Assembly: GCF_004358105.1 (NCBI RefSeq)
Contig: NZ_SMYL01000012.1
Span: 1 to 64,000 of the forward strand
Source of the DNA: Sapientia aquatica
Lineage (GTDB): Bacteria > Pseudomonadota > Gammaproteobacteria > Burkholderiales > Burkholderiaceae_D
DNA: 64,000 nucleotides
Reading direction: 5' to 3'
How positions within the stretch are numbered: the stretch's first letter is position 1; each line of letters starts with the position of its first letter. Shown here in pieces: positions 1-64,000 of this stretch. The notes beneath the pieces are model-generated. The model had not been told where the DNA came from and made no database searches. It saw only the letters and a program-made list of their open reading frames with translations. Position numbers and translations under genes: made by a program.

Positions 1-61
1 CTTTAACCGTCCATGGCTCTTGCATCCCCAGCAACGCCTGATACAAATCTTTGCTTTCCAT
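1..61 (-). CDS. ISL3-family transposase, N-terminal fragment
   Basis: Only the first 20 codons are in the window; the gene continues past the left edge. The ATG at 61 is preceded by GGAGAG at a normal spacing. The motif LYQALLGMQEPWTV is typical of the start of ISL3 transposases, ahead of their zinc-finger region. The gene is in the same orientation as the interrupted glk-hexR gene, so read-through from glk could reach it. Nothing can be said about whether the transposase is intact. Confidence 0.7.
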   Translation of the reverse strand, partial: MESKDLYQALLGMQEPWTVK

Positions 62-127
62 CGCGCTCTCCGTTGGCTAAACCTGCGCGATAGCGTACTC
101 TTAACCCACAGAAAAGTCTGAAGAACC
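1..127 (-). mobile_element. Left end of an ISL3-family insertion sequence (partial)
   Basis: Seen: reading on the minus strand from position 127, the sequence leaves the hexR gene and begins GGTTCTTCAGACTTTTCTGT. About 65 bases later a new reading frame starts with a good ribosome binding site. The frame begins MESKDLYQALLGMQEPWTVK, which I recognise as the N-terminus of ISL3-type transposases. Known: ISL3 elements have terminal inverted repeats beginning GG and make 8-bp target duplications, often AT-rich. Inference: the element's left terminus is at 127 and the adjoining AAATTTTT (128-135, minus strand) is one copy of the target duplication. The right end lies outside the window, so neither the second repeat nor the second duplication can be seen. 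Confidence 0.72.
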
Positions 128-1572
128 AAAAATTTAAACTGCGCATCTTGCGCGATCACGCCGTAATGTCCCACCGCAAAAAACTCAACCCGGTCAGCAT
201 GATTGAGTAACTCAATCGCGCGATCGATGGTTTCGCGGTTGATTTGACTACGCACTTGCAGAATCGCCGACGCCGTATTACCCAACACTTTTGAACCGAG
301 TTCTAAGGTTGAATCCTCTTGCGTTACTTGGGTATGCGTAAGCGGAACGGTGCCAGTCAAACCCGACGCCAAACGTAATTTAAAGTCGGACAAGCCTTCG
401 CAGCCCAAGGAGCGGCAAAAGCGAATCACAGTTGGTTGGCTGACTTGCGCGGCTTTGGCGATGTCGGTGATCGGATCATTTAGCGCTGTGCGTGGATGCG
501 CCAAAATGTATTCGGCCACGCGCAATTCAGCCGGCGACAAATCGCTACGCGCACGACGAATTTGACCAAGAATCGCTGAGCCGGGTGTCGCTTGAATGGT
601 GCGTAATTGCGCTTCTAAGATTTCAGAAATACCGATGAAGGACGCTTGCTCCGCCGTGATGACAAACGTTGGAATCGCTTTCAGGTAACTCGTAAACCGG
701 CCTTTTTCTTCAAAGCGGCGGCGGAACGACGACGATTCAAAATAGCTGCCCAAGCGCGGAATAATTCCACCGCCGATATAAATTCCACCCAACGCGCCCA
801 ACGTTACCGCCAAGTTAGCCGCCGCCGTTCCAAGCAGTGCGCAGAACACGTCCAACGTTTCTTCACAAATCGGATCGGTGGCATTTAAGGCGCGTTCGGT
901 GATTTCGGGCGCGGTTAAATCTAAGCCAGGTTTGTTGGCGTAATCGGCCAAAGCGCGGTACATCAATTCCATGCCGGGGCCAGACAATAAGCGCTCGAAG
1001 GACACGTGTTCAAACGATTTCCAGGCATAACGCAACACGGCCACTTCGCGTTCATTGCGCGGCGAAAAGCTACTATGACCACCTTCGGAACCAAGCGAAA
1101 TCCAACCGTCACCGGCTGGAATTAAACCGGACATTCCTAAACCGCTACCCGGGCCAATCACGCCCATCACGGTTTGCTTGCCGGTTTCGACTCCTGTCGC
1201 CTCGCCGATTTGATGTAAGTCACTCGGACTCAAGCGCGGTACCGCCATCGCTAGCGCGGTGAAATCGTTGACGATGACCAGCGTTTCCAAACCCAATTGC
1301 AAACGCATACTTTCGATCGAAAACTGCCAGTGATAATTGGTCATCACCACGCGGTCGCCCATGACTGGATTGGCCACTGCAATCGCGGCGTGCTCGACGT
1401 TTAACGGTTTGAGCTGCAGCAGATAACTATTAATAGCAGAGAAAAAGTCCGGATAATCGGCGCAGCGTAACGACGTAATTTGGGTAAATTCGCCCCGCGC
1501 GACTTCAAGTGCAAAGCGCGCATACGATGTGCCAATGTCGGCGATTAATCTTGGGCTATCGAAAGGAAGCAT
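128..1572 (-). CDS. glk: Glucokinase / HexR (RpiR-family) fusion, regulator part truncated by an IS
   Basis: The N-terminal ~330 residues are a ROK-independent, Glk-type glucokinase that phosphorylates glucose in the cytoplasm. It begins MLPFDSPRLIADIGTSYARF and carries the phosphate-binding start (ADIGTSYARF), VNDFTALA and GPGSGLG. From about residue 345 it continues into an RpiR/HexR helix-turn-helix (ITDIAKAAQVSQPTVIRFCR). The sugar-phosphate-binding SIS domain has just begun (FFAVGHYGVIAQDAQFKF) when the sequence changes to IS sequence at 127. Such Glk-HexR fusions are usual in Burkholderiales and are over 600 residues long. Here the kinase is complete and the regulator has lost almost all of its SIS domain. 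The frame stays open into the IS, so a hybrid tail is translated. It is the last gene of the starch locus and would phosphorylate the released glucose. The ATG at 1572 is the only good start. Confidence 0.88.
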
Positions 1573-1732
1573 TATCAGAAGGTGTAATAAATGAACGGTT
1601 CTATTTTAACTGCCTGCGTCGTGGAATACGGCTATTGGGCGCACTGTTTTACTAATTTACTGGCTGCGATAGAAACTGCATCGACCCAAAATAGCAATAT
1701 TGCTAATTTTTTAGCCATTTAATACGCTGAAT

Positions 1733-2731
1733 TTACCTTTGCCCGCCGCCCAATAAAAATACCAACGGCACTTCTAACCTAGCCGACCAATCGCGCTCAT
1801 TGTGATCAGCGCCGTCAATGACTATGCTTTTCATTTGGGCTTCGGTGTAGCCGCGCTCTTTAAAAATCGCGTCCACAAAACCTTGCGAGGGCGCATAAAA
1901 CGCATCCAACCCGCGCGTGCCATGATCCATGTAGATGCGATGATTTTCGGGGCTAGCTAGATGCTGCTGCAAATAACTGAATGCAGCCAAAGGAAGTTCG
2001 GTATTGTTCACCGGACCGCCAATCCAGTGCGTGGAGAGTGCGGCTACGCCACCAAAGACGTCGGGATATTCACTGATAGCGTAAATCGATATCAAGCCGC
2101 CCATGCTCGACCCCATCATAAAAGTATGAGCGCGGTCAGGGTAGGTGCTGAAGTGCGTATCAATATACGGTTTTAATTCTTGTACTAGAAATTGCAAATA
2201 GCGATCCGATAACGGCGTACCAGCTAACTCAGCTTGTATGAATTGGTTGCGCTTTATCGGGGTTACAAACCCGAGATATTTTTGCGGAAAATATTCAGTG
2301 CGGCGAAATTTTCCGTTGTTCCAAACACCAACCACAATCGTGTCGCCGATGCGCCCTTGCTTGACCAATTTATCGATTGCTGTGTGCACGTTCCACGCTT
2401 GTTTATTCCACGTTGTGCTGGCGTCGAATAAGCCTTGGCCGTCGTGCATGTACAAGACATTGTAATGTTTGGCCGGGCTGTATCCGTCAGGCAGCCAGAT
2501 GTCGACGTGGCGCGCATCGACAAATTTAGAGGGGAAGTTTTCTAGGCGTTGGACTTGGCCGACATTCACGGTTGGCATGATTTGAGCGTAAGAGTTAATC
2601 GGAACCCAAAGCATTAACGCTGCGCCAAACAGCTTACATCCCAATACCCGCAGGCGCTGTATGAGCGTCATTAAAGAGCAGCTAACAATGGCAGACATCA
2701 TCAACATCCCAAGGTGGTTAGGGCTGAACAA
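1733..2731 (-). CDS. Exported esterase-fold (PF00756-type) alpha/beta hydrolase
   Basis: About 330 residues. An N-terminal hydrophobic stretch ending near SYAQ at residue ~50 looks like a signal peptide or anchor. Seen: the early strand VLYMHDGQGLFD, the nucleophile elbow GSSMGG around residue 208, and a late ADHNERDW that could supply the catalytic His. These match the putative esterase family (esterase D / enterochelin esterase-like). Its start overlaps the end of the pullulanase gene by 14 bases, so it is part of the starch operon. Members in such loci are often annotated only as alpha/beta hydrolase-fold proteins; the substrate is unknown, though deacylation of a modified glucan is plausible. 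Later ATGs at residues 9-12 are alternative starts. Confidence 0.75.
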   Translation of the reverse strand: MFSPNHLGMLMMSAIVSCSLMTLIQRLRVLGCKLFGAALMLWVPINSYAQIMPTVNVGQVQRLENFPSKFVDARHVDIWLPDGYSPAKHYNVLYMHDGQGLFDASTTWNKQAWNVHTAIDKLVKQGRIGDTIVVGVWNNGKFRRTEYFPQKYLGFVTPIKRNQFIQAELAGTPLSDRYLQFLVQELKPYIDTHFSTYPDRAHTFMMGSSMGGLISIYAISEYPDVFGGVAALSTHWIGGPVNNTELPLAAFSYLQQHLASPENHRIYMDHGTRGLDAFYAPSQGFVDAIFKERGYTEAQMKSIVIDGADHNERDWSARLEVPLVFLLGGGQR

Positions 2732-5525
2732 ATACCACAGCGCTCAATGCAGGAACCGTGAAGCTGCCCTGCGCCGCATCATAGCTCGCTTGCGCGGCTA
2801 AACGCTTGTCACCAGCCGCCGCGTTACTGAACACTGGATGCAATTGATAGGCCTGTCCAACCTCACTGGCAACGCGAATGGTCTGCGCGGTGTGGGCGAC
2901 ATTAATGAAAATCATCAGCGCTGAGTACTTCGCACCAGGATAATTTTTGCCATCTAAATGCGCGGCGATAACCGCACCGTTTTGACTCGGGCCAACATTA
3001 TCGAAGCGCAAGCGTTGTTCGATTTCGGCGGCTGTACGAAGATGAAATAAGCTAGAACTAGCGCGAACTTTGAGCAAATCCCGAAACATATCGCGCGCTA
3101 AGGCGATCTCGGCTGCGCTTGGTTTGATGGAAGGGTTTTCCAGCAGCGGTTGCATCAAGGCGTAATTTTTTTCGTTATCTTTGGCTGGCGGCAATCCGGT
3201 CGCAAAATAATTATCGCGATAGCTCCAATCGATGCGATTAAACCAATCTCCGGAATTAAAACTATTGCTATCCATTGACTTAGAGCGCAAGACATCCAAC
3301 CCCGCGTGGAAGTAGGCTACGCCCTGACTAAATGCGGTAATCGCAGCTCCCAGCATTTGTACCCGCACGCGATCGATCGGCGCGATGTCAGCAGGAAGTT
3401 TATAGACATTAATGTCGAACAGCGTTTGGTTATCGTGGTTCTCAACATAATTCACCACTTCGCTTGGATTAGCGACGTAGCCTGCCGGTTGCCCGTTGTA
3501 ATCAATTTGCTGCAGCGACTTTACAACCCCGTCAAAGGTTTCAAAGCGATATTGACGCACCGAACCCGCCAATCCAACCCGCACCATATCGGCCGTTTTA
3601 AGCAGTTGCGGGGTTGACGTTCCTGCGTCGGCTAAACCATTAATAAATCCCTTGCGCGTCATTAAATCCGTGCCAGAATCGGAGGAACTACCACCGCGCA
3701 CGGCATCGCGTGTACGGTCGTTAAATGTGCCAATGCCGGTTCCATTGAGTGACAATTGCGAGGCTTGTACGAAGCGCTTTCCATCGGCAATTTCACCGAA
3801 ATTCCATCCTTCGCCAATCAGCTCAATATCGCGTCCGGTGGCAGCCTTTAACTCTTTTTGCAAACGCTCCATGACAGCGCGCGGTTGATGTGCCATTAAG
3901 TCAAAACGGAACGAATCAATGCGGTAATTTTTTGCCCAAGATACGACAGAATCGATCAGCAATTTTCCCATCATGGTGTTCTCGGTGGCGGTGTTATCAC
4001 AGCAGCTCGACTGCTCAACGTCGCCATCCGCATTTAGTCGGTGGTAATAGCCGGGAACGATACGATCTAATACCGACTTGGCCACTTGGCCGGATGCAAA
4101 CGTGTGGTTATAGACCACGTCCATCCCAACGCGCAATCCGGTTTGATGCAACGCCATAATCATTTGGCGGAATTCGCGCATGCGTGTCGCACCATCCTCA
4201 GAATTGCTTGCGTAGCTGCCTTCAGGAGCGCTGTAATGGAACGGGTCGTAGCCCCAGTTAAAGCAATCCTGTGCGGCATTGGCGCTGGCGATGGTTTGCG
4301 GCGCTAAACTCGCAGCGCCTGTTGCCGTAATGATGGGGTTAACGCAACCAACTTCTGGCACGCTGGCAAAATCAAATACCGGCAATAAATGAATGTCGGT
4401 CATGCCAGCCTTAGCCAAGGCCGACAAGTGTTGCATACCGTTAGAGGTGGAATCCGTGAAAGCTAAATATTTGCCGCGATGTTCAGGCTTGACGGTCGGA
4501 TCGTTGATCGAAAAATCACGCACATGCATTTCGTAAATCGACATATCCGGCGACGCTGCAACGGTTTTTGGTGCTGCATGGTCGCTCCAACCAAGCGGTA
4601 CCGTTTTGGTCGCATTTGCTTGCGTGATATAGCTGCGCTTAGAGTCGGTAGTTAAACTTAGCGAATACGGATCAGTAACGCGATTGCGCATTAAACCGAC
4701 GTTGGGCACGACTACGTCAACGATGTATTGGTAATAGTGATCGCTTAAATCCGTCGGCATCAGAAGCGACCAAATTCCAGTAGCATCATCACGCTGCATT
4801 GGTGCAATGCTTTGCGCCGCGCTGGTACCAGTTTTATAAACGCACAAGGCAAGCTTTTGCGCGGTTGGCGCCCACAGTTTAAATTGGGTCGCGGACGTAT
4901 TCGCTGCGCGCACAATACTTGCGCCTAAATCGCTGGTTTGCTCGGCCTTGCCATACAAATCATCGATGGCACCGGCAATCTGGATTCGGGTGGTTTCTAA
5001 TTGGTCGCCATGTTCGTTTTCATGCACCAAGATGGCAAATAGGCGCAACGCTTGGGGAATTTTTCTAGCGTCTTCCGGCTTTATTTTCAGAATCACGCCG
5101 TCTGGGACAAATTGAAAGCGGGTAGCCAATTGAGGCGGCAAGCTCGATGTAGAAATCGACAAATCCACCACATTGCCAGCCGCATGGCCTTTGGGATGCG
5201 CCGTATACATTTCAGTGCCAAGCGCATCCGAAAAATACAAACGGAACCGTCCGCTAGCAGCAACCGCTGGCCATTTAATTAATTCACGATTAAGCCAATA
5301 GGCGTGGGCTTTTTGCGTTCCAGGCAGCGGCTGCAAGACAGTCTGAAAATCAGATTGATTGCAATCGGCCAGACTTGGAGACATTGCTGCAGCGGGCGCG
5401 GCTACCGATACATTGGCCATCATGCTAATGGTTAGCGCGCCTGCCAAACCCATCACTGAGGATACTCGACGTGCTAACGTTCGAGCAGATTTAAAACCCT
5501 GTAACCAAGCAAATCGTCTCGTCAC
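2718..5525 (-). CDS. Exported pullulanase-type alpha-1,6-glucosidase (GH13)
   Basis: A debranching enzyme hydrolysing alpha-1,6 links in pullulan or branched dextrins, probably periplasmic. Counting from the start chosen here, there is a signal peptide (ends near VSVAAPAAA), N-terminal beta domains including a CBM48-like module (FKLWAPTAQKLALCVY), then a GH13 barrel. The barrel shows DVVYNHT, FRFDLM (nucleophile Asp ~540), IGEGWNFGE (acid Glu ~571) and ENHDNQ (~695). YEMHVRDFSIND is typical of the bacterial pullulanase-type family. The frame is open up to an ATG at 5672, but that would overlap the upstream alpha-glucosidase by 134 bases and put 49 unusual residues before the signal peptide. 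I prefer the GTG at 5525, 13 bases after the upstream stop. An ATG at 5453 is a further option. Confidence 0.88.
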   Translation of the reverse strand: MTRRFAWLQGFKSARTLARRVSSVMGLAGALTISMMANVSVAAPAAAMSPSLADCNQSDFQTVLQPLPGTQKAHAYWLNRELIKWPAVAASGRFRLYFSDALGTEMYTAHPKGHAAGNVVDLSISTSSLPPQLATRFQFVPDGVILKIKPEDARKIPQALRLFAILVHENEHGDQLETTRIQIAGAIDDLYGKAEQTSDLGASIVRAANTSATQFKLWAPTAQKLALCVYKTGTSAAQSIAPMQRDDATGIWSLLMPTDLSDHYYQYIVDVVVPNVGLMRNRVTDPYSLSLTTDSKRSYITQANATKTVPLGWSDHAAPKTVAASPDMSIYEMHVRDFSINDPTVKPEHRGKYLAFTDSTSNGMQHLSALAKAGMTDIHLLPVFDFASVPEVGCVNPIITATGAASLAPQTIASANAAQDCFNWGYDPFHYSAPEGSYASNSEDGATRMREFRQMIMALHQTGLRVGMDVVYNHTFASGQVAKSVLDRIVPGYYHRLNADGDVEQSSCCDNTATENTMMGKLLIDSVVSWAKNYRIDSFRFDLMAHQPRAVMERLQKELKAATGRDIELIGEGWNFGEIADGKRFVQASQLSLNGTGIGTFNDRTRDAVRGGSSSDSGTDLMTRKGFINGLADAGTSTPQLLKTADMVRVGLAGSVRQYRFETFDGVVKSLQQIDYNGQPAGYVANPSEVVNYVENHDNQTLFDINVYKLPADIAPIDRVRVQMLGAAITAFSQGVAYFHAGLDVLRSKSMDSNSFNSGDWFNRIDWSYRDNYFATGLPPAKDNEKNYALMQPLLENPSIKPSAAEIALARDMFRDLLKVRASSSLFHLRTAAEIEQRLRFDNVGPSQNGAVIAAHLDGKNYPGAKYSALMIFINVAHTAQTIRVASEVGQAYQLHPVFSNAAAGDKRLAAQASYDAAQGSFTVPALSAVVFVQP

Positions 5526-5538
5526 GTTAGCTATCCAG

Positions 5539-7230
5539 TTAACTGTTGTTGATACCAAACCAAGCGCCGTAAGCTGGCAAACTGATGCGTCCGCCGGAAG
5601 CGGAACCGTGCAGCCCATGGCCGGACAAATCGTGATATTCGGCGCTGACTGGCAAATCGAATTCAACGTCATTGCTGCTCAAGTTAAGCACAACTAACAC
5701 GCTTGGATAGCCAGCTAAATCGCGGCGCAGCGCCAATACTGAGTCGGGCGCATCGTAGAAGAAAATATCGCCGCGTGTGAGTTGCGCGATTTTTTTACGC
5801 CAAGGAATAAAGTGCCGAGCAAAGTTCAAGGCAGATTCGGGTTGCTGTAATTGTTGTGCCACCGACTGAGCAGCATGTTCGGCGGGCACCGGCAACCACG
5901 GCTTACCAGCACTAAAACCGGCATTGGCTTGCGTTGCATCCCACGGGATTGGCGTGCGACAGCCGTCGCGACCTTTCATCTCTGGCCAGAACGTAAGTCC
6001 AACCGGATCTTGCAGTGCTTCGTAGGGCAAATCGGCTTCGGTCAGCGCTAACTCATCGCCTTGATACAGGCAAGGTGTTCCCTTTAAACTAAGCTGCATG
6101 GCCAACAACACCTTGGCAAATTCAGGCGTCGCGTTCGCGCCGCCCCAGCGCGTCATGACCCGATTAACATCGTGATTGCCAACCGACCACGAAGCCCATC
6201 CGGCCTTATTGGACGCCGCCGCGAGTTGCTCAAAGGCTTCAACTTCAGCGCGGATATGTTGGGTGGAATTGTCGCTAGTGAGCAAATTAAAACTGTAGGC
6301 CATGTTTAATTTGTCGCCATCTGCGGTGTACTCGGCCATTACTTTTAAGGCTTCGTCCGAACCAATTTCACCAATCGATACAGCGTTGTATTGATCCAAT
6401 AACAGACGCACTTTTTTAAAGAACTCTAAATTTTCAGGACGCGTATTGTCGTAAATATGGGCTTGCAATCCGTAGGGATTCGACTCAGCCACGCTGACGG
6501 TGTTTTGTTTTTTGGCCGGTGGATTATTGCGTAACTGGGCGTCGTGAAAATGGAAGATACAGGCATCGACTCGGAAACCATCGACGCCACGATCGAGCCA
6601 GAATTTCATGTTATCCAAATGCGCTTGTTGTACTTGGGGTTGATGGAAATTCAAATCCGGTTGGCTGGTTAAAAAATTATGCAAATAATATTGCCGACGG
6701 CGACTATCCCATTGCCATGCAGAGCCGCCAAAAATAGATAACCAATTATTCGGCGGCGTGCCATCTGGTTGCGGGTCGCTCCAGACATACCAATCGGCTT
6801 TGGGATTGGTACGGCTTTGGCGACTTTCAACAAACCAAGGATGGACATCGGAGCTGTGTGAGAGCACTTGGTCGATCATGATTTTGAGGCCCAGTTGGTG
6901 GGCACGAGCGATCAATGCATCAAAATCAGCCAAAGTTCCGAATAGCGGATCGACATCGCAATAGTTGCTAACGTCATAGCCAAAATCGCGCATTGGCGAG
7001 GTAAAAAATGGCGAAATCCAAACAATATCAACACCTAGATCAGCGATGTAATCGAGCTTGCTAGTGATACCAGCTAAGTCACCAACACCGTCGCCGTTGG
7101 TATCAAGAAAACTGCGCGGGTAGACCTGATAGATGACCGACTCGCGCCACCATTCAACAGGGGAATTGGTGGCTTGATGAGTTGCCGCAGCAGTTGGGAT
7201 TGGGTTATTTAAATCGGCCATAACAAACAT
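5539..7230 (-). CDS. Cytoplasmic alpha-glucosidase (GH13, oligo-1,6/maltose-type)
   Basis: 563 residues with no signal peptide, so probably cytoplasmic. It opens with WWRESVIYQVYPRSFLDTNG, the usual beginning of GH13 alpha-glucosidases. Catalytic signatures are GFRVDACIF (nucleophile Asp ~220), SIGEIGS (acid Glu ~287) and SVGNHDVNRV (Asp ~350). The family (GH13 subfamily 23-like, as in Xanthomonas and Caulobacter) splits maltose and short malto-oligosaccharides to glucose. It lies between the LacI regulator and the pullulanase on the same strand. Inference: it processes the sugar brought in by the neighbouring MFS transporter and feeds glucose to Glk. Subfamily assignment is by eye. Confidence 0.9.
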   Translation of the reverse strand: MFVMADLNNPIPTAAATHQATNSPVEWWRESVIYQVYPRSFLDTNGDGVGDLAGITSKLDYIADLGVDIVWISPFFTSPMRDFGYDVSNYCDVDPLFGTLADFDALIARAHQLGLKIMIDQVLSHSSDVHPWFVESRQSRTNPKADWYVWSDPQPDGTPPNNWLSIFGGSAWQWDSRRRQYYLHNFLTSQPDLNFHQPQVQQAHLDNMKFWLDRGVDGFRVDACIFHFHDAQLRNNPPAKKQNTVSVAESNPYGLQAHIYDNTRPENLEFFKKVRLLLDQYNAVSIGEIGSDEALKVMAEYTADGDKLNMAYSFNLLTSDNSTQHIRAEVEAFEQLAAASNKAGWASWSVGNHDVNRVMTRWGGANATPEFAKVLLAMQLSLKGTPCLYQGDELALTEADLPYEALQDPVGLTFWPEMKGRDGCRTPIPWDATQANAGFSAGKPWLPVPAEHAAQSVAQQLQQPESALNFARHFIPWRKKIAQLTRGDIFFYDAPDSVLALRRDLAGYPSVLVVLNLSSNDVEFDLPVSAEYHDLSGHGLHGSASGGRISLPAYGAWFGINNS

Positions 7231-7312
7231 CTTCTTTCTGATTGAAATCTACTTTTCGCTTCTATTTTTTGCTGCTGCTTTTTGCTGCTGGTTCGGTGCT
7301 ACTGTTCCGCTA

Positions 7313-8329
7313 CTATTGCTGATTGCTCGCCACTGTTTCGCCCGCAATCAAAATTGGCTGCCATAATTCTTGCAATTCAGATGGTGGCGTACCGTTCTGC
7401 AAGGCCAACAACATTTCCACCATTTTGGCGCCGGCTTTATCGGGGTTAGGTTGTTCTATTGTGGTGACGTTGTAACCAGCTAGAGAATCTTCCATGCGGC
7501 CCCAAACGATGATCGACATGTCTTTACCGATCGTGATATTGGCATCTAACAGCGCGCGTACCGCACCAACTCCGGACATGTGATTATCAACAATGACGGC
7601 TGTTGGCTTGGCAGCGCACGCCAATAATTTTTGCATACCCAAATAGCCGCTACGACGATCATTGGCGCCGTCGATCAAATAATCAGGATCAATGGCAAGT
7701 CCAGCCGATTGCATACGCAACTTAAAACTATCAAAACGTTGGCGCGCAAAATTCATGTCCAGAGGCGCGCTGATTAAGCCTATGCGTTGATGATTGTGGG
7801 CTAATAAATGCTCAACGGCGGTATGCATGCCCGCTTCATTGTCGTAGTCAAACCATGCGTGCGGTTCATTGACTCGAGTTCGCCCGTGCGCCACAAAAGG
7901 CAAGCCCTGCTTGGCGAGATACGCCACCCGTTCGTCGTACAACCGGGTACGCCCCACAATCAAACCATCCACCCGACGCGCTTGCACCATGTGTTGGTAG
8001 GAACGTAGCTCATTGTCGCTTGAGACCGGTGCGATAATTAAATCCATCTGACGCGCCTCCAAGGCTTGCGTCATGCCATCCACGATCTGCATAAACATCG
8101 GATCGCCCAGATCATTAGGCAGTAGGGGATGAATAATACCAACCACGTTTGTGCGACCTGACGCCAAACTGCGCGCCATGGGATTAGGTCGGTAACCCGC
8201 CAATGCCGCTGCTTCCAAGACTCGTTTGCGCGTGCGCTCGCTCACTTCTGGGTAGCCGTTAAGCGCGCGGCTCACCGTGGTTTCAGAAATACCTAAGGTT
8301 TTGGCGAGATCTTTTAGATTCATTGACAC
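7313..8329 (-). CDS. LacI-family transcriptional regulator of the starch locus
   Basis: 338 residues. The N-terminal helix-turn-helix is LKDLAKTLGISETTVSRALN, followed by the hinge NPMARSLASGRTNVVGI and a periplasmic-binding-protein-like effector domain to the end. It resembles AglR/MalR-type repressors of alpha-glucoside genes. It sits in the middle of the locus, only 12 bases after the GH31 gene. LacI-family proteins bind palindromes centred on CG; two AAAGCGCTTT palindromes upstream of the TonB receptor gene (17098-17107 and 17130-17139) are the natural candidates. The inducer is not visible from sequence; maltose or a maltodextrin is likely. Confidence 0.9.
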   Translation of the reverse strand: MSMNLKDLAKTLGISETTVSRALNGYPEVSERTRKRVLEAAALAGYRPNPMARSLASGRTNVVGIIHPLLPNDLGDPMFMQIVDGMTQALEARQMDLIIAPVSSDNELRSYQHMVQARRVDGLIVGRTRLYDERVAYLAKQGLPFVAHGRTRVNEPHAWFDYDNEAGMHTAVEHLLAHNHQRIGLISAPLDMNFARQRFDSFKLRMQSAGLAIDPDYLIDGANDRRSGYLGMQKLLACAAKPTAVIVDNHMSGVGAVRALLDANITIGKDMSIIVWGRMEDSLAGYNVTTIEQPNPDKAGAKMVEMLLALQNGTPPSELQELWQPILIAGETVASNQQ

Positions 8330-8341
8330 GATAACGTCATC

Positions 8342-10753
8342 CTATGAAGCGTTGATGCCAGCGAGTTGGACACTGACTCGAACCGGTGTGGATTGGTTAA
8401 TAGGAACACGAACGGACACGACTTTTTTGATCGCATCCCACTCAAATTCGACTGGTTTGCGTTGTACTAAAATCTTGCTTGGTTTTTTCATCAGGTGATG
8501 AATACTTAACGCCACGACTCGATCTAGCGCTGGGTGATTTGCCCCGTTAGTAACGCCTATATCAATGGCTAACTGTTGCTGCTTGAGTGTGCTTTTAAAA
8601 TCAATTAGCGCAAATTTTCCTTGCTCAATAGCGTTAGGATTGGTTCCATCGTCGTCATACATATGCCCGTTGCTCGCGGTGACCGCCGCGTCAAAGTAGT
8701 AATGCAGATTGATTTTCTGAGTGCTGTATTGGCTCGTGTTTTGAATCACATCGATCATCGGAATGAACGCACCAGCTCGGACAAAAACTGGGATATGGTC
8801 GCTGGTCAAGGCTACCGTTTGGGTAGTGCCTGCTTGGTAGATTTGATCGGTATAAAAATCAAACCAATTATTGCGGGCTGGGAAATAAATTTGCGCTTCT
8901 TTTAATCCGGCCTGCAAAACAGGATGGACCAGCAAATCACGTCCCCATAAGTATTCGTTCGACGCTCCTAACAACGCTTTATTGTTTGGCTCATCAAAAA
9001 ATAACGGGCGCATCAACGGTGTGCCGCGTTGATTATTGTCGTAGGCTAAGGTGTAGTTATAAGGCAGCAATTGATAGCGTAATTGGATGGCTGCTTTGGC
9101 TAAATCTTTGGCGGTTTGCGAACGCAAAATCGGCTCGGCTGGCACTTCTTCTTGAGCGTGCGGACGGAAAATCGGTTGGAACACGCCGTACTGCAACCAG
9201 CGTGCATACAATTCATCGTCTAAATTTGCCCCAGCAAACCCGCCCAAATCGGAGTGCATGTAGGCCATACCCTGCATGCCCATTTGCAAGGCAATTTCGG
9301 GTTGCGACTGCAAGCCGCCCCACGTCCGATTAACATCGCCCGACCAAGGGATCATGCCAAAGCGTTGCGAGCCAGAAGAGCCGGAGCGCATCAAGATAAA
9401 AGGACGTTGAGTTGGGAAATTAGCCTTATAACCGTCGGCAATCAGCTTGGCCCAATTGTGACCGTAAATATTGTGCAATTCGTCCGCCGAACCAGTGGCA
9501 TGTTGCAAATCGCTAGGATGCACTTCCGGCTCGCCCAAATCGCCCCACCAACCGGCGACGCCCATCGAGGCTAAATTTTTATAAATATCCCAAAACCACG
9601 TCCTTGCGGAAGGATTAAAAATATCAATTAATCCTGTGTGACCAAAGTAAAAATCGTAGGTGTAGGGTTGCTGATTCTTATCGGTCGCCAGAATATGTTT
9701 TTGAACCGCTTCATCCCATTTAGCCGAACTGGTCAAAATAAACGGTTCGGTGATCAACACCGTCTTCACGCCTTTGGCAGCAAAGTCATCGATCATCGCT
9801 TTTGGATGCGGGAAATTGTCGCGATCAAATTCTAAATTTCCCATCGTGCCTTTGATATCTTTACCAAACCAGTACAGATCAAAAATGATGGCATCGAGCG
9901 GAATTTGTTGGCGGATAAATTCATCCACAATATGCCGCGCTTCGGATTCCGAGTGATAACCAAAACGGCTGGCAAAATTACCAAAAGCCCAGCGCGGTGG
10001 TAATGGCTGGCGACCCGTGAGTGAGCTGTAATTGGCGATGATGTTTTCCCAGCTCGTACCGGCAATCACCTGATACGTTTTGCGCCCGCTGATGGTTTCG
10101 TAGCTCAGCACATTGTCTTTTTTGCTGTCCAGATCGAGCGTGCCAATCGGCGCGTTATCAAAATGGATGCCGTACATTTTCGACGAAAATACTAGCGGAA
10201 TCGAAAAATTCATCTGAGTAGAATGATCTTCGTAACCGTAATGCGCCTTGTTATATAACGGCAAGCGATTGCCTCGGCGATTCATCCCTAATGCACGCGC
10301 GCCGGTGCCGTACAGGGCCTCATTAGTATCGAGATTGAAGCTGATACTTTCGGCGGTATCGGATTTTTGGTAGCCCGCTTGTTCCGAAGTCAGTGGCTTG
10401 CCGTGATAGCTGTAACTGATTTGAAACGGTACCTTGGTAATGTGAACGACAATTCCGGCAGTACGATATTCAATCGCTGTCGCGGTCTGGCGCACACTCG
10501 TTTTGACGATCGCGGGCGCGAGTACAACGGCGTGCGAGACAGGATTAAAAGCTTGGCCGTTGGGTACAAATGTGGTCTCAACAATGTCGGTGGAATACGG
10601 TTTAATGACGTACTGACCATCGTTAGTCTGCACTTCTAATGCATGACCTGCATCGTGAATTGCTACGACGCGTCGATTGATGTTTTGAGCAGTGGCAGCC
10701 TGTGCGCACAACATCAATGTAGCGAGAGCTAACGTGGAATAGGTAATTTTCAT
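8342..10753 (-). CDS. Exported GH31 alpha-glucosidase / alpha-xylosidase-like enzyme
   Basis: 803 residues with a clear signal peptide (MKITYSTLALATLMLCAQAA...). A GH31 N-terminal beta-sandwich is followed by the barrel. The nucleophile signature is GWWGDLGEPE (Asp ~402) and the acid/base region is MIPWSGDVNRTW (Asp ~471). The C-terminal beta domains include YDDDGTN. Known: GH31 enzymes release glucose from non-reducing ends of alpha-glucans. Given the neighbours, the likely role is trimming malto- or isomalto-oligosaccharides in the periplasm. It lies 51 bases after the amylase gene in the same direction and 12 bases before the LacI gene. Alpha-xylosidase activity is an alternative that sequence alone does not exclude. 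Confidence 0.9.
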   Translation of the reverse strand: MKITYSTLALATLMLCAQAATAQNINRRVVAIHDAGHALEVQTNDGQYVIKPYSTDIVETTFVPNGQAFNPVSHAVVLAPAIVKTSVRQTATAIEYRTAGIVVHITKVPFQISYSYHGKPLTSEQAGYQKSDTAESISFNLDTNEALYGTGARALGMNRRGNRLPLYNKAHYGYEDHSTQMNFSIPLVFSSKMYGIHFDNAPIGTLDLDSKKDNVLSYETISGRKTYQVIAGTSWENIIANYSSLTGRQPLPPRWAFGNFASRFGYHSESEARHIVDEFIRQQIPLDAIIFDLYWFGKDIKGTMGNLEFDRDNFPHPKAMIDDFAAKGVKTVLITEPFILTSSAKWDEAVQKHILATDKNQQPYTYDFYFGHTGLIDIFNPSARTWFWDIYKNLASMGVAGWWGDLGEPEVHPSDLQHATGSADELHNIYGHNWAKLIADGYKANFPTQRPFILMRSGSSGSQRFGMIPWSGDVNRTWGGLQSQPEIALQMGMQGMAYMHSDLGGFAGANLDDELYARWLQYGVFQPIFRPHAQEEVPAEPILRSQTAKDLAKAAIQLRYQLLPYNYTLAYDNNQRGTPLMRPLFFDEPNNKALLGASNEYLWGRDLLVHPVLQAGLKEAQIYFPARNNWFDFYTDQIYQAGTTQTVALTSDHIPVFVRAGAFIPMIDVIQNTSQYSTQKINLHYYFDAAVTASNGHMYDDDGTNPNAIEQGKFALIDFKSTLKQQQLAIDIGVTNGANHPALDRVVALSIHHLMKKPSKILVQRKPVEFEWDAIKKVVSVRVPINQSTPVRVSVQLAGINAS

Positions 10754-10804
10754 TGCTTAATGTTGACCTTATTGACCTTGTTGACTTTATTGTGGGGGCT
10801 CAAT

Positions 10805-12514
10805 TTACTTATTCGTTGAGGCTTCTTGACCAATCAAGACAATCGAATTGCGGCTGTTGAAGTTCACTTTACCGTCGATGACGACTGCGCTTGCTCCGGA
10901 ATAATAATCTTTCACAATCTGTCCCTCTGCGAACACGCCGTATACCGGAATGGAAGAGGATTCACTCATCGGCAAATCGAGCGCCACAAGCACTTGATCG
11001 GTAAAACCATGTTTGTTTAAGGTGCGTTTGAATATATAAGGCTTGTCGGACAATTGCTCATGCACGCCAGCCCCGACGGCGGGATGCGCGTGGCGGAATT
11101 GCCCCAACTTGCTCCAATGCTGGTGCACCTCGGCGATGTTGTAACCCTGCCGACTGCTGCGCTGCGCCAACTCATCCCAATTCATCGGTGAACGTAAATT
11201 AGCGTCACCAGTGGCGCCTTCGATGACCAAGGGACGCGCGATTTCGTCGCCATAATATATTTGGGCAGCGCCGGGGCTCAATAACAATTTGGTTCCAGCC
11301 TCAAAAGGGCGCTGACGTACCAGGTCAAAGGGCTGCAAATCGTCGTGCGAGCTGACATAGTTCAATACCGAATAGGATTGTAGAACACCATTAAGTTGGG
11401 CCGAATATTGGCTAAACAGCTTCTCGTAATCTTGCTTCGCGTCGGATTTAAAGGCGAAGTTAATCAAGCTGTTAAAACCGTTGGCATAGAAGTTAATATG
11501 GCTGCCGCCATCCATCACAAAATCAAGGCCAGAATAAATCCCGTAGTTAAACACTTCTCCGGTCATAAAAAACGGTTGGTCGCCGATTTTTTTAGCTGGA
11601 TTGCGAAGTTTCCATTCTGTGAAAGCGATCTCGGCTTGCTCATGTAACTCTTTCCAAACTAGCGGCTCCACATGTTTGGCGGTATCGCAACGGAAACCAT
11701 CAATGCCGTATTTCCGGATCCAATCGGTTTGCCATTTCATCAAATAATAGCGCGGTGCGCGGGGGTAGCCAGTGCGTTTAAAGAAGGCGTCAAGTTCGGC
11801 GACTTCGTTTGCATAGCGGCCTTCTGACTTCCATTTTTTAACCAGTTCGGGTGGCAAATCGACGTTGGCGTTGCTATCGGTTCGCACGTCTGGCAAGTTA
11901 TGCACTAAGGTGCAACTTACCGTGCTGGCGAGATCTTGATAAGTGCAATCGGGACCAAACCGCACCCAGCTGGCTGGCCATGCCGGATCAATTTTGGTGA
12001 CGGGGCCGGTATGGTTCATCACAACGTCGAGCAAAATGCGAATCCCGTGCGCATGCGCGGTATCAACCAGTTCCTGCATATCGCGCGCATTACCTAAACT
12101 CGCATCCACATTGGTCCAATCGCGCGCCCAATAACCGTGAAATGCATACGAGCGACCAGAGCCCTCGTCCGTGCTGCCGTGGATTTGCTCAACAGGCGGG
12201 GTAATCCAGATCGCATCTACACCTAGCTGAGTGAAGTACCCTTGCTTAATTTTTTCAGTAACGCCCGCTAGATTCCCGCCCATGTATGCTCGCATTGGCG
12301 CTGCATCACTGCGCCGTCCATAGGCATGTTTATTTGATGGTTGAGCTTGATGAAAGCGGTCTGTGAGCAAAAAATAGACCGTCGCATTTTCCCAAATAAA
12401 AGGGCGGGTGGACGAAGATGCCTGGGCTTCGCTATGAATGGATTCGGTATTGCTGACGGCTGCATGAGTATGCAAGCTACTAAGCAATAGCAAGAGTAAG
12501 GCGAATGGCTTCAT
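10805..12514 (-). CDS. Exported MalS-like alpha-amylase (GH13)
   Basis: 569 residues. A short signal peptide (MKPFALLLLLLSSLHTHAA) predicts export. The catalytic core begins FIWENATVYFLLTDRFH. It shows ILLDVVMNHTGPV, GFRCDTAKH (nucleophile Asp ~275), FFMTGEVFNYG (acid Glu ~317) and SSHDDL (Asp ~390). The order and wording of these signatures match the periplasmic MalS type (GH13_19) rather than secreted Bacillus-type amylases. It cuts maltodextrins that have passed the outer membrane. It is 28 bases downstream of the transporter gene and 51 bases upstream of the GH31 gene. Confidence 0.88.
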   Translation of the reverse strand: MKPFALLLLLLSSLHTHAAVSNTESIHSEAQASSSTRPFIWENATVYFLLTDRFHQAQPSNKHAYGRRSDAAPMRAYMGGNLAGVTEKIKQGYFTQLGVDAIWITPPVEQIHGSTDEGSGRSYAFHGYWARDWTNVDASLGNARDMQELVDTAHAHGIRILLDVVMNHTGPVTKIDPAWPASWVRFGPDCTYQDLASTVSCTLVHNLPDVRTDSNANVDLPPELVKKWKSEGRYANEVAELDAFFKRTGYPRAPRYYLMKWQTDWIRKYGIDGFRCDTAKHVEPLVWKELHEQAEIAFTEWKLRNPAKKIGDQPFFMTGEVFNYGIYSGLDFVMDGGSHINFYANGFNSLINFAFKSDAKQDYEKLFSQYSAQLNGVLQSYSVLNYVSSHDDLQPFDLVRQRPFEAGTKLLLSPGAAQIYYGDEIARPLVIEGATGDANLRSPMNWDELAQRSSRQGYNIAEVHQHWSKLGQFRHAHPAVGAGVHEQLSDKPYIFKRTLNKHGFTDQVLVALDLPMSESSSIPVYGVFAEGQIVKDYYSGASAVVIDGKVNFNSRNSIVLIGQEASTNK

Positions 12515-12541
12515 CAGGATTACCCGTTTAAACGGCTGCGG

Positions 12542-13912
12542 TTAGACAGCACCAGAAGTTGCCGCAGCAGAGTCAGAAGCCTGCTTGGACTGCGCTACAA
12601 CGGCATCGTCTTTGACTAACAAGGTCAACAAGCCCGCCACCACCATGCAAGCTCCGCCCAGCGCAATAATGCCAACGGCTTGATTGTTGAAGAAGTTTTT
12701 CAATAAACCGCCCAACACAACGCCCGCAATGGCTTGTGGAATCACGACGAAGAAATTAAACAAACCCATGTAGTAGCCCATTTTATTGGCAGGAAGTGCG
12801 CCAGCTAAAATCGCATAGGGCATGGTTAAGATACTGGCCCAAGCAATGCCAACGCCTACCATCGGCAGCAAAATAATGGTTTTTGAGGTGATCATCAAAA
12901 AGCTGATTAAACTGATTCCACCGATCGCCAAGCAAGCCATGTGAACCACTTTGCGGCTGGTAAACCGCGCAAAAATCGGCAAGATAAAGGCCGCTAACGC
13001 TGACACGCCGCCATACAAGGCAAACATAACGCCAACCCAATTGCCGCCCTCTTGAAACGCCGCTGACTGAGCGTCGTTGCTGTGAAAAACTATGCTAGCC
13101 ACTGCTGGGGTGGTGTACACCCACATAGCGTACAAGGAAAACCAAGTAAAAAATTGCACCACCGCGAGTTGCACCATGGTTTTTGGCATCTTGGTAAAGC
13201 CGCCGATAATCTCAACAAACGCCTTGGTCCAACCTTTATTTTGTTGGCGTTCTTTTTTAAATTGCTCCAAATTTTCAGGCGGATTTTCGCTACTAAAGAA
13301 TACGGTCCACATCACCGCAATCAGATAAATCGTGCCGCCCACATAGTAGGCGTAACGCACGGTGTCCGGAATGGCGCCATTAACGGGCGTATTGGAAATG
13401 CCGAGGTAGTCGGTAAATAGTGTCGGAAGCAGTCCGGCGATGACACCGCCGCATCCAATAAAAAAGGTTTGCATGGCAAAGCCAGCGGTCTGCTGCTCGA
13501 CCGATAATTTGTCGCCGACGAAAGCGCGGAAAGGCTCCATCGAAATATTGATGGCCGAATCCATCAACCACAGCACCAGTACCGCCATCCACAGTGCGCT
13601 GGAGTTAGGCATCAGAAAGAGAGTGATCGCGGCCAAAATCGCGCCAAGAAAGAAAAACGGGCGACGGCGGCCCCAATAAGCGTGCCACGTATTGTCGCTA
13701 AGGTAACCAATAATGGGTTGAACCAATAATCCGGTGAGTGGCGCGGCTAACCAAAAGAGGGCGAGATCGTCCGGATTAGCGCCTAAGGTTGAAAAAATAC
13801 GGCTGGTGTTGGTGTTCTGCAGAGTGAAGCCAAACTGAATCCCAAAAAAACCAAAGCTCATGTTCCATAGCTGCCAGAAGCCTAGTTTTGGCTTACTCAA
13901 ATGCGTACTCAT
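12542..13912 (-). CDS. MFS alpha-glucoside/maltose transporter (GPH/SLC45-like)
   Basis: 456 residues with about twelve hydrophobic segments. The loop after helix 2 reads GYLSDNTWHAYWGRRRPFFF, the pattern of sucrose/maltose:cation symporters of the MFS (GPH- and SLC45-like). The N-terminus SFGFFGIQFGFTLQNTNTSR is common to the transporters found beside TonB receptors and alpha-glucosidases in Xanthomonas and Caulobacter. It should carry maltose or short dextrins across the inner membrane. A single-gene importer rather than a MalEFGK ABC system fits the rest of the locus. Confidence 0.88.
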   Translation of the reverse strand: MSTHLSKPKLGFWQLWNMSFGFFGIQFGFTLQNTNTSRIFSTLGANPDDLALFWLAAPLTGLLVQPIIGYLSDNTWHAYWGRRRPFFFLGAILAAITLFLMPNSSALWMAVLVLWLMDSAINISMEPFRAFVGDKLSVEQQTAGFAMQTFFIGCGGVIAGLLPTLFTDYLGISNTPVNGAIPDTVRYAYYVGGTIYLIAVMWTVFFSSENPPENLEQFKKERQQNKGWTKAFVEIIGGFTKMPKTMVQLAVVQFFTWFSLYAMWVYTTPAVASIVFHSNDAQSAAFQEGGNWVGVMFALYGGVSALAAFILPIFARFTSRKVVHMACLAIGGISLISFLMITSKTIILLPMVGVGIAWASILTMPYAILAGALPANKMGYYMGLFNFFVVIPQAIAGVVLGGLLKNFFNNQAVGIIALGGACMVVAGLLTLLVKDDAVVAQSKQASDSAAATSGAV

Positions 13913-14034
13913 TGTTCTGTCTCCAGCTTATTTTTAAATTATTTTTATTTTCTACTACTCAATTTTGGAAGTAAATTAGTTTTTACTTTCCAGCACTACT
14001 TTGTATTGCGCTTTACCGATCAAGTCCTGATACG

Positions 14035-14073
14035 AAAATCCTTCGTTCGCCGAGCTGACGAACGAAGGATTTT
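14035..14073 (-). terminator. Hairpin terminator after the TonB-receptor gene
   Basis: A 15-bp perfect inverted repeat (14035-14049 with 14059-14073) and a 9-base loop lie 17 bases after the receptor stop codon. Both arms end in a run of A/T, so it could work in both directions. It probably makes the receptor gene mostly monocistronic, with partial read-through to the transporter. Confidence 0.8.
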
Positions 14074-14090
14074 TTAACACCAACTGCTAA

Positions 14091-16850
14091 TTACATCTTG
14101 TACGTCAAACCGAACAAGAAAGAACGTCCGAATTTTTCGTATTCCAAAACGCGGTCTTTGGAATTTTGGTAAGTTTGATAAGCAGAGTTATTCAAGTTGT
14201 TGACTTGGAATAACACACTTAAACCTTTGTACGTACCAGTTTCAAACGCATAACCGATTTGCGCATCGACCACGTTTTCACCAACGACATAACGTAAGTT
14301 ACGGTCACCAGCGAAGTTACCGATTTCACCGATGAAGTCAGAACGACGACGATCGCTGATACGGGCTTCAAAACCGTTCTTTTCGTAGTACGCAGTCAAG
14401 TTAGACACGTTCTTCGACATACCTGGCAATGGGATATTCGTACCGACAGCAAACGTTGCCGATGGAATAGTGATCGAGCTGTTGGTAATGGTTGTACTAG
14501 CTTGAACACCAAAACCATCCAATACTGGAGTCAACATGCTCAGTGGCAAAGAAGCGGATAATTCAGCACCTTGGATTGAGCCGCCTTGACCGTTATACAT
14601 ACTTGTATAACCACCGATGTTCGATACCGCTGTCAAACCAGATGGTGAAGTCGCTGTCGCTGTCTCGGCTGAAAAATCGTAAGGCTTAGTTTGCGAGTAG
14701 ATGTAGCTAGTCAATTTTTTGTAATAACCAGCAACTGCTACATACGCTTTCTTACCAAAATACTTTTCATACGAAACGTCTAAGGCGTTAGCTTTCCATG
14801 GATCCAACTTAGGATTACCACCGTTAGCGCTTGGCAGACGTGTAACGTTGTCGATCGAGAAGCTATAGGACGCACGCATGTCATCGACACGAGCACGAGC
14901 TAATTGCTTGGCTAAGCCAACACGGATCGTGTCGTCATTACCCATATCAAAAGCCAAATTCATGCTTGGCAATACGTCGGTGTATTTCGCGCCAACATCA
15001 ACTGGTGTCAATGTGCTTGAACCGCCAACGCTGTATACCGATGAAGAGGATTGATCTGTATTGACGATTTGTACGCCGACGTTACCTTTCATTGGAACTG
15101 AACCAACTGTGCTGTCTAAGTTAGCTTTAACGAAGGTAGTAACGACATCTTCTTTGACATCCCAAGCACGTTGTACCGCACCTGGATCGATTGGTGACGG
15201 ATTCCATGGTTGGTAGTATTTAGCGATTACGCCAGGAACATTGAATGATGGGATTGTTCCGCTACCTGCAAAGCCGAGGTTGACTGGCGCATACAGCAAA
15301 TCTGGAGAGATCACTGCATTGGTCGTCAACAGATTTTCGGATGCTTCTGGTTGACGTTTTTTCTTAGTACGACCGGTGTAATTTACGCCAACATCGATGT
15401 CGCTAACAAAACCTTGGATCAACTCTGGAGCGTCAAATGTTGCGACCAATTTGCCGCCGCTTAATTTATCTTCTACGTGTGGCTTACGGCCATAACCCGA
15501 ACCGTAAATCGTGTTACGCAGATTCAATTGACTTGCATTACTATAGTTTTGCAGACCAGACAACGTTGGGAAACCACCTGTTGCCCAGTTAACTGTCATC
15601 GTATCCAACACGGCTGTACCACCTGGAGTCAACAATTGGGTGTTGATTTCTTGGTAGGTTTCATCGCGTTTAGCAGCTGAGTAGTTCAAATCAGCCAAAA
15701 CTTTGACATGTTCGAATTTGAACGTATTGGCCCAACCAGCAGAGTGAATCGAATCTTGACAATCGTTGTACTCACCGCGCACTAATGGGTAGATACCTGA
15801 CGCGACACCACCAGTGACGGTGTTGTTGCTATTAACAGTGATCGAATTCCAGTTCAAGCCTGGTGTATTGCCACCGTTGTAGTTCCCCAAGTTGAATTCA
15901 AATTGGTTGGCTGTTTCTACATCGGAAAACTTAGAGGCAAATACATCTAATTTGCTGGTCCAGTTTTTGGATGGTTTAAATTCGAGCACGCCCAAGAAAC
16001 CATCGCGCTTGATAGTTCCGCTAGTGGCTAAGGACTTGATACCGTCCATGTAGTACGCACCAGTTGGAACACCTGGTTGCGATTGAATTTGCCATGGCTC
16101 ATACAGACCAACTTCGTTATCCAAACGTGGTGTTTCTAAGTGAGCGAAACCCAATGCGATACCGACGGTGCGGTCAGCGAATTGATCGATGTAGCTTACA
16201 CTTGCGCGGTTACCGGTTGCTTTGGTGTTAGCGATCGAGCCCAGTGAATTTTTTTCACCGCGCACATTCATTGAAATAGTGCGTGCTGGGAAATTTAATG
16301 GTGAAACGGTTTGCATATCGATCGTGCCGGACAAACCTTGACCAACTAAACCTGCATCCGGCGTTTTGTAGATAACAACACCACTCATCAATTCTGATGG
16401 GTATTGATCAAATTCAACACTACGATTGTCACCAGTACTAACTTGTTCACGACCATTCATTAATGTCGTTGCAAAGTCAGGCGACAAACCACGCACGCTG
16501 AGCGCTTGAGCACGGCCAGCTACACGCTGAGCGGCTACGCCTGGCAAACGAGCAATCGATTCAGCAATACTTTGGTCAGGCAATTTACCGATATCTTCCG
16601 CTGAAATAGCTTCAACGATAGAGGAAGAATTTTTCTTGATCGAAATCGCGTCTTCAATACCTTTACGAATACCAGTAACAAAAACGGTGTTAGTTGCGCC
16701 GTCTTGTGTTACCGCGGTATCTGCCTGTTGGGCGTATGCCATGCCAGTTGTTGTTGAGAGCAAAACCACGCAGCCAGCGGCTATCGGGGTCAGCTTCAAC
16801 ATCATGCTATTCAGGGCCAGCCCCTGATGCTTTCTTTCAAACATTTTCAT
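14091..16850 (-). CDS. TonB-dependent outer-membrane receptor for maltodextrins (TonB-Xanth-Caul type)
   Basis: 919 residues. The signal peptide ends near MAYAQQ (~41). A TonB-box-like stretch (VFVTGIRK) follows at ~56, then a plug domain (AEDIGKLPDQSIAESIARLP) and a long beta-barrel ending in aromatic-rich RSFLFGLTYKM. This is the family that includes the MalA maltodextrin receptor of Caulobacter. It imports oligosaccharides too large for porins across the outer membrane, using TonB energy. The ATG at 16850 has AGGAG 8 bases upstream. It is the first gene of the locus and has its own probable promoter with LacI-type operators. Confidence 0.9.
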   Translation of the reverse strand: MKMFERKHQGLALNSMMLKLTPIAAGCVVLLSTTTGMAYAQQADTAVTQDGATNTVFVTGIRKGIEDAISIKKNSSSIVEAISAEDIGKLPDQSIAESIARLPGVAAQRVAGRAQALSVRGLSPDFATTLMNGREQVSTGDNRSVEFDQYPSELMSGVVIYKTPDAGLVGQGLSGTIDMQTVSPLNFPARTISMNVRGEKNSLGSIANTKATGNRASVSYIDQFADRTVGIALGFAHLETPRLDNEVGLYEPWQIQSQPGVPTGAYYMDGIKSLATSGTIKRDGFLGVLEFKPSKNWTSKLDVFASKFSDVETANQFEFNLGNYNGGNTPGLNWNSITVNSNNTVTGGVASGIYPLVRGEYNDCQDSIHSAGWANTFKFEHVKVLADLNYSAAKRDETYQEINTQLLTPGGTAVLDTMTVNWATGGFPTLSGLQNYSNASQLNLRNTIYGSGYGRKPHVEDKLSGGKLVATFDAPELIQGFVSDIDVGVNYTGRTKKKRQPEASENLLTTNAVISPDLLYAPVNLGFAGSGTIPSFNVPGVIAKYYQPWNPSPIDPGAVQRAWDVKEDVVTTFVKANLDSTVGSVPMKGNVGVQIVNTDQSSSSVYSVGGSSTLTPVDVGAKYTDVLPSMNLAFDMGNDDTIRVGLAKQLARARVDDMRASYSFSIDNVTRLPSANGGNPKLDPWKANALDVSYEKYFGKKAYVAVAGYYKKLTSYIYSQTKPYDFSAETATATSPSGLTAVSNIGGYTSMYNGQGGSIQGAELSASLPLSMLTPVLDGFGVQASTTITNSSITIPSATFAVGTNIPLPGMSKNVSNLTAYYEKNGFEARISDRRRSDFIGEIGNFAGDRNLRYVVGENVVDAQIGYAFETGTYKGLSVLFQVNNLNNSAYQTYQNSKDRVLEYEKFGRSFLFGLTYKM

Positions 16851-17081
16851 GCTCGTCTCCTGTTAATTATTATCGTGATCATTCAGGCAAGTTCGGACTG
16901 AATTTTGTTGCCCGAAGCAATCTTGTACTAAAACTAAACGCTCAGTCAATTGAGATTTTCGAAAAAATCGCTTTTTTTCTAAAAATAAAACGATTTTCCG
17001 CTATGAGCGTTGTTTATTTACGCCAAATTGACGTTTTTCTTTATGTAGTTAAACTACTTAAAATATGTTTACTATCGTATT

Positions 17082-17110
17082 TTTATCCATTTTTTTCAAA
17101 GCGCTTTCAA
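17082..17110 (-). promoter_or_regulatory. Probable sigma-70 promoter of the TonB receptor gene
   Basis: On the minus strand, TTGAAA (17110-17105) and GATAAA (17087-17082) are separated by exactly 17 bases. The -35 matches 5 of 6 consensus bases and the -10 matches 4. The proximal AAAGCGCTTT palindrome covers the -35 edge and spacer, so a repressor bound there would block polymerase. Prediction from sequence only. Confidence 0.5.
17098..17107. promoter_or_regulatory. LacI-type operator, proximal copy
   Basis: Perfect 10-bp palindrome AAAGCGCTTT with the central CG typical of LacI-family operators. It overlaps the predicted receptor promoter. The LacI regulator at 7313-8329 is the obvious candidate ligand. 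Confidence 0.65.
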
Positions 17111-17129
17111 AGTTATTTGGTCAAAATCC

Positions 17130-17139
17130 AAAGCGCTTT
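17130..17139. promoter_or_regulatory. LacI-type operator, distal copy
   Basis: A second identical AAAGCGCTTT, centred 32 bp (about three helical turns) upstream of the first. The phasing puts both on the same DNA face, which suits cooperative binding of LacI-family dimers. Confidence 0.62.
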
Positions 17140-17276
17140 AAATAAATTCGAGGAAAACAAGTTGAAAGAAACTTAACGTTATCGAGCAATGTACTCGCCG
17201 GACGATAAATCGTTCTCGATCGTCGGTTGGCGGCAGAAAATCAAGCCAGAGAAGTTGAGTTGGATAATTCGGCGGC

Positions 17277-18209
17277 TCACATCAAGCTGCTGGTGCCTAG
17301 CCATTTTTCGCTGGCACAAAGCGTTTGCGCTACTTCCAAGACCAACTTTTCGACCGCGTGGGCGGCATTGGTGAGGGGGATGTTTTTAGACGCGCACAAT
17401 ACCACTGTGCGCGAGATGACATGATCGGAAATCGGTAGCGCGACCATATCGCCGCGCTCGATCTCTGCCATTAACGGGGCAACCGGCAAAATAGTCGCTC
17501 CCATATCGGCCAGCAAAGCCGACTTTAAAATAGCGACCGAATTAATATCGATCACATCGTTAATCGACAAGCCGGCACTGCGCATCAAGCCCTCGATACG
17601 TGGGCGAACACCATGTTGAAAGCCAGGCAAAATCAGCGGCGCCTGAGTAGCTTGCTCTAAGCGTATGCTTTTACCTTTATGCGCAAACTGCGATTTGGCG
17701 CGCGTGATGTACATCATTTGTTCTTCGATCATGGGCTTAACCGCGAACGAGCTAAGTTGGCCGTCGTCGAACAAGACGGCCAAATTGATGCGCCCCGATT
17801 TAAGCTGCTCGATCAAGTTGCCCGATAACTCTTCGGTGAGTTGCAGAGAAATCTCGGGATATTTTTCGCGTACTGCCATTAATAACGGCAAAGCCAGCGC
17901 GCCGGAGACACTTTGCGGGATGCCGAGGGCAACCGTTCCAGTAGGGCGCAGTGCTGATTGGGTAACCGCCGATTTCGCATCGCCAACTTGCTTCAAAATC
18001 GCCTGCGCGTGTTCGTAAAAAATCTTGCCGGCATCGGTGGCCAACATGCCTTGGGCCGAGCGATGTAATAACTGCACGTCTAGTTCTTGTTCTAACAACT
18101 GCAATTGTTGCGTCAAGGCGGGCTGAACAATATGCAGCACGCGCGCGGCGCGGGACAGCGAACCGTGATCGACGATGGCGACAAAATAGCGGAGTTGGCG
18201 TAGTTCCAT
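17277..18209 (-). CDS. LysR-family regulator, Nac-like
   Basis: 310 residues. The N-terminal winged helix-turn-helix reads MELRQLRYFVAIVDHGSLSR followed by AARVLHIVQPALTQQLQLLE, closest in wording to Nac-type LysR proteins. The rest is the usual two-lobed effector domain. It is divergent from the EamA transporter gene at 18312 with a 102-base shared gap, an arrangement in which LysR proteins normally control the neighbour. It is probably unrelated to the starch locus although it lies just upstream of it. Confidence 0.88.
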   Translation of the reverse strand: MELRQLRYFVAIVDHGSLSRAARVLHIVQPALTQQLQLLEQELDVQLLHRSAQGMLATDAGKIFYEHAQAILKQVGDAKSAVTQSALRPTGTVALGIPQSVSGALALPLLMAVREKYPEISLQLTEELSGNLIEQLKSGRINLAVLFDDGQLSSFAVKPMIEEQMMYITRAKSQFAHKGKSIRLEQATQAPLILPGFQHGVRPRIEGLMRSAGLSINDVIDINSVAILKSALLADMGATILPVAPLMAEIERGDMVALPISDHVISRTVVLCASKNIPLTNAAHAVEKLVLEVAQTLCASEKWLGTSSLM

Positions 18210-18311
18210 AAATCTGTTTGAGCGAAATAGTGTAAATTACATGCCTATTGGCAACGCCATGTTAACGCAGTTTCTGCGCCTCATCCCTCACCGCCTCATT
18301 AATTTATCGTT

Positions 18312-19193
18312 ATGTTTGCCTTACCCAGCTTAGTTGTTGCCGCTTTACTTACTGTGTACCTCGTTTGGGGTTCCACCTACTTCGCCATCCACATTGCGCT
18401 GGATGCTTTTCCTCCCTTTATGTTGATGGGCAGCCGCTTTGTGGCTGCGGGCGGAATGCTGTTTGCTTTTTTAAAAATCCGAGGTGGAACGGCCCCAACA
18501 CTAAAACAATGGCGCGACGCTGGTTTGGTCGGCAGTTTGATCTTGGGCGGCGGAATGGGATTGACCTCGTATGCGCAGCAATACATTTCATCGGGACTGA
18601 CCGCCGTATTTATCGCTTGCTCGCCGTTTGTGCTGACCTTATGCGTGGGTATGTATGGCGAGTGGCCGAATCGGCGCGAATGGGTCGGAATTTTAGTGGG
18701 CTTTGGCGGTGCGATTTTGTTAGCCAGTGGCAGTGATTTTTCGGCCAAGCCGATTGGAATTATTGCGTTGTTGAGCGCGATTATTTGCTGGGATTTGGGT
18801 TCGGTGCTATCGCAGCGTAAATTCTCTCTGGCGCCAGGCGCGATGGGATTCGCTAGTCAGATGTTGGCAGGAGGTGTTTTTTTGGTGGCTGTAAGTTGGA
18901 TGACGGGCGAGCATTTTACTAAGGCGATTACTCCTGCGGCATGGGCGGCTTGGAGCTATTTGGTCGTGGCCGGCTCGCTTGGAGCATTTACCGCTTACAT
19001 GTATTTGATCGCAACCGTCCCGCCCGCTTTGGCGTCGAGCTATAGCTATGTAAATCCAGTGATTGCGGTCACGCTAGGTGTGTTGTTTGCGGATGAAAAA
19101 ATTGGGGTGAGGGAAGTGGTGGCGATGGTGGTGATTTTGAGTAGTGTTTTGTTGGTTTCTACGGCGCGAAAAGGTGTCGCCAAAAATCGCTAA
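18312..19193 (+). CDS. EamA/DMT-family transporter
   Basis: 293 residues with ten predicted hydrophobic helices in two EamA repeats. The start VYLVWGSTYFAIHIALDAFP is characteristic, and the second repeat begins near ALLSAIICWDLGSVLSQRKF. The family exports amino acids or small metabolites. The divergent LysR gene upstream probably regulates it. The substrate cannot be told from sequence. Confidence 0.88.
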   Translation: MFALPSLVVAALLTVYLVWGSTYFAIHIALDAFPPFMLMGSRFVAAGGMLFAFLKIRGGTAPTLKQWRDAGLVGSLILGGGMGLTSYAQQYISSGLTAVFIACSPFVLTLCVGMYGEWPNRREWVGILVGFGGAILLASGSDFSAKPIGIIALLSAIICWDLGSVLSQRKFSLAPGAMGFASQMLAGGVFLVAVSWMTGEHFTKAITPAAWAAWSYLVVAGSLGAFTAYMYLIATVPPALASSYSYVNPVIAVTLGVLFADEKIGVREVVAMVVILSSVLLVSTARKGVAKNR

Positions 19194-19316
19194 TCGAACA
19201 GCGCGACCACGTTATGTTGGAAGCCCTGAAAAATGACAGCGCATTAAGATCAACACCCACAAATTAAATGCAGTACGGCTGTAAAACAAATAGCGAATAA
19301 ATAAAAAGGGGATGGT

Positions 19317-20930
19317 ATGAAAAGACGGAATTTTGTGAAGCTTGGTTTGTTGTTTGGTGCTGGTGGAATTATTGACGCTAATGCTGCTGGGGCTGAAGCT
19401 AGTGTAGATCATTCGTCCTCGCACTCGTCGGTGGTTGAAGCAGATGTGACTGCATTGCAAGCACAAATGGCGGCGGGGAAGTTGACTGCGGTAGCGTTGA
19501 CCGAGCGCTATTTAGAACGCATTAAAGCGATTGATAAATCGGGGCCTAAGCTCAACGCGATTATTGAATTAAATCCCGATGCCATTGCCATTGCGCGGGC
19601 ATTAGATGTGGAGCGCAAAACCAAGGGTGCGCGCGGGCCGTTGCATGGAATTCCGGTGCTGATTAAAGACAATATTGCTACCGCTGACAAGATGCAGACC
19701 ACGGCTGGATCGTTGGCCTTGGTTGGGGCAAAAGCGCCGCGGGATGCGTTTTTGGTGACGCAATTGCGGGCGGCTGGCGCGGTAATTTTGGGTAAAACTA
19801 ATTTAAGCGAATGGGCCAATATGCGCTCTTCGCGTTCAACTTCGGGCTGGAGCGGTCGCGGCGGTCAAACTAAAAATCCGTATGCGTTGGATCGCAATTG
19901 CAGCGGTTCTAGCTCCGGTTCAGGTGCTGCGGTAGCGGCGAGTTTGGCGGCGGTCGCGGTTGGCTCTGAGACCGACGGGTCAATCGTGTCGCCGTCATCT
20001 TTGTGCGGCTTAGTCGGACTCAAGCCGACGTTGGGATTAATCAGCCGTGATGGCATCGTGCCGATTTCGCACTCGCAAGATACGGCAGGGCCAATGACGC
20101 GCACGGTTACTGATGCAGCGATTTTGCTCACTGCTTTAGCGGGTGAGGATAGCCGCGATGCGGCAACTGCTGGCACCAAACAACACGCTACCGACTACAC
20201 CAAATTCTTGGATAAAAACGGCCTCAAAGGCGCGCGCATTGGTGTGGTGCGCAATGCGATGTCGAGCAATATGCGTCAGCAAGCCATTGTTGATGCGGCG
20301 CTCGACGTGCTCAAGCAACAAGGTGCGGTGCTAATCGATGTCGAAGTGCCCAATATGGATAAATACGGCAATACCGAAACCGACGTTTTGCTCTATGAAC
20401 TCAAAGCGGATTTAAACAGCTACTTAGCTGAATTCGGCAAAGGCTCTGCCGCTACTTCGCTGGCTGCGGTGATCGAATTTAATCAAAAAAATCGCGCTAA
20501 AGAAATGCCGTATTTTGATCAAGAGCTCATGGTCAAAGCGCAAGAAAAAGGGGATTTAAGTAGCCCAGAATATCTGGCTGCGCTGAAAAACAATCACCAA
20601 TATTCGCGTACCGAAGGTATTGATCAAGTGATGAAGGAACACCAGCTCGACGCTTTATTCGCCTCGACTGGCGGTCCAGCTTTCATCACCGATTATGTCA
20701 ACGGCGACCACACCATTGACGGCTTCTCATCGCCCGCAGCGGTTGCCGGTTACCCGCACATCACGGTTCCGGCAGGATTGTTCGCGGGCTTGCCAGTCGG
20801 TGTGTCGTTCGTTGCGGGTGCTTATGCCGAAGGCACAATTATCAAGTTGGCGTATGCCTATGAACAGGCTAGCAAAAAACGCTCAGCGCCGAAGTATTTA
20901 GCGCATAGTTTGGAAGGCATTGCGACTTGA
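19317..20930 (+). CDS. Amidase-signature hydrolase with Tat-type leader
   Basis: 537 residues. The leader MKRRNFVKLGLLFGAGG contains a twin-arginine-like RRNFVK followed by a hydrophobic stretch, so folded export is likely. The amidase-signature triad is visible: Lys in VLIKDNIAT (~117), the glycine/serine-rich CSGSSSGSGAAVAASLA (first Ser), and the nucleophile Ser in GSETDGSIVSPSS. It hydrolyses an amide of unknown nature and is not GatA, since no gatB or gatC is near. The ATG has AGGGGA upstream. A strong terminator follows. Confidence 0.88.
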   Translation: MKRRNFVKLGLLFGAGGIIDANAAGAEASVDHSSSHSSVVEADVTALQAQMAAGKLTAVALTERYLERIKAIDKSGPKLNAIIELNPDAIAIARALDVERKTKGARGPLHGIPVLIKDNIATADKMQTTAGSLALVGAKAPRDAFLVTQLRAAGAVILGKTNLSEWANMRSSRSTSGWSGRGGQTKNPYALDRNCSGSSSGSGAAVAASLAAVAVGSETDGSIVSPSSLCGLVGLKPTLGLISRDGIVPISHSQDTAGPMTRTVTDAAILLTALAGEDSRDAATAGTKQHATDYTKFLDKNGLKGARIGVVRNAMSSNMRQQAIVDAALDVLKQQGAVLIDVEVPNMDKYGNTETDVLLYELKADLNSYLAEFGKGSAATSLAAVIEFNQKNRAKEMPYFDQELMVKAQEKGDLSSPEYLAALKNNHQYSRTEGIDQVMKEHQLDALFASTGGPAFITDYVNGDHTIDGFSSPAAVAGYPHITVPAGLFAGLPVGVSFVAGAYAEGTIIKLAYAYEQASKKRSAPKYLAHSLEGIAT

Positions 20931-20955
20931 AATAAGTAGACGTGAGTAGATGCCG

Positions 20956-20996
20956 CGTAGCTTGGACGAGGTGTTTGCGCCAAGCTACGTCTTTTT
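20956..20996 (+). terminator. Rho-independent terminator after the amidase gene
   Basis: A 10-bp stem CGTAGCTTGG / CCAAGCTACG (20956-20965 with 20980-20989) is followed by TCTTTTTCT. It lies 25 bases after the stop and separates the amidase gene from the convergent EamA gene. Confidence 0.85.
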
Positions 20997-21009
20997 CTCA
21001 CATCAAGTT

Positions 21010-21984
21010 TTACGAATGGATAGTCACGCCAAGCGCTTTAAATTCAGGCTTAATTCGCACCGCCCAAATTACGCCGAGCAGCAATAAACCTATCCCCAAA
21101 AACGTTAGCATCGAGGGTAACTGGGCGCGCAGTATGTAGGTGTAACAAAGGGCCGCCAACGTTTCGAACACGATTAATTGACCCACCATCGCCGTCGGCA
21201 ATCGCTGACTCGCCGCATTCCAACACATGGTCGCCACTAGCGAAGCAAATACTGCAATCGTGACGACCACGCCGATAAAAACTAAGGGACGCGGGCCAAA
21301 CGGCATCGCAAATTCTCGCCCCGTGGCAGCCGACCAGATCCAAAAGCTGGCATAACCTACGGCTGCCAACGGCAACGTCGCCAGACCCTGTGCAGTCGCC
21401 CAAGAACGCGGATTTCGATCAGCATGACTGCGCATCCATTGCGCGTTACGGATGGGATACCAAGTCCAACAACACACCGCCGCCACTCCCAGCACAATGC
21501 CTGTGCCATAGCGATACACATTGCTACGCTGAACCGCGGTAATCGACGACAGCTCCACATGATTGACGCACGCGATTCCAGCCAACACAATCCCGATGGG
21601 AATGATCAACTTAGCCCAAGGCAAATAGCCATCGCGTTCGTGATTAACGATGTTAGAGAAAATGGTAATGGTGACCGGCAAAGTACCAATCAACATGGTC
21701 GGCACCGGCCCACCCGCCATTTGAATTGAACATGCCAAACAGAGGTAATAAATTACATTACCAATTGCCGATAACTCCAGCGCCAACAACCAATCCTTAC
21801 GCGTCAATTTACGCAATTCAACCCGGTCTAACCAGCCGAGTGGTAGAGCAATCAAACCAAAGGCCAAATACCGACCAAACGATTGCATCGCCGCTGGATA
21901 TTCGGGCAACAACAATGGTCCGATAAACACGATACCCCAAATCATCCCGGCGGCTAGGGCGAACAACATTCCTACCAACATCAA
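21010..21984 (-). CDS. EamA/DMT-family transporter
   Basis: 324 residues with about ten membrane helices. The start MLVGMLFALAAGMIWGIVFI and a second repeat near GIVLGVAAVCCWTWYPIRNA are of the DMT type. It is more divergent from the EamA protein at 18312 than a recent duplicate would be. It lies 12 bases downstream of the DUF922 gene, in the same direction. Substrate unknown. Confidence 0.84.
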   Translation of the reverse strand: MMLVGMLFALAAGMIWGIVFIGPLLLPEYPAAMQSFGRYLAFGLIALPLGWLDRVELRKLTRKDWLLALELSAIGNVIYYLCLACSIQMAGGPVPTMLIGTLPVTITIFSNIVNHERDGYLPWAKLIIPIGIVLAGIACVNHVELSSITAVQRSNVYRYGTGIVLGVAAVCCWTWYPIRNAQWMRSHADRNPRSWATAQGLATLPLAAVGYASFWIWSAATGREFAMPFGPRPLVFIGVVVTIAVFASLVATMCWNAASQRLPTAMVGQLIVFETLAALCYTYILRAQLPSMLTFLGIGLLLLGVIWAVRIKPEFKALGVTIHS

Positions 21985-21996
21985 ACCTTCTCCAAT

Positions 21997-22593
21997 TTAT
22001 CGATCAAGCCAAGCACCTTGCGTTTTGCCGTGCTCGGTTTCCGCATCATAGCGAATTTCTCTGGCTTGATAATCACTTAACATCCGATTCCCAACGTCGT
22101 TTGCTGCCGCGCCTAAGCTGCTGCAACTCGCCATTTCGGGCAAATTGAAGATGGCTTGATCGATGGCATAGGCAGCACTTTTTCCCACATTGACATGGCC
22201 CAATTCGTGGGTACGCAGCGCCGCTACATAGGTGTTGAATTGATTTTGCTGCGCTATCGTGGCGCTTATTAGCTGTGGCAAACCGATGGTGCTGGTGAAC
22301 TCCACGCTCACGCGCTTGATGGAACATCGGCCGTCTGGTCGCTCATCCCACCAAAAATGCCAACTGATGTGCCAATCGGTGTGTCCGTGAAAAATGCGTC
22401 CGTTAGATTTAAAGGGTGAGGCTGCATTGAGCGCTTTTCTTAACGAACTAGCCGAATCAACATTCACCTGGTAATACGTGTAGGCTAGATTTTCGTTGAC
22501 GGTGGCAAGCGCAGATTTGCTTAGGCCAACAAACGCAGCAAAGCACATCAACCAAGGCAAAATTGAATTTAGTTTTAACGTTGGTCGATTCAA
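21997..22593 (-). CDS. DUF922-family predicted secreted zinc protease
   Basis: 198 residues with an N-terminal hydrophobic signal (~1-30, ending near SALATV). The core holds HTDWHISWHFWWDE and the metal-binding motif THELGHVNVG, the hallmarks of DUF922 proteins. These are predicted metalloproteases of the cell envelope. No substrate is known. The gene lies 35 bases after liuE but is functionally unrelated as far as can be seen. Confidence 0.8.
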   Translation of the reverse strand: MNRPTLKLNSILPWLMCFAAFVGLSKSALATVNENLAYTYYQVNVDSASSLRKALNAASPFKSNGRIFHGHTDWHISWHFWWDERPDGRCSIKRVSVEFTSTIGLPQLISATIAQQNQFNTYVAALRTHELGHVNVGKSAAYAIDQAIFNLPEMASCSSLGAAANDVGNRMLSDYQAREIRYDAETEHGKTQGAWLDR

Positions 22594-22628
22594 TTTGCCC
22601 TCGCAAAAAGCAATAGGATTTTAGGACA

Positions 22629-23558
22629 CTAGGCGCTCAAGCTACCTTTCTTTGCAGCGTATGCATTCCCCGCCCGACTCGCTGCTTTGCGACCTAAGTG
22701 TTGCGAAATGAATTGTCCCGCATCGACGGTTTTATCCAAATCAATTCCGGTGTGAATTCCCAAGCCTTGCATTAAAAACAGAACATCTTCGGTCGCAACA
22801 TTTCCGGTTGCGCCTTTGGCATACGGGCAGCCGCCCAAGCCCGAAACGGACGAATGAAAAATGCTCACGCCGACTTCCAAGCTGGCATAAATATTGGCCA
22901 AGGCTTGGCCATAAGTGTCATGGAAATGACCGGACAAACCAGCGAGGTTAAATTCTTTGCTAACGCGCTCAAACACGGTTTGCACATGGCGCGCGGTGCC
23001 CACGCCTATGGTGTCGGCGATATCAATTTCGTCGCAACCTAAGTCACGCAAACGTGCCACCACATCGGCCACGGATTGAGGACTAACTTCGCCTTGATAC
23101 GGGCAACCGAACGAGCAACTGATGCTGCCGCGCAAGCGCTTGTTATGCGCTTTGGCGGCAGCGGCAACTTCGCGGAAGCGCTCTATCGATTCGGCAATGG
23201 AGCAATTAATATTCTTTTGCGAAAACGCTTCCGAGGCCGAACCGAAGATGACGACTTCATCCGCACCCGCGGCTAGGGCAGCGTCGAAGCCTTTCATGTT
23301 CGGGGTCAATGCTGAATAAATCACGCCAGCTTTGCGCTGGATGCCGGCCATAACTTCGGTTGAAGTCGCCATTTGCGGAACCCATTTGGGCGAGACGAAA
23401 GAAGCGGATTCGATGTTGACAAATCCGGCGTCGGTTAAGCAATTAACCAATTCAATTTTGACTTCGGCGCTAATCGTTTGCGCTTCGTTTTGCAAGCCAT
23501 CGCGTGGGCCGACTTCAACGATTTTGACGGACTTAGGGAGTTGGGAATGTGCGCTCAA
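22629..23558 (-). CDS. liuE: Hydroxymethylglutaryl-CoA lyase
   Basis: Cleaves HMG-CoA to acetyl-CoA and acetoacetate, the last step of leucine degradation. The start VKIVEVGPRDGLQNE and the active-site signature SSVSGLGGCPYAKGATGN (with the catalytic Cys) are diagnostic. The frame is open up to 23612, which would overlap ghrA by 53 bases. I chose the TTG at 23558 because AAAGGA stands 6 bases before it and the protein then starts where family members do (309 residues). It follows ghrA and liuD on the same strand. Confidence 0.92.
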   Translation of the reverse strand: MSAHSQLPKSVKIVEVGPRDGLQNEAQTISAEVKIELVNCLTDAGFVNIESASFVSPKWVPQMATSTEVMAGIQRKAGVIYSALTPNMKGFDAALAAGADEVVIFGSASEAFSQKNINCSIAESIERFREVAAAAKAHNKRLRGSISCSFGCPYQGEVSPQSVADVVARLRDLGCDEIDIADTIGVGTARHVQTVFERVSKEFNLAGLSGHFHDTYGQALANIYASLEVGVSIFHSSVSGLGGCPYAKGATGNVATEDVLFLMQGLGIHTGIDLDKTVDAGQFISQHLGRKAASRAGNAYAAKKGSLSA

Positions 23559-23559
23559 T

Positions 23560-24489
23560 TTAATATCCTTTGTGACGGTCAACGATGCCGGTAATGGGCA
23601 AACCTTGTTCAATGCGTTGAATTTTTTGGGCTAACTGTGCTTGTGCTTGCTCAACGATGGTGAGCGCAGAAACATGCGGGGTGATGGTGATGTTTGGTTC
23701 TTGCCAAAATGGGTGATCAGCGGCTAACGGTTCGGTGTGAAATACATCCAAGGTTGCGCCAGCCAAATGACCATTTCGAATTAATTCTACTAAATCTGCT
23801 TCAACCACTTGCGCACCGCGGCCTACGTTAACTAGGTATGCGCCGCGCGGTAAATGGCTTAGCGTGGTGCGATTAAGTAGTCGATTGGTTTCTGCGGTCA
23901 AGGGCAGGATCGCAACAGCCACTTGCGCTTGCGCTAAACAGTCTGCCAAGCCTTGTTCCCCCGAAAAATTAGGCAAGCCCAATTCCGCTTTAACCGAACG
24001 ACTCCAACCCAACACGGGAAAGCCAAGCTGCTGCAAACGTTGGGCAATCGCTTTTCCCAACACCCCTAAACCCAACACGGCAATCGGAAATTGGCTTTTA
24101 GTTCTTGGTGCGAGCGGCTGCCATTGAGCGCAATTGGCAAACTTTTCGTACTCATCCATACGACGGAAATAACGCAGCACCGCATACGAAACATAGTCCG
24201 CCATTTGCTCAGCCATGCCCGCATCTTCAAGTCGCACAATCGGCACGTTGGCGGGCAGATGTTCTTGGATGCGCAACAAAGCATCGACCCCAGCACCCAA
24301 ACTAATAATGGCTTTTAAGTCCGAACGACCGGCCAACATTTCTGCTGGCGGCTTCCAGACCAATGCATAATCAGCAGGCGCTTGGTCGCCCGGCAACCAT
24401 TGGCGAATATTCGCTTGTGGCAGACTCTTGCGATAGGCGTTGAGGCCGTCTTCACTTGCGTCAGAGCCGTTGTAATAAATAATATGCAT
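23560..24489 (-). CDS. ghrA: Glyoxylate/hydroxypyruvate reductase A-like 2-hydroxyacid dehydrogenase
   Basis: 309 residues. NAD(P)-binding motif AVLGLGVLGKAIAQRL at ~137; catalytic Arg in VNVGRGAQV, Glu in LDVFHTEPL and His in TPHVSALT. The domain order and length fit the GhrA subfamily, which reduces glyoxylate or hydroxypyruvate with NADPH. It stands between liuD and liuE with tiny gaps, so it is cotranscribed with leucine degradation. Its role there is not obvious; it might reduce a branched 2-oxo acid. Confidence 0.82.
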   Translation of the reverse strand: MHIIYYNGSDASEDGLNAYRKSLPQANIRQWLPGDQAPADYALVWKPPAEMLAGRSDLKAIISLGAGVDALLRIQEHLPANVPIVRLEDAGMAEQMADYVSYAVLRYFRRMDEYEKFANCAQWQPLAPRTKSQFPIAVLGLGVLGKAIAQRLQQLGFPVLGWSRSVKAELGLPNFSGEQGLADCLAQAQVAVAILPLTAETNRLLNRTTLSHLPRGAYLVNVGRGAQVVEADLVELIRNGHLAGATLDVFHTEPLAADHPFWQEPNITITPHVSALTIVEQAQAQLAQKIQRIEQGLPITGIVDRHKGY

Positions 24490-24510
24490 CGTATTTGCGC
24501 GGCTACCGCT

Positions 24511-26511
24511 TTATTCGAACGTGAGCAATTGCGCGCCGTCGGACACTTGGTCGCCAATCAAATACATCATCTCTTTTACGATGCCATCTTTAGGTGCGGC
24601 GATGGTGTGCTCCATTTTCATGGCTTCCATAATCAAAAGCGGCTCGCCTTTTTTAACGCTTTGTCCTGCGCCAACCAGCAGCGCGACGATTTTGCCAGGC
24701 ATTGGTGCCGTTAAACGACCGGCTTCGGCTTCCGATTCACCGGCATGCAACAGCGGATCGGCGTAGCTCAATTCGATATGTTGACCTTGGCTAAATACGT
24801 GAATATGTTCACCGTGGCGCACCACCGTGCCATGGACTGTTTGTGCGCCAAATTGAATGGTCAAACTTTGTTCATCGGCATTGACACCAACTAAACGCAC
24901 AGTCGCTTGTTCAGCACCGTTGATAATCGTCCAACCGTGAGCCGAGTAGCGCAAAGTAAGGTCGTACTTTTGGCCTTCGTGCTCAAAACTTAGGCTACGC
25001 AGCAAGCTGCTATTCATGCGCCAACCGTGGCTGGAAGTCCACGGATTTTGTCCATCATTGTGATCTTCGGCTTGCACCAAACACAGCGCGGCCAAGGCCA
25101 ATATCGATAAAGGTATCGGTACTGCAGCGGGGAATAATTCGGCCTGGTTTCGCTCGATTAAACCAGTATCCAAATCCGCGTTAGAAAACGCTGTGCTATG
25201 AATTAAACGCTGTAAAAATCCGATATTGGACGACAAGCCAACGATTTGATATTGCGCTAAGGCTTGCGCCATGCGGGCTAGAGCTTCATTGCGGTCTTTG
25301 CCCCAAACAATCATCTTGGCAATCATCGGATCGTAAAACGGCGAAATCGTATCGCCTTCGCGCACACCGCTATCGATACGGAAGCTGGCTGGATTTGCTT
25401 GAGCGCCCAATTCAAAATTCACCGCTTGCGGCGTGCGGGCGTGCACCAATGTACCGATGGAAGGTAAGAAACCTTTCTCAGGATTTTCGGCATAAACCCG
25501 CGCTTCAATTGCGTGACCGTGAATCTGCAATTGGCTTTGTTGCAGCGGTAAAGGCTCACCACTAGCAACGCGCAACTGCCATTCCACCAAATCGGTTCCG
25601 GTAATCATTTCGGTGACGGGGTGTTCCACTTGCAGGCGCGTGTTCATCTCCATGAAGTAGAACGAACCGTCTTGGTTGGCGATAAATTCCACCGTACCTG
25701 CGCCCACATAACCGACCGCCTTAGCCGCCGCCACTGCCGCTTCACCCATCGCCGTGCGACGCTCGACCGTCATACCGGGAGCCGGCGCTTCTTCTAACAC
25801 TTTTTGATGCCGACGCTGCACCGAGCAATCGCGCTCAAATAAATACACGCAGTTGCCCAAGGTATCGGCAAACACTTGAATCTCAATATGTCGCGGACGC
25901 TGGAGATATTTCTCCGCCAAGACTTTATCGTCCCCAAACGAGGAGATCGCTTCGCGCTTACAGGACGCCAACGCCGCTTTAAAATCAGCACTAGCTTCAA
26001 TCACGCGCATGCCCTTGCCGCCGCCACCAGCCGATGCTTTGAGCAACACCGGATAGCCAATTCGATCCGCTTGTGCGTGCAAGAAATCAGCATCTTGGTT
26101 CTCACCGTGATAACCCGGCACAAGCGGCACCTGCGCTTGCTCCATCAAGGTCTTCGCCGCCGATTTGCTACCCATCGCCCGAATCGCCGAAGCTGGCGGT
26201 CCAATAAACACCAAACCCGCCGCCGCGCAAGCATCGGCAAATTCACTGTTCTCAGACAAAAACCCATACCCCGGATGAATCGCCTGCGCGCCGGTCGCTA
26301 AGGCCACAGCAATAATTTTATCGCCCAGCAAATAACTTTCTTTAGCCGGAGCCGGCCCAATCAGCACCGCCTCATCACACGCCGCTACATGCTTAGCCAA
26401 CGCGTCCGCTTCCGAATACACAGCAACCGTTTTAATGCCCAAGCGACGCGCGGTAGCGGCCACCCGACAAGCGATTTCACCACGGTTAGCGATGAGAATT
26501 TTTGTAAACAT
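24511..26511 (-). CDS. liuD: 3-methylcrotonyl-CoA carboxylase, biotin-containing alpha subunit
   Basis: 666 residues. Biotin carboxylase domain first (MFTKILIANRGEIACRVAAT; ATP-grasp loop with KASAGGGGKGMRV; MNTRLQVEHPVTE), then a linker, and a C-terminal biotinyl domain with EAMKMEH (biotinylated Lys ~632). It carboxylates its biotin, which LiuB then uses to carboxylate 3-methylcrotonyl-CoA. Acetyl- or propionyl-CoA carboxylase would look similar, but liuA, liuB, liuC and liuE nearby settle the assignment. A 431-base gap separates it from bioB upstream. Confidence 0.93.
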   Translation of the reverse strand: MFTKILIANRGEIACRVAATARRLGIKTVAVYSEADALAKHVAACDEAVLIGPAPAKESYLLGDKIIAVALATGAQAIHPGYGFLSENSEFADACAAAGLVFIGPPASAIRAMGSKSAAKTLMEQAQVPLVPGYHGENQDADFLHAQADRIGYPVLLKASAGGGGKGMRVIEASADFKAALASCKREAISSFGDDKVLAEKYLQRPRHIEIQVFADTLGNCVYLFERDCSVQRRHQKVLEEAPAPGMTVERRTAMGEAAVAAAKAVGYVGAGTVEFIANQDGSFYFMEMNTRLQVEHPVTEMITGTDLVEWQLRVASGEPLPLQQSQLQIHGHAIEARVYAENPEKGFLPSIGTLVHARTPQAVNFELGAQANPASFRIDSGVREGDTISPFYDPMIAKMIVWGKDRNEALARMAQALAQYQIVGLSSNIGFLQRLIHSTAFSNADLDTGLIERNQAELFPAAVPIPLSILALAALCLVQAEDHNDGQNPWTSSHGWRMNSSLLRSLSFEHEGQKYDLTLRYSAHGWTIINGAEQATVRLVGVNADEQSLTIQFGAQTVHGTVVRHGEHIHVFSQGQHIELSYADPLLHAGESEAEAGRLTAPMPGKIVALLVGAGQSVKKGEPLLIMEAMKMEHTIAAPKDGIVKEMMYLIGDQVSDGAQLLTFE

Positions 26512-26942
26512 GGTTGTTCCTTGTTCTTTTAAAGTTAGGACTTACGGAAAACAGCTTTGTAAGCGTCGCCCTGTCCGCGCCGTACGATAAATCCATGCCG
26601 ATGAGTAAAGCAAATCGGCACTGTTGCAGTTGCTTTTGAAGTTGCCGTTGGGGTTGCCGTTGTTGTTGAAGTTGCAGTTGTTTTTGAAGTTAATCCACTC
26701 TATTTTGGCTGAAAAATTAGGGTTAAAAATGGATCAGAAAGGAGTGCTGTCTGAGCGCAGCGAGTTTCACTCCTTTCCCATTTTTGAGCCTCATTTTTCA
26801 GGGTTTCCAAAAGAGCGTGGTCGCCTTTTTTGGGTTACCTTTTTTGGCGAGACAAAAAAGGTGACTAGCAGTCGGGCTACCCCCGACCAACGCCCCTCAA
26901 AACCACTTCCGCTGGCATATAAAAACAAACAACCCCAACAGA
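26512..26942. repeat. Low-complexity tract and hairpin-rich element between bioB and liuD
   Basis: A GTTG-rich tandem tract (about 26622-26695) is followed by a nested hairpin at 26726-26785 (AAAGGAGTG at 26738-26746 with CACTCCTTT at 26768-26776). A second hairpin is at 26834-26865 (ACCTTTTTT / AAAAAAGGT, 8-base loop). The plus-strand 115-codon frame over it lacks a ribosome binding site and matches a translation pattern I recall from many intergenic frames in proteobacteria (FWVTFFGETKKVT). I take it as a dispersed non-coding repeat, not a gene. Confidence 0.55.
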
Positions 26943-28001
26943 CTACTTACAACCCCCACTCTCCACTTTAGCCCTAGTCCTCAACCCCAATTTCTCCAAC
27001 AAAACTCGATCATCCGAAGCCTCAGGATTATCAGTGGTCAACAACTTATCTCCATAAAAAATCGAATTAGCCCCAGCCAAGAAACACATTGCCTGCACTG
27101 GTTCTCCCATCTGTTGACGCCCGGCCGACAAACGGACCCGCGCTTTTGGCATCGTGATGCGTGCCACCGCAATCGTGCGCACAAACTCCAATGGGTCGAG
27201 CTTTTCGGTGCCATACAACGGCGTACCTTCGACCTGCACCAAATGATTCACCGGAACCGATTCGGGATACGGATTCAAATTAGCCAATTGCGCGATCAAG
27301 CCAGCGCGTTGCAGGCGCGATTCGCCCATCCCAACAATCCCGCCACAACATACTTTTAAACCCGCGTTACGCACGTGGCCCAAGGTATCTAAACGATCTT
27401 GATAATCGCGAGTAGAAATCACGTTGTCGTAAAATTCTGGTGCGGTATCCAAGTTGTGGTTGTAGTAATCCAAGCCCGCATTTTTTAAACGCTCAGCCTG
27501 TTCTTCTTTCAACATACCCAACGTGGCGCAGGTTTCTAAACCCAAGGCTTTGACTTCGCGCACCATTTCTTCGACTTTATCCATGTCGCGGTCTTTGGGT
27601 GAGCGCCATGCCGCACCCATGCAGAAACGGGTTGCGCCATTGTCTTTGGCCGAACGCGCCGCATTCAAGACTTCATCAATACCGAGAATTTTTTTGGCTT
27701 CAACGCCAGTGTCGTAACGCGCCGCTTGTGGGCAATAACCGCAATCTTCCTCGCAGCCGCCAGTTTTAATCGACAACAAGGTCGCTAACTCAACATCGCC
27801 ATCAGGGAACTCACGACGATGCACTTCTTGCGCGCGAAATAGCAATTCGTTGAACGGTAATTCAAACAAGGCTAGCACATCGGCTACTGGCCAAGTTTCG
27901 GCCACAATTGGTGCAACTGGCTTTGGTGTTGGATGAAAGGTGACGCCCTTGCTAGGGGCTTCGTTAGTTTGATTCGTCTTGCTTTCCATTGTGCTATCCA
28001 T
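26943..28001 (-). CDS. bioB: Biotin synthase
   Basis: 352 residues. Radical SAM enzyme that inserts sulfur into dethiobiotin. The CxxxCxxC cluster motif is in [19 protein letters not shown], and [22 protein letters not shown] and RLSAGRQQM are typical of BioB. The start ATG has GAGGGA just upstream. It is the last gene of the run bioA-bioF-bioD-bioB, 47 bases after bioD. Confidence 0.96.
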
Positions 28002-28048
28002 AATTCCCTCTGTAGTAATTCTTTACTTGTTTCAACTAATCGGTGTAC

Positions 28049-28750
28049 TCAATCGACCAAAATTTTATTCACGTCCAAATAGTGCGCGGCAGCAGCAGCA
28101 CTGGGTTGCGCTAGGTTGGGAATACAACCTAATAACGGCGCTTTAATACGTTCCTGCAATGCACTCAAATTCTCTTGTAAATAGGCCATTTCATGCTGCG
28201 CCGAGTTCGCTACCCACCCTGCCAAATTCAAGCCGCGGGCGGCGATTGCTTCGGCGGTTAAGAGCGCGTGATTAATGCAGCCTAAACGCATTCCAACCAC
28301 CAAAATCACCGGCAAATTTAACCGCTGCGCCATTTGTGCACTGTCTTCGGTCGCGTTAAAAGGCACGTTAAAACCACCAACGCCTTCGACAATAATTGCC
28401 TCAACTTGGCTAGCCAATTGCTGATAACAATCCACGATCACGCTCAAGGCGATTTGCCGACCTTCTTGTTGAGCCGCGATATGCGGCGCGGCTGGCAGCT
28501 TAAACAAATACGGGTTAATCAACCGGTCACGCTCGCTCGACGCAGCTAAATTGCTACTCGCTTTCAGCGACATCACGTCTTCATTGACCCACATGCCGTC
28601 GTCTAACAACGCGCCCGCGGCAACTGGTTTCATGCCAACGGCTATTAACCCTTGCTGCGCGAAACTATGCACTAGCGCGCTCGATACTAAGGTTTTCCCG
28701 ATCTCAGTATCCGTTCCTGCGACAAAAAATGCTTTCTTTGTTTGACTCAC
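28049..28750 (-). CDS. bioD: ATP-dependent dethiobiotin synthetase
   Basis: 233 residues. Closes the ureido ring of biotin using ATP and CO2. P-loop FVAGTDTEIGKT at ~9-20 (usual family form GTDTDVGKT), then KPVAAG and VEGVGGFNVPF. Tightly packed, 1 base after bioF and before bioB. Confidence 0.95.
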   Translation of the reverse strand: MSQTKKAFFVAGTDTEIGKTLVSSALVHSFAQQGLIAVGMKPVAAGALLDDGMWVNEDVMSLKASSNLAASSERDRLINPYLFKLPAAPHIAAQQEGRQIALSVIVDCYQQLASQVEAIIVEGVGGFNVPFNATEDSAQMAQRLNLPVILVVGMRLGCINHALLTAEAIAARGLNLAGWVANSAQHEMAYLQENLSALQERIKAPLLGCIPNLAQPSAAAAAHYLDVNKILVD

Positions 28751-28751
28751 T

Positions 28752-29954
28752 TCACGCTACCTTTTTTTGCAAACTACTTAATTCATCTAATAATCGTGTT
28801 ACCTGTGCGCTGTTATGCGCAGCTGACAAGGTGATGCGCAAACGCGCTGTTCCCGCTGGCACGGTAGGCGGGCGAATTGCTGGCACCCAGATGCCGCGCT
28901 CGTACAATTGGGCCGCGATTTGCAGTGCTGCGTGATTGTCTCCCACGATCAAAGGCTGGATTTGGGTGTTCGACTCCATCAAGCTCATGCCTGCGATTGC
29001 CGTGCCAACCGCGGTTTTAAATTGCGTCGTTAAAGCGTGTAAATGCGCACGTCGTTGAGCGCCTTCTGCACCGCTAATAATCTCCAAGCTAGTCAATAAC
29101 GCATGCGCTAACGCCGGTGCGGACGCCGTAGTGTAGATGTAGGGACGGGAGCGGTTAATCAACCATTCGACCACGCTGGCATGCGCGGCGACAAATGCAC
29201 CAGAGACGCCGGCGGCTTTGCCCAAAGTACCCATGTACACCAAGTTCGCGCTGCGTAACTTAAGATGCTCTAGCACGCCTGCACCAGTCGCGCCTAATAC
29301 ACCAAAACCATGCGCGTCATCCACCACTAACCAAGCATCGTAGCGTTCACAGATGGCTAAAATTTCGGTCAATGGCGCGATCACGCCGTCCATACTAAAG
29401 ACGCTGTCGGTAACCACGATTTTGTTTTCTGCGGTCGAATCTTGCAGCAGTTTTTCTAACGCCACTACATCGGCGTGTGGGTACACTTTCACTTTGCTGC
29501 GCGCCAGTTTTGCACCGTCGATCAACGAAGCGTGATTTAGATTTTCAGAAAAAATCTCGGTCTGTTCCAAGGAAATCGCCGCCAAGCCTGACAACATCGC
29601 CAAATTTGCCATATAGCCAGTGCTGAAATACAGCGCACGCGCTTGAACTAAATAGGGCGCTTGCATCGCAGCTAAGCGTTGTTCTAATTGTTCGTGCGCG
29701 AGACTGTGTCCGCTAATTAAATGCGACGCGCCGCTGCCAGCGCCATACAAATCCACGCCTTCTTTGAACGCTGCACGGATATCGGGATGTGCAGATAAAC
29801 CTAAATAGTCATTACTGCAAAAGGTCAACATACTGCGGCCATCGACCGTCATGACCGCATCCGATGGTGTTGAAGTGACGCGCCGGCGACGACGCAAATT
29901 GTGTTGATCTAAACCCGATAAACCTTGCTCAATCCGATCAATTAATTTACTCAT
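28752..29954 (-). CDS. bioF: 8-amino-7-oxononanoate synthase
   Basis: 400 residues, a PLP enzyme condensing pimeloyl thioester with alanine. Signatures are TFCSNDYLGLSAHP, GSGASHLISGHS, VVDDAHGFGVLG and the PLP-lysine region GTLGKAAGVSGAFV. Its start overlaps the end of bioA by 4 bases (ATGA), implying translational coupling. Confidence 0.95.
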   Translation of the reverse strand: MSKLIDRIEQGLSGLDQHNLRRRRRVTSTPSDAVMTVDGRSMLTFCSNDYLGLSAHPDIRAAFKEGVDLYGAGSGASHLISGHSLAHEQLEQRLAAMQAPYLVQARALYFSTGYMANLAMLSGLAAISLEQTEIFSENLNHASLIDGAKLARSKVKVYPHADVVALEKLLQDSTAENKIVVTDSVFSMDGVIAPLTEILAICERYDAWLVVDDAHGFGVLGATGAGVLEHLKLRSANLVYMGTLGKAAGVSGAFVAAHASVVEWLINRSRPYIYTTASAPALAHALLTSLEIISGAEGAQRRAHLHALTTQFKTAVGTAIAGMSLMESNTQIQPLIVGDNHAALQIAAQLYERGIWVPAIRPPTVPAGTARLRITLSAAHNSAQVTRLLDELSSLQKKVA

Positions 29955-31270
29955 ACCATCACCTGCTCAAATACCGACAACGTGTTGTGCGCCAAATGAG
30001 CGATCTCTTCGTCGCTCAAAATATAGGGCGGCATGAGATACACGGTGTTGCCTATCGGACGTAATAACAATTCTTGTTTTAACGCTTGGGTAAAAAAGCG
30101 CGACGAAAAACCGGCCTTCGCATCGACCGCATCAAATGCCCAAATCATGCCGCGCTGGCGGAAGTTTTTCACCTTTTCGTGCTGCGCCAATGGTGCTAAA
30201 GCCGCATTAATTTTGGCGGCGCGGGCGCAATTGGTCGCCAGCACGCTGTCTTCTTGGAAGATTTCTAGGGTTGCCAATGCAGCGCGGCAAGCGAGTGGAT
30301 TGCCGGTATAGGAATGCGAATGCAAAAAGCCGCGACGTATGTCTTGGTGATAAAACGATTGATAAACCTTATCGGTTGTCATCACTAACGATAACGGCAA
30401 ATAGCCACCGCTAATGCCTTTGGACAGGCACATAAAGTCCGGCCAAATCGACGCTTGCTCACAAGCGAAAAAACTTCCCGTTCGGCCGCAACCAACGGCG
30501 ATTTCATCGGCGATTAAATGCACTTGATATTTGTCGCACAGCGCGCGCAGCAATGTCAAATACAGCGCATCATACATCGCAAATCCGATAGCGCATTGAA
30601 TCAGCGGCTCAACGATAATCGCTGCGATCTTATCACTACGTTGCTCGAATAATTTTTCCACTTCGGCAATCGCGCGACGCGCGACATCTTGCGCAGTTTC
30701 ACCTTCCAACGCTTGGCGCGCATCGGGCGAGATCACTACATGCGCCGAATTAATCAACGGTCCATAGGCATCGCGGAAAATCGCCACGTCGGTGACTGCC
30801 AGCGCGCCGATTGTTTCCCCGTGGTAGCTGCCTTGCAAACAGACAAATTCTTTTTTGTCCGGCAAGCCAGAATTGCTCCAACTATGAAAACTCATCTTCA
30901 ACGCGATCTCAACCGCGGAAGCGCCATCGGACGCGAAGAAGCAATGTCCTAGTTGATGTTGCGTTTTTTCGGCTAATTTTTCGGACAAACTAATCACTGG
31001 CTCGTGGGTAAATCCGGCCAACATAACGTGTTCTAATTTATCCAACTGATCTTTTAACGCGGCGTTAATACGCGAATTGGCATGACCAAATAAATTCACC
31101 CACCACGAACTAATTCCATCCAAATAACGCTTACCGTCGGCATCAAATAACCACGCACCACGGCCGTGACTAATCGGCACCAATGGCATGGTTTCGTGAT
31201 GTTGCATTTGGGTGCATGGATGCCACACGTTTTGCAAGCTGCGGCTAATCCATAGACTGTTTGATTTCAA
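29951..31270 (-). CDS. bioA: Adenosylmethionine-8-amino-7-oxononanoate aminotransferase
   Basis: 439 residues, a class III PLP aminotransferase using SAM as amino donor. The opening VWHPCTQMQHHETMPLVPI is the BioA signature. LIADEIAVGCGRTG and the PLP-lysine segment CLSKGISGGYLPLS follow. It begins 22 bases after liuC ends, so the biotin genes read on from the liuB-liuC transcript; I see no separate promoter or BirA-like operator in that gap. Confidence 0.95.
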   Translation of the reverse strand: MKSNSLWISRSLQNVWHPCTQMQHHETMPLVPISHGRGAWLFDADGKRYLDGISSWWVNLFGHANSRINAALKDQLDKLEHVMLAGFTHEPVISLSEKLAEKTQHQLGHCFFASDGASAVEIALKMSFHSWSNSGLPDKKEFVCLQGSYHGETIGALAVTDVAIFRDAYGPLINSAHVVISPDARQALEGETAQDVARRAIAEVEKLFEQRSDKIAAIIVEPLIQCAIGFAMYDALYLTLLRALCDKYQVHLIADEIAVGCGRTGSFFACEQASIWPDFMCLSKGISGGYLPLSLVMTTDKVYQSFYHQDIRRGFLHSHSYTGNPLACRAALATLEIFQEDSVLATNCARAAKINAALAPLAQHEKVKNFRQRGMIWAFDAVDAKAGFSSRFFTQALKQELLLRPIGNTVYLMPPYILSDEEIAHLAHNTLSVFEQVMV

Positions 31271-31292
31271 CTGACTTCCCTTTTTTACTAAT

Positions 31293-32087
31293 TTAATTCA
31301 AGTGCAATAACCAATTCGGCTTGCGCTTTTCTAAGAATGAAGCGACGCCTTCTTTGCCTTCGGGCGAGGAACGAATATCGGCTATGCATTCCGCGGTGTA
31401 GGTGAGCAAATCTTCTTCGATTTCTGCGCCGGTCACGTCTTCTACCAACCATTTCGCAGCGATTACAGCGTTAGGGCCGTTATTGACGATCGCGTTGACG
31501 ATTTGCGCCACCGTTTGATCGAGATTTTCTGCTGGCACCGATTCATGCACAAAGCCGATACGGTGTGCTTCTTGGGCCGAAAAACGCTCAGCAGTAATAA
31601 AATAACGACGCGCTGCATTAGGGCCCATCGCTTTAATCACATAGGGTGAAATAGTCGCGGGAATCAGACCGAGCTTGACTTCGCTCAAGCAAAAATTGGC
31701 GCTATCAACCGTCACAGCAATATCACAAGCTGCCACCAAACCCATGCCGCCGGCATAGCAATCGCCTTGCACTTTCGCGATCACGGGCTTGGCGCAAGAA
31801 TAAATTTGGTACAGCATTTCAGCCAATTGCTGCGCGTCTTCCAAATTCTGTTCTGGCGTGTAGTTCGCCATTTTTTTCATCCAGTTTAAATCGGCACCGG
31901 CGCAAAAAGCGGGGCCATTGGCAGCCAACACAATGGCGCGAACTTGCTCGTCTTGGCCCAGTTCAAGAAACACATTGTTCAATTCCGCAATCACCGTTTC
32001 GTTAAAGGCATTGCGCACATCGGGGCGATTTAATGTCACGGTCGCGGCACCGTGGGCGATTTCTAGTTGCAATGTTTGGTAAGTCAT
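31293..32087 (-). CDS. liuC: Methylglutaconyl-CoA hydratase (enoyl-CoA hydratase family)
   Basis: 264 residues. Crotonase fold with the oxyanion-hole loops AGADLNWMK and GDCYAGGMGLVAACDIAV. Placement between liuB and the bio genes marks it as the LiuC hydratase converting 3-methylglutaconyl-CoA to HMG-CoA. It follows liuB with a 36-base gap. Confidence 0.92.
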   Translation of the reverse strand: MTYQTLQLEIAHGAATVTLNRPDVRNAFNETVIAELNNVFLELGQDEQVRAIVLAANGPAFCAGADLNWMKKMANYTPEQNLEDAQQLAEMLYQIYSCAKPVIAKVQGDCYAGGMGLVAACDIAVTVDSANFCLSEVKLGLIPATISPYVIKAMGPNAARRYFITAERFSAQEAHRIGFVHESVPAENLDQTVAQIVNAIVNNGPNAVIAAKWLVEDVTGAEIEEDLLTYTAECIADIRSSPEGKEGVASFLEKRKPNWLLHLN

Positions 32088-32123
32088 TACGCTTTTTCCT
32101 TAGGTTAGCTTTGCTGACATCAC

Positions 32124-33728
32124 TTACATTCTAAACAGGCCAAATTTGGTCTCTGGAATCGGTGCATTTAACGCTGCCGATAAACCTAAGGCCAACACCA
32201 TGCGCGTATCCGCCGGATCAATCACGCCGTCATCCCATAAACGGGCGCTGGCGAAATATGGGTGACCTTGATGTTCGTATTGGTCTTTGATCGGTTGTTT
32301 AAATTCTGCTTCTTGCTCTGCCGACCATGTGCCACCTTTGGCCTCAATACCATCGCGTTTGACCGTTGCCAACACGCTCGCTGCTTGTTCGCCGCCCATG
32401 ACAGAAATCCGAGCATTCGGCCACATCCATAAAAAGCGCGGGGAAAAGGCGCGGCCGCACATGCCGTAATTACCGGCACCAAAACTACCGCCAATGATGA
32501 CGGTGAATTTCGGCACCGCCGCCGTTGCGACAGCCGTTACCATCTTCGCGCCATTGCGCGCAATGCCCTCATTTTCGTATTTACGACCAACCATAAAGCC
32601 GGTGATGTTTTGCAAAAACACCAGTGGGATTTTGCGTTGGCAGCATAGCTCGATGAAATGCGTGCCTTTCAATGCGGACTCGGAAAACAATATCCCGTTA
32701 TTGGCGATAATACCGACGGGCATGCCGTGAATATGAGCAAATCCGCAGACCAAGGTCGTGCCATAACGCGCTTTGAATTCATCAAACACGCTGCCATCGA
32801 CTACCCGCGCAATGACTTCACGCACATCAAACGGTTTGCGCGTATCGACGGGAATCACGCCGTACAATTCTTCGGCTGGGTAGGCGGGCTCAACGACTTC
32901 TTTCAACACTAACTGGTTGGGCTTTTGGCGATTCAGATTCGACACGATCGTGCGCGCCAAGGACAAAGCGTGCATATCGTTTTGCGCTAAATGATCGACC
33001 ACGCCGGATAAGCGCGTGTGCACATCGCCACCGCCCAAATCTTCGGCGCTCACTACTTCACCTGTGGCGGCTTTGACTAACGGTGGACCGCCCAAGAAAA
33101 TCGTTCCTTGGTTCTTAACGATAATCGATTCGTCGCTCATCGCTGGCACATAAGCGCCACCCGCGGTACAAGAACCCATCACGACAGCGATTTGGGGAAT
33201 GCCTTGCGCGGACAAATTAGCTTGGTTAAAAAAGATACGACCGAAGTGATCGCGGTCTGGAAAGACGTCATCTTGATTCGGCAAATTCGCGCCGCCGCTA
33301 TCCACCAAATAAACGCAAGGTAAATGATTTTGCTCTGCGATTTCTTGCGCGCGAATATGCTTTTTGACCGTGAGTGGATAATAGGTGCCGCCTTTGACGG
33401 TGGCATCATTGCACACGATGACGCATTCTTGTCCCGAGATGCGCCCCACGCCAGTAATCACGCCAGCACACGGTGCGTCGTTGTTGTACATATCGTAGGC
33501 CGCGAGTTGCGAGAATTCTAAAAACGGGGTACCAGGATCAAGCAGCATTTGCACCCGATCACGCGGAAGCAATTTGCCACGCGCTAAATGTTTTTTACGC
33601 GCTTCGTCACCGCCGCCCAACATGATTTTTTCAATCTTATCTTTCAGATCGTCCACCACCGCTTGCATCGCAGCGACGTTGGCTTTGAAATCTTCCGAGC
33701 GTGGGGCGAGTTTGGATTCTAGTTTCAT
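32124..33728 (-). CDS. liuB: 3-methylcrotonyl-CoA carboxylase, carboxyltransferase beta subunit
   Basis: 534 residues. Two crotonase-like carboxyltransferase halves; [32 protein letters not shown] and [15 protein letters not shown] are typical of MCC beta subunits. It transfers CO2 from LiuD-biotin to 3-methylcrotonyl-CoA. First of the liuB-liuC-bioAFDB run, 37 bases after the YchJ-like gene. Confidence 0.95.
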
Positions 33729-33765
33729 AGTGATGTCTGTTTTTATTTATCTATTAGTCTGTTTT

Positions 33766-34161
33766 TTATTGATCGGGGAAGACGCCATCAACATACAACC
33801 AAGCACCGTCTTCCAGAACAAAATTACTTTTTTCATGCAAACGCTGGGCGCGTCCATTCACTTTATATTTGGCGATAAATTCCACCGTGCCGTGCTGCGC
33901 GTCTTGCTGCTGCGCGACTATCGTTAATCCCAGCCACTTGCACGATTCCTGCTGATCCAATTGCACAGCAGGGCGCGTGCTGGCGTGCCACGTTTTTTGC
34001 AAATACGCTTGGTCTTCCATGACATAAGCCGTGTAACGCGAGCGCATTAGGGCTAGTGCGTTGGGCGCCAACTCTTGGCCCGACAAATACACGCCGCAGC
34101 ATTGTTCAAACTTCTTCCCCGTGCCGCAAGGGCAGTCAAGCGCTTGATTAGATTTTGCCAT
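33766..34161 (-). CDS. YchJ-family SEC-C motif protein
   Basis: 131 residues. The N-terminal zinc-binding SEC-C motif CPCGTGKKFEQCC is followed by the NTF2-like YchJ body (ALMRSRYTAYVMEDQAYLQKTWH). Function unknown in the family. Its start overlaps the end of the isomerase gene by 14 bases. Confidence 0.88.
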   Translation of the reverse strand: MAKSNQALDCPCGTGKKFEQCCGVYLSGQELAPNALALMRSRYTAYVMEDQAYLQKTWHASTRPAVQLDQQESCKWLGLTIVAQQQDAQHGTVEFIAKYKVNGRAQRLHEKSNFVLEDGAWLYVDGVFPDQ

Positions 34162-34753
34162 TTTTCAGCGTAGCTTCAATCTGATCAAACCGGTCAAAAC
34201 CCCAAAACGGTTCGCCATCAACAATCACGAAAGGCGAACCAAACACGCCAGCTTTAATGGCATCATCGATTTCCATCTTGAGTTGATCTTTGACTTCCGC
34301 CGTTGCAATTCCCTGCTCCAAGGCCGCCGCATCTAAACCGAACTGGCGGCCAATTTCAATCACTTGTTCCGCGCCGCTGATGTTAATTTGATCGACAAAA
34401 AATGCGCGATATAAGGCTTTGGCAAACGCAACCGAACGATCGCGTCCCTTTGTGTTTGCCACCCACAATACTGCGCGCGCTGCATGCTGACTGGAAATCG
34501 GAAATACGGTTGGCATCACAAAGGGAATGTCATGAAAGCGAGCCGTGCGTGCAAAATCGTGTTCGGAATATTTACCCTTCATCGGCACTTGGGTTAGCGG
34601 CAAGCAGGCGGTGATTTTAAAAATCACGCCCAACAATACCGGATGCCATTCCACGTCGCGTCCATACTTTGCGGCTAATTCATCAATCTTCATCGCGGCT
34701 AAATAACCGTAAGGTGAAGAAAAATCGAAATAAAATTGCACAGGTGATTTCAT
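34148..34753 (-). CDS. 2-hydroxychromene-2-carboxylate isomerase-like DsbA-fold protein
   Basis: 201 residues. The start FYFDFSSPYGYLAAMK and the end GVFGSPFVIVDGEPFWGFDR are typical of the glutathione-dependent HCCA isomerase/kappa-GST family, with Ser in place of a CxxC pair. The natural substrate here is unlikely to be an aromatic compound, as no such pathway is nearby. It is part of the liu-strand gene run. Confidence 0.86.
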   Translation of the reverse strand: MKSPVQFYFDFSSPYGYLAAMKIDELAAKYGRDVEWHPVLLGVIFKITACLPLTQVPMKGKYSEHDFARTARFHDIPFVMPTVFPISSQHAARAVLWVANTKGRDRSVAFAKALYRAFFVDQINISGAEQVIEIGRQFGLDAAALEQGIATAEVKDQLKMEIDDAIKAGVFGSPFVIVDGEPFWGFDRFDQIEATLKNGKI

Positions 34754-34792
34754 GGTTATCTCGCTTTGGTCGAGTAAAAAATCTGGCTTGGC

Positions 34793-35926
34793 TTACGACG
34801 CCAATGCGCGTCCGATAATAATTTTTTGTATGTCAGACGTGCCTTCATAAATCTGACAAACCCGCACATCGCGGTAAATACGTTCAACCGGGAAGTCGCT
34901 TACATAGCCATAGCCACCGTGAATTTGAATCGCGTCGGAACAAATTTTCTCGGCCATTTCAGAAGCGAATAACTTGGCCATCGCAGCTTCTTTCAGGCAA
35001 GGCAATCCAGCGTCTTTCATGCTGGCAGCATGCCAAATCAGTTGCCGCGCTGCTTCAATTTGAGTCGCCATATCAGCTAATTTAAACTGCACCGCTTGGT
35101 GTTCAAAAATCGGCTTGCCGAAGCTTTCGCGGTCTTTGGCATAACTCAACGCCGCGTCAAACGCCGCGCGCGCCATGCCCACCGATTGCGATGCAATGCC
35201 GATGCGTCCACCTTCTAAACCGGATAAGGCGATCTTGTAGCCTTGGCCTTCTTCGCCAATTAAATTGGCGGCTGGGATGCGGCAGTTTTCAAATAAAATT
35301 TGCGCGGTGTCGGATGAATGCTGACCCAACTTATCTTCTAATCGCGCCACGATATAACCGGGCGTGTTGGTCGGAACCCAAAATGCGCTAATACCTTTTT
35401 TGCCAGCGGCTTTGTCGGTTACCGCCATCACAATCGCCACGTCCGCGTATTTACCGCTGGTGATAAATTGCTTCACGCCGTTAATCACGTATTCGTCGCC
35501 TTCTTTCACCGCTGTGGTGCGCAACGCGCCGGCATCGCTGCCAACGTGCGGCTCGGTTAAACAAAACGCGCCTAACATTTTGCCTTGCGCTAGCGGACGC
35601 AGCCATTGCTGCTTTTGCGCGTCGTTCGCATAGCTCATCGCAATCGAGCAGACTGGGCAATTATTGACGGAAATAATGGTGGACGTGCCACCATCGCCTG
35701 CGGCGATTTCTTCTAATACCAAGGCCAGCGATAAGTAATCTAAACCAGCGCCGCCCCATTGCTCAGGCACCGCAACGCCGTAAGCGCCGAGTTCCGCTAA
35801 TTGGCTTAATTCTTCTTTTGGAAAATGATGTTCTTTGTCCCAACGCGCTGCATTGGGCGCAAGACGTTCTTGCGAAAATTCACGCAAAGCGTCGCGGATC
35901 ATTTGGTGTTCTGGGGTGAGTATCAT
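34793..35926 (-). CDS. Acyl-CoA dehydrogenase (short/branched-chain type)
   Basis: 377 residues. FAD-dependent dehydrogenase with the signatures LTEPHVGSDAGALRT and QIHGGYGYVSDFPVER, and the C-terminal IYEGTSDIQKIIIGRAL, whose Glu is the usual catalytic base. That position separates it from LiuA, whose base is elsewhere. Likely substrates are short straight- or methyl-branched acyl-CoAs. It lies in the liu region but after a 441-base gap. Confidence 0.92.
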   Translation of the reverse strand: MILTPEHQMIRDALREFSQERLAPNAARWDKEHHFPKEELSQLAELGAYGVAVPEQWGGAGLDYLSLALVLEEIAAGDGGTSTIISVNNCPVCSIAMSYANDAQKQQWLRPLAQGKMLGAFCLTEPHVGSDAGALRTTAVKEGDEYVINGVKQFITSGKYADVAIVMAVTDKAAGKKGISAFWVPTNTPGYIVARLEDKLGQHSSDTAQILFENCRIPAANLIGEEGQGYKIALSGLEGGRIGIASQSVGMARAAFDAALSYAKDRESFGKPIFEHQAVQFKLADMATQIEAARQLIWHAASMKDAGLPCLKEAAMAKLFASEMAEKICSDAIQIHGGYGYVSDFPVERIYRDVRVCQIYEGTSDIQKIIIGRALAS

Positions 35927-36367
35927 AATTTTTATTAAGCTAATTTACGCTGCCGGCTGAGGTTGCTAGCTAACGTAGTTGGATCAGTGCGCGGCGGGTT
36001 AATACCACACAGGTTTTTTAACGAATTCGCTTTGTGGGCGAAGCCGTTTGTGCTGCTAGTTATCTATTTTTCGGCGTTTATTTTTGGTGCTTATTTTCAG
36101 TGCTTAGTTTGCACGCATGCATTTATTTAGCCAGCGCATCCACGCCACATACGCCGACACCATTTTTAATCTCAGCAACGTTTTGCAGTCGGATAACACA
36201 GCAAAACGTCAGCTTCCCTAAATTTCATTATCGCCAACAAGTGGCATCGTTGCGTCTCTTGTCGGCACCTGCGCCTATCAAGCAAAGGCATCCACGTGGG
36301 ATGCGCCTACAACATCCATTCTTCGCACGTCATTGGTTCTAATTTGCCAATCACGGGCGGATTTTAG
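35927..36367. other. Gap between SDR and acyl-CoA dehydrogenase genes
   Basis: No credible gene; a plus-strand frame here has no ribosome binding site. It contains one ATCCACGTGGGATGC palindrome-like unit (separate entry). The segment just before it (36250-36290) is rich in short imperfect repeats. Confidence 0.6.
36290..36304. repeat. REP-like palindromic unit, copy 1
   Basis: ATCCACGTGGGATGC, an imperfect palindrome within AAAGGCATCCACGTGGGATG. A close copy, ATCCACAAGGGATGC, is at 42019-42033. Such short palindromes in gaps are typical of REP-type dispersed repeats. Confidence 0.5.
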
Positions 36368-37036
36368 TTACCAACTCAACGGCGTGCCGTCGTAATTAAA
36401 AAACTTACCGTTATCGCGCGGCGTTCGGGCGGCAATCGTTGCGCGGATTCCGGCAGTACTTTGTTCTACCGACAAGGGCGCTTGGTCAGTTCCCATCGCG
36501 GTGCGCACCCAACCTGGATGCAGCGCAATGCTGGTCATGCCGGAATAGGTATGCGCTATATCGAGCAACACGGAATTGAGTGCGGCTTTGCTGGCGCGGT
36601 ACAACCAAGCGTGCGTACCGCTGCGCAGGGATAACGAGCCCATCTCGGACGAAATCACGGCCAATGTACCTTGGGCGCTTTGCACCATGGGCGCAATGAT
36701 GGGCAAGATACGCATCGCCGCTAATACATTAGTTTGCATCACGAGATTAAATTCCTCGGCGCTTGGGGTATCCAATTTTTCCGTACGCGTGCCGATAACA
36801 CCGGCGTTTAAAATCGCGACATCAATTTTTTCGTCGTCCAACAACCAACCTAATCCAGCGCAATCGTTTAAATCGTTGACGTCGAGTTGCAAGGACTTGG
36901 CGCCAATGGCGGTGAGCTTGTCCAAGTCATCGGCTTGACGAGCGGTACCAATGACGCGCCAACCGGCGGCGCGATATTCTTGCGCTAGGCCGAAGCCAAT
37001 TCCTCGCGATGCTCCGATAATTAAAACTGTAGGCAT
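36368..37036 (-). CDS. SDR-family oxidoreductase
   Basis: 222 residues. NAD(P)-binding GASRGIGFG near the start, NAG in AILNAGVIG, and the catalytic pair in YRASKAALN. The compact size fits the CsgA/sniffer-like classical SDR group. Substrate unknown. It lies 9 bases after the RidA-family gene. Confidence 0.86.
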   Translation of the reverse strand: MPTVLIIGASRGIGFGLAQEYRAAGWRVIGTARQADDLDKLTAIGAKSLQLDVNDLNDCAGLGWLLDDEKIDVAILNAGVIGTRTEKLDTPSAEEFNLVMQTNVLAAMRILPIIAPMVQSAQGTLAVISSEMGSLSLRSGTHAWLYRASKAALNSVLLDIAHTYSGMTSIALHPGWVRTAMGTDQAPLSVEQSTAGIRATIAARTPRDNGKFFNYDGTPLSW

Positions 37037-37045
37037 AGTGGGATC

Positions 37046-37429
37046 TCAGGTTGGAATACGAGCGGTCACTTCAATTTCAATCTTCATGCGCGGGTCAACC
37101 AAGCCCACGACCAACGCTGTCGCGGCCGGTCTAGCGTTGGCAAAATACTGTCCGAAAATAGGCGCGACTTCGGAAAAATACGATGCGTCGGTGATTAGAT
37201 AATGCACCCGAACCACATCGTCTAAGGATGCGCCGGCTTGTTGCAAAGCGGCTTGGATATTCTTAAACGTTTGATGCGTTTGTGCGGCTAAGTCGTCTTG
37301 AATCGACATGGTCGCATAGTCAAATCCGGTGGTGCCAGAAACATGGACTAAACCGTTCTCAATAACAGCGCGACTATATCCGGCTAGCTTCTCAAAATCC
37401 GAGCCTGACGATATCCATTTCTTCGACAT
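37046..37429 (-). CDS. RidA-family (YjgF) protein
   Basis: About 127 residues. The pattern HVSGTTGFD near the start, QTFKNIQAAL in the middle and KIEIEVTARIP at the end fit the RidA family of enamine/imine deaminases. A longer frame starts at 37453, but the ATG at 37429 has AAAGGA at ideal spacing and gives the standard protein start. Neighbours suggest detoxifying or degradative work rather than core metabolism. Confidence 0.85.
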   Translation of the reverse strand: MSKKWISSGSDFEKLAGYSRAVIENGLVHVSGTTGFDYATMSIQDDLAAQTHQTFKNIQAALQQAGASLDDVVRVHYLITDASYFSEVAPIFGQYFANARPAATALVVGLVDPRMKIEIEVTARIPT

Positions 37430-37445
37430 TTTTGTCCTTTGCAAT

Positions 37446-37477
37446 AACAGCAAATGGGCCGTAGCCCACTTGCTGTT
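37446..37477 (+). terminator. Hairpin between thiolase and RidA genes
   Basis: A 14-bp stem with one mismatch (AACAGCAAATGGGC 37446-37459 with GCCCACTTGCTGTT 37464-37477) and a 4-base loop. The T-run is on the plus strand; on the minus strand, in the direction of the genes, no U-run follows the hairpin. It may act as a weak terminator or an mRNA-stabilising structure after the thiolase gene. Confidence 0.6.
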
Positions 37478-37517
37478 TTTTACTAATTTTTACTGATTTA
37501 TTTACTAATGAAGCCGA

Positions 37518-38711
37518 TTAAGCCAATTCAATCGCCATCGCTGTACCTTCACCACCACCGATACACAAGGTCGCAACGCCACGTTTTTTGCCGTGTTTTT
37601 GCAACGCGCCGATCAGGGTACAAATGATACGCGCGCCAGATGCGCCGATTGGGTGACCTAAGGCACATGCGCCGCCGTGTACGTTGACTTTGCTGTGTGG
37701 AATATCGAATTCGCGCATCGCCGCCATTGGCACGGTGGCAAACGCCTCATTGATTTCGAACAGGTCAACGTCTTTGACTGTCCAGCCAGTTTTCTTGAAC
37801 AGTTTTTCCATCGCGCCAACGGGTGCGGTGGTGAACCAATTTGGTTCTTGCGCGTGAGTGGAATGGCCGACGATGCGGGCGATAATTTTTAAGCCTAATT
37901 TTTTGGCTGTTTCTTCGCTCATCAACACCAACGCTGCTGCGCCGTCATTGATCGAAGAAGAAGATGCCGCAGTGATGGTGCCGTCTTTTTTGAACGCAGC
38001 GCGTAGGCTAGGGATTTTGTCGATCTTGGCTTTGAGCGGGCCTTCGTCTTTATCGATGACTACATCACCAGCGCGACCTTTGACGGTGACCGGTGCGATT
38101 TCCCATGCAAAGGAACCATCGGCGGTAGCGGCTTGTGCGCGCTTAACGGATTCGATCGCGAACGCATCTTGATCTTCGCGGCTGAAGTTATATTTGGCTG
38201 AGCATTCTTCTGCAAAAGTCCCCATTGAACGACCGCCGCCCGTTTTTTCGTCACGGCTGTAGGCGTCTTCCAAACCATCCAACATCATGTGATCCATGAT
38301 TTGGCCGTGGCCAATGCGATAGCCACCACGTGCTTTCGGAATCAGGTAAGGCGCGTTGGTCATCGATTCCATGCCGCCAGCAACGACGATTTGGTTCGAA
38401 CCAGCCAAGATGGAATCGTAAGCCATCATTGTGGCTTTCATCGCGGAGCCGCACATTTTGGACAGAGTTACTGCACCCACCGAAATCGGCAAACCTGCTG
38501 CCAACGTCGCTTGACGCGCTGGAGCTTGACCTTGGCCAGCCATTAAGCAGTTACCGAACAACACTTCATCGACTAATTCTGGTTTAACACCGGCGCGTTC
38601 GATAGCGGCCTTGATGGCGACCGCACCTAATTGGCTTGCTGTTACTGAAGAAAAATCACCTTGAAAGGCACCCATTGGTGTGCGAGCTACGCCAACGATA
38701 ACGATATTCAT
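37518..38711 (-). CDS. Acetyl-CoA C-acetyltransferase (thiolase)
   Basis: 397 residues from the ATG at 38711, chosen because GGAGATTAGT precedes it and the protein then starts MNIVIVGVARTPMG. The longer frame to 38777 is not needed. The catalytic Cys is in TLSKMCGSAMKA, with HGGACALGHPIGASGARI and CIGGGEG at the C-terminus. It interconverts acetoacetyl-CoA and acetyl-CoA. In this cluster it would use acetoacetate from leucine once activated to the CoA ester; no activating enzyme is in the window. Confidence 0.93.
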   Translation of the reverse strand: MNIVIVGVARTPMGAFQGDFSSVTASQLGAVAIKAAIERAGVKPELVDEVLFGNCLMAGQGQAPARQATLAAGLPISVGAVTLSKMCGSAMKATMMAYDSILAGSNQIVVAGGMESMTNAPYLIPKARGGYRIGHGQIMDHMMLDGLEDAYSRDEKTGGGRSMGTFAEECSAKYNFSREDQDAFAIESVKRAQAATADGSFAWEIAPVTVKGRAGDVVIDKDEGPLKAKIDKIPSLRAAFKKDGTITAASSSSINDGAAALVLMSEETAKKLGLKIIARIVGHSTHAQEPNWFTTAPVGAMEKLFKKTGWTVKDVDLFEINEAFATVPMAAMREFDIPHSKVNVHGGACALGHPIGASGARIICTLIGALQKHGKKRGVATLCIGGGEGTAMAIELA

Positions 38712-38733
38712 ACTAATCTCCAAATGATGCAGC

Positions 38734-40563
38734 CTATGCTGCCGGTTTAAAGTCAGCTTCAGTAGTTTGCTTGGCACCGGTTGGCGCTTCGCGAACGGCT
38801 GATTGATGACAAAATCTTATGTCTTGCGGGTAGGGGAAAACATCTTCAACATGGCCTGCCATTATGCGCTCTTTGCAGGCTTGCCAATAGTCAGGTGTGA
38901 GCAAATCGGCATGATATTTCATGAAATAATCGCGAACTTTGATATTACCCAACAGGAATGGGGCAAATTGCTCTGGAAAAACGTCATTCTTAGCAACGTG
39001 ATACCACGGTTCGGACGCCATTTCGTCTTCCTCATTGCGCGGGGCGGGAATGCGGCGGAAGTTACAATCGACGATGTATTCGATCTCGTCGTAATCATAA
39101 AAAACCACGCGGCCTAAACGGGTCACACCAAAGTTTTTATACAACATGTCGCCAGGGAAAATATTGGCGGCGACGAGTTCTTTAATCGCGTTGCCGTATT
39201 CGCGCACACCGTGTTCAATCGCGGGCAAATTGTTGGCTTTCTCTGCGTCGGATAACCAGATGTTGAGCGGAATCATTCGGCGCTCAATATACAAATGCTT
39301 GATCACAACTTCATCGTCCGAGACTTCTAATACGGAAGGTGCGTAGTGTTGAATTTCCGCCAGCAATTCTTCGGTGATACGGCTGCGCGGAAAGGCGACA
39401 TCGGAGTATTCCAAGGTATCCGCCATGCGTCCAACGCGGTCGTGGTTTTTGACCAGTTGGTACTTTTCCTTAATCAATTCTTTGGTGGTTTCTTTTGGCG
39501 GCGGGAAACTGTCTTTGATCACCTTAAATACATACGGAAAGGACGGCAGCGCGAATACCAACATCACCAAACCGCGAATACCGGGCGCGACTTGAATCTG
39601 ATCGGACGAGTAACGCAGGTGATGCAAGAAATCGCGGTAGAACAGATTCTTGCCATGCTTTTGCAAACCCAATACCGTGTAAATTTCGCTGCGCGGCTTA
39701 CGCGGCATGATGCTGCGTAAAAATTGTACGTAGGCCGATGGGACTTCCATATCGACCATGAAATATGCGCGCGTAAACGAGAACAACACCGTGATCAACA
39801 TCGGATCGAGCAGCACGGTGTCGAGAATTAGTTGGTTGTGGCGATTGTGCAAAATCGGCACGACAAACGGGTATTCGCGATTGCCGTTAATGCCTTTGCC
39901 AACGATGTAGGCACCTTTATTGCGGAAGAATAAATTCGAGAGCACTTGAATCTGATGATTCGGTTCAATCGGCTCGTTACCAAAGGCTTCTTTTAAACGC
40001 GCTGCAATGGCTGCGATATCGCGATCTAAATCCGCGAATGGCGTGGACAATTGGAAATTGGTGACGATGCGTTTGAGCGAATAATTTAAGCCATCATTGG
40101 CCGGGTAATACACGCGATAGGTTGGCAACACATCGCTTTCGATGTAGTCGGTGGCAACAGCGGGCCGGACGAAAATAAAATCGTTGTGATAATAATTTCG
40201 GTGCAGCATTTTGGTACACACCGAATTGTAAAAAGTCTCGGCCAATTCGGGTTGCAAATGGTCGATTAACAATCCCATGTAATGCAGTTTGACCTCACGC
40301 CACACTTCGTCGGTTAAGTCTGCTTCATCGTATTCGTCTTCCAATACGGTGGCGCACTCAACCACGCGCTTGTCGTAGTAAGAAATCCGCTCACGGGCAT
40401 TTTTTTGTGCGGCTTTCCATTCGCCTAATTCGAAGTGTTTTTTGGCTTGCTGACTAACGGCGCGAAATAGGCGGTAATGTTTGTTGAAGCCATCCAAAAT
40501 CGTGCGCGCGATATCGAACGCAATTTGCGAAGAAAGTAATTTTGGAAAGGCGACTTGTGACAT
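38734..40563 (-). CDS. aceK: Isocitrate dehydrogenase kinase/phosphatase
   Basis: 609 residues. Unmistakable Ace[21 protein letters not shown] (nucleotide-binding loop region) and [20 protein letters not shown]. It phosphorylates isocitrate dehydrogenase and so diverts carbon to the glyoxylate bypass. Its position beside genes that turn leucine into acetyl-CoA makes physiological sense. Its own promoter probably lies in 40564-40681, after the liuA terminator. Confidence 0.96.
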
Positions 40564-40681
40564 ATTTTTTTCGCTTAACGTTGAATTAGTGGCATGACGC
40601 GGGCGTTAATTTAACCACATTCACTTAGGATGCGCCAAAAGCGATTGCGACGCGGAAGAAAAATTTTTTTGCACATTTCAC

Positions 40682-40729
40682 AAAATAGTTCGCCAGTGAA
40701 ACTTTGTGTCGCGCTGGCGAAACTATTTT
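40682..40729 (-). terminator. Terminator hairpin after liuA
   Basis: A near-perfect 15-bp stem with one bulged base (40682-40696 with 40714-40729) and a 17-base loop lies 17 bases after the liuA stop. The descending arm ends in TTTT on the minus strand. It separates liuA from aceK. Confidence 0.75.
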
Positions 40730-40745
40730 AGCGTTTCAACTGGCT

Positions 40746-41930
40746 TTATTTCGTTTCGGCAAACAATTCGCGACCAATTAACATACGACGAATTTCGCTC
40801 GTGCCTGCGCCGATTTCATACAACTTAGCATCGCGCCACAAACGACCAACTGGGTATTCGTTGATGTACCCATTACCGCCCAAAATCTGAATCGCTTCGC
40901 CCGCCATCCATGTAGCTTTTTCGGCGGAGTACAAAATCGCACCGGCAGCATCTTTGCGTAATGCGCGGATTGCTTCTGGATTTTTGGCGCGATCGCAGGC
41001 TTGGCCGACTGCATAAACATAGGCCTTGCAGGCCATCATAGTGGAATACATATCAGCGATTTTGCCTTGCATTAATTGGAATTCACCAATCGGCTGGCCG
41101 AACTGTTTGCGTTCGTGAATATACGGCACAACCACGTCCATACACGCTTGCATAATCCCGAGCGGGCCGCCAGACAACACAGCGCGTTCAAAGTCCAAAC
41201 CAGACATCAATACGTTGACACCTTTGCCTAAACCGCCCAAGACGTTTTCGGCGGGCACTTCGCAATCTTGGAACACTAATTCGCCCGTGTGTGAGCCGCG
41301 CATACCGAGTTTGTCGAGCTTCTGTGCAATCGAAAAGCCTTTGAAATTTTTCTCAATCAAAAACGCTGTCATGCCACGTGGGCCGGCCTCTAAATCGTTC
41401 TTCGCGTACACCACCAAAACATCCGCATCTGGGCCATTGGTGATCCACATTTTGGTGCCGTTTAATACCCAACGATCGCCTTTGAAATCAGCGCGCAGCT
41501 TCATGCTGACCACATCTGATCCGGCGTTTGGTTCGGACATGGCTAAGGCGCCAATGTGTTCGCCTGAAATCAACTTCGGCAGGTATTTTGCTTTTTGTTC
41601 TGGCGTACCGTTGCGGTTGATTTGGTTGACGCACAAGTTGGAATGGGCGCCGTAGGATAAGCCGACCGAAGCAGACGCGCGCGAGATTTCTTCCATCGCG
41701 ATAATGTGCGCCAAGTAGCCCATATCAATGCCGCCGTCTTGCTCTTTTACGGTCACGCCTAGCACACCCAAATCACCCAGCTTTTTCCACAAGTCCATCG
41801 GGAACTGATCGGTTTTATCGATTTCGGCAGCACGCGGTGCGATTTCTTTGGCGGCGAATTGGGCAATGGATTCACGCAGGGCGGCGATGTCTTCGCCGTG
41901 ATCAAAAGTTAAACCGGGTAGATGTAACAT
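40746..41930 (-). CDS. liuA: Isovaleryl-CoA dehydrogenase
   Basis: 394 residues. FAD enzyme oxidising isovaleryl-CoA to 3-methylcrotonyl-CoA. The acyl-CoA dehydrogenase signatures [16 protein letters not shown] and [19 protein letters not shown] are present. Diagnostic: the C-terminal loop reads [12 protein letters not shown], with Gly where most relatives have the catalytic Glu, while a Glu stands in [14 protein letters not shown]. That switch is the known mark of isovaleryl-CoA dehydrogenases. It is preceded by a LiuR-type promoter at 42055-42091. Confidence 0.95.
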
Positions 41931-42018
41931 GGGTTCCTCGTTTGCTTGGGGTTGGTCGGTCTGGCGTTCTGAACTTGTGGTTCAGATTTTTTGGCGTTAT
42001 TGGTTGGTCAACCTAGGT

Positions 42019-42033
42019 ATCCACAAGGGATGC
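42019..42033. repeat. REP-like palindromic unit, copy 2
   Basis: ATCCACAAGGGATGC, 13 of 15 positions shared with the unit at 36290-36304. It lies in the liuR-liuA gap, downstream of the LiuR operator in the transcribed leader of liuA. Confidence 0.45.
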
Positions 42034-42054
42034 CTTTATATTTTTTGATCTGAA

Positions 42055-42091
42055 ATCATAACCGCAATTGACGTTAACGTAAACGTCAATT
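42055..42091 (-). promoter_or_regulatory. liuA promoter with LiuR operator
   Basis: On the minus strand, TTTACG (42083-42078), a 17-base spacer and TATGAT (42060-42055) form a promoter. An inverted repeat AATTGACGTT / AACGTCAATT (42066-42075 with 42082-42091) overlaps the -35 and spacer, as expected for a MerR-family site. The same block recurs upstream of liuR. Confidence 0.72.
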
Positions 42092-42095
42092 CGAT

Positions 42096-42554
42096 TTATT
42101 GTTTTTTACCTACTGGCTTCGGTTTTGCTTCGGCTTTCAACATGCGCTGGCATTCTTTTTCGTGCGCGCTAATTTCGGTTAGTAGCACTTCGATATCTTC
42201 GCGCTGCTGCTCAAGTGCGGCGCGGTGTTGTGCCAGCACGGCGGCAAAGCGCTGCAATTGGGCTTCGGTGTCTTTGGGCGAGGTGTACATATCGACCAAA
42301 CTTTTTATGTCCGACAACGACAAACCCAAGCGTTTGCCGCGCAGGGTTAGCTTTAAATGTGTTCGTTCGCGCGCGGTATAAACGCGATTTCGGCCTCCGG
42401 GACCTTCACGGTTGGGGCTTAACAGACCTTGATCTTCGTAAAAACGAATCGCGCGCGGCGTAATGTCGAACTCACGAGATAGTTCGGTGATTGTGAAGGT
42501 CGTTGCGGATTTATTGGTTTTTTGGGCTGGCGACACGGTATTTTCTGCTATCAA
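42096..42554 (-). CDS. liuR: MerR-family regulator of leucine/isovalerate degradation
   Basis: 152 residues. The N-terminal winged helix ITELSREFDITPRAIRFYEDQGLL is classic MerR, followed by RVYTARERTHLKLTLRGKRLGLSLSD and a coiled-coil region, with no metal-binding cysteines. This fits LiuR, the regulator of liu genes in proteobacteria. It is upstream of liuA on the same strand and flanked by two near-identical operators, one before liuA and one before itself, which implies autoregulation. Confidence 0.92.
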   Translation of the reverse strand: MIAENTVSPAQKTNKSATTFTITELSREFDITPRAIRFYEDQGLLSPNREGPGGRNRVYTARERTHLKLTLRGKRLGLSLSDIKSLVDMYTSPKDTEAQLQRFAAVLAQHRAALEQQREDIEVLLTEISAHEKECQRMLKAEAKPKPVGKKQ

Positions 42555-42612
42555 GGTGGACGAAAGGTGAATGCATTAAGAAAGACAACGCAGCGTCTGC
42601 TACTTTTTAAGC

Positions 42613-42631
42613 GCAATTGACGTTAACGTAA
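42613..42631 (-). promoter_or_regulatory. Second LiuR operator (liuR promoter)
   Basis: The plus strand reads GCAATTGACGTTAACGTAA, 19 bases identical to 42064-42082. On the minus strand the layout copies the liuA promoter: TTACG, the same spacer start, then an A/T-rich -10 (TTAAAA). It lies between liuR and the divergent MBL-fold gene and could control both. Confidence 0.68.
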
Positions 42632-42695
42632 GGTATATTGTAGGTCAAATCTGCACCGAATTTGTCATTCCCGAACCACATTTTTGAAAGCCGTC

Positions 42696-43739
42696 ATGAA
42701 CTTATTGGAATCTCAACTCGACTATCCTTTTGCTGACACGATGCCCGCGGCAGGCGAAGTGCTGCAAGTTTGTGATGGTGTTTTTTGGCTAAGAATGGGA
42801 TTGCCATTCGCCTTAAATCATATCAATTTATGGTTGCTGGACGATGGCGCTAGCTGGACGGTGATTGACTGCGGCATTGCGAGCGACCCAACCCGCGCCA
42901 ACTGGGAACAGATTTTTGCGCAGCATTTGCAGGGCAAACCGATCTCGCGCGTAATCGCCACGCATTGCCATCCTGACCACTTAGGCTTGGCCGATTGGAT
43001 TTGCCAGCGTTGGCAAGCGCCGCTTTGGATGAGTGCGGGCGAATATAGTTTTGGGCGCATGATGCAAGCCGGATTGAGTGGGGTAGAAGGCTCCTCAACC
43101 GTACCGCATTTCCAACGTCATGGCGTCACTAGCCCGGATTTGATCGAGCAACTCATGGGGCGGAAAAATTATTATCCAAGCTTGGTGCCCAGCATTCCGC
43201 CTGCGTTTATCCGCTTACAAGAACATCAGCTGGTTGCGATTGGAAAATACACTTGGCGTGTCATCACAGGCTTTGGCCATTCGCCAGAGCACGTGTCCTT
43301 ATATTGCGAGCAAATTAACTGCTTAATTTCTGGCGACATGTTATTGCCACGCATTTCAACCAATGTATCGGTTTGGGCGATTGAACCTGAGGCCAATCCG
43401 GTGCAGCAGTTTTTGGATTCGTTAAATAACTATTTGCCACTGCCGGCGAATACCTTGGTGTTGCCTTCGCATGGAAAGCCGTTCAAGGGGATTCAAATTC
43501 GTGTTCAACAATTAATCGATCATCATCATGCGCGTTTAGCCGAGGTATTTGACGCTTGCGCCACGCCTAAAAGTGCTAACGATATTGTGCCTATCATGTT
43601 CACGCGCGCCTTGGACACGCATCAACTTACTTTTGCATTGGGCGAAGCGTTAGCGCATTTGCATTTATTGTGGTTTGCGGGGAAATTGCTTCGCCATGAA
43701 GATGCCGATGGAATTATCCGCTTTACGCAAAAAACTTAA
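42696..43739 (+). CDS. MBL-fold metallo-hydrolase
   Basis: 347 residues. Metallo-beta-lactamase fold with the metal-binding ATHCHPDHLG and ITGFGHSPEHVSLY, SGDMLLP and LPSHGKPF, plus a C-terminal helical extension. A TTG at 42684 would add four residues; the ATG at 42696 with GAAAG upstream is preferred. It is divergent from liuR across a LiuR operator, so it may belong to the liu regulon, perhaps as a thioesterase-like hydrolase. That role is inference only. Confidence 0.88.
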   Translation: MNLLESQLDYPFADTMPAAGEVLQVCDGVFWLRMGLPFALNHINLWLLDDGASWTVIDCGIASDPTRANWEQIFAQHLQGKPISRVIATHCHPDHLGLADWICQRWQAPLWMSAGEYSFGRMMQAGLSGVEGSSTVPHFQRHGVTSPDLIEQLMGRKNYYPSLVPSIPPAFIRLQEHQLVAIGKYTWRVITGFGHSPEHVSLYCEQINCLISGDMLLPRISTNVSVWAIEPEANPVQQFLDSLNNYLPLPANTLVLPSHGKPFKGIQIRVQQLIDHHHARLAEVFDACATPKSANDIVPIMFTRALDTHQLTFALGEALAHLHLLWFAGKLLRHEDADGIIRFTQKT

Positions 43740-43749
43740 TCAAAAATGC

Positions 43750-43816
43750 GGGGCAGGACTGAAAACCATCTCGCCGTAGTCCAAGCACCGTCCAAATTCA
43801 AGGACAAAATTGCCCC
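43750..43816 (+). promoter_or_regulatory. Predicted three-way-junction RNA leader
   Basis: Closing stem GGGGCA (43750-43755) with TGCCCC (43811-43816) encloses two hairpins: GGACT/AGTCC (43756-43760 with 43778-43782, 17-base loop) and GTCC/GGAC (43790-43793 with 43802-43805, 8-base loop). No T-run follows, so it is not a simple terminator of the MBL gene. It lies directly upstream of the RBS-masking hairpin. I do not recognise a known riboswitch core. Confidence 0.4.
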
Positions 43817-43855
43817 CTAAGGCAAAATAAATATCTCTAATTCCGCTAAACACTG

Positions 43856-43908
43856 CCCTTCCGAGCGCCGATAACTACATAGGTAATTCGGCATTTGCAT
43901 CGGAAGGG
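43856..43908 (+). promoter_or_regulatory. Hairpin that can mask the ribosome binding site of the pilin-like gene
   Basis: CCCTTCCGA (43856-43864) pairs perfectly with TCGGAAGGG (43900-43908), with an inner stem GCCGA/TCGGC (43867-43871 with 43888-43892). The descending arm contains GGAAGGG, the Shine-Dalgarno for the GTG at 43917. When folded, translation should be reduced. Confidence 0.5.
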
Positions 43909-43916
43909 TGGGGATT

Positions 43917-44216
43917 GTGATCACTAAGTCACGATTGTTTTTTTGTCTGTTGAGTTTAAGCACGGCGCTAGCTAATTCAAGCTACGCGACCGATGGCACG
44001 ATCACATTTACAGGTCGCATCGTTGAGCCGACTTGTTCGATTCAACTCGATAATCCCAGCACTGCCAAACTCGCGCAATGCGCTGCCAAATCAGCAAAAG
44101 TAACCAGCCAAGTGGTCGCTCCGCAACCGCATATGTTGGTCTGGCGCGCCAATCAAACCCAGCAAAAAGACCTTCCCGTCAATCAATGGAAAGTCATTCA
44201 AATCACCTACCTCTAG
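43917..44216 (+). CDS. Short fimbrial-subunit-like secreted protein
   Basis: 99 residues from the GTG at 43917; an upstream GTG at 43908 lies inside the hairpin. The signal peptide ends near NSSYA, and the mature part starts TDGTITFTGRIVEPTCSI, almost the same as the main pilin (SDGTITFTGTVVATSCVI). Two cysteines 21 residues apart match pilin disulfides. It is only about half the usual length and ends in a beta-strand-like VIQITYL. It is therefore either a minor subunit or terminator, or a degraded pilin. Its stop overlaps the stop of the adhesin gene on the other strand by the shared CTAG. Confidence 0.6.
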   Translation: MITKSRLFFCLLSLSTALANSSYATDGTITFTGRIVEPTCSIQLDNPSTAKLAQCAAKSAKVTSQVVAPQPHMLVWRANQTQQKDLPVNQWKVIQITYL

Positions 44217-45283
44217 TTGTACGCCATCGTAAACGTCGCTGACGTTTTAGCCGATCCCGCAACCACCGTGCCCGTTCGAATAAAGTAAGCCGTAAAGGGG
44301 AAGGTGTAAGTTCCGTTAGCATTGTTCGCTTGCAGCAGAAATTGATTGGTGTTGCCAATCACGTTCGAGTCAGGGCCGAACTTTTGTACCGTGCCGTTAT
44401 ATTGAATTTGCACGCCCAATCCTGCGGCGGTTGAGGTTGCGCTCAGCGGCAAAATATTGGACGTGTTTCCTGCGCCCACACCAACGCCGCTGTTATCCGT
44501 TAAGGTCGCGTAAATCGAAGTCGAACTTCCATTGGGCCCTTGCTGACAAGTGACTTGAATTGAAAACGGAATCGGTGAAGAAGTCGACCCCACCGACGGA
44601 AAATGCGAAATCGGAAAAGCGCCCAAGGCCACTGCAATCGGCGACGACGAGGTCACCGCGCAACTAGGCTGAGTAAAGTTGACGACCAGCGGCGTCTGCA
44701 AATTAATATTGAACAGCACAAAGTTGCCTTGCTGCGGCAAAACCAAACTACCAACGTTTACGGGTAAGGTGCCACTGGCAGTGATTGGTCCAGTTTTTAC
44801 AAGTTGCAATTGCACCGGTAACGATGCTTGAGCAGTAAATGTCGTAGCAGCGCCTTGGGTAATAGTGATTGGCCACAGCCCGGTGTTGCCGCTGGTGTTA
44901 CTGAGTTGCATACCGATACCGGGAATATTGGTTGGGTAGGTGTTGCTGGTAGCAACGCCCACGCCCTGATACACCAATTGAGTAAAGCTGGTCGTGCAAG
45001 TGACCGTGAATGTGCCAGAGTTACCGGTGAAGGTGCCGGTGTACAGCACCGAGCCAACCGCGACGTAAGGATTAATCATGATGCTAGGCGGAGAAGAAAT
45101 TGTTTTCACCACCGTTGTTGGATTTAAGGTGCAACTGGCAAAACTTTTCCACGGCATCAGTAACAGCACCAACATCAGCAAAGTCGTCGCCAACGCGGAT
45201 AAGCGCGCGCTCGGGTTGTGCTGTGATGGCGTTCGATTCATGGATGAAATCATCTGTGTTTGGCATTCATGTAAGGTGCTCAT
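44213..45283 (-). CDS. Two-domain fimbrial tip adhesin
   Basis: About 356 residues from an ATG at 45283 that overlaps the usher stop codon (ATGA), chosen over an upstream start at 45316. After a long signal region (LLMPWKSFA) comes a lectin-like domain beginning SCTLNPTTVV with its own cysteines. A pilin domain from ~200 (PSCAVTSSSPIAVALG ... AKTSATFTMAYN) ends in the aromatic C-terminal beta-strand recognised by chaperones. The layout is that of FimH-type adhesins and the gene is the last in the operon. The ligand is unknown. Confidence 0.8.
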   Translation of the reverse strand: MSTLHECQTQMISSMNRTPSQHNPSARLSALATTLLMLVLLLMPWKSFASCTLNPTTVVKTISSPPSIMINPYVAVGSVLYTGTFTGNSGTFTVTCTTSFTQLVYQGVGVATSNTYPTNIPGIGMQLSNTSGNTGLWPITITQGAATTFTAQASLPVQLQLVKTGPITASGTLPVNVGSLVLPQQGNFVLFNINLQTPLVVNFTQPSCAVTSSSPIAVALGAFPISHFPSVGSTSSPIPFSIQVTCQQGPNGSSTSIYATLTDNSGVGVGAGNTSNILPLSATSTAAGLGVQIQYNGTVQKFGPDSNVIGNTNQFLLQANNANGTYTFPFTAYFIRTGTVVAGSAKTSATFTMAYN

Positions 45284-48105
45284 TTTGTGACCAATTCCTG
45301 TTGCGGCGTCGCGCACGTTAGCGTTAATTGCTGATACGGTTGATCCGTTTGCTTCTCCGTTTCAGGTGGAATGGTGTACGACGTGGTGCACTGTTGGTCG
45401 CTTTCGCTACCCCATTTAATCGTCAAACTTCCGTGTTCTGCCAAGGTGCGATTAAAGAAGCGGCCCCCTTGCGCCAACATGCCGATGTCTTTACCTTTTT
45501 CATCCAACACTGTTGCGCCTAGCGGCAAGGCTTGTCCATCGTTGCGCAGTATCGTCATCAGCACTGCACGGCCTATCGTGGTAGAGAATTTTAGTAATAC
45601 GATGGCACCAGCGCGGGGCGCGATTTGTTTTGAGGTAGTTTCTAACTCAACGTTGATCGAACTTCCTTTAGGATCAAGCACGACTTCATTCGTAATGTAG
45701 GGCGTCAAGAACGGCACGATCGCATAACCATTTGAGCCAACTTTATTTGAATACGAACTATTGACCGTTGCGCCCTCAGCACCCGGCGCATACACGATAC
45801 CCACTGTCTCACCTAAGCTTGGCGACAACAACACGCCGCCTGAATGCACAATAAGCGCGCCGCTGGCATTGACCGATGTTTGGGTTGATTTGCCGGTGCT
45901 GTACGAGCCGCCAATTTGACCGAACTGCCCTGAATATTGCATTCCAGCGCCGACGTTGTTGGTGCTGGCATTAGAAAACTCACTGGCTCCGGCGTAGTTG
46001 TCGTAGAGGTTGTAGCTGGTGCGCGAGTTTTCACCGAGCGTTCCATTGAGCGCAACTTGGGTTGAGGTTTGGTGGTCGCCGTAAGTAGTGGTCGTGTTCA
46101 AAGTCGGATGACGAATACTGCCTTGGTCGCCAATCGGGAAGTTCAATCCGACGGTCCATAAATTATGGTAAATCCCAAACGCGTCGATAGTGCGGCCGAT
46201 CGACACACCTAGATTTCCCCAACTAAATCCATTGGTGTATCCCGCCTGATAATTGACGGCGCTGGGCTGTCCGTCCCAATAGCGCTGTGCGGTTCCGCTG
46301 GCGTATAAGGTTCCCAATCCGTCCGCTAATGGTTGATTGAGTGAGAGCTGAAAGGTACTGCGCGGGACAAGGCGTTGCGATGTGCCTGCGGAATCGCTAG
46401 GTTGTGTATTGAGAATCGCCGCGTCGCTCAAGGTCATAAAGTCACTGGTCGAATAGCGATATGCCGCCATACTAAAATTAGTCTTTGTTTGCTCAACGAT
46501 CTTGCTGTAACTCAAGCGCCAGCTGTGTCCTAAAATCGAATTGTCGCGCGGAAGTTGTTTAGTGAGCGAGCGCGTTAAGTCTAACGAAATGGCGCCATAC
46601 GAGGTATTTAACGCTTCGCCAACTTGGAATGAATCGTAATACGACGAGGCGATAATTCCAGCGTAAGCAGTAATACCTTTTAGGAAGCCGCGTTGATAAG
46701 TGAACTCACCAAACAAAGGCGCATCGTGCTGCACCACGTTCATCAATTTACCGACCACCGCGCTGTAACGTGAAGCGTCGGGACGCAGCAATAACACGCC
46801 GGCGGAATAGGGCACGACGTACTGTTTTTGTCGGCCATCCGCTTCGCTAATTTGCACCACAAAGTCACCGGCAAAACTGCTGTTGTACATATCCTCAATT
46901 TTGAATTCCCCCGGTGGCACGGTGGTTTCATAGACGATGTTTCCGCCTTGGCGAATCGTAACTTTGGCGTTGGTTTCGGCCACGCCGCGAATCACCGGTG
47001 CGTATCCGCGTTGGGATTCTGGCAGCATGCGATCATCACTTGCTAACATCGCACCGCGAAACGCCACGCTGTTAAAAAGATCGCCATTGCTGTAAGCGTC
47101 ACCCAAGGTTAATTGAGATTTGAGGCTGGTGACATCGTGCTGAGCATATGCGTTAATTGTTTGCCAGCGCGAAGATTGCTGCACGCTGCCATCAACGCTG
47201 ATTCCGTTGCTCGACGCCGCTTGGTTGGTACCCAACGTCGTGCCGATGTTGGTAACACCGGTAAGTCCTGCAGCGGTGCCGATATTGGTTGTGGTGAGGC
47301 CAGAATTGGGATTGCTGCTAACGACAGAATTAGTGCTGTTGGATTGGCCGCCACTTTGGCTATTGTTGTAGCTGGTGTTGTAACGCAGACGCCAACCTTC
47401 TAAATTGATGCCTAAATTCATTCCGGCATAAACCTGCTCGGTTGAGCCTAGCAACGAGTTGCGATAGGAGTTTACGTTGTAACTCAAAAAGCCCGCGTTA
47501 ATGCCTTCTTCCCATTCCTCGGGCGACACATAGCCGCGTGAAATGCGGGTTAAATATAATTGCGGAATACTCACCACCAACTTCAAATCACCGGAATCAA
47601 AATCGACCGTGGCGGCGGGAATCTTAGCGACGACATCGACACACGCGTCATTTTTCAACTCAGCAAATTCCACCGCATCCGGCAGACTTTTAACGTTGAC
47701 ACCAAGCTGCTCTAACAGGCCCTTGGTCACGCAAGGTTGCGTGCGGTCGGTGCCGGGAATGGCTTTGACTTCGATATCGCGTCGACCTAACCATTGTTTG
47801 TTGATATAAACATCGACCCGGTAATTGCCGGGTTGTACCACGTTGCCTAAGGTGTAGCGCGTGACATCGATGTTGTCACTTGCACCGGACAACATCGCTG
47901 GATTAAATCCGCTGTACTCAAAGATAGGCGTGCGCGGGGCACCGTTGATATTCGCACCAACATTGCCGCTGGCGTTGGCGGCAGGCTCGGCGGCGGCAGC
48001 GGCTAAATTGGCGGGCGTGGTGGCATGCGCTTTTCCCAACATGACAACAGACAGCGACAGCAGCGCAATCTGTTTAATCCAAGTGTTGGGGCGCGAACGG
48101 TTCAT
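45280..48105 (-). CDS. Fimbrial outer-membrane usher
   Basis: 941 residues. Signal peptide, N-terminal periplasmic domain (FNPAMLSGASDNIDVTRYTL, VDVYINKQWLGRRDIEV), a 24-strand barrel, a plug region (GFAPVIRG-like GYAPVIRGVAETNAKVTIRQ) and C-terminal domains (ATVLDEKGKDIGMLAQGGRF). It secretes and assembles subunits brought by the chaperone. Odd point: residues ~250-312 form a Ser/Thr/Asn/Gly-rich low-complexity insertion inside the barrel part. It lies 30 bases after the chaperone gene. Confidence 0.93.
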   Translation of the reverse strand: MNRSRPNTWIKQIALLSLSVVMLGKAHATTPANLAAAAAEPAANASGNVGANINGAPRTPIFEYSGFNPAMLSGASDNIDVTRYTLGNVVQPGNYRVDVYINKQWLGRRDIEVKAIPGTDRTQPCVTKGLLEQLGVNVKSLPDAVEFAELKNDACVDVVAKIPAATVDFDSGDLKLVVSIPQLYLTRISRGYVSPEEWEEGINAGFLSYNVNSYRNSLLGSTEQVYAGMNLGINLEGWRLRYNTSYNNSQSGGQSNSTNSVVSSNPNSGLTTTNIGTAAGLTGVTNIGTTLGTNQAASSNGISVDGSVQQSSRWQTINAYAQHDVTSLKSQLTLGDAYSNGDLFNSVAFRGAMLASDDRMLPESQRGYAPVIRGVAETNAKVTIRQGGNIVYETTVPPGEFKIEDMYNSSFAGDFVVQISEADGRQKQYVVPYSAGVLLLRPDASRYSAVVGKLMNVVQHDAPLFGEFTYQRGFLKGITAYAGIIASSYYDSFQVGEALNTSYGAISLDLTRSLTKQLPRDNSILGHSWRLSYSKIVEQTKTNFSMAAYRYSTSDFMTLSDAAILNTQPSDSAGTSQRLVPRSTFQLSLNQPLADGLGTLYASGTAQRYWDGQPSAVNYQAGYTNGFSWGNLGVSIGRTIDAFGIYHNLWTVGLNFPIGDQGSIRHPTLNTTTTYGDHQTSTQVALNGTLGENSRTSYNLYDNYAGASEFSNASTNNVGAGMQYSGQFGQIGGSYSTGKSTQTSVNASGALIVHSGGVLLSPSLGETVGIVYAPGAEGATVNSSYSNKVGSNGYAIVPFLTPYITNEVVLDPKGSSINVELETTSKQIAPRAGAIVLLKFSTTIGRAVLMTILRNDGQALPLGATVLDEKGKDIGMLAQGGRFFNRTLAEHGSLTIKWGSESDQQCTTSYTIPPETEKQTDQPYQQLTLTCATPQQELVTK

Positions 48106-48135
48106 GAATTTCTACTTCGCCAAACGATACATTTG

Positions 48136-48897
48136 CTAGGGCGTTAAGCTGTTAGTGTGCTTTACTGCCGAACCAAAATCATTGATGGTGACGTACTCCA
48201 ATTGACTTGCTTGGGTGGGGATTTGCTTTAAGTCGCGCACCACAAATTCGGCGCTCGATTTGGGGGCAATCATGCTGGTAACTACTTCGTAGGTTTTGTC
48301 GCTAATTACGATTTTTGCGGAGTCCATCGATACGTTAAAAACGCTATCGTTTTTGCCTTGCAACACAACACCATCTGCATTTTGATGCAAAGTCCATTGC
48401 ACTTTATCGGCAGCAGCAAAGGACGAACCGGGTAAGCCAGTTGGGCGATAGAACAATTTCATGCGGCTGCGAATCGCAAGCTGCATATAGTTCGCGTCAT
48501 CGGCACTTTTGGTCACCGGCATCGGCGGCACATCCAAAATATTGAGCCAAAATACCGATTCGCGGTCCGTTGGCAACGGGTCTCGAGCGTAGATAATCCG
48601 CACTGTTTGACCTTTGTTGGGATCGACGCGGAAGATCGGTGGCGTCGCGAAGAACGGCGATTTGCCAGTTTCTGGCGTGGACTTAGCGTCACCGGAATCC
48701 AACCACACTTGCACTAACGATGGCGTGGTCGAATCATTGTTGATACGCAGCGTGGCTTCTTTATCTTCAGCGTTATAAATAACGCGTGTTCCGTTAATGA
48801 TTACGCCAGCATTGGCTGACAATCCTGCTAATGATGCTAGGCACCAAGTCAACAATACGAGTGAGTGACGTAATTTCATATTTTGTGTTTCTGACAA
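48136..48897 (-). CDS. Periplasmic pilus chaperone (PapD/FimC family)
   Basis: 253 residues. Signal peptide ending near SANAG, then GVIINGTRVIYNAEDKEATL, the G1-strand donor region, and LNILDVPPMP, the family signature. A basic Arg in GTRVIY and Lys around MKLFYRPTGLPG would anchor subunit C-termini. It stabilises subunits by donor-strand complementation and delivers them to the usher. It follows the pilin gene after an 87-base gap holding two hairpins. Confidence 0.93.
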   Translation of the reverse strand: MSETQNMKLRHSLVLLTWCLASLAGLSANAGVIINGTRVIYNAEDKEATLRINNDSTTPSLVQVWLDSGDAKSTPETGKSPFFATPPIFRVDPNKGQTVRIIYARDPLPTDRESVFWLNILDVPPMPVTKSADDANYMQLAIRSRMKLFYRPTGLPGSSFAAADKVQWTLHQNADGVVLQGKNDSVFNVSMDSAKIVISDKTYEVVTSMIAPKSSAEFVVRDLKQIPTQASQLEYVTINDFGSAVKHTNSLTP

Positions 48898-48915
48898 GCA
48901 ACATTATAAAAAAGA

Positions 48916-48931
48916 GGCCATCGAAATGGCC
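48916..48931 (-). terminator. Terminator/attenuator between pilin and chaperone genes
   Basis: On the minus strand GGCCAT, a TTCG loop and ATGGCC form a perfect 6-bp hairpin followed directly by TCTTTTTTAT, a textbook intrinsic terminator. Placed after the pilin, it should keep most transcripts short and lower chaperone and usher expression relative to pilin. Confidence 0.8.
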
Positions 48932-48938
48932 GCTGTTT

Positions 48939-48963
48939 GATGAGCAAACGCGGTTTGCTCATC
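48939..48963 (-). other. mRNA-stabilising hairpin after the pilin gene
   Basis: A perfect 11-bp stem GATGAGCAAAC / GTTTGCTCATC with a 3-base loop lies 21 bases after the pilin stop and 7 bases before the terminator hairpin. Such stems protect the 3' end of abundant pilin mRNAs from exonucleases. Confidence 0.65.
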
Positions 48964-48984
48964 CCTACTAATTGTCTTGCTGGA

Positions 48985-49527
48985 TTAGTTGTAGACCAAG
49001 GCGTATGTCACGTTAGTCGATACGGCACCAGAGCCCGCTGCGCCAGTGGCGTAGTATTGAGCGTAGTAATTCAAAGTCAACGCGCCAGCTGCTGAAGTCG
49101 TGCCGCCTGAACCTGCGCCATTGTTCGCGCCAGTGGCGATGTTGATTGGGTTCAACGCTGAGTTAAGAATTTGAACTTCTACGTTTGCTGCTGGACCAGT
49201 AGCGGCTAAGTTTTTCAACGCGCCAGTCGCTGAATCCAAGCTAGTGTTGTTCACTTCGAACAAAGCGTGTACTGCTGTTGATGCTGGGCAACCAGTCAAC
49301 ACTAATGGGAACAATGTTGGAGCAGCGATGTTACCGGCAGCAGCCAACGCGTTTTTATCTACTGGTGGCAACGCGACGGTAAAACTTGCGCCAGAACCGC
49401 CGATTACGCAAGAAGTTGCTACAACTGTGCCAGTAAATGTGATCGTACCGTCAGAAGCTTGTGCAGCATTCACACCGGTAACGCCAAGCGCCGCAACAAG
49501 AGCGCTGATAAGTAATTTAGCTTTCAT
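48985..49527 (-). CDS. Major fimbrial subunit (pilin)
   Basis: 180 residues. Signal peptide MKAKLLISALVAALGVTGVN... ending near AAQA; mature protein begins SDGTITFTGTVVATSCVIGG, with the second Cys at LVLTGCPAS. It ends in the alternating hydrophobic strand VSTNVTYALVYN with the penultimate aromatic needed for chaperone binding. It is first in the operon, and a terminator just downstream favours its overproduction. Confidence 0.9.
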   Translation of the reverse strand: MKAKLLISALVAALGVTGVNAAQASDGTITFTGTVVATSCVIGGSGASFTVALPPVDKNALAAAGNIAAPTLFPLVLTGCPASTAVHALFEVNNTSLDSATGALKNLAATGPAANVEVQILNSALNPINIATGANNGAGSGGTTSAAGALTLNYYAQYYATGAAGSGAVSTNVTYALVYN

Positions 49528-49644
49528 GAAAATCTCCAGGGACTAATTTGTGTAATTGTTTAACGTTTAAAAAGTGAATAAAGCTGACAATCAACATTAA
49601 GTTAGCGGCGAAAATGAATGCTTTTAATCATGATTGTTGGGCGG

Positions 49645-49679
49645 ATTATAACTGTACAAAGTTTCTTAAAGAAAACTTT
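49645..49679 (-). promoter_or_regulatory. Probable promoter and activator site of the pilus operon
   Basis: On the minus strand there is a perfect -10 TATAAT (49650-49645) but no recognisable -35. In its place lies an inverted repeat AAAGTTTCTT / AAGAAAACTTT (49658-49667 with 49669-49679). This pattern suggests dependence on an activator. The gap 49528-49788 is otherwise AT-rich without genes. Confidence 0.45.
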
Positions 49680-49754
49680 TTCCGGTTTTAATTGTGAAAT
49701 ATCGTGTAATTCGCACAAAAGAGACAGTTAACATTTGGCATTGTCGTTTTTATT

Positions 49755-49778
49755 AGTTAGTTGACGTTTCAACTAACT
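49755..49778. terminator. Hairpin after priA
   Basis: A perfect 10-bp stem AGTTAGTTGA / TCAACTAACT with a CGTT loop lies 10 bases after the priA stop. No U-run follows on the minus strand, so its termination strength is uncertain. Confidence 0.5.
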
Positions 49779-49788
49779 TCTAGCGGGC

Positions 49789-51813
49789 TTAAATATCGAC
49801 CGGATCGACTTCCAGTGACCAATTAATTCTTGGTTTGATTTGGCGAAGTTGGTGTAACCACTCTTTTAAAAATGCTTGCAAACCGGGGCGGGAGTGCGAT
49901 TCGATCAGCAATTGCGCTCGCTCCGAATTGGCCATTTTCATCAATGTCATCGGGATCGGGTCGTGCATCGTGATGTGTTCAGGCACGTTTAATTCGGCGG
50001 CTTGTTTTAGGAATGCAATCGCAATCGACAACTCTTTAGCTTCGGCGCGCAGCAAAGCTTGGTAAATAAATGGCGGCAATGCCGCTTGTTGCCGTTCAAG
50101 CAGACATTCTTTGGCGAAGCGCGGGTAATCGTGTTTTTTGAGCGCTTGGTACAGCGCGTGTTGCGGGTAACGTGTTTGAATCAAGACTTCGCTCGCGCTG
50201 CCGCCTTCTTTCTGAGCCGCCCGCCCTGCGCGACCAGAGACTTGCATTAATTGTGCAAATAAGCGTTCACCGGCGCGATAATCTTGCGAAAAAAGCGCTG
50301 TATCCGGATTAATCACACCGACTAAGGTCAAGTTTTTGAAATCATGGCCTTTGGCAACCATTTGGGTGCCGATCAAAATATCGACTTCACCGCGATGCAC
50401 CGTATCGAAGGCGGCTTGGGCGCTGCCTTTTAAGCGAGTGGAATCGGCATCAATCCGCCTAATTCTGGCATCCGGAAAAATCGTTTGCAGATGTTCTTCA
50501 ATCCGCTGGGTTCCCCGGCCCAATGGTTGGATATCCACATTGCCGCAGGTCGGACAAGATTTAGGAATCCGAATCTCTAAACTGCAATGATGGCAGCGCA
50601 GTTTGTGCTCGTTTTTATGCAGGACTAAAAACGCACTACAGCGGGTGCAATTGCTCATCCAGCCGCAAGCATCACAAGCAATCACGGGCGCATAACCGCG
50701 ACGATTTAAATAGAGTAGTGATTGCTCACCTTTCTCCAAGCGCTCTTTTAACGCGGAGATCAAAGAAAAGGTTAATCCTTCTTGCGGCTTATCTTTGGCT
50801 AAATCAATCAAGCGCATCGTCGGCAACACCGCCGCATCCACCGCGCGATTGGGCAAGCTTAATTTGGTGTAGCGGCCAGAAATCGTGTGTTGCCAGCTTT
50901 CTAATGACGGCGTGGCCGAGCCCAGCACGACTGGGATATTTAACTGGCGGGCGCGCCAAATCGCTAAATCGCGGGCTGAATAACGCAAGCCTTCTTGTTG
51001 CTTGTAAGAAGGATCGTGCTCTTCATCGACGATGATTAATTTCAATTGCGGCAAAGAAGCCAAAATCGCCAAGCGCGTCCCCAAAATCAAACTAGCTTTG
51101 CCGCTATGCGCCGCCAACCAATGCAAAGTACGTTCGCCTTCAGCCATGCCGCTGTGCAATGTTGCCACGAACAAATCCGGAAAACGCGCTTGCAGGTGAC
51201 CTTGTAATTGGGGAGTTAGATTGATTTCAGGCACCAAAATCAAAATTTGCGGCGCAGGCGCACTCGGCACGGCGCGGGCCAAAATTTGCGCGGCGGCTTG
51301 CAAATAGACTTCGGTTTTGCCACTTCCGGTTACGCCGTACAGCAAACTGGTATCAAATCCTTGGGCGGCGACGATGTGATCAACCGCGGTTTGTTGCTCA
51401 GGGTTCAGTGGCGGCGGATTGCTGGCTTCGCCCGCCTTGATTGGCACGCTTAGTTTTTTTAGCGCTTTGTCCAACGCTGTGGTTTTGGCAGCGCGGATAT
51501 TTTTGGGAACGGACGGCAGCGCGACTTCGCCCAACGGACGTTGATAATAGTCGGCGGCAAAGGCGCACAAGGCGATCCATTCAGGGGAAACTTCGGTGAG
51601 CTGAGAACGAACGGCAATAACGGGTTTAAGTTTATCCAGCGGGACGTCCGAATCTTGCTTAATTGCAACGATTAAGCCGACCATTTCACGCCGACCGAAT
51701 TCCACCGAGGCAAATTGCCCCAGCCGAGGAATTTCGTCCCCGCTCCATCGGTAATCAAAAACGCGATCCAACGGCGTATCTAACGCAATTTGAAGAATTC
51801 GCTCGATCTGCAA
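49789..51813 (-). CDS. priA: Primosomal replication-restart helicase PriA
   Basis: About 674 residues. Walker A GVTGSGKTEV, DEEH box IIVDEEHDPSYKQ, and zinc-binding cysteine pairs (CDACGWMSNCTRC; CHHC and CPTCG), then GTQMVAKGHDF and SGRAGRA helicase motifs. It reloads the replisome at stalled forks. The frame opens at a TTG at 51843, but the TTG at 51813 is preceded by AAGGAAG and gives a protein starting at the conserved ERILQIALDTPLDRVFDYRW. Both are TTG starts, so the choice is uncertain. Confidence 0.93.
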   Translation of the reverse strand: MQIERILQIALDTPLDRVFDYRWSGDEIPRLGQFASVEFGRREMVGLIVAIKQDSDVPLDKLKPVIAVRSQLTEVSPEWIALCAFAADYYQRPLGEVALPSVPKNIRAAKTTALDKALKKLSVPIKAGEASNPPPLNPEQQTAVDHIVAAQGFDTSLLYGVTGSGKTEVYLQAAAQILARAVPSAPAPQILILVPEINLTPQLQGHLQARFPDLFVATLHSGMAEGERTLHWLAAHSGKASLILGTRLAILASLPQLKLIIVDEEHDPSYKQQEGLRYSARDLAIWRARQLNIPVVLGSATPSLESWQHTISGRYTKLSLPNRAVDAAVLPTMRLIDLAKDKPQEGLTFSLISALKERLEKGEQSLLYLNRRGYAPVIACDACGWMSNCTRCSAFLVLHKNEHKLRCHHCSLEIRIPKSCPTCGNVDIQPLGRGTQRIEEHLQTIFPDARIRRIDADSTRLKGSAQAAFDTVHRGEVDILIGTQMVAKGHDFKNLTLVGVINPDTALFSQDYRAGERLFAQLMQVSGRAGRAAQKEGGSASEVLIQTRYPQHALYQALKKHDYPRFAKECLLERQQAALPPFIYQALLRAEAKELSIAIAFLKQAAELNVPEHITMHDPIPMTLMKMANSERAQLLIESHSRPGLQAFLKEWLHQLRQIKPRINWSLEVDPVDI

Positions 51814-51843
51814 CTTAATGTACTTCCTTAAGAAGTTAGCCAA

Positions 51844-52235
51844 TCAATGGGAAATTAAACGGTTTTTTGCTAGACAACCCTGTGGACAACTTTGTGGAAA
51901 AAGCGATGCGGATTGAATTAATTCTGCAGAGCAACAATTATTTCACAAGGTAAAATTTTCTGCTAAACACATAAACTCTATTTAAATCAATGACTTAAAA
52001 AATAGTTTTGGTTTTCTAAAAAAACTATTGACAGCAATTAGAAATTAATTTTTTTGTGCATAACTTAGTAGGATTTCCAACTAAGCACCTTTGTTAAGTT
52101 TCTGATTCGCAAGCCTAACAAAGGCTTTTATCGCCGCAAGCCGCATGAAATAACACTGTTGCGGCGCACAACCCTGTTCGCGATTATCTTGCGGCTCGGC
52201 TTATTGGTTTGTAGGTAGCAGATTTACCGTTTTGT
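51844..52235. other. AT-rich gap between hemE and priA
   Basis: No gene seen. It holds a DnaA-box-like TGTGGACAA (51881-51889) in a block CTGTGGACAACTTTGTGGA that recurs beyond hemE. Downstream are A/T-rich runs and a 9-bp hairpin CCTTTGTTA / TAACAAAGG (52088-52096 with 52116-52124). A longer GCCGCAAG / CTTGCGGC pair spans 52133-52197. Part of this may form the 3' end of the hemE transcript. Confidence 0.5.
51881..51889. repeat. DnaA-box-like site
   Basis: TGTGGACAA, the complement of TTGTCCACA, one base from the consensus DnaA box. The surrounding 19 bases are nearly repeated at 53441-53459. Confidence 0.4.
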
Positions 52236-53321
52236 TTAAGTGGTGCGTATCTTTTTGCTGAATTCGTGCACCGCGTCAACTAACACTTCGACCGATTGCG
52301 GCGCAGTAAATTGAGAGATACCGTGACCCAAATTAAAGACATGACCGCTGTCGGCAGACGGTTTGCCAAAGCTTTCAATCAATTGTTGCACCTGCGCACG
52401 GATTTGATCGGGATTGGCAAACAGCGCCATCGGATCGAGATTGCCTTGTAGGGCCACTTTATGACCAATTTGAGCGCGTGCCTGACCTAAATTGACTGTC
52501 CAGTCCAACCCAACGGCATCGGCGCCTATATCGGCGATTTGATCAATCCACAATCCACCGCCTTTGGTAAAGACGATCGACGGAATGGAAACGCCATTTT
52601 TTTCTTTTTTCACTAAACGCACCACTTCGCGCATGTAATTCAAGGAAAACTCTTGATAAGCACCGTCGGCCAAGACGCCGCCCCAGGAATCAAAAATCAT
52701 GACCGCTTGCGCGCCCGCATCGATTTGGGCGTTTAAATACGTTGCGACCGCTTGCGCGTTCACACGCAAAATGTGATGCATCAAATCTGGACGGTTGTAC
52801 AACATCGTCTTAATTGTGCGGTAGTCTTTCGAGCCGCCGCCTTTGACCATGTAACAGGCCAAAGTCCACGGGCTGCCGGAAAAACCGATCAGCGGAACAC
52901 GGCCATTTAACGTATTCCGAATTTGCGTAACCGCATCGAATACGTAGTTCAACTTGTTCATATCTGGCACTTGCAACGCCAAAATATCTTTTTCGTCCTG
53001 CAACGGGCGCTCAAACTTAGGGCCTTCGCCGTCTTCAAAATACAAGCCCAATCCCATCGCGTCTGGGACAGTCAAAATGTCCGAAAACAGGATCGCCGCA
53101 TCTAACTTGAATCGGTCTAAAGGTTGAATCGTGACTTCGGTTGCGTAGTCTGGATTCTTGGCCAGCCCCATGAACGAACCCGCTTTTTGTCTTACAGCAC
53201 GATATTCAGGCAAATAACGGCCCGCTTGACGCATTAACCAGACCGGCGTGTGCTCGGTAGGCTGACGGCGCAAGGCGCGCAGGAAAGTATCGTTCTTTAA
53301 TGGGACGTCGTTAAATGCCAT
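52236..53321 (-). CDS. hemE: Uroporphyrinogen decarboxylase
   Basis: 361 residues. Converts uroporphyrinogen III to coproporphyrinogen III in haem synthesis. [16 protein letters not shown] and [20 protein letters not shown] are the two family signatures, with [16 protein letters not shown] near the C-terminus. It stands alone between two long AT-rich gaps, upstream of priA. Confidence 0.97.
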
Positions 53322-53441
53322 GGCAATCTTTCTTCAATGCTATAAATTCAGACCGACATTATCGCTTAAATTGCCTTTAGTTAAAGCTGTTTTAAATCAA
53401 TGCCTATTAATTGGCTGGATAAATTCACAGTGAAGTTCTTC

Positions 53442-53450
53442 TGTGGATAA
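53442..53450. repeat. Perfect DnaA-box match
   Basis: TGTGGATAA, complement of TTATCCACA. It is followed by CTTTGTGAA, the same downstream words as at the box on the other side of hemE. Confidence 0.45.
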
Positions 53451-53812
53451 CTTTGTGAATAGATTTCAAAACTAAGTCAATATCTTTTTTCCAAATGCTT
53501 GATTGAAAGCATCATGTAAGTCGCAAAAATGGATTTATCTCAATTCAATCAATCAGTTACAGAGTTTTCTTAATTTAGAGTTTTACCTGTTCACAGTTTC
53601 TAACCATTTGCCGATTTTTGTGCATAACAATTGCTGGCTGGACTTCTTGCAAGCCTATATTTCATGCTCGTTGCAAGGCTGTTTTGACCTGAAAGCGTGA
53701 ATATACGTAGAAATACGTAGCAGCTCGTTGAATTGATCGACATTAGCCGACGATTCCAATTTGGGGACTTTGTCCTACAAGCATCTCTTGGCCCAACGTA
53801 AGATTTTGTCTG

Positions 53813-53844
53813 ACAAAAAAAATGCCCAACTAGTCGCTGGGCAT
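53813..53844 (-). terminator. Intrinsic terminator of the candidate small RNA
   Basis: On the minus strand ATGCCCA / TGGGCAT (53844-53838 with 53828-53822), a 9-base loop, then eight T residues. It is the best terminator in this gap. It has no protein gene closer than the DUF2798 gene 228 bases upstream. Confidence 0.85.
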
Positions 53845-53939
53845 GAATCCTTTATAACAACAAGGAGGAGGAGACGTTCGGTGCAATGTATTTATTTGTT
53901 GTTACTTCTTCGATACAGAGCAATATATATTCTTTGTGA
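53814..53939 (-). ncRNA. Candidate small RNA with looped anti-Shine-Dalgarno motif
   Basis: On the minus strand a promoter-like TTGTAA (53973-53968), 16-base spacer and TATAGA (53951-53946) would start a transcript near 53939. It could fold a 9-bp stem TAACAACAA / TTGTTGTTA (53904-53896 with 53863-53855). The 32-base loop contains UCUCCUCCUCC (53874-53864), a perfect anti-Shine-Dalgarno sequence. The RNA ends in a strong terminator at 53844-53813. No protein frame fits. Such architecture recalls the toxic anti-SD small RNAs reported from betaproteobacteria; membership is unproven. The opposite-strand reading, an unusually strong ribosome binding site, leads to no real gene. Confidence 0.55.
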
Positions 53940-54072
53940 AATAAATCTATACCCTATTTAGGGCATTTTACAAAAATTAAAAGAGCTGTTTTTCACTCGA
54001 GTAATTTTTATCTCACGTAGTTATCTTAATGGCCTTGTGTTTCCTGCTCATGACGTAACGATTAAATTGACG

Positions 54073-54336
54073 CTACTTTTTAACAAATAATGGCAGTTTC
54101 TTAAGCAATTGGGTTGCCACAAAGCACAACGGAAACAATATCGCCCAAGAAACTAACCAAACCTCTAACTTAGCCGTTATTAACACCCAGTTAGAAATCA
54201 TCATTATTTGTGTCAAGGCACTCAGCAGCAGTCCAACGATTCCGCTGGCAATCAATGCGGGTAGCAGTGAGACCAAAATGTTGGATTCAGCCAATACTTG
54301 CTTTAAGCTGGGTTGCAATGAATTAACAATCTGCAT
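54073..54336 (-). CDS. DUF2798-type small membrane protein
   Basis: 87 residues with two membrane helices (about 20-45 and 55-77) joined by a short loop. The pattern LLPALIASGIVGLLLSALTQ ... WLVSWAILFPLCFVATQLLKK resembles DUF2798 proteins, whose role is unknown. It follows another small membrane-protein gene by 78 bases on the same strand, both divergent from a LysR regulator. Confidence 0.6.
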   Translation of the reverse strand: MQIVNSLQPSLKQVLAESNILVSLLPALIASGIVGLLLSALTQIMMISNWVLITAKLEVWLVSWAILFPLCFVATQLLKKLPLFVKK

Positions 54337-54414
54337 TGTTATGATGAGGTAACTTTTGAGGGATATAGTGCTGAGACAGAATTACTGAAATTGTGCGCGA
54401 TTGGGGCTTGCGCT

Positions 54415-54603
54415 TTAATTCTGACGTTGTTGATGACTGATTTGCTTTAAATAAAGTCGCGATGCGCGCCAGATTCCCAGCAGCATCGGCTTAAACATAA
54501 CGATTACTACGCTAACTGCCGTTAAAACGAGGAGAACACTCGTCATTTTCATTAGCGTTGGTACGGCTGCTAATAGTGGCTGGATGAAGTTAGCTAGGGA
54601 CAT
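54415..54603 (-). CDS. Small single-helix membrane protein, unknown
   Basis: 62 residues. One hydrophobic helix (about 18-47) with a basic C-terminal tail (RASRLYLKQISHQQRQN). I recognise no family. It is placed before the DUF2798 gene and divergent from the LysR gene at 54763, with a 159-base shared gap. A gene this short is uncertain; its clean start and the paired neighbour speak for it. Confidence 0.45.
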   Translation of the reverse strand: MSLANFIQPLLAAVPTLMKMTSVLLVLTAVSVVIVMFKPMLLGIWRASRLYLKQISHQQRQN

Positions 54604-54762
54604 TTTTTTCTCAAAAACAATAATAAACAGGGAATGACGCCACTATATTGCAGCGCAATATATAATTCAAATTCCGATTTATCATACCTGTTATGGTTTT
54701 TGTGAATGACCACGTGGCGATTTATTACTTAACCTTGCCCAGCGTTAGCGCAAAAGGCTTAT

Positions 54763-55743
54763 ATGAACTTTCTTACTTTAGATCTCAATTTATTGCGCGT
54801 CTTTGATGCCGTCATGATCGAGCAAAATCTGACGCGCGCCGCCGATAAATTGGCGATGACGCAGCCAGCAGTCTCGAACGCGTTAAAACGTTTGCGCCAC
54901 GCATTCAATGATGAATTATTAATTCGCACAGCCTACGGCGTAAAACCAACTCCACGCGCCGAAAGCGTTTGGCCTGCGATTCGTGAAGCGTTAAGTAAGC
55001 TCGAAGCAGCGATCGCGCCGCCCACGTTTGATCCGTCAACGGCAATTGCCTCGTTCAGAATGGCGATGGCCGATTCAACCGCGGCTTACTGGATGCCATA
55101 TCTCGTGCGCGAAATTGAGAAAACTGCGCCCGGCATCAATGCGCGCATGGTGCCGCTAACAACCCGCGATCCGCGCAATATGCTGCTGCACGGCGACATT
55201 GATATTGCGGTGGGATTTTTCCCAGGCGTAGTGTCGCAAATGACCGGAGGACAAAGTTCGACCAATAACGCGATTCGCCACGCCAGCTTGTATACAGGTC
55301 GCTATGTATGTGTGATGCGTAAAGATCATCCTTTGGCCAATGAACCGCTGACCTTGGACAACTATTGCAACGCGCATCATTTATTGGTGAGTTTCTCAGG
55401 CAGAGCGCACGGCTTAATTGACGAGATTTTGAACGGCATTAACCGCCAACGTCATATTTTGCTAACCGTAAATCAATTTTTTACGGCAGGTCGGGTCGTT
55501 GCTAGCTCGGATTTATTGACCGTGTTGCCGCACCATTTGATTTCGTCCACCGGTGTGCAAAATCAATTGATCTGGAAAGAATTGCCAATCGCAACGCCAG
55601 CGGTCAATGTGGATATGTTGTGGCACGAGCGCGAGGCGCGCAATCCAGCGCATCGTTGGCTAAGAGAGAATTTAATGAGCTTGGTGGAAATGACCTTAAA
55701 TTCGGAAAATCCCCAAATCGAACATCAACATGCGCTGATTTAA
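54763..55743 (+). CDS. LysR-family regulator
   Basis: 326 residues. Helix-turn-helix LDLNLLRVFDAVMIEQNLTR and AADKLAMTQPAVSNALKRLR, then a PnrR/NodD-like effector domain. Divergent from the two small membrane-protein genes, which are its likely targets. The inducer is unknown. A strong terminator follows. Confidence 0.9.
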   Translation: MNFLTLDLNLLRVFDAVMIEQNLTRAADKLAMTQPAVSNALKRLRHAFNDELLIRTAYGVKPTPRAESVWPAIREALSKLEAAIAPPTFDPSTAIASFRMAMADSTAAYWMPYLVREIEKTAPGINARMVPLTTRDPRNMLLHGDIDIAVGFFPGVVSQMTGGQSSTNNAIRHASLYTGRYVCVMRKDHPLANEPLTLDNYCNAHHLLVSFSGRAHGLIDEILNGINRQRHILLTVNQFFTAGRVVASSDLLTVLPHHLISSTGVQNQLIWKELPIATPAVNVDMLWHEREARNPAHRWLRENLMSLVEMTLNSENPQIEHQHALI

Positions 55744-55761
55744 GCGCGAATCCACCAATGC

Positions 55762-55797
55762 AAAAAGGGCGTTATCTTTTCTGATAACGCCCTTTTT
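55762..55797. terminator. Bidirectional terminator between LysR and Lrp genes
   Basis: A perfect 15-bp stem AAAAAGGGCGTTATC / GATAACGCCCTTTTT with a 6-base loop and A/T tails on both sides. It serves the convergent LysR (plus) and Lrp-type (minus) genes. Confidence 0.9.
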
Positions 55798-55809
55798 AAT
55801 TTGATCAAT

Positions 55810-56268
55810 TTACTTGATCGGCAAATGGGTGGTGTTTTTAACTTCTTCCATCACCGCATAGGTATGGGTTTCGCGCACGCCGCCAAGTTGCAGCAGCGAT
55901 TTGCCTAAGAAATCGCGGTAAGCATTCATGTCTTTTACCCGCGCTTTGACAAGGTAATCGAAGCCGCCGGCGACCATATGACATTCCAACACTTCAGGAA
56001 TCGCTTGCACGCCGCGCTTGAACGCATCAAACACGTCTGGCGTGGTGCGATCTAAGACGACTTCAATAAATACCAATAAAGCGACATCTAACAATTGCGG
56101 ATTTAATTGGGCGGTATATCCTAGGATATATCCTGTCTCTTGTAACTTGCGAACGCGCTCTAAACACGCTGCGGGTGAGAGATTAACGCGGGTGGCTAAC
56201 TCTACATTGCTGATGCGGCCATCATTTTGTAATTCCGCAAGAATTCTTTTACTGATTTTGTCGAGCAT
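55810..56268 (-). CDS. Lrp/AsnC-family regulator, probably of putA
   Basis: 152 residues. Helix-turn-helix ILAELQNDGRISNVELATRV followed by LSPAACLERVRKLQ, then the RAM ligand-binding domain (VLECHMVAGGFDYLVKARVK). It is divergent from putA across a 417-base AT-rich gap. Since PutA here lacks its own DNA-binding domain, this Lrp-type protein is a plausible proline-responsive activator, as in other proteobacteria. Confidence 0.88.
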   Translation of the reverse strand: MLDKISKRILAELQNDGRISNVELATRVNLSPAACLERVRKLQETGYILGYTAQLNPQLLDVALLVFIEVVLDRTTPDVFDAFKRGVQAIPEVLECHMVAGGFDYLVKARVKDMNAYRDFLGKSLLQLGGVRETHTYAVMEEVKNTTHLPIK

Positions 56269-56685
56269 AAGAAAGTCTCATGTGTAAATTATATTCGGTT
56301 GAATTTTCTCACAAAATAGAAAATTTTGCTATTAAGCGGAATTTCCAGAATTAATCATTGGTAATTCCTTATAAAATCGTTGCACTATTAATGGCTGAAA
56401 ATACCGAATAAATAGTTCTTAATCGTTATTTGATTATTATTTTTTATTGCCGTTAGTCACTGCTTTTACTGCCTCAATTTCATCGAAATTACACTTTAGT
56501 AAGCGAAATTTATCTTTTAGCCAGCCTATGAGTTGATTTCAGGCAAAAAGTTTCTTTGCATAACTTTATAGTTTCAAATTAAGCCTAGGCGATCACGGTT
56601 TGCACTAACAACAGCGCGCGTTGTTTCCGGCAACTTGCACACCGCGATTAACTAGACACTTATTCACCACTAGAACACAGACAAA
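56269..56685. other. Divergent regulatory gap between the Lrp-type gene and putA
   Basis: 417 AT-rich bases with no gene. It contains short imperfect dyads, for example ATAGAAAATTTTGCTAT near 56317, that could be Lrp-type sites. I could not fix a promoter for either gene with confidence. Confidence 0.5.
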
Positions 56686-59600
56686 ATGACTCAACCATTC
56701 GCCTTTCTCCACACAGAAGTCCTAACTCATCCCAGCGCTTTGCGATTGGCCATTACCGAGGCTTATCGCCGCAATGAATCGCAGGCGGTGCACTATTTAT
56801 TAGAGCAACTGCCTAGGTTCGATCACGCGCCGATTCAAAGCTTAGCGAAAAAGTTGGTCAAAGACGTGCGCGAACAGCGTACTCGCGCCTCGGGTGTGGA
56901 TGCGTTGATGCATGAGTTCTCGCTCTCGTCGGAAGAAGGCGTTGCGTTGATGTGTTTGGCCGAGGCGTTATTGCGCATTCCCGATCATCAAACAGTGGAC
57001 CGTTTAATTGCCGACAAAATCAGCAAAGGCGATTGGCGCAAACATTTAGGCGAATCGCCCTCGATGTTTGTTAACGCCGCAACGTGGGGCTTATTGGTGA
57101 CCGGAAAACTCGTTTCGACCAATAGCGAACAAGGTTTAACGTCGGCGCTCACCAAATTAATTTCCAAAGGTGGTGAGCCGCTCATCCGTAAGGGCGTTGA
57201 TTTAGCAATGCGTATGTTGGGCAATCAATTCGTCACCGGACAAACGATAGAAGAAGCGCTCAATAACAGTAAAGATAACGAAAAACGCGGTTACCGCTAT
57301 TCCTACGATATGCTCGGCGAAGCGGCCTTGACTGCCAAAGACGCCGCGTTTTATTACGCTGCATATGAAACAGCGATACACGCCATCGGTACAGCATCGG
57401 CGGGTCGCGGCATTAAAAATGGGCCGGGAATTTCGGTCAAATTATCCGCCTTGCATCCACGCTATTCGCGCGCGCAGCACGAGCGGGTGATGGATGAATT
57501 GCTGCCTAGTTTGAAAAAATTGCTCCTGTTAGCGAAGCATTACAACATTGGTTTTAACATCGATGCGGAAGAAGCGGATCGCTTAGAACTGTCGTTGGAT
57601 TTGGTCGAAGCCTTAGCATTTGATGCTGACTTAAACGGCTTTGAAGGTTTAGGCATTGTGGTGCAAGCGTATCAAAAGCGCTGCCCCTATGTGATCGATT
57701 ATTTGATCGATTTGGCGCGCCGCAGTCAGCAAAAATTTATGATTCGTTTGGTCAAAGGCGCGTATTGGGATTCCGAAATCAAACGCGCACAAGTCGATGG
57801 TTTGTCCGATTATCCGGTCTATACGCGCAAGGTGTACACCGACGTTTCTTATCTGTTCTGCGCGAAAAAATTACTCGCCGCCACCGACGTTATTTATCCT
57901 CAATTTGCCACCCATAATGCGCTGACTTTATCGGCTATTTATACATGGGCGCAAGAGCAAAACATCACTGATTATGAATTCCAATGTCTACACGGTATGG
58001 GCGAAACCTTGTACGACAAAGTGGTTGGCGCAGATCAATTAAATCGTCCATGTCGTATCTATGCGCCGGTTGGCTCGCACGAAACATTGCTGGCTTATTT
58101 GGTGCGTCGCCTATTAGAAAACGGCGCCAATTCATCCTTCGTCAATCAAATTGTGGACGAATCGATTTCGCTCGATTCTTTAGTCGAAAATCCGGTTTCT
58201 ATTGCCGAAAAATTAGCCGGGCTGCCGCATTTTGGCATTAGCTTACCGAGCGCTTTGTTCGGCCACGAGCGTAAAAATTCGGCTGGATTTGATTTCTCTA
58301 ACGAGCAAGTCCTACGCGAGTTGTCGCGTGATATTACTCAATTTTCAGCGCACAAATGGCATGCCAAGCCACTGCTGCACGGAATCGCTAGCGCACATGT
58401 TAGCGAAGTCGTTACCAATCCTGCGGTGCATACCGACATCGTCGGTCATGTGATTGAAGCCACTAGTCACGACGTAGAAACAGCCTTGGTTGCTGCTGAA
58501 ACTCACGCCTCCGAATGGGCCGCTGTAAGTACTGCTGAGCGTGCTAAGTGTTTGAACAAAGCAGCAGATTTGCTTGAAACTAATCGCATTGAATTTATCG
58601 CCTTAGCCATTCGCGAAGCGGGAAAATCGTTCCCCAATGCAGTTGCCGAAGTACGCGAAGCGGTTGATTTTTTACGCTATTACGCCGCGCAAATTATCTC
58701 GACAGAATTGTCCGCCGCTTTGGGTCCCGTCGTTTGTATTAGCCCTTGGAATTTCCCGCTCGCGATTTTCTTGGGCGAAGTATCCGCCTCGTTAGCTGTG
58801 GGTAATGTGGTGCTCGCCAAACCGGCTGAACAAACGCCGTTAATCGCTTTCCGTGCGGTGCAGATATTGCATAAAGCGGGCGTGCCAACTTCGGCGCTGC
58901 AATTCTTACCGGGTCGCGGCGAAACAGTTGGCGCTAAATTGGTGGCTGATTCACGTTGCAAAGGCGTGATTTTTACCGGCTCAACCGAAGTCGCACAAAT
59001 CATTAATCAAACTTTAGCTAAACGTTCTGCCGCGGAAAAACAAGACATCCCATTGATCGCTGAAACTGGCGGACAAAACGCCTTAATCGTCGATAGCAGC
59101 GCGTTACCAGAGCAAGTCGTTATCGACGTATTGAACTCCGCCTTTGATAGCGCTGGGCAGCGTTGTTCAGCACTGCGCGTGCTGTGCTTGCAAAACGATA
59201 TCTTTGATAAAACGATGCAAATGCTGCAGGGCGCGATGCAAGAACTGCGGATCGGTAATCCAGATCGCTTATCGGTGGACATTGGCCCAGTGATTGATTT
59301 AGAAGCTAAAAATAAATTATTAGCGCACATCGCCAATTTAAAAACGCAAGCTAATTCGTTCCATCAATTAGCGTTGTCGGAAGAATGCAATCTTGGTCAT
59401 TTCGTCGCGCCCACCGTGATAGAAATTCCTTCCATCGCTGCGCTCAAGCACGAAGTCTTTGGCCCTGTTTTGCACGTTGTCCGTTATAAACGCGATGAGC
59501 TACCGCAATTGATCGAGCAAATTAATCAAACCGGTTATGGCTTAACCTTGGGCGTTCATTCACGTATTGATGAAACGATTCAGTTTGTGATTGATCATGC

Positions 59601-60315
59601 GCACGTGGGTAATATTTACGTCAACCGCAATATCGTGGGCGCAGTCGTGGGTGTACAGCCGTTTGGTGGCGAAGGCAAATCAGGCACGGGGCCAAAAGCT
59701 GGTGGCCCGCTTTACCTCAAACGCCTGCAACGCAACAGCACGGACCAAATCGGCGGTCACTCGGTGTTCGAGCGTTCCGCCCCTGCGTTGTTGAACGATT
59801 TAATGGTTTGGTTTAAAACCCACGGTCACGATAAAAATGCCGCATTGGCGGAACAATATGCCTTATCGTCGCCACGTAAAATGTCCTTGGTCTTGCCAGG
59901 GCCAACCGGTGAGCGCAACACTTTATCGTTTGCACCGCGCGGCAATATTTACTGCGCTGCACCCGATGTGACGACGTTGCTCAACCAATTGGCAGCAGTG
60001 CTGGCTACCGAAAATTGTCCGGTGATGTCGAAAGCCACATTCGGATTAATTCCCGCGAGTTTGCCGGCATCGATCAAATCGCTAATTAAAATCAATGAAG
60101 TCGATAACGTGCATTCTCAAATCGCGTTACTCGATAAATCGTTGTCGAACTCACTCAAAACGATCATCGCGTTTCAAGACGAGTTCATCACCAGCATCAT
60201 CGAGACTTCCGAGAACGAACCAATCCCGCTCTGGCGCTTGCTAGCAGAACGCGCCGTTTGTATTAACACGACTGCCGCCGGTGGTAACGCTAGTCTGATG
60301 ACATTGGATAGTTGA
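56686..60315 (+). CDS. putA: Bifunctional proline dehydrogenase / P5C dehydrogenase without DNA-binding domain
   Basis: 1209 residues. Oxidises proline to glutamate in two steps. The N-terminus lacks a ribbon-helix-helix. The proline dehydrogenase barrel spans ~130-470 (VKLSALHPRYSRAQ, DAEEADRLELSL, RLVKGAYWDSEIKRAQ). The aldehyde dehydrogenase follows (VCISPWNFPLAIFLGE ~683, Glu in AETGGQNALIV ~791, catalytic Cys in GQRCSALRVL ~824). A C-terminal domain of ~190 residues follows the conserved GTGPKAGGPLYLKR. This is the larger non-DNA-binding PutA type, so control must come from elsewhere, probably the divergent Lrp-type gene. Confidence 0.95.
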   Translation: MTQPFAFLHTEVLTHPSALRLAITEAYRRNESQAVHYLLEQLPRFDHAPIQSLAKKLVKDVREQRTRASGVDALMHEFSLSSEEGVALMCLAEALLRIPDHQTVDRLIADKISKGDWRKHLGESPSMFVNAATWGLLVTGKLVSTNSEQGLTSALTKLISKGGEPLIRKGVDLAMRMLGNQFVTGQTIEEALNNSKDNEKRGYRYSYDMLGEAALTAKDAAFYYAAYETAIHAIGTASAGRGIKNGPGISVKLSALHPRYSRAQHERVMDELLPSLKKLLLLAKHYNIGFNIDAEEADRLELSLDLVEALAFDADLNGFEGLGIVVQAYQKRCPYVIDYLIDLARRSQQKFMIRLVKGAYWDSEIKRAQVDGLSDYPVYTRKVYTDVSYLFCAKKLLAATDVIYPQFATHNALTLSAIYTWAQEQNITDYEFQCLHGMGETLYDKVVGADQLNRPCRIYAPVGSHETLLAYLVRRLLENGANSSFVNQIVDESISLDSLVENPVSIAEKLAGLPHFGISLPSALFGHERKNSAGFDFSNEQVLRELSRDITQFSAHKWHAKPLLHGIASAHVSEVVTNPAVHTDIVGHVIEATSHDVETALVAAETHASEWAAVSTAERAKCLNKAADLLETNRIEFIALAIREAGKSFPNAVAEVREAVDFLRYYAAQIISTELSAALGPVVCISPWNFPLAIFLGEVSASLAVGNVVLAKPAEQTPLIAFRAVQILHKAGVPTSALQFLPGRGETVGAKLVADSRCKGVIFTGSTEVAQIINQTLAKRSAAEKQDIPLIAETGGQNALIVDSSALPEQVVIDVLNSAFDSAGQRCSALRVLCLQNDIFDKTMQMLQGAMQELRIGNPDRLSVDIGPVIDLEAKNKLLAHIANLKTQANSFHQLALSEECNLGHFVAPTVIEIPSIAALKHEVFGPVLHVVRYKRDELPQLIEQINQTGYGLTLGVHSRIDETIQFVIDHAHVGNIYVNRNIVGAVVGVQPFGGEGKSGTGPKAGGPLYLKRLQRNSTDQIGGHSVFERSAPALLNDLMVWFKTHGHDKNAALAEQYALSSPRKMSLVLPGPTGERNTLSFAPRGNIYCAAPDVTTLLNQLAAVLATENCPVMSKATFGLIPASLPASIKSLIKINEVDNVHSQIALLDKSLSNSLKTIIAFQDEFITSIIETSENEPIPLWRLLAERAVCINTTAAGGNASLMTLDS

Positions 60316-60347
60316 TTAGTTTCTGGTCGAATTAAACCCTCAAAAAT

Positions 60348-60393
60348 AAACGCCCTAAGGTCGCATGCTCGTGCTGATCTTGGGGCGTTTTTT
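60348..60393 (+). terminator. Terminator after putA
   Basis: AAACGCCCTAAGG (60348-60360) pairs, with G-U pairs, with TCTTGGGGCGTTT (60378-60390), followed by TTT. It lies 32 bases after the putA stop. Confidence 0.75.
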
Positions 60394-60628
60394 GTCAATT
60401 TAAAACTCACTGTACAAAATAAAGTGCAAGCTGCTCGCGTTTAAATTGCAAACGAAATTAACTCCATCAAAAGTCGATTTAACAGATGTTGGGAAAGTGG
60501 TCTCACCACCAAACTAAAACATCACTTCATCCCAAAATTTATTCTTTAGTCCGCCAATTTAGCGTTTAATTTAAACGACTCGCCTGTCCACGCACCAAGA
60601 ACATCTTCCACGCCGCTAGGAGCTTATC
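60394..60628. promoter_or_regulatory. Upstream region of the hydrolase-P450 pair with two CGTTT...AAACG dyads
   Basis: CGTTT...AAACG with a 7-base centre at 60438-60454 and CGTTTAATTTAAACG at 60563-60577 are two related inverted repeats 124 bp apart, centre to centre. They look like binding sites of one regulator, for example of the TetR type, whose gene is not in the window. No further feature is seen in the gap. Confidence 0.4.
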
Positions 60629-61894
60629 TTGACCGTCAAGCATCGCCAAATCTATTTCATGAGCGGCTTTGATCCGCGCGGGGTGTCGCACTATTACCGA
60701 CTTTACCGCGACCAAGCAATGCAGCAGCAGAAGGCGGGCGGGCTGCGCTTATCGGTCGGTCCATTGCAGCGCAATTTAGATCGTTTTGTCAGTCATTGGG
60801 AAATACGGGATTTGTCTATAAACCATATGGCAAGCGATACTGCAAATCACGAAGAGAAAGAGCATGCAAATGGTAACGCAATTGAGTGGACGACCATCAG
60901 TACTTACCATTTTTTGCACTGGGATGACATCGTCCGCAAGCATTGGCTGCGCGATGACCTCACGGTGGCACTGAACTATTTACATACATTTTGGGTGTAT
61001 TTATCTACAGGCACGCTTAGTCAAATTGCCAGACTCGCGTGGCCGCCTTTCATCACCGCCATCGCACCGCTGATCATGTTATTGATGCTATTGATTTTCG
61101 GCTTAGCGTCGATTTCATGGGTAAGTCCGACCGTACCAAACGTTTGGCTAATAATTTCGATCAGGGGAATATTGGTGCTAGTTTTTTTAGTCTTTACACA
61201 TAAAATTATTCAACAACTCAACCTACGATATAAAATTTTTTGGCTGCTGCGGATCTACTATTTTGCAGCCCAGCAAGCTCACGAAAGGGTGACCGAACTA
61301 GCACAACGCTTGGACTATTTTGCGCGATACATTGTGGAGCATGCAGAACCGACGACAGATGAAATTCTCATCGTTGGCCATAGCATTGGCAGCATTATGG
61401 TGACCGATTTAATCGGATGTATCTTGCAACAGCAGGTCAACTTTTGTGCCAGCGGGATGCCACGACTTAGTTTGATGACCTTGGGTGAATGTATTCCGAT
61501 TGTGAGCCTCATTCCCAGCGCAAAAAGATACCGTGATAATTTAGTTCGTATTCGCGATTGCCAGCAACTTGAATGGATTGATTTTACTGCCCCGACCGAT
61601 GGCATCTGCTTTGCATTAACTGATCCACTTAGCGCATCGGGATTGAAGCAAAGTCAGCCGAATCACCCCAAACCAAAATTGCTTTCCCCGCGTTATGCCC
61701 AATTATTTACAGCACATACCTACTCAAGCATTCGGCGCAATTGGTATCGGAATCATTTCCAATATTTGATGGCAAGTGAAGTACCGGGTACCTATGATTA
61801 TTTCGCTATCACCGCAGGCAAATTAACGCTAAGGCAGCGCTTTATTGATATCCCATCTGTGACTGGCTATAAGACGCCGGTTCCATTGTTATGA
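60629..61894 (+). CDS. Membrane-anchored alpha/beta hydrolase-like protein
   Basis: 421 residues from a TTG start with AGGAG at ideal spacing. N-terminal cytoplasmic part (QIYFMSGFDPRGVSHYYRLY, an alpha/beta start), two membrane helices (~140-162 and ~172-192), then the nucleophile elbow ILIVGHSIGSIMVTD (Ser ~252). The acid and His residues are not obvious. I do not recognise a named family beyond the fold. Its stop overlaps the start of the P450 gene by 4 bases (ATGA), so the two products are made together. A lipid-like substrate is plausible. Confidence 0.7.
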   Translation: MTVKHRQIYFMSGFDPRGVSHYYRLYRDQAMQQQKAGGLRLSVGPLQRNLDRFVSHWEIRDLSINHMASDTANHEEKEHANGNAIEWTTISTYHFLHWDDIVRKHWLRDDLTVALNYLHTFWVYLSTGTLSQIARLAWPPFITAIAPLIMLLMLLIFGLASISWVSPTVPNVWLIISIRGILVLVFLVFTHKIIQQLNLRYKIFWLLRIYYFAAQQAHERVTELAQRLDYFARYIVEHAEPTTDEILIVGHSIGSIMVTDLIGCILQQQVNFCASGMPRLSLMTLGECIPIVSLIPSAKRYRDNLVRIRDCQQLEWIDFTAPTDGICFALTDPLSASGLKQSQPNHPKPKLLSPRYAQLFTAHTYSSIRRNWYRNHFQYLMASEVPGTYDYFAITAGKLTLRQRFIDIPSVTGYKTPVPLL

Positions 61895-63270
61895 CGCGCT
61901 TTTGTCCTGTCTATCCGACGCCAAAAGCAAGGCGTGCATCCTTATTGAAGCTGTTTTTTAGCGCACGCTATTCATGGCTAGATAGCCTGTTTGAGCGCAG
62001 CTATACGATGCATTTGGGCGAAGTGCATTTACCAAGCCTAGATTTATATATGGTTAATGAGCCAGCACTGGTGCATCGAGTGTTGATTGAAGAAGTTCAT
62101 CATTTCCCCAAAAGCGCCTTGTTGGATGCCGCCTTAAAACCTTTACTCGGGGACAGCATCTTTACGACTAATGGCGCGCAATGGGAGCGACAACGCCGCA
62201 TGATGGAGCCATCATTTGAGCAGGCTAGGCTTAAGTCAGTCTTCGCATCGATGTCAGCGGCAGCACATGTCATGCAAATGCGACTACAACAACTCCTTGA
62301 CCGCGCTAACGTCGACGTTGAACAAGAAATGACATTGGTCACTGCTGATATTATTTTTAGGACGATTCTTTCGACCTCGTTAAATGAGGGTGACGCTGGC
62401 CAGATTTTTAACGCGTTTAAGCAATTTCAACGGCACGTACCGAAATTAATCAGCCATCGGATTTTTGGGATTCCCAGCGTATTCAGTCCACTCCTAACCA
62501 AGCATCGCGCCGGCATTTTTGCACAGCAAATACGCAGCTTACTGGGGCAAGCGATCGCACCGCGATTTGCGGCCTTTCACGCTGGTATGCCAGATCCGCA
62601 TCAGGATATTCTTAGCGAACTCTTAAAGGCCAGAGATCAAGCTACCGGACAGAGTTTTAGTTCGGATGAGCTGCTCGATCAAGTGACTATGCTTTTTTTG
62701 GCGGGCCACGAAACCTCTGCCAGCGCGTTGTCGTGGGCGTTGTATTTGTTAGCCAATAGCACTGAGGTACAAGCGCGTTGCTATGACGAGGTGATTGCAA
62801 TGCAAGTCAACGACCAACTTACTTATGCAACTATTCGCAAACTTCAACTCGTCCGCAATGTAGTCCGCGAAACTCTCAGGCTATATCCGCCAGTAGGCTT
62901 TTTTGCGCGGCAATCACAGGTAACGACAATGATGCGCGATAAGGTTGTGCGGCGCGACGCGGCCATCGTAGTCGCTCCTTGGCTCATCCATCGACATCGC
63001 ACACTGTGGGATAAGCCCGATGAATTCAATCCTGATCGATTTGCCTGTAACGACGCGCGTGAATCGATCAAGAATGCATATCTCCCGTTCGGCTTAGGGC
63101 CACGGGTATGCATCGGTGCGTCGTTCGCGCTCCAAGAAGCTACCCTAATTTTGGCAACGCTTATCAAACATTTTCGCTTTGAGGCATTAGCCAACGTCCA
63201 ACCCAAGCCGGTCGGAAGATTAACGATTCGATCCGATAACGGCATTCAATTGCGCGTTTGCCGACGTTAA
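61891..63270 (+). CDS. Cytochrome P450
   Basis: 459 residues, no signal peptide. I-helix oxygen-binding motif LAGHETSAS (~272), ExxR in ETLRLYPP (~327), and haem loop FGLGPRVCIG with the axial Cys near 407. The sequence between is of the fatty-acid/terpene hydroxylase type rather than CYP51 or CYP107. No ferredoxin or reductase gene is adjacent, so redox partners must come from elsewhere. Translationally coupled to the membrane hydrolase upstream. Confidence 0.92.
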   Translation: MTRFCPVYPTPKARRASLLKLFFSARYSWLDSLFERSYTMHLGEVHLPSLDLYMVNEPALVHRVLIEEVHHFPKSALLDAALKPLLGDSIFTTNGAQWERQRRMMEPSFEQARLKSVFASMSAAAHVMQMRLQQLLDRANVDVEQEMTLVTADIIFRTILSTSLNEGDAGQIFNAFKQFQRHVPKLISHRIFGIPSVFSPLLTKHRAGIFAQQIRSLLGQAIAPRFAAFHAGMPDPHQDILSELLKARDQATGQSFSSDELLDQVTMLFLAGHETSASALSWALYLLANSTEVQARCYDEVIAMQVNDQLTYATIRKLQLVRNVVRETLRLYPPVGFFARQSQVTTMMRDKVVRRDAAIVVAPWLIHRHRTLWDKPDEFNPDRFACNDARESIKNAYLPFGLGPRVCIGASFALQEATLILATLIKHFRFEALANVQPKPVGRLTIRSDNGIQLRVCRR

Positions 63271-63318
63271 GAAACTCGCTTGATCAGTTTCCGATTATTT
63301 ATTAGAAGGACTAGTTTT

Positions 63319-63663
63319 GTGAAAGAAAGAGCTGCTGGATTTTTACTTATGTGCGGAATCGTTCCATTAGCTTTGCTCGGCTACCTAATCATTGTTGCCA
63401 TTGGTTTTTGCGGACCAGTCAGCCGCGCCCGCGCTGGAGTTAGGGCGCTCGACCATTTCGTCAACGCATCAGTATTGAATGGCTACGCGTGGGAATCGGT
63501 GTCCTCGCATGCTTGGCGCGAGAGGGACAAATTATGGGCAAAGTTGATAATCCGCATCGCGGACTTAATTCAACAAGGACACTGTGAACGGGCTAACAAA
63601 CGGGAGCAAGCGTTGGTGGATTTTGCGCTCGCTCGTGGATTGGAGCAGCCAACGATCAAATAA
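63319..63663 (+). CDS. Small membrane protein resembling a phage-associated family
   Basis: 114 residues from a GTG with AGAAGGA upstream; a TTG at 63280 would lengthen it. One membrane helix (about 9-32), then a soluble part LDHFVNASVLNGYAWESVSS followed by HAWRERDK and GHCERANKREQ. I recall a similar pattern (LDQLAN...LLGG..DETLSSRAYR...GHC) in small proteins of prophages. Function unknown. It follows the P450 gene closely. Confidence 0.6.
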   Translation: MKERAAGFLLMCGIVPLALLGYLIIVAIGFCGPVSRARAGVRALDHFVNASVLNGYAWESVSSHAWRERDKLWAKLIIRIADLIQQGHCERANKREQALVDFALARGLEQPTIK

Positions 63664-63882
63664 ATATTTCATGTTGAACAAAGCTATCAACCTCAACTCC
63701 AACAGATCAACTTTTACAAAAACAATTAAGAAGCTACTTGTAAATCAATTAGCATTTATTTACTATCACCGCTCTGCTGTTATTGATGCACACCGCATCA
63801 ACGACAAAATTTCACTCTACATAAAAGCAATGCTCTACCCGTCGCTAGAAAATCCACATCACCTTTAAATTAAGAGAATTAC

Positions 63883-64000
63883 ATGGCAACAAAAATTAGT
63901 AGCGGCGGCAAGCCAAACGGTGTTTGGCTGGCTGATTTGATGTTATTCGCGGTAGCCATCGTTTGGGGTACTAGTTATGGTGTCACCAAAGGCGTGGTGG
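63883..64000 (+). CDS. EamA/DMT-family transporter, N-terminal fragment
   Basis: The first 39 codons before the window ends. LADLMLFAVAIVWGTSYGVT is the typical first EamA helix. A weak GAGA precedes the ATG. The preceding gap (63664-63882) holds no gene I believe in. Confidence 0.8.
   Translation, partial: MATKISSGGKPNGVWLADLMLFAVAIVWGTSYGVTKGVV

Follow-up and report, generated by a model that had tools for sequence, protein, structure and literature searches.

Genes and features at the locus

The window, that is, the whole stretch of 64,000 nucleotides analysed here, lies on contig C3 of the 4.43 Mb genome of Sapientia aquatica (G000), which forms the genus group of this study together with G001, G002 (Solimicrobium silvestre), G003 and G004. 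The feature under study is between a gene on the minus strand (52236-53321), which we take to be hemE from reading its sequence rather than from a family search, and a LysR-type regulator gene on the plus strand (54763-55743), whose product shows 89% identity to its S. silvestre counterpart and which marks the locus in other genera in the related-locus search. All the minus-strand features listed by the first-pass annotation are present at the coordinates it gave: the hexamers TTGTAA (53973-53968) and TATAGA (53951-53946), separated by 16 nt; a 12-bp palindrome (53952-53963) inside this spacer; the arms of a 9-bp stem, TAACAACAA (53904-53896) and TTGTTGTTA (53863-53855); the anti-Shine-Dalgarno (anti-SD) stretch UCUCCUCCUCC (53864-53874); and an intrinsic terminator (53815-53844), with a stem at 53844-53822 and a T run to 53815, which is also a match of the terminator scan. 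On the plus strand, the only frame that could use AAGGAGGAGGAG as ribosome binding site (RBS) is an ORF of 17 codons that is unconserved in S. silvestre, and a plus-strand gene using GGAGGAGGAG as RBS was rejected on the same grounds. A small RNA (sRNA) gene is the best reading of the locus features, and its transcription is what we infer from them.

The dispersed palindrome, its candidate regulator and the proposed promoter

The 12-bp palindrome belongs to a 7-2-7 palindrome, TGCCCTA-AA-TAGGGTA (53950-53965, minus strand), proposed here as a NarL-type activator site from its dispersal and from aligned -10 elements. When the sRNA region was used in a DNA search, its promoter part matched other places in the own genome. 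The motif is TGCCCTA-WW-TAGGGCA and its core, CCCTA(AA/TT)TAGGG, is found at 23 sites in the own genome and 36 in S. silvestre, with both full heptamers in 16 and 31 of them, respectively; the sRNA site shows one mismatch to the full 7-2-7 form, which counts against our main reading. These 59 sites were selected on an exact core and given their orientation from the flanks alone; all have AAT ahead of the palindrome arms and AT behind them, in favour of that reading, and the flanks are AAT(G/A) before and (C/T)AT after, followed mostly by AG. The long form AATGCCCTAWWTAGGGCAT occurs in four of 392 family genomes, all of the genus group (11+11, 17+21, 2+1 and 2+1 strand matches; none in the fifth member), and its reversed control in none, again in favour; among 185 class genomes only the window's own contains it. 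Less favourable are the counts with up to two mismatches, nine against one in the control for G003, five against six for G001 and three against six for G004, so that G001 and G004 are not above the reversed control when one or two mismatches are allowed. Only six of the 23 sites, the sRNA site included, have a likely S. silvestre counterpart within flanks of about 2 kb, one of them recognised by a single distant gene, which is also unfavourable; turnover of motif sites seems to be high. One search with the palindrome string gave no match in the bacterial regulation literature, as judged by titles. A single IMG/VR contig contains the exact motif (L234 2668-2686).

An operon encoding a response regulator (RR) and a histidine kinase (HK) is present in the four motif-bearing genomes of the genus, and in each a motif site is 76-171 bp past the HK gene, in support of the main reading. 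The G000 kinase has a HisKA_3 domain (28.6 bits, cut-off 24) and a 7TMR-DISM_7TM match under the cut-off (20.1 bits against 29). Response_reg and GerE domains were found in the three RRs scanned, the fourth being read from its translation only, and HTVARHVKKIY is identical in all four. The HK search covered 39 genomes and the motif search 392 of the family plus 185 of the class, sets that overlap only partly. Of the 39, five have the kinase at E<=1e-60: the four motif-bearing genomes and the distant G073 (33% identity), which shows two near-matches to the motif against one in the control and whose RR differs in the HTH. The kinase was not found in G001, motif-free and 81% complete, nor at that threshold in any other of the 19 motif-free family genomes searched for both (G001 and G005-G022). 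Computed over the 23 genomes searched for both, kinase and motif co-occur with a Fisher p of 1e-4, a value that is suggestive only, since the genomes are related; within the genus (four with, one without) p is 0.2, which weakens the main reading, as does the finding that none of the four stretches has a core site ahead of the RR gene.

The 7-2-7 geometry is NarL-like, and by this analogy the RR would be the activator that recognises the motif. The heptamer consensus of E. coli NarL differs from the window motif heptamer. As described in PMC7419079, E. coli NarL binds 7-2-7 sites and activates from -44.5, which agrees with the main reading, and at the ogt and yeaR promoters inverted heptamers of this layout abut the -35 region or are just upstream of it; a promoter with a single -44.5 site is active there but not coupled to nitrate, which does not agree with it. 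The E. coli system also differs from that of the window in its kinase and its regulon. It is possible, if rather unlikely, that the sRNA and the activator motif are real and the activator is another dimeric protein, of CRP/FNR type or of another LuxR type: the palindrome also fits the 16-bp layout of two half-sites of the CRP kind, G003 and G004 have few sites although they have the RR, and the co-occurrence within the genus is just four to one. Against another protein are the site right past the HK gene in all four genomes, the 19 motif-free genomes in which the HK is missing and the 7-2-7 geometry itself.

The first-pass annotation had read TTGTAA-N16-TATAGA as a promoter-like pair with a possible repressor site in the spacer, leading to a transcript of about 125 nt. 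The two hexamers and their spacing are indeed present. At the 59 sites, however, the first hexamer after the core is CATAGC in 18, CATAGA in 11 and TATAGA in three, the hexamers before the core vary widely, and a TANNNT element is found about 22 bp past the TATAG flank at most sites. Counted from the palindrome, 44 of the 59 sites have a TANNNT at offset 37, against a mean of 1.3 and a maximum of 5 at offsets from 50 on, which supports the main reading; five of 59 have it on the opposite side, and 48 if either side counts, where the background mean is 2.3 and its maximum 6. The window shows its proposed -10 element, TATATT (53922-53927, minus strand), at offset 36 and S. silvestre at offset 38, neither of them at 37, the mode of the genus group, a point against that reading. 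TATAG being the flank of the dispersed motif and TANNNT being aligned behind it, TATAGA is read as motif flank; the -10 element would come 24 bp after it, giving an RNA of about 100 nt instead of 125. With the -10 element at -12 to -7 the motif is centred at about -43.5, and the window site at about -42.5. A TANNNT at fixed offset from a palindrome would be the layout of an activator site, which the supposed repressor site resembles in position and geometry, and the earlier reading of promoter and repressor site is probably wrong; we give a sigma-70 promoter with a repressor in its spacer little credence. A sigma-70 scan of 53700-54060 found no promoter against 0.9 expected, under a rule that demands T at position 6 of the -10 element and that TATAGA therefore cannot satisfy.

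Slightly less probable still is a reading without a regulator, in which the palindromes would be short repeats scattered over the genome or terminators working in both directions. T runs do arise from some flanks, the palindrome is the second of two terminator-like sites that the scan of 53700-54060 reported (0.3 expected), and most sites are unshared between the own genome and S. silvestre. Repeats or terminators do not account for an alignment that spans only about 24 bp plus a -10 element at fixed spacing, mostly on one side (44 against five of 59 sites), nor for the centres, which are only AA or TT among the exact WW-pattern matches listed; the terminator or repeat reading was rejected on the aligned -10 element.

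The predicted small RNA, its probable family and its fold

With an activator-type promoter at TATATT, the predicted sRNA of about 100 nt covers 53815-53915 on the minus strand, its start being estimated from the -10 element (+/- 3 nt) and its end set by the U run; the terminator and the RF02278 match are further evidence for it. RF02278, the Betaproteobacteria toxic or double-hairpin sRNA, is the best Rfam family at 53816-53876 (minus strand), where CU-rich segment, weak hairpin and terminator are aligned by cmscan from end to end of the model (1-64 of 64; 35.4 bits; E 1.4e-5 for 401 nt against 4227 families and 3.5e-5 in the own genome). This full-length match supports the earlier proposal of a minus-strand sRNA gene of the betaproteobacterial toxic or double-hairpin type with a CU-rich anti-SD stretch. 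The Infernal search suggested for it thus gave the alignment, with five model pairs broken and a score under the curated gathering score of 50; at gathering thresholds Rfam shows nothing in the window, contrary to the main reading. Three siblings in the own genome score better, with 43.4, 40.1 and 39.9 bits (C44:61678, C44:61521 and C33:317981, two in tandem), all below 50 too, and two of the five genus-group genomes have a copy above the cut-off. With a threshold of E<=1e-5, 40 of 59 related genomes contain the family, 36 of them above the cut-off, and none of 14 control genomes does, which favours the main reading; at E<=1 the family also matches in 11 of the 14 controls, which does not. RF02837 (anti-hemB) has, like the window, a CU-rich stretch and a terminator, but the window match of 24.3 bits is under its cut-off of 49.5 and most of the first two hairpins of the model are deleted in the alignment.

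A model, R1, was built from 12 genus-group siblings with the window locus left out. At E<=1 its sole match in the window is 53815-53876 on the minus strand (21.5 bits, E 0.0066 in 294,277 bases), and in 27 sources it has 10 matches (L176 was left out, being on the same contig as L034): full-model matches in L197, L198, L196, L034, the window and L179 (E 0.068), and matches to the terminator part only in L200 and, three times, in L188. RNAalifold modelled only the terminator as structure in the 12 siblings, and R1 is therefore a weak test of hairpin 1, to the detriment of the main reading. On this sequence evidence the RNA is a divergent member or a near relative of the known RF02278 family. 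That this is some unrelated RNA, or DNA that is not transcribed, in which a CU run precedes a terminator by chance, as the score under gathering and a hairpin 1 unlike that of the siblings might suggest, is highly improbable given the full-length alignment at a genome-wide E of 3.5e-5, the single R1 match of the window and the linked copies in other genera.

These sRNA-like copies are upstream of the same LysR gene in S. silvestre, two Oxalicibacterium (L196 and L197) and a Burkholderiales MAG (L198), and have CTCCTCCT, AAGG and a T run in common. R1 finds L196, L197 and L198 with E values of 8e-6 to 5e-5, whereas RF02278 at E<=0.1 reports L198, L034 and L197 and misses L196, a point against the main reading. 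UCUCCUCC is present in six of 26 LysR loci (3 kb upstream searched, 2 kb for L188): L176 (= S. silvestre), L196, L197 and L198 resemble the sRNA and L192 and L200 do not. In the stretches of 2-3 kb searched it is absent from the other 20, the close relatives L177-L179 included, which is again unfavourable. No hemE was found in the retrieved stretches of L196-L198; therefore the sRNA is linked to LysR and not to hemE. In S. silvestre an insert of 106 bp with inverted ends separates the promoter from the sRNA core, which suggests that the 3' module would be the part that matters. Where the motif occurs at this locus, in the window's own genome and, despite the insert, in S. silvestre, it lies upstream of the sRNA, in agreement with the main reading. 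The element is L034 4072-4177, and similar copies are L182 758-858 and L135 1781-1891, with 82% and 71% identity.

In the fold of the 100 nt from the inferred start, the 9-bp stem (RNA arms UAACAACAA and UUGUUGUUA) forms with a mean pair probability of 0.965. The anti-SD stretch has unpaired probabilities of 0.92-1.0 at 10 of 11 positions and 0.53 at the first, and is thus predicted to be exposed in the window RNA. An unpaired CU-rich stretch before hairpin 1, a trait of RF02278, is present in the window folds, and the terminator hairpin, another family trait, comes directly after, according to cmscan and the terminator scan. The 127-nt fold (z -1.94; 11 of 200 shuffles fold equally well) shows no 9-bp stem and has instead, in its minimum-energy structure, a hairpin of the RF02278 type at 53848-53866 on the minus strand, UCCUU (53866-53862) with AAGGA (53852-53848), which leaves UCUCCUCC open; in the 100-nt fold this hairpin is 3.2 kcal/mol worse than the 9-bp stem. 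S. silvestre, the sole close orthologue, retains both UCCUU/AAGGA arms, and by eye keeps the 3' arm UUGUUGUU of the 9-bp stem and has no 5' arm. Its anti-SD stretch is much less open when folded (0.22-0.92) and in L196-L198 the stretch is mostly paired past its first bases, both at odds with the main reading. With these less open folds and the missing 5' arm, a conserved structure is left without support: the proposed 9-bp stem stands in the sequence and in the 100-nt fold, and lacks support from the comparison. In nine siblings three of eight terminator pairs change on both sides, a number reached by 93 of 500 shuffles, and the terminator covariation score is reached by 0 of 500, while hairpin 1 is invariant in alignment A3, which is hence neutral as to its conservation.

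The sRNA had been suggested to pair with RBSs broadly. AGGAGGAG at 2-10 nt before ATG occurs three times in the own genome against three in the reversed control, and nine against four times in S. silvestre; RBSs with long complementarity show no excess, which is against the main reading, and a target search by extended SD complementarity yielded nothing. With the count in the own genome no higher than the control, a global attack on translation is unsupported and a limited target set is more likely.

Known systems, proposed mechanism and putative regulon

The RF02278 sRNAs of Burkholderia cenocepacia (ncS03, ncS05, ncS27 and ncS62) and Herbaspirillum seropedicae have, like the window RNA, an unpaired CU-rich stretch complementary to RBSs, a hairpin, a terminator and several copies per genome, as described in PMC5688073, PMC4603805 and PMC7011215. 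Three of the four B. cenocepacia copies have an upstream motif in common (PMC5688073). The window RNA differs from these copies in its 35.4 bits, under 50, its three CUCC units and its promoter with a 7-2-7 palindrome. Toxicity of RF02278-type sRNAs is reported via PMC4603805 and PMC5688073; the latter describes slower growth of B. cenocepacia on overexpression of ncS27 and the opposite effect for the reverse complement of its CU-rich 5' end. S17/S17S of Bordetella pertussis, according to PMC11722255, has an RF02278-like 3' module that, like the one proposed for the window, directly represses an mRNA: S17S represses a target directly, and its effect on E. coli growth is a modest impairment as stationary phase begins. 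Its higher level in Bvg+ mode may be likened to the regulation proposed for the window, but S17 is processed by RNase E and has a promoter unresponsive to BvgA in vitro (PMC11722255), whereas the proposed window promoter holds an operator-like palindrome. The NmsR sRNAs of Neisseria resemble the window RNA, by description, in their unpaired CU-rich stretches complementary to RBSs and differ in being two tandem copies (PMC5688073). By analogy with ncS27 and S17S, the window sRNA may act on mRNAs in a similar way. BvgA belongs to the NarL family.

The interpretation that we favour, at slightly better than even confidence, is that of a divergent RF02278-family sRNA under a genus-specific promoter activated by a NarL/FixJ-type RR, lowering the translation of a limited set of mRNAs. 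The 3' module, made of CU-rich stretch, weak hairpin and terminator, would pair, probably aided by Hfq, with the Shine-Dalgarno regions of a few mRNAs, which would then be translated less. In the genus group, a genus-specific promoter of the activator type would have come to drive the window copy. A dimeric RR of the NarL/FixJ type, most probably the product of the gene in one operon with that of the HisKA_3 (7TMR-DISM-like) kinase, would bind TGCCCTA-WW-TAGGGCA and, centred at about -43, aid RNA polymerase at the -10 element TATATT. The sRNA would then be a repressing arm of a regulon in which numerous exported or surface proteins and an HD-GYP protein are also found. Of this picture, the family relation, the dispersed motif, the aligned -10 element and the co-occurrence with the kinase come out of the computations, whereas transcription, activation, the identity of the regulator, Hfq and the targets are deduced. 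More tentatively, and at a little under even confidence, a two-component system confined to the genus, whose 7-2-7 DNA code is its own, may have taken over one copy of a widely conserved RBS-blocking sRNA family, so that tens of genes go up while others are repressed. Surface, c-di-GMP and C1-metabolism genes might, at that same level of confidence, be activated by one signal, the siblings in the same genome keeping other promoters.

The putative regulon was derived from the 59 sites, 49 of which gave a downstream protein by a length rule, with 48 in the family scans (L101 was dropped). Families were named from the first 25 of 77 Pfam and 403 NCBIfam families, and single gene assignments may be wrong. 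Among the matches listed, the downstream genes encode an HD-GYP/DUF3391 protein (in G000 by Pfam, in G002 by 69% identity and in G004 by eye), a dTDP-glucose dehydratase, a 5-formyltetrahydrofolate cyclo-ligase, a formate-tetrahydrofolate ligase, S9 and S41 peptidases, a pilin-domain protein and a type I secretion ATPase; lipoprotein-like proteins were recognised downstream of motif sites by eye. Membrane-like proteins of about 175-180 aa, alike by eye, are also behind motif sites (L098 1449-1985, L103 1425-1961 and L152 1576-2100); that of L098, the one scanned, has no Pfam match. The gene after such a protein in G003 is presumably FolE-like.

What looks new is the wiring, with one family copy inside an apparently genus-specific activator regulon. 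The 40 relatives with RF02278 sRNAs often have several copies, whose control is little known, and the cause of sRNA accumulation in B. cenocepacia is called unknown in PMC5688073. One copy with an operator common to tens of sites and a concrete candidate regulator would allow signal, regulator, sRNA and targets to be tested together in a single cultured species. Sibling sRNAs also form tandem arrays (G001:C170:2481-3105, G000:C44:61521-61745 and G003:C23:32676-32896), with a GAATATCTGATATG-like dyad upstream of each and TATAG(T) right before UGUCUCC, by eye; the dyad looks like another operator, distinct from the first. At the LysR locus of a relative, L179 3246-3284 (plus strand) gives a sub-threshold match to Hrs1 (RF02628) of 31.4 bits.
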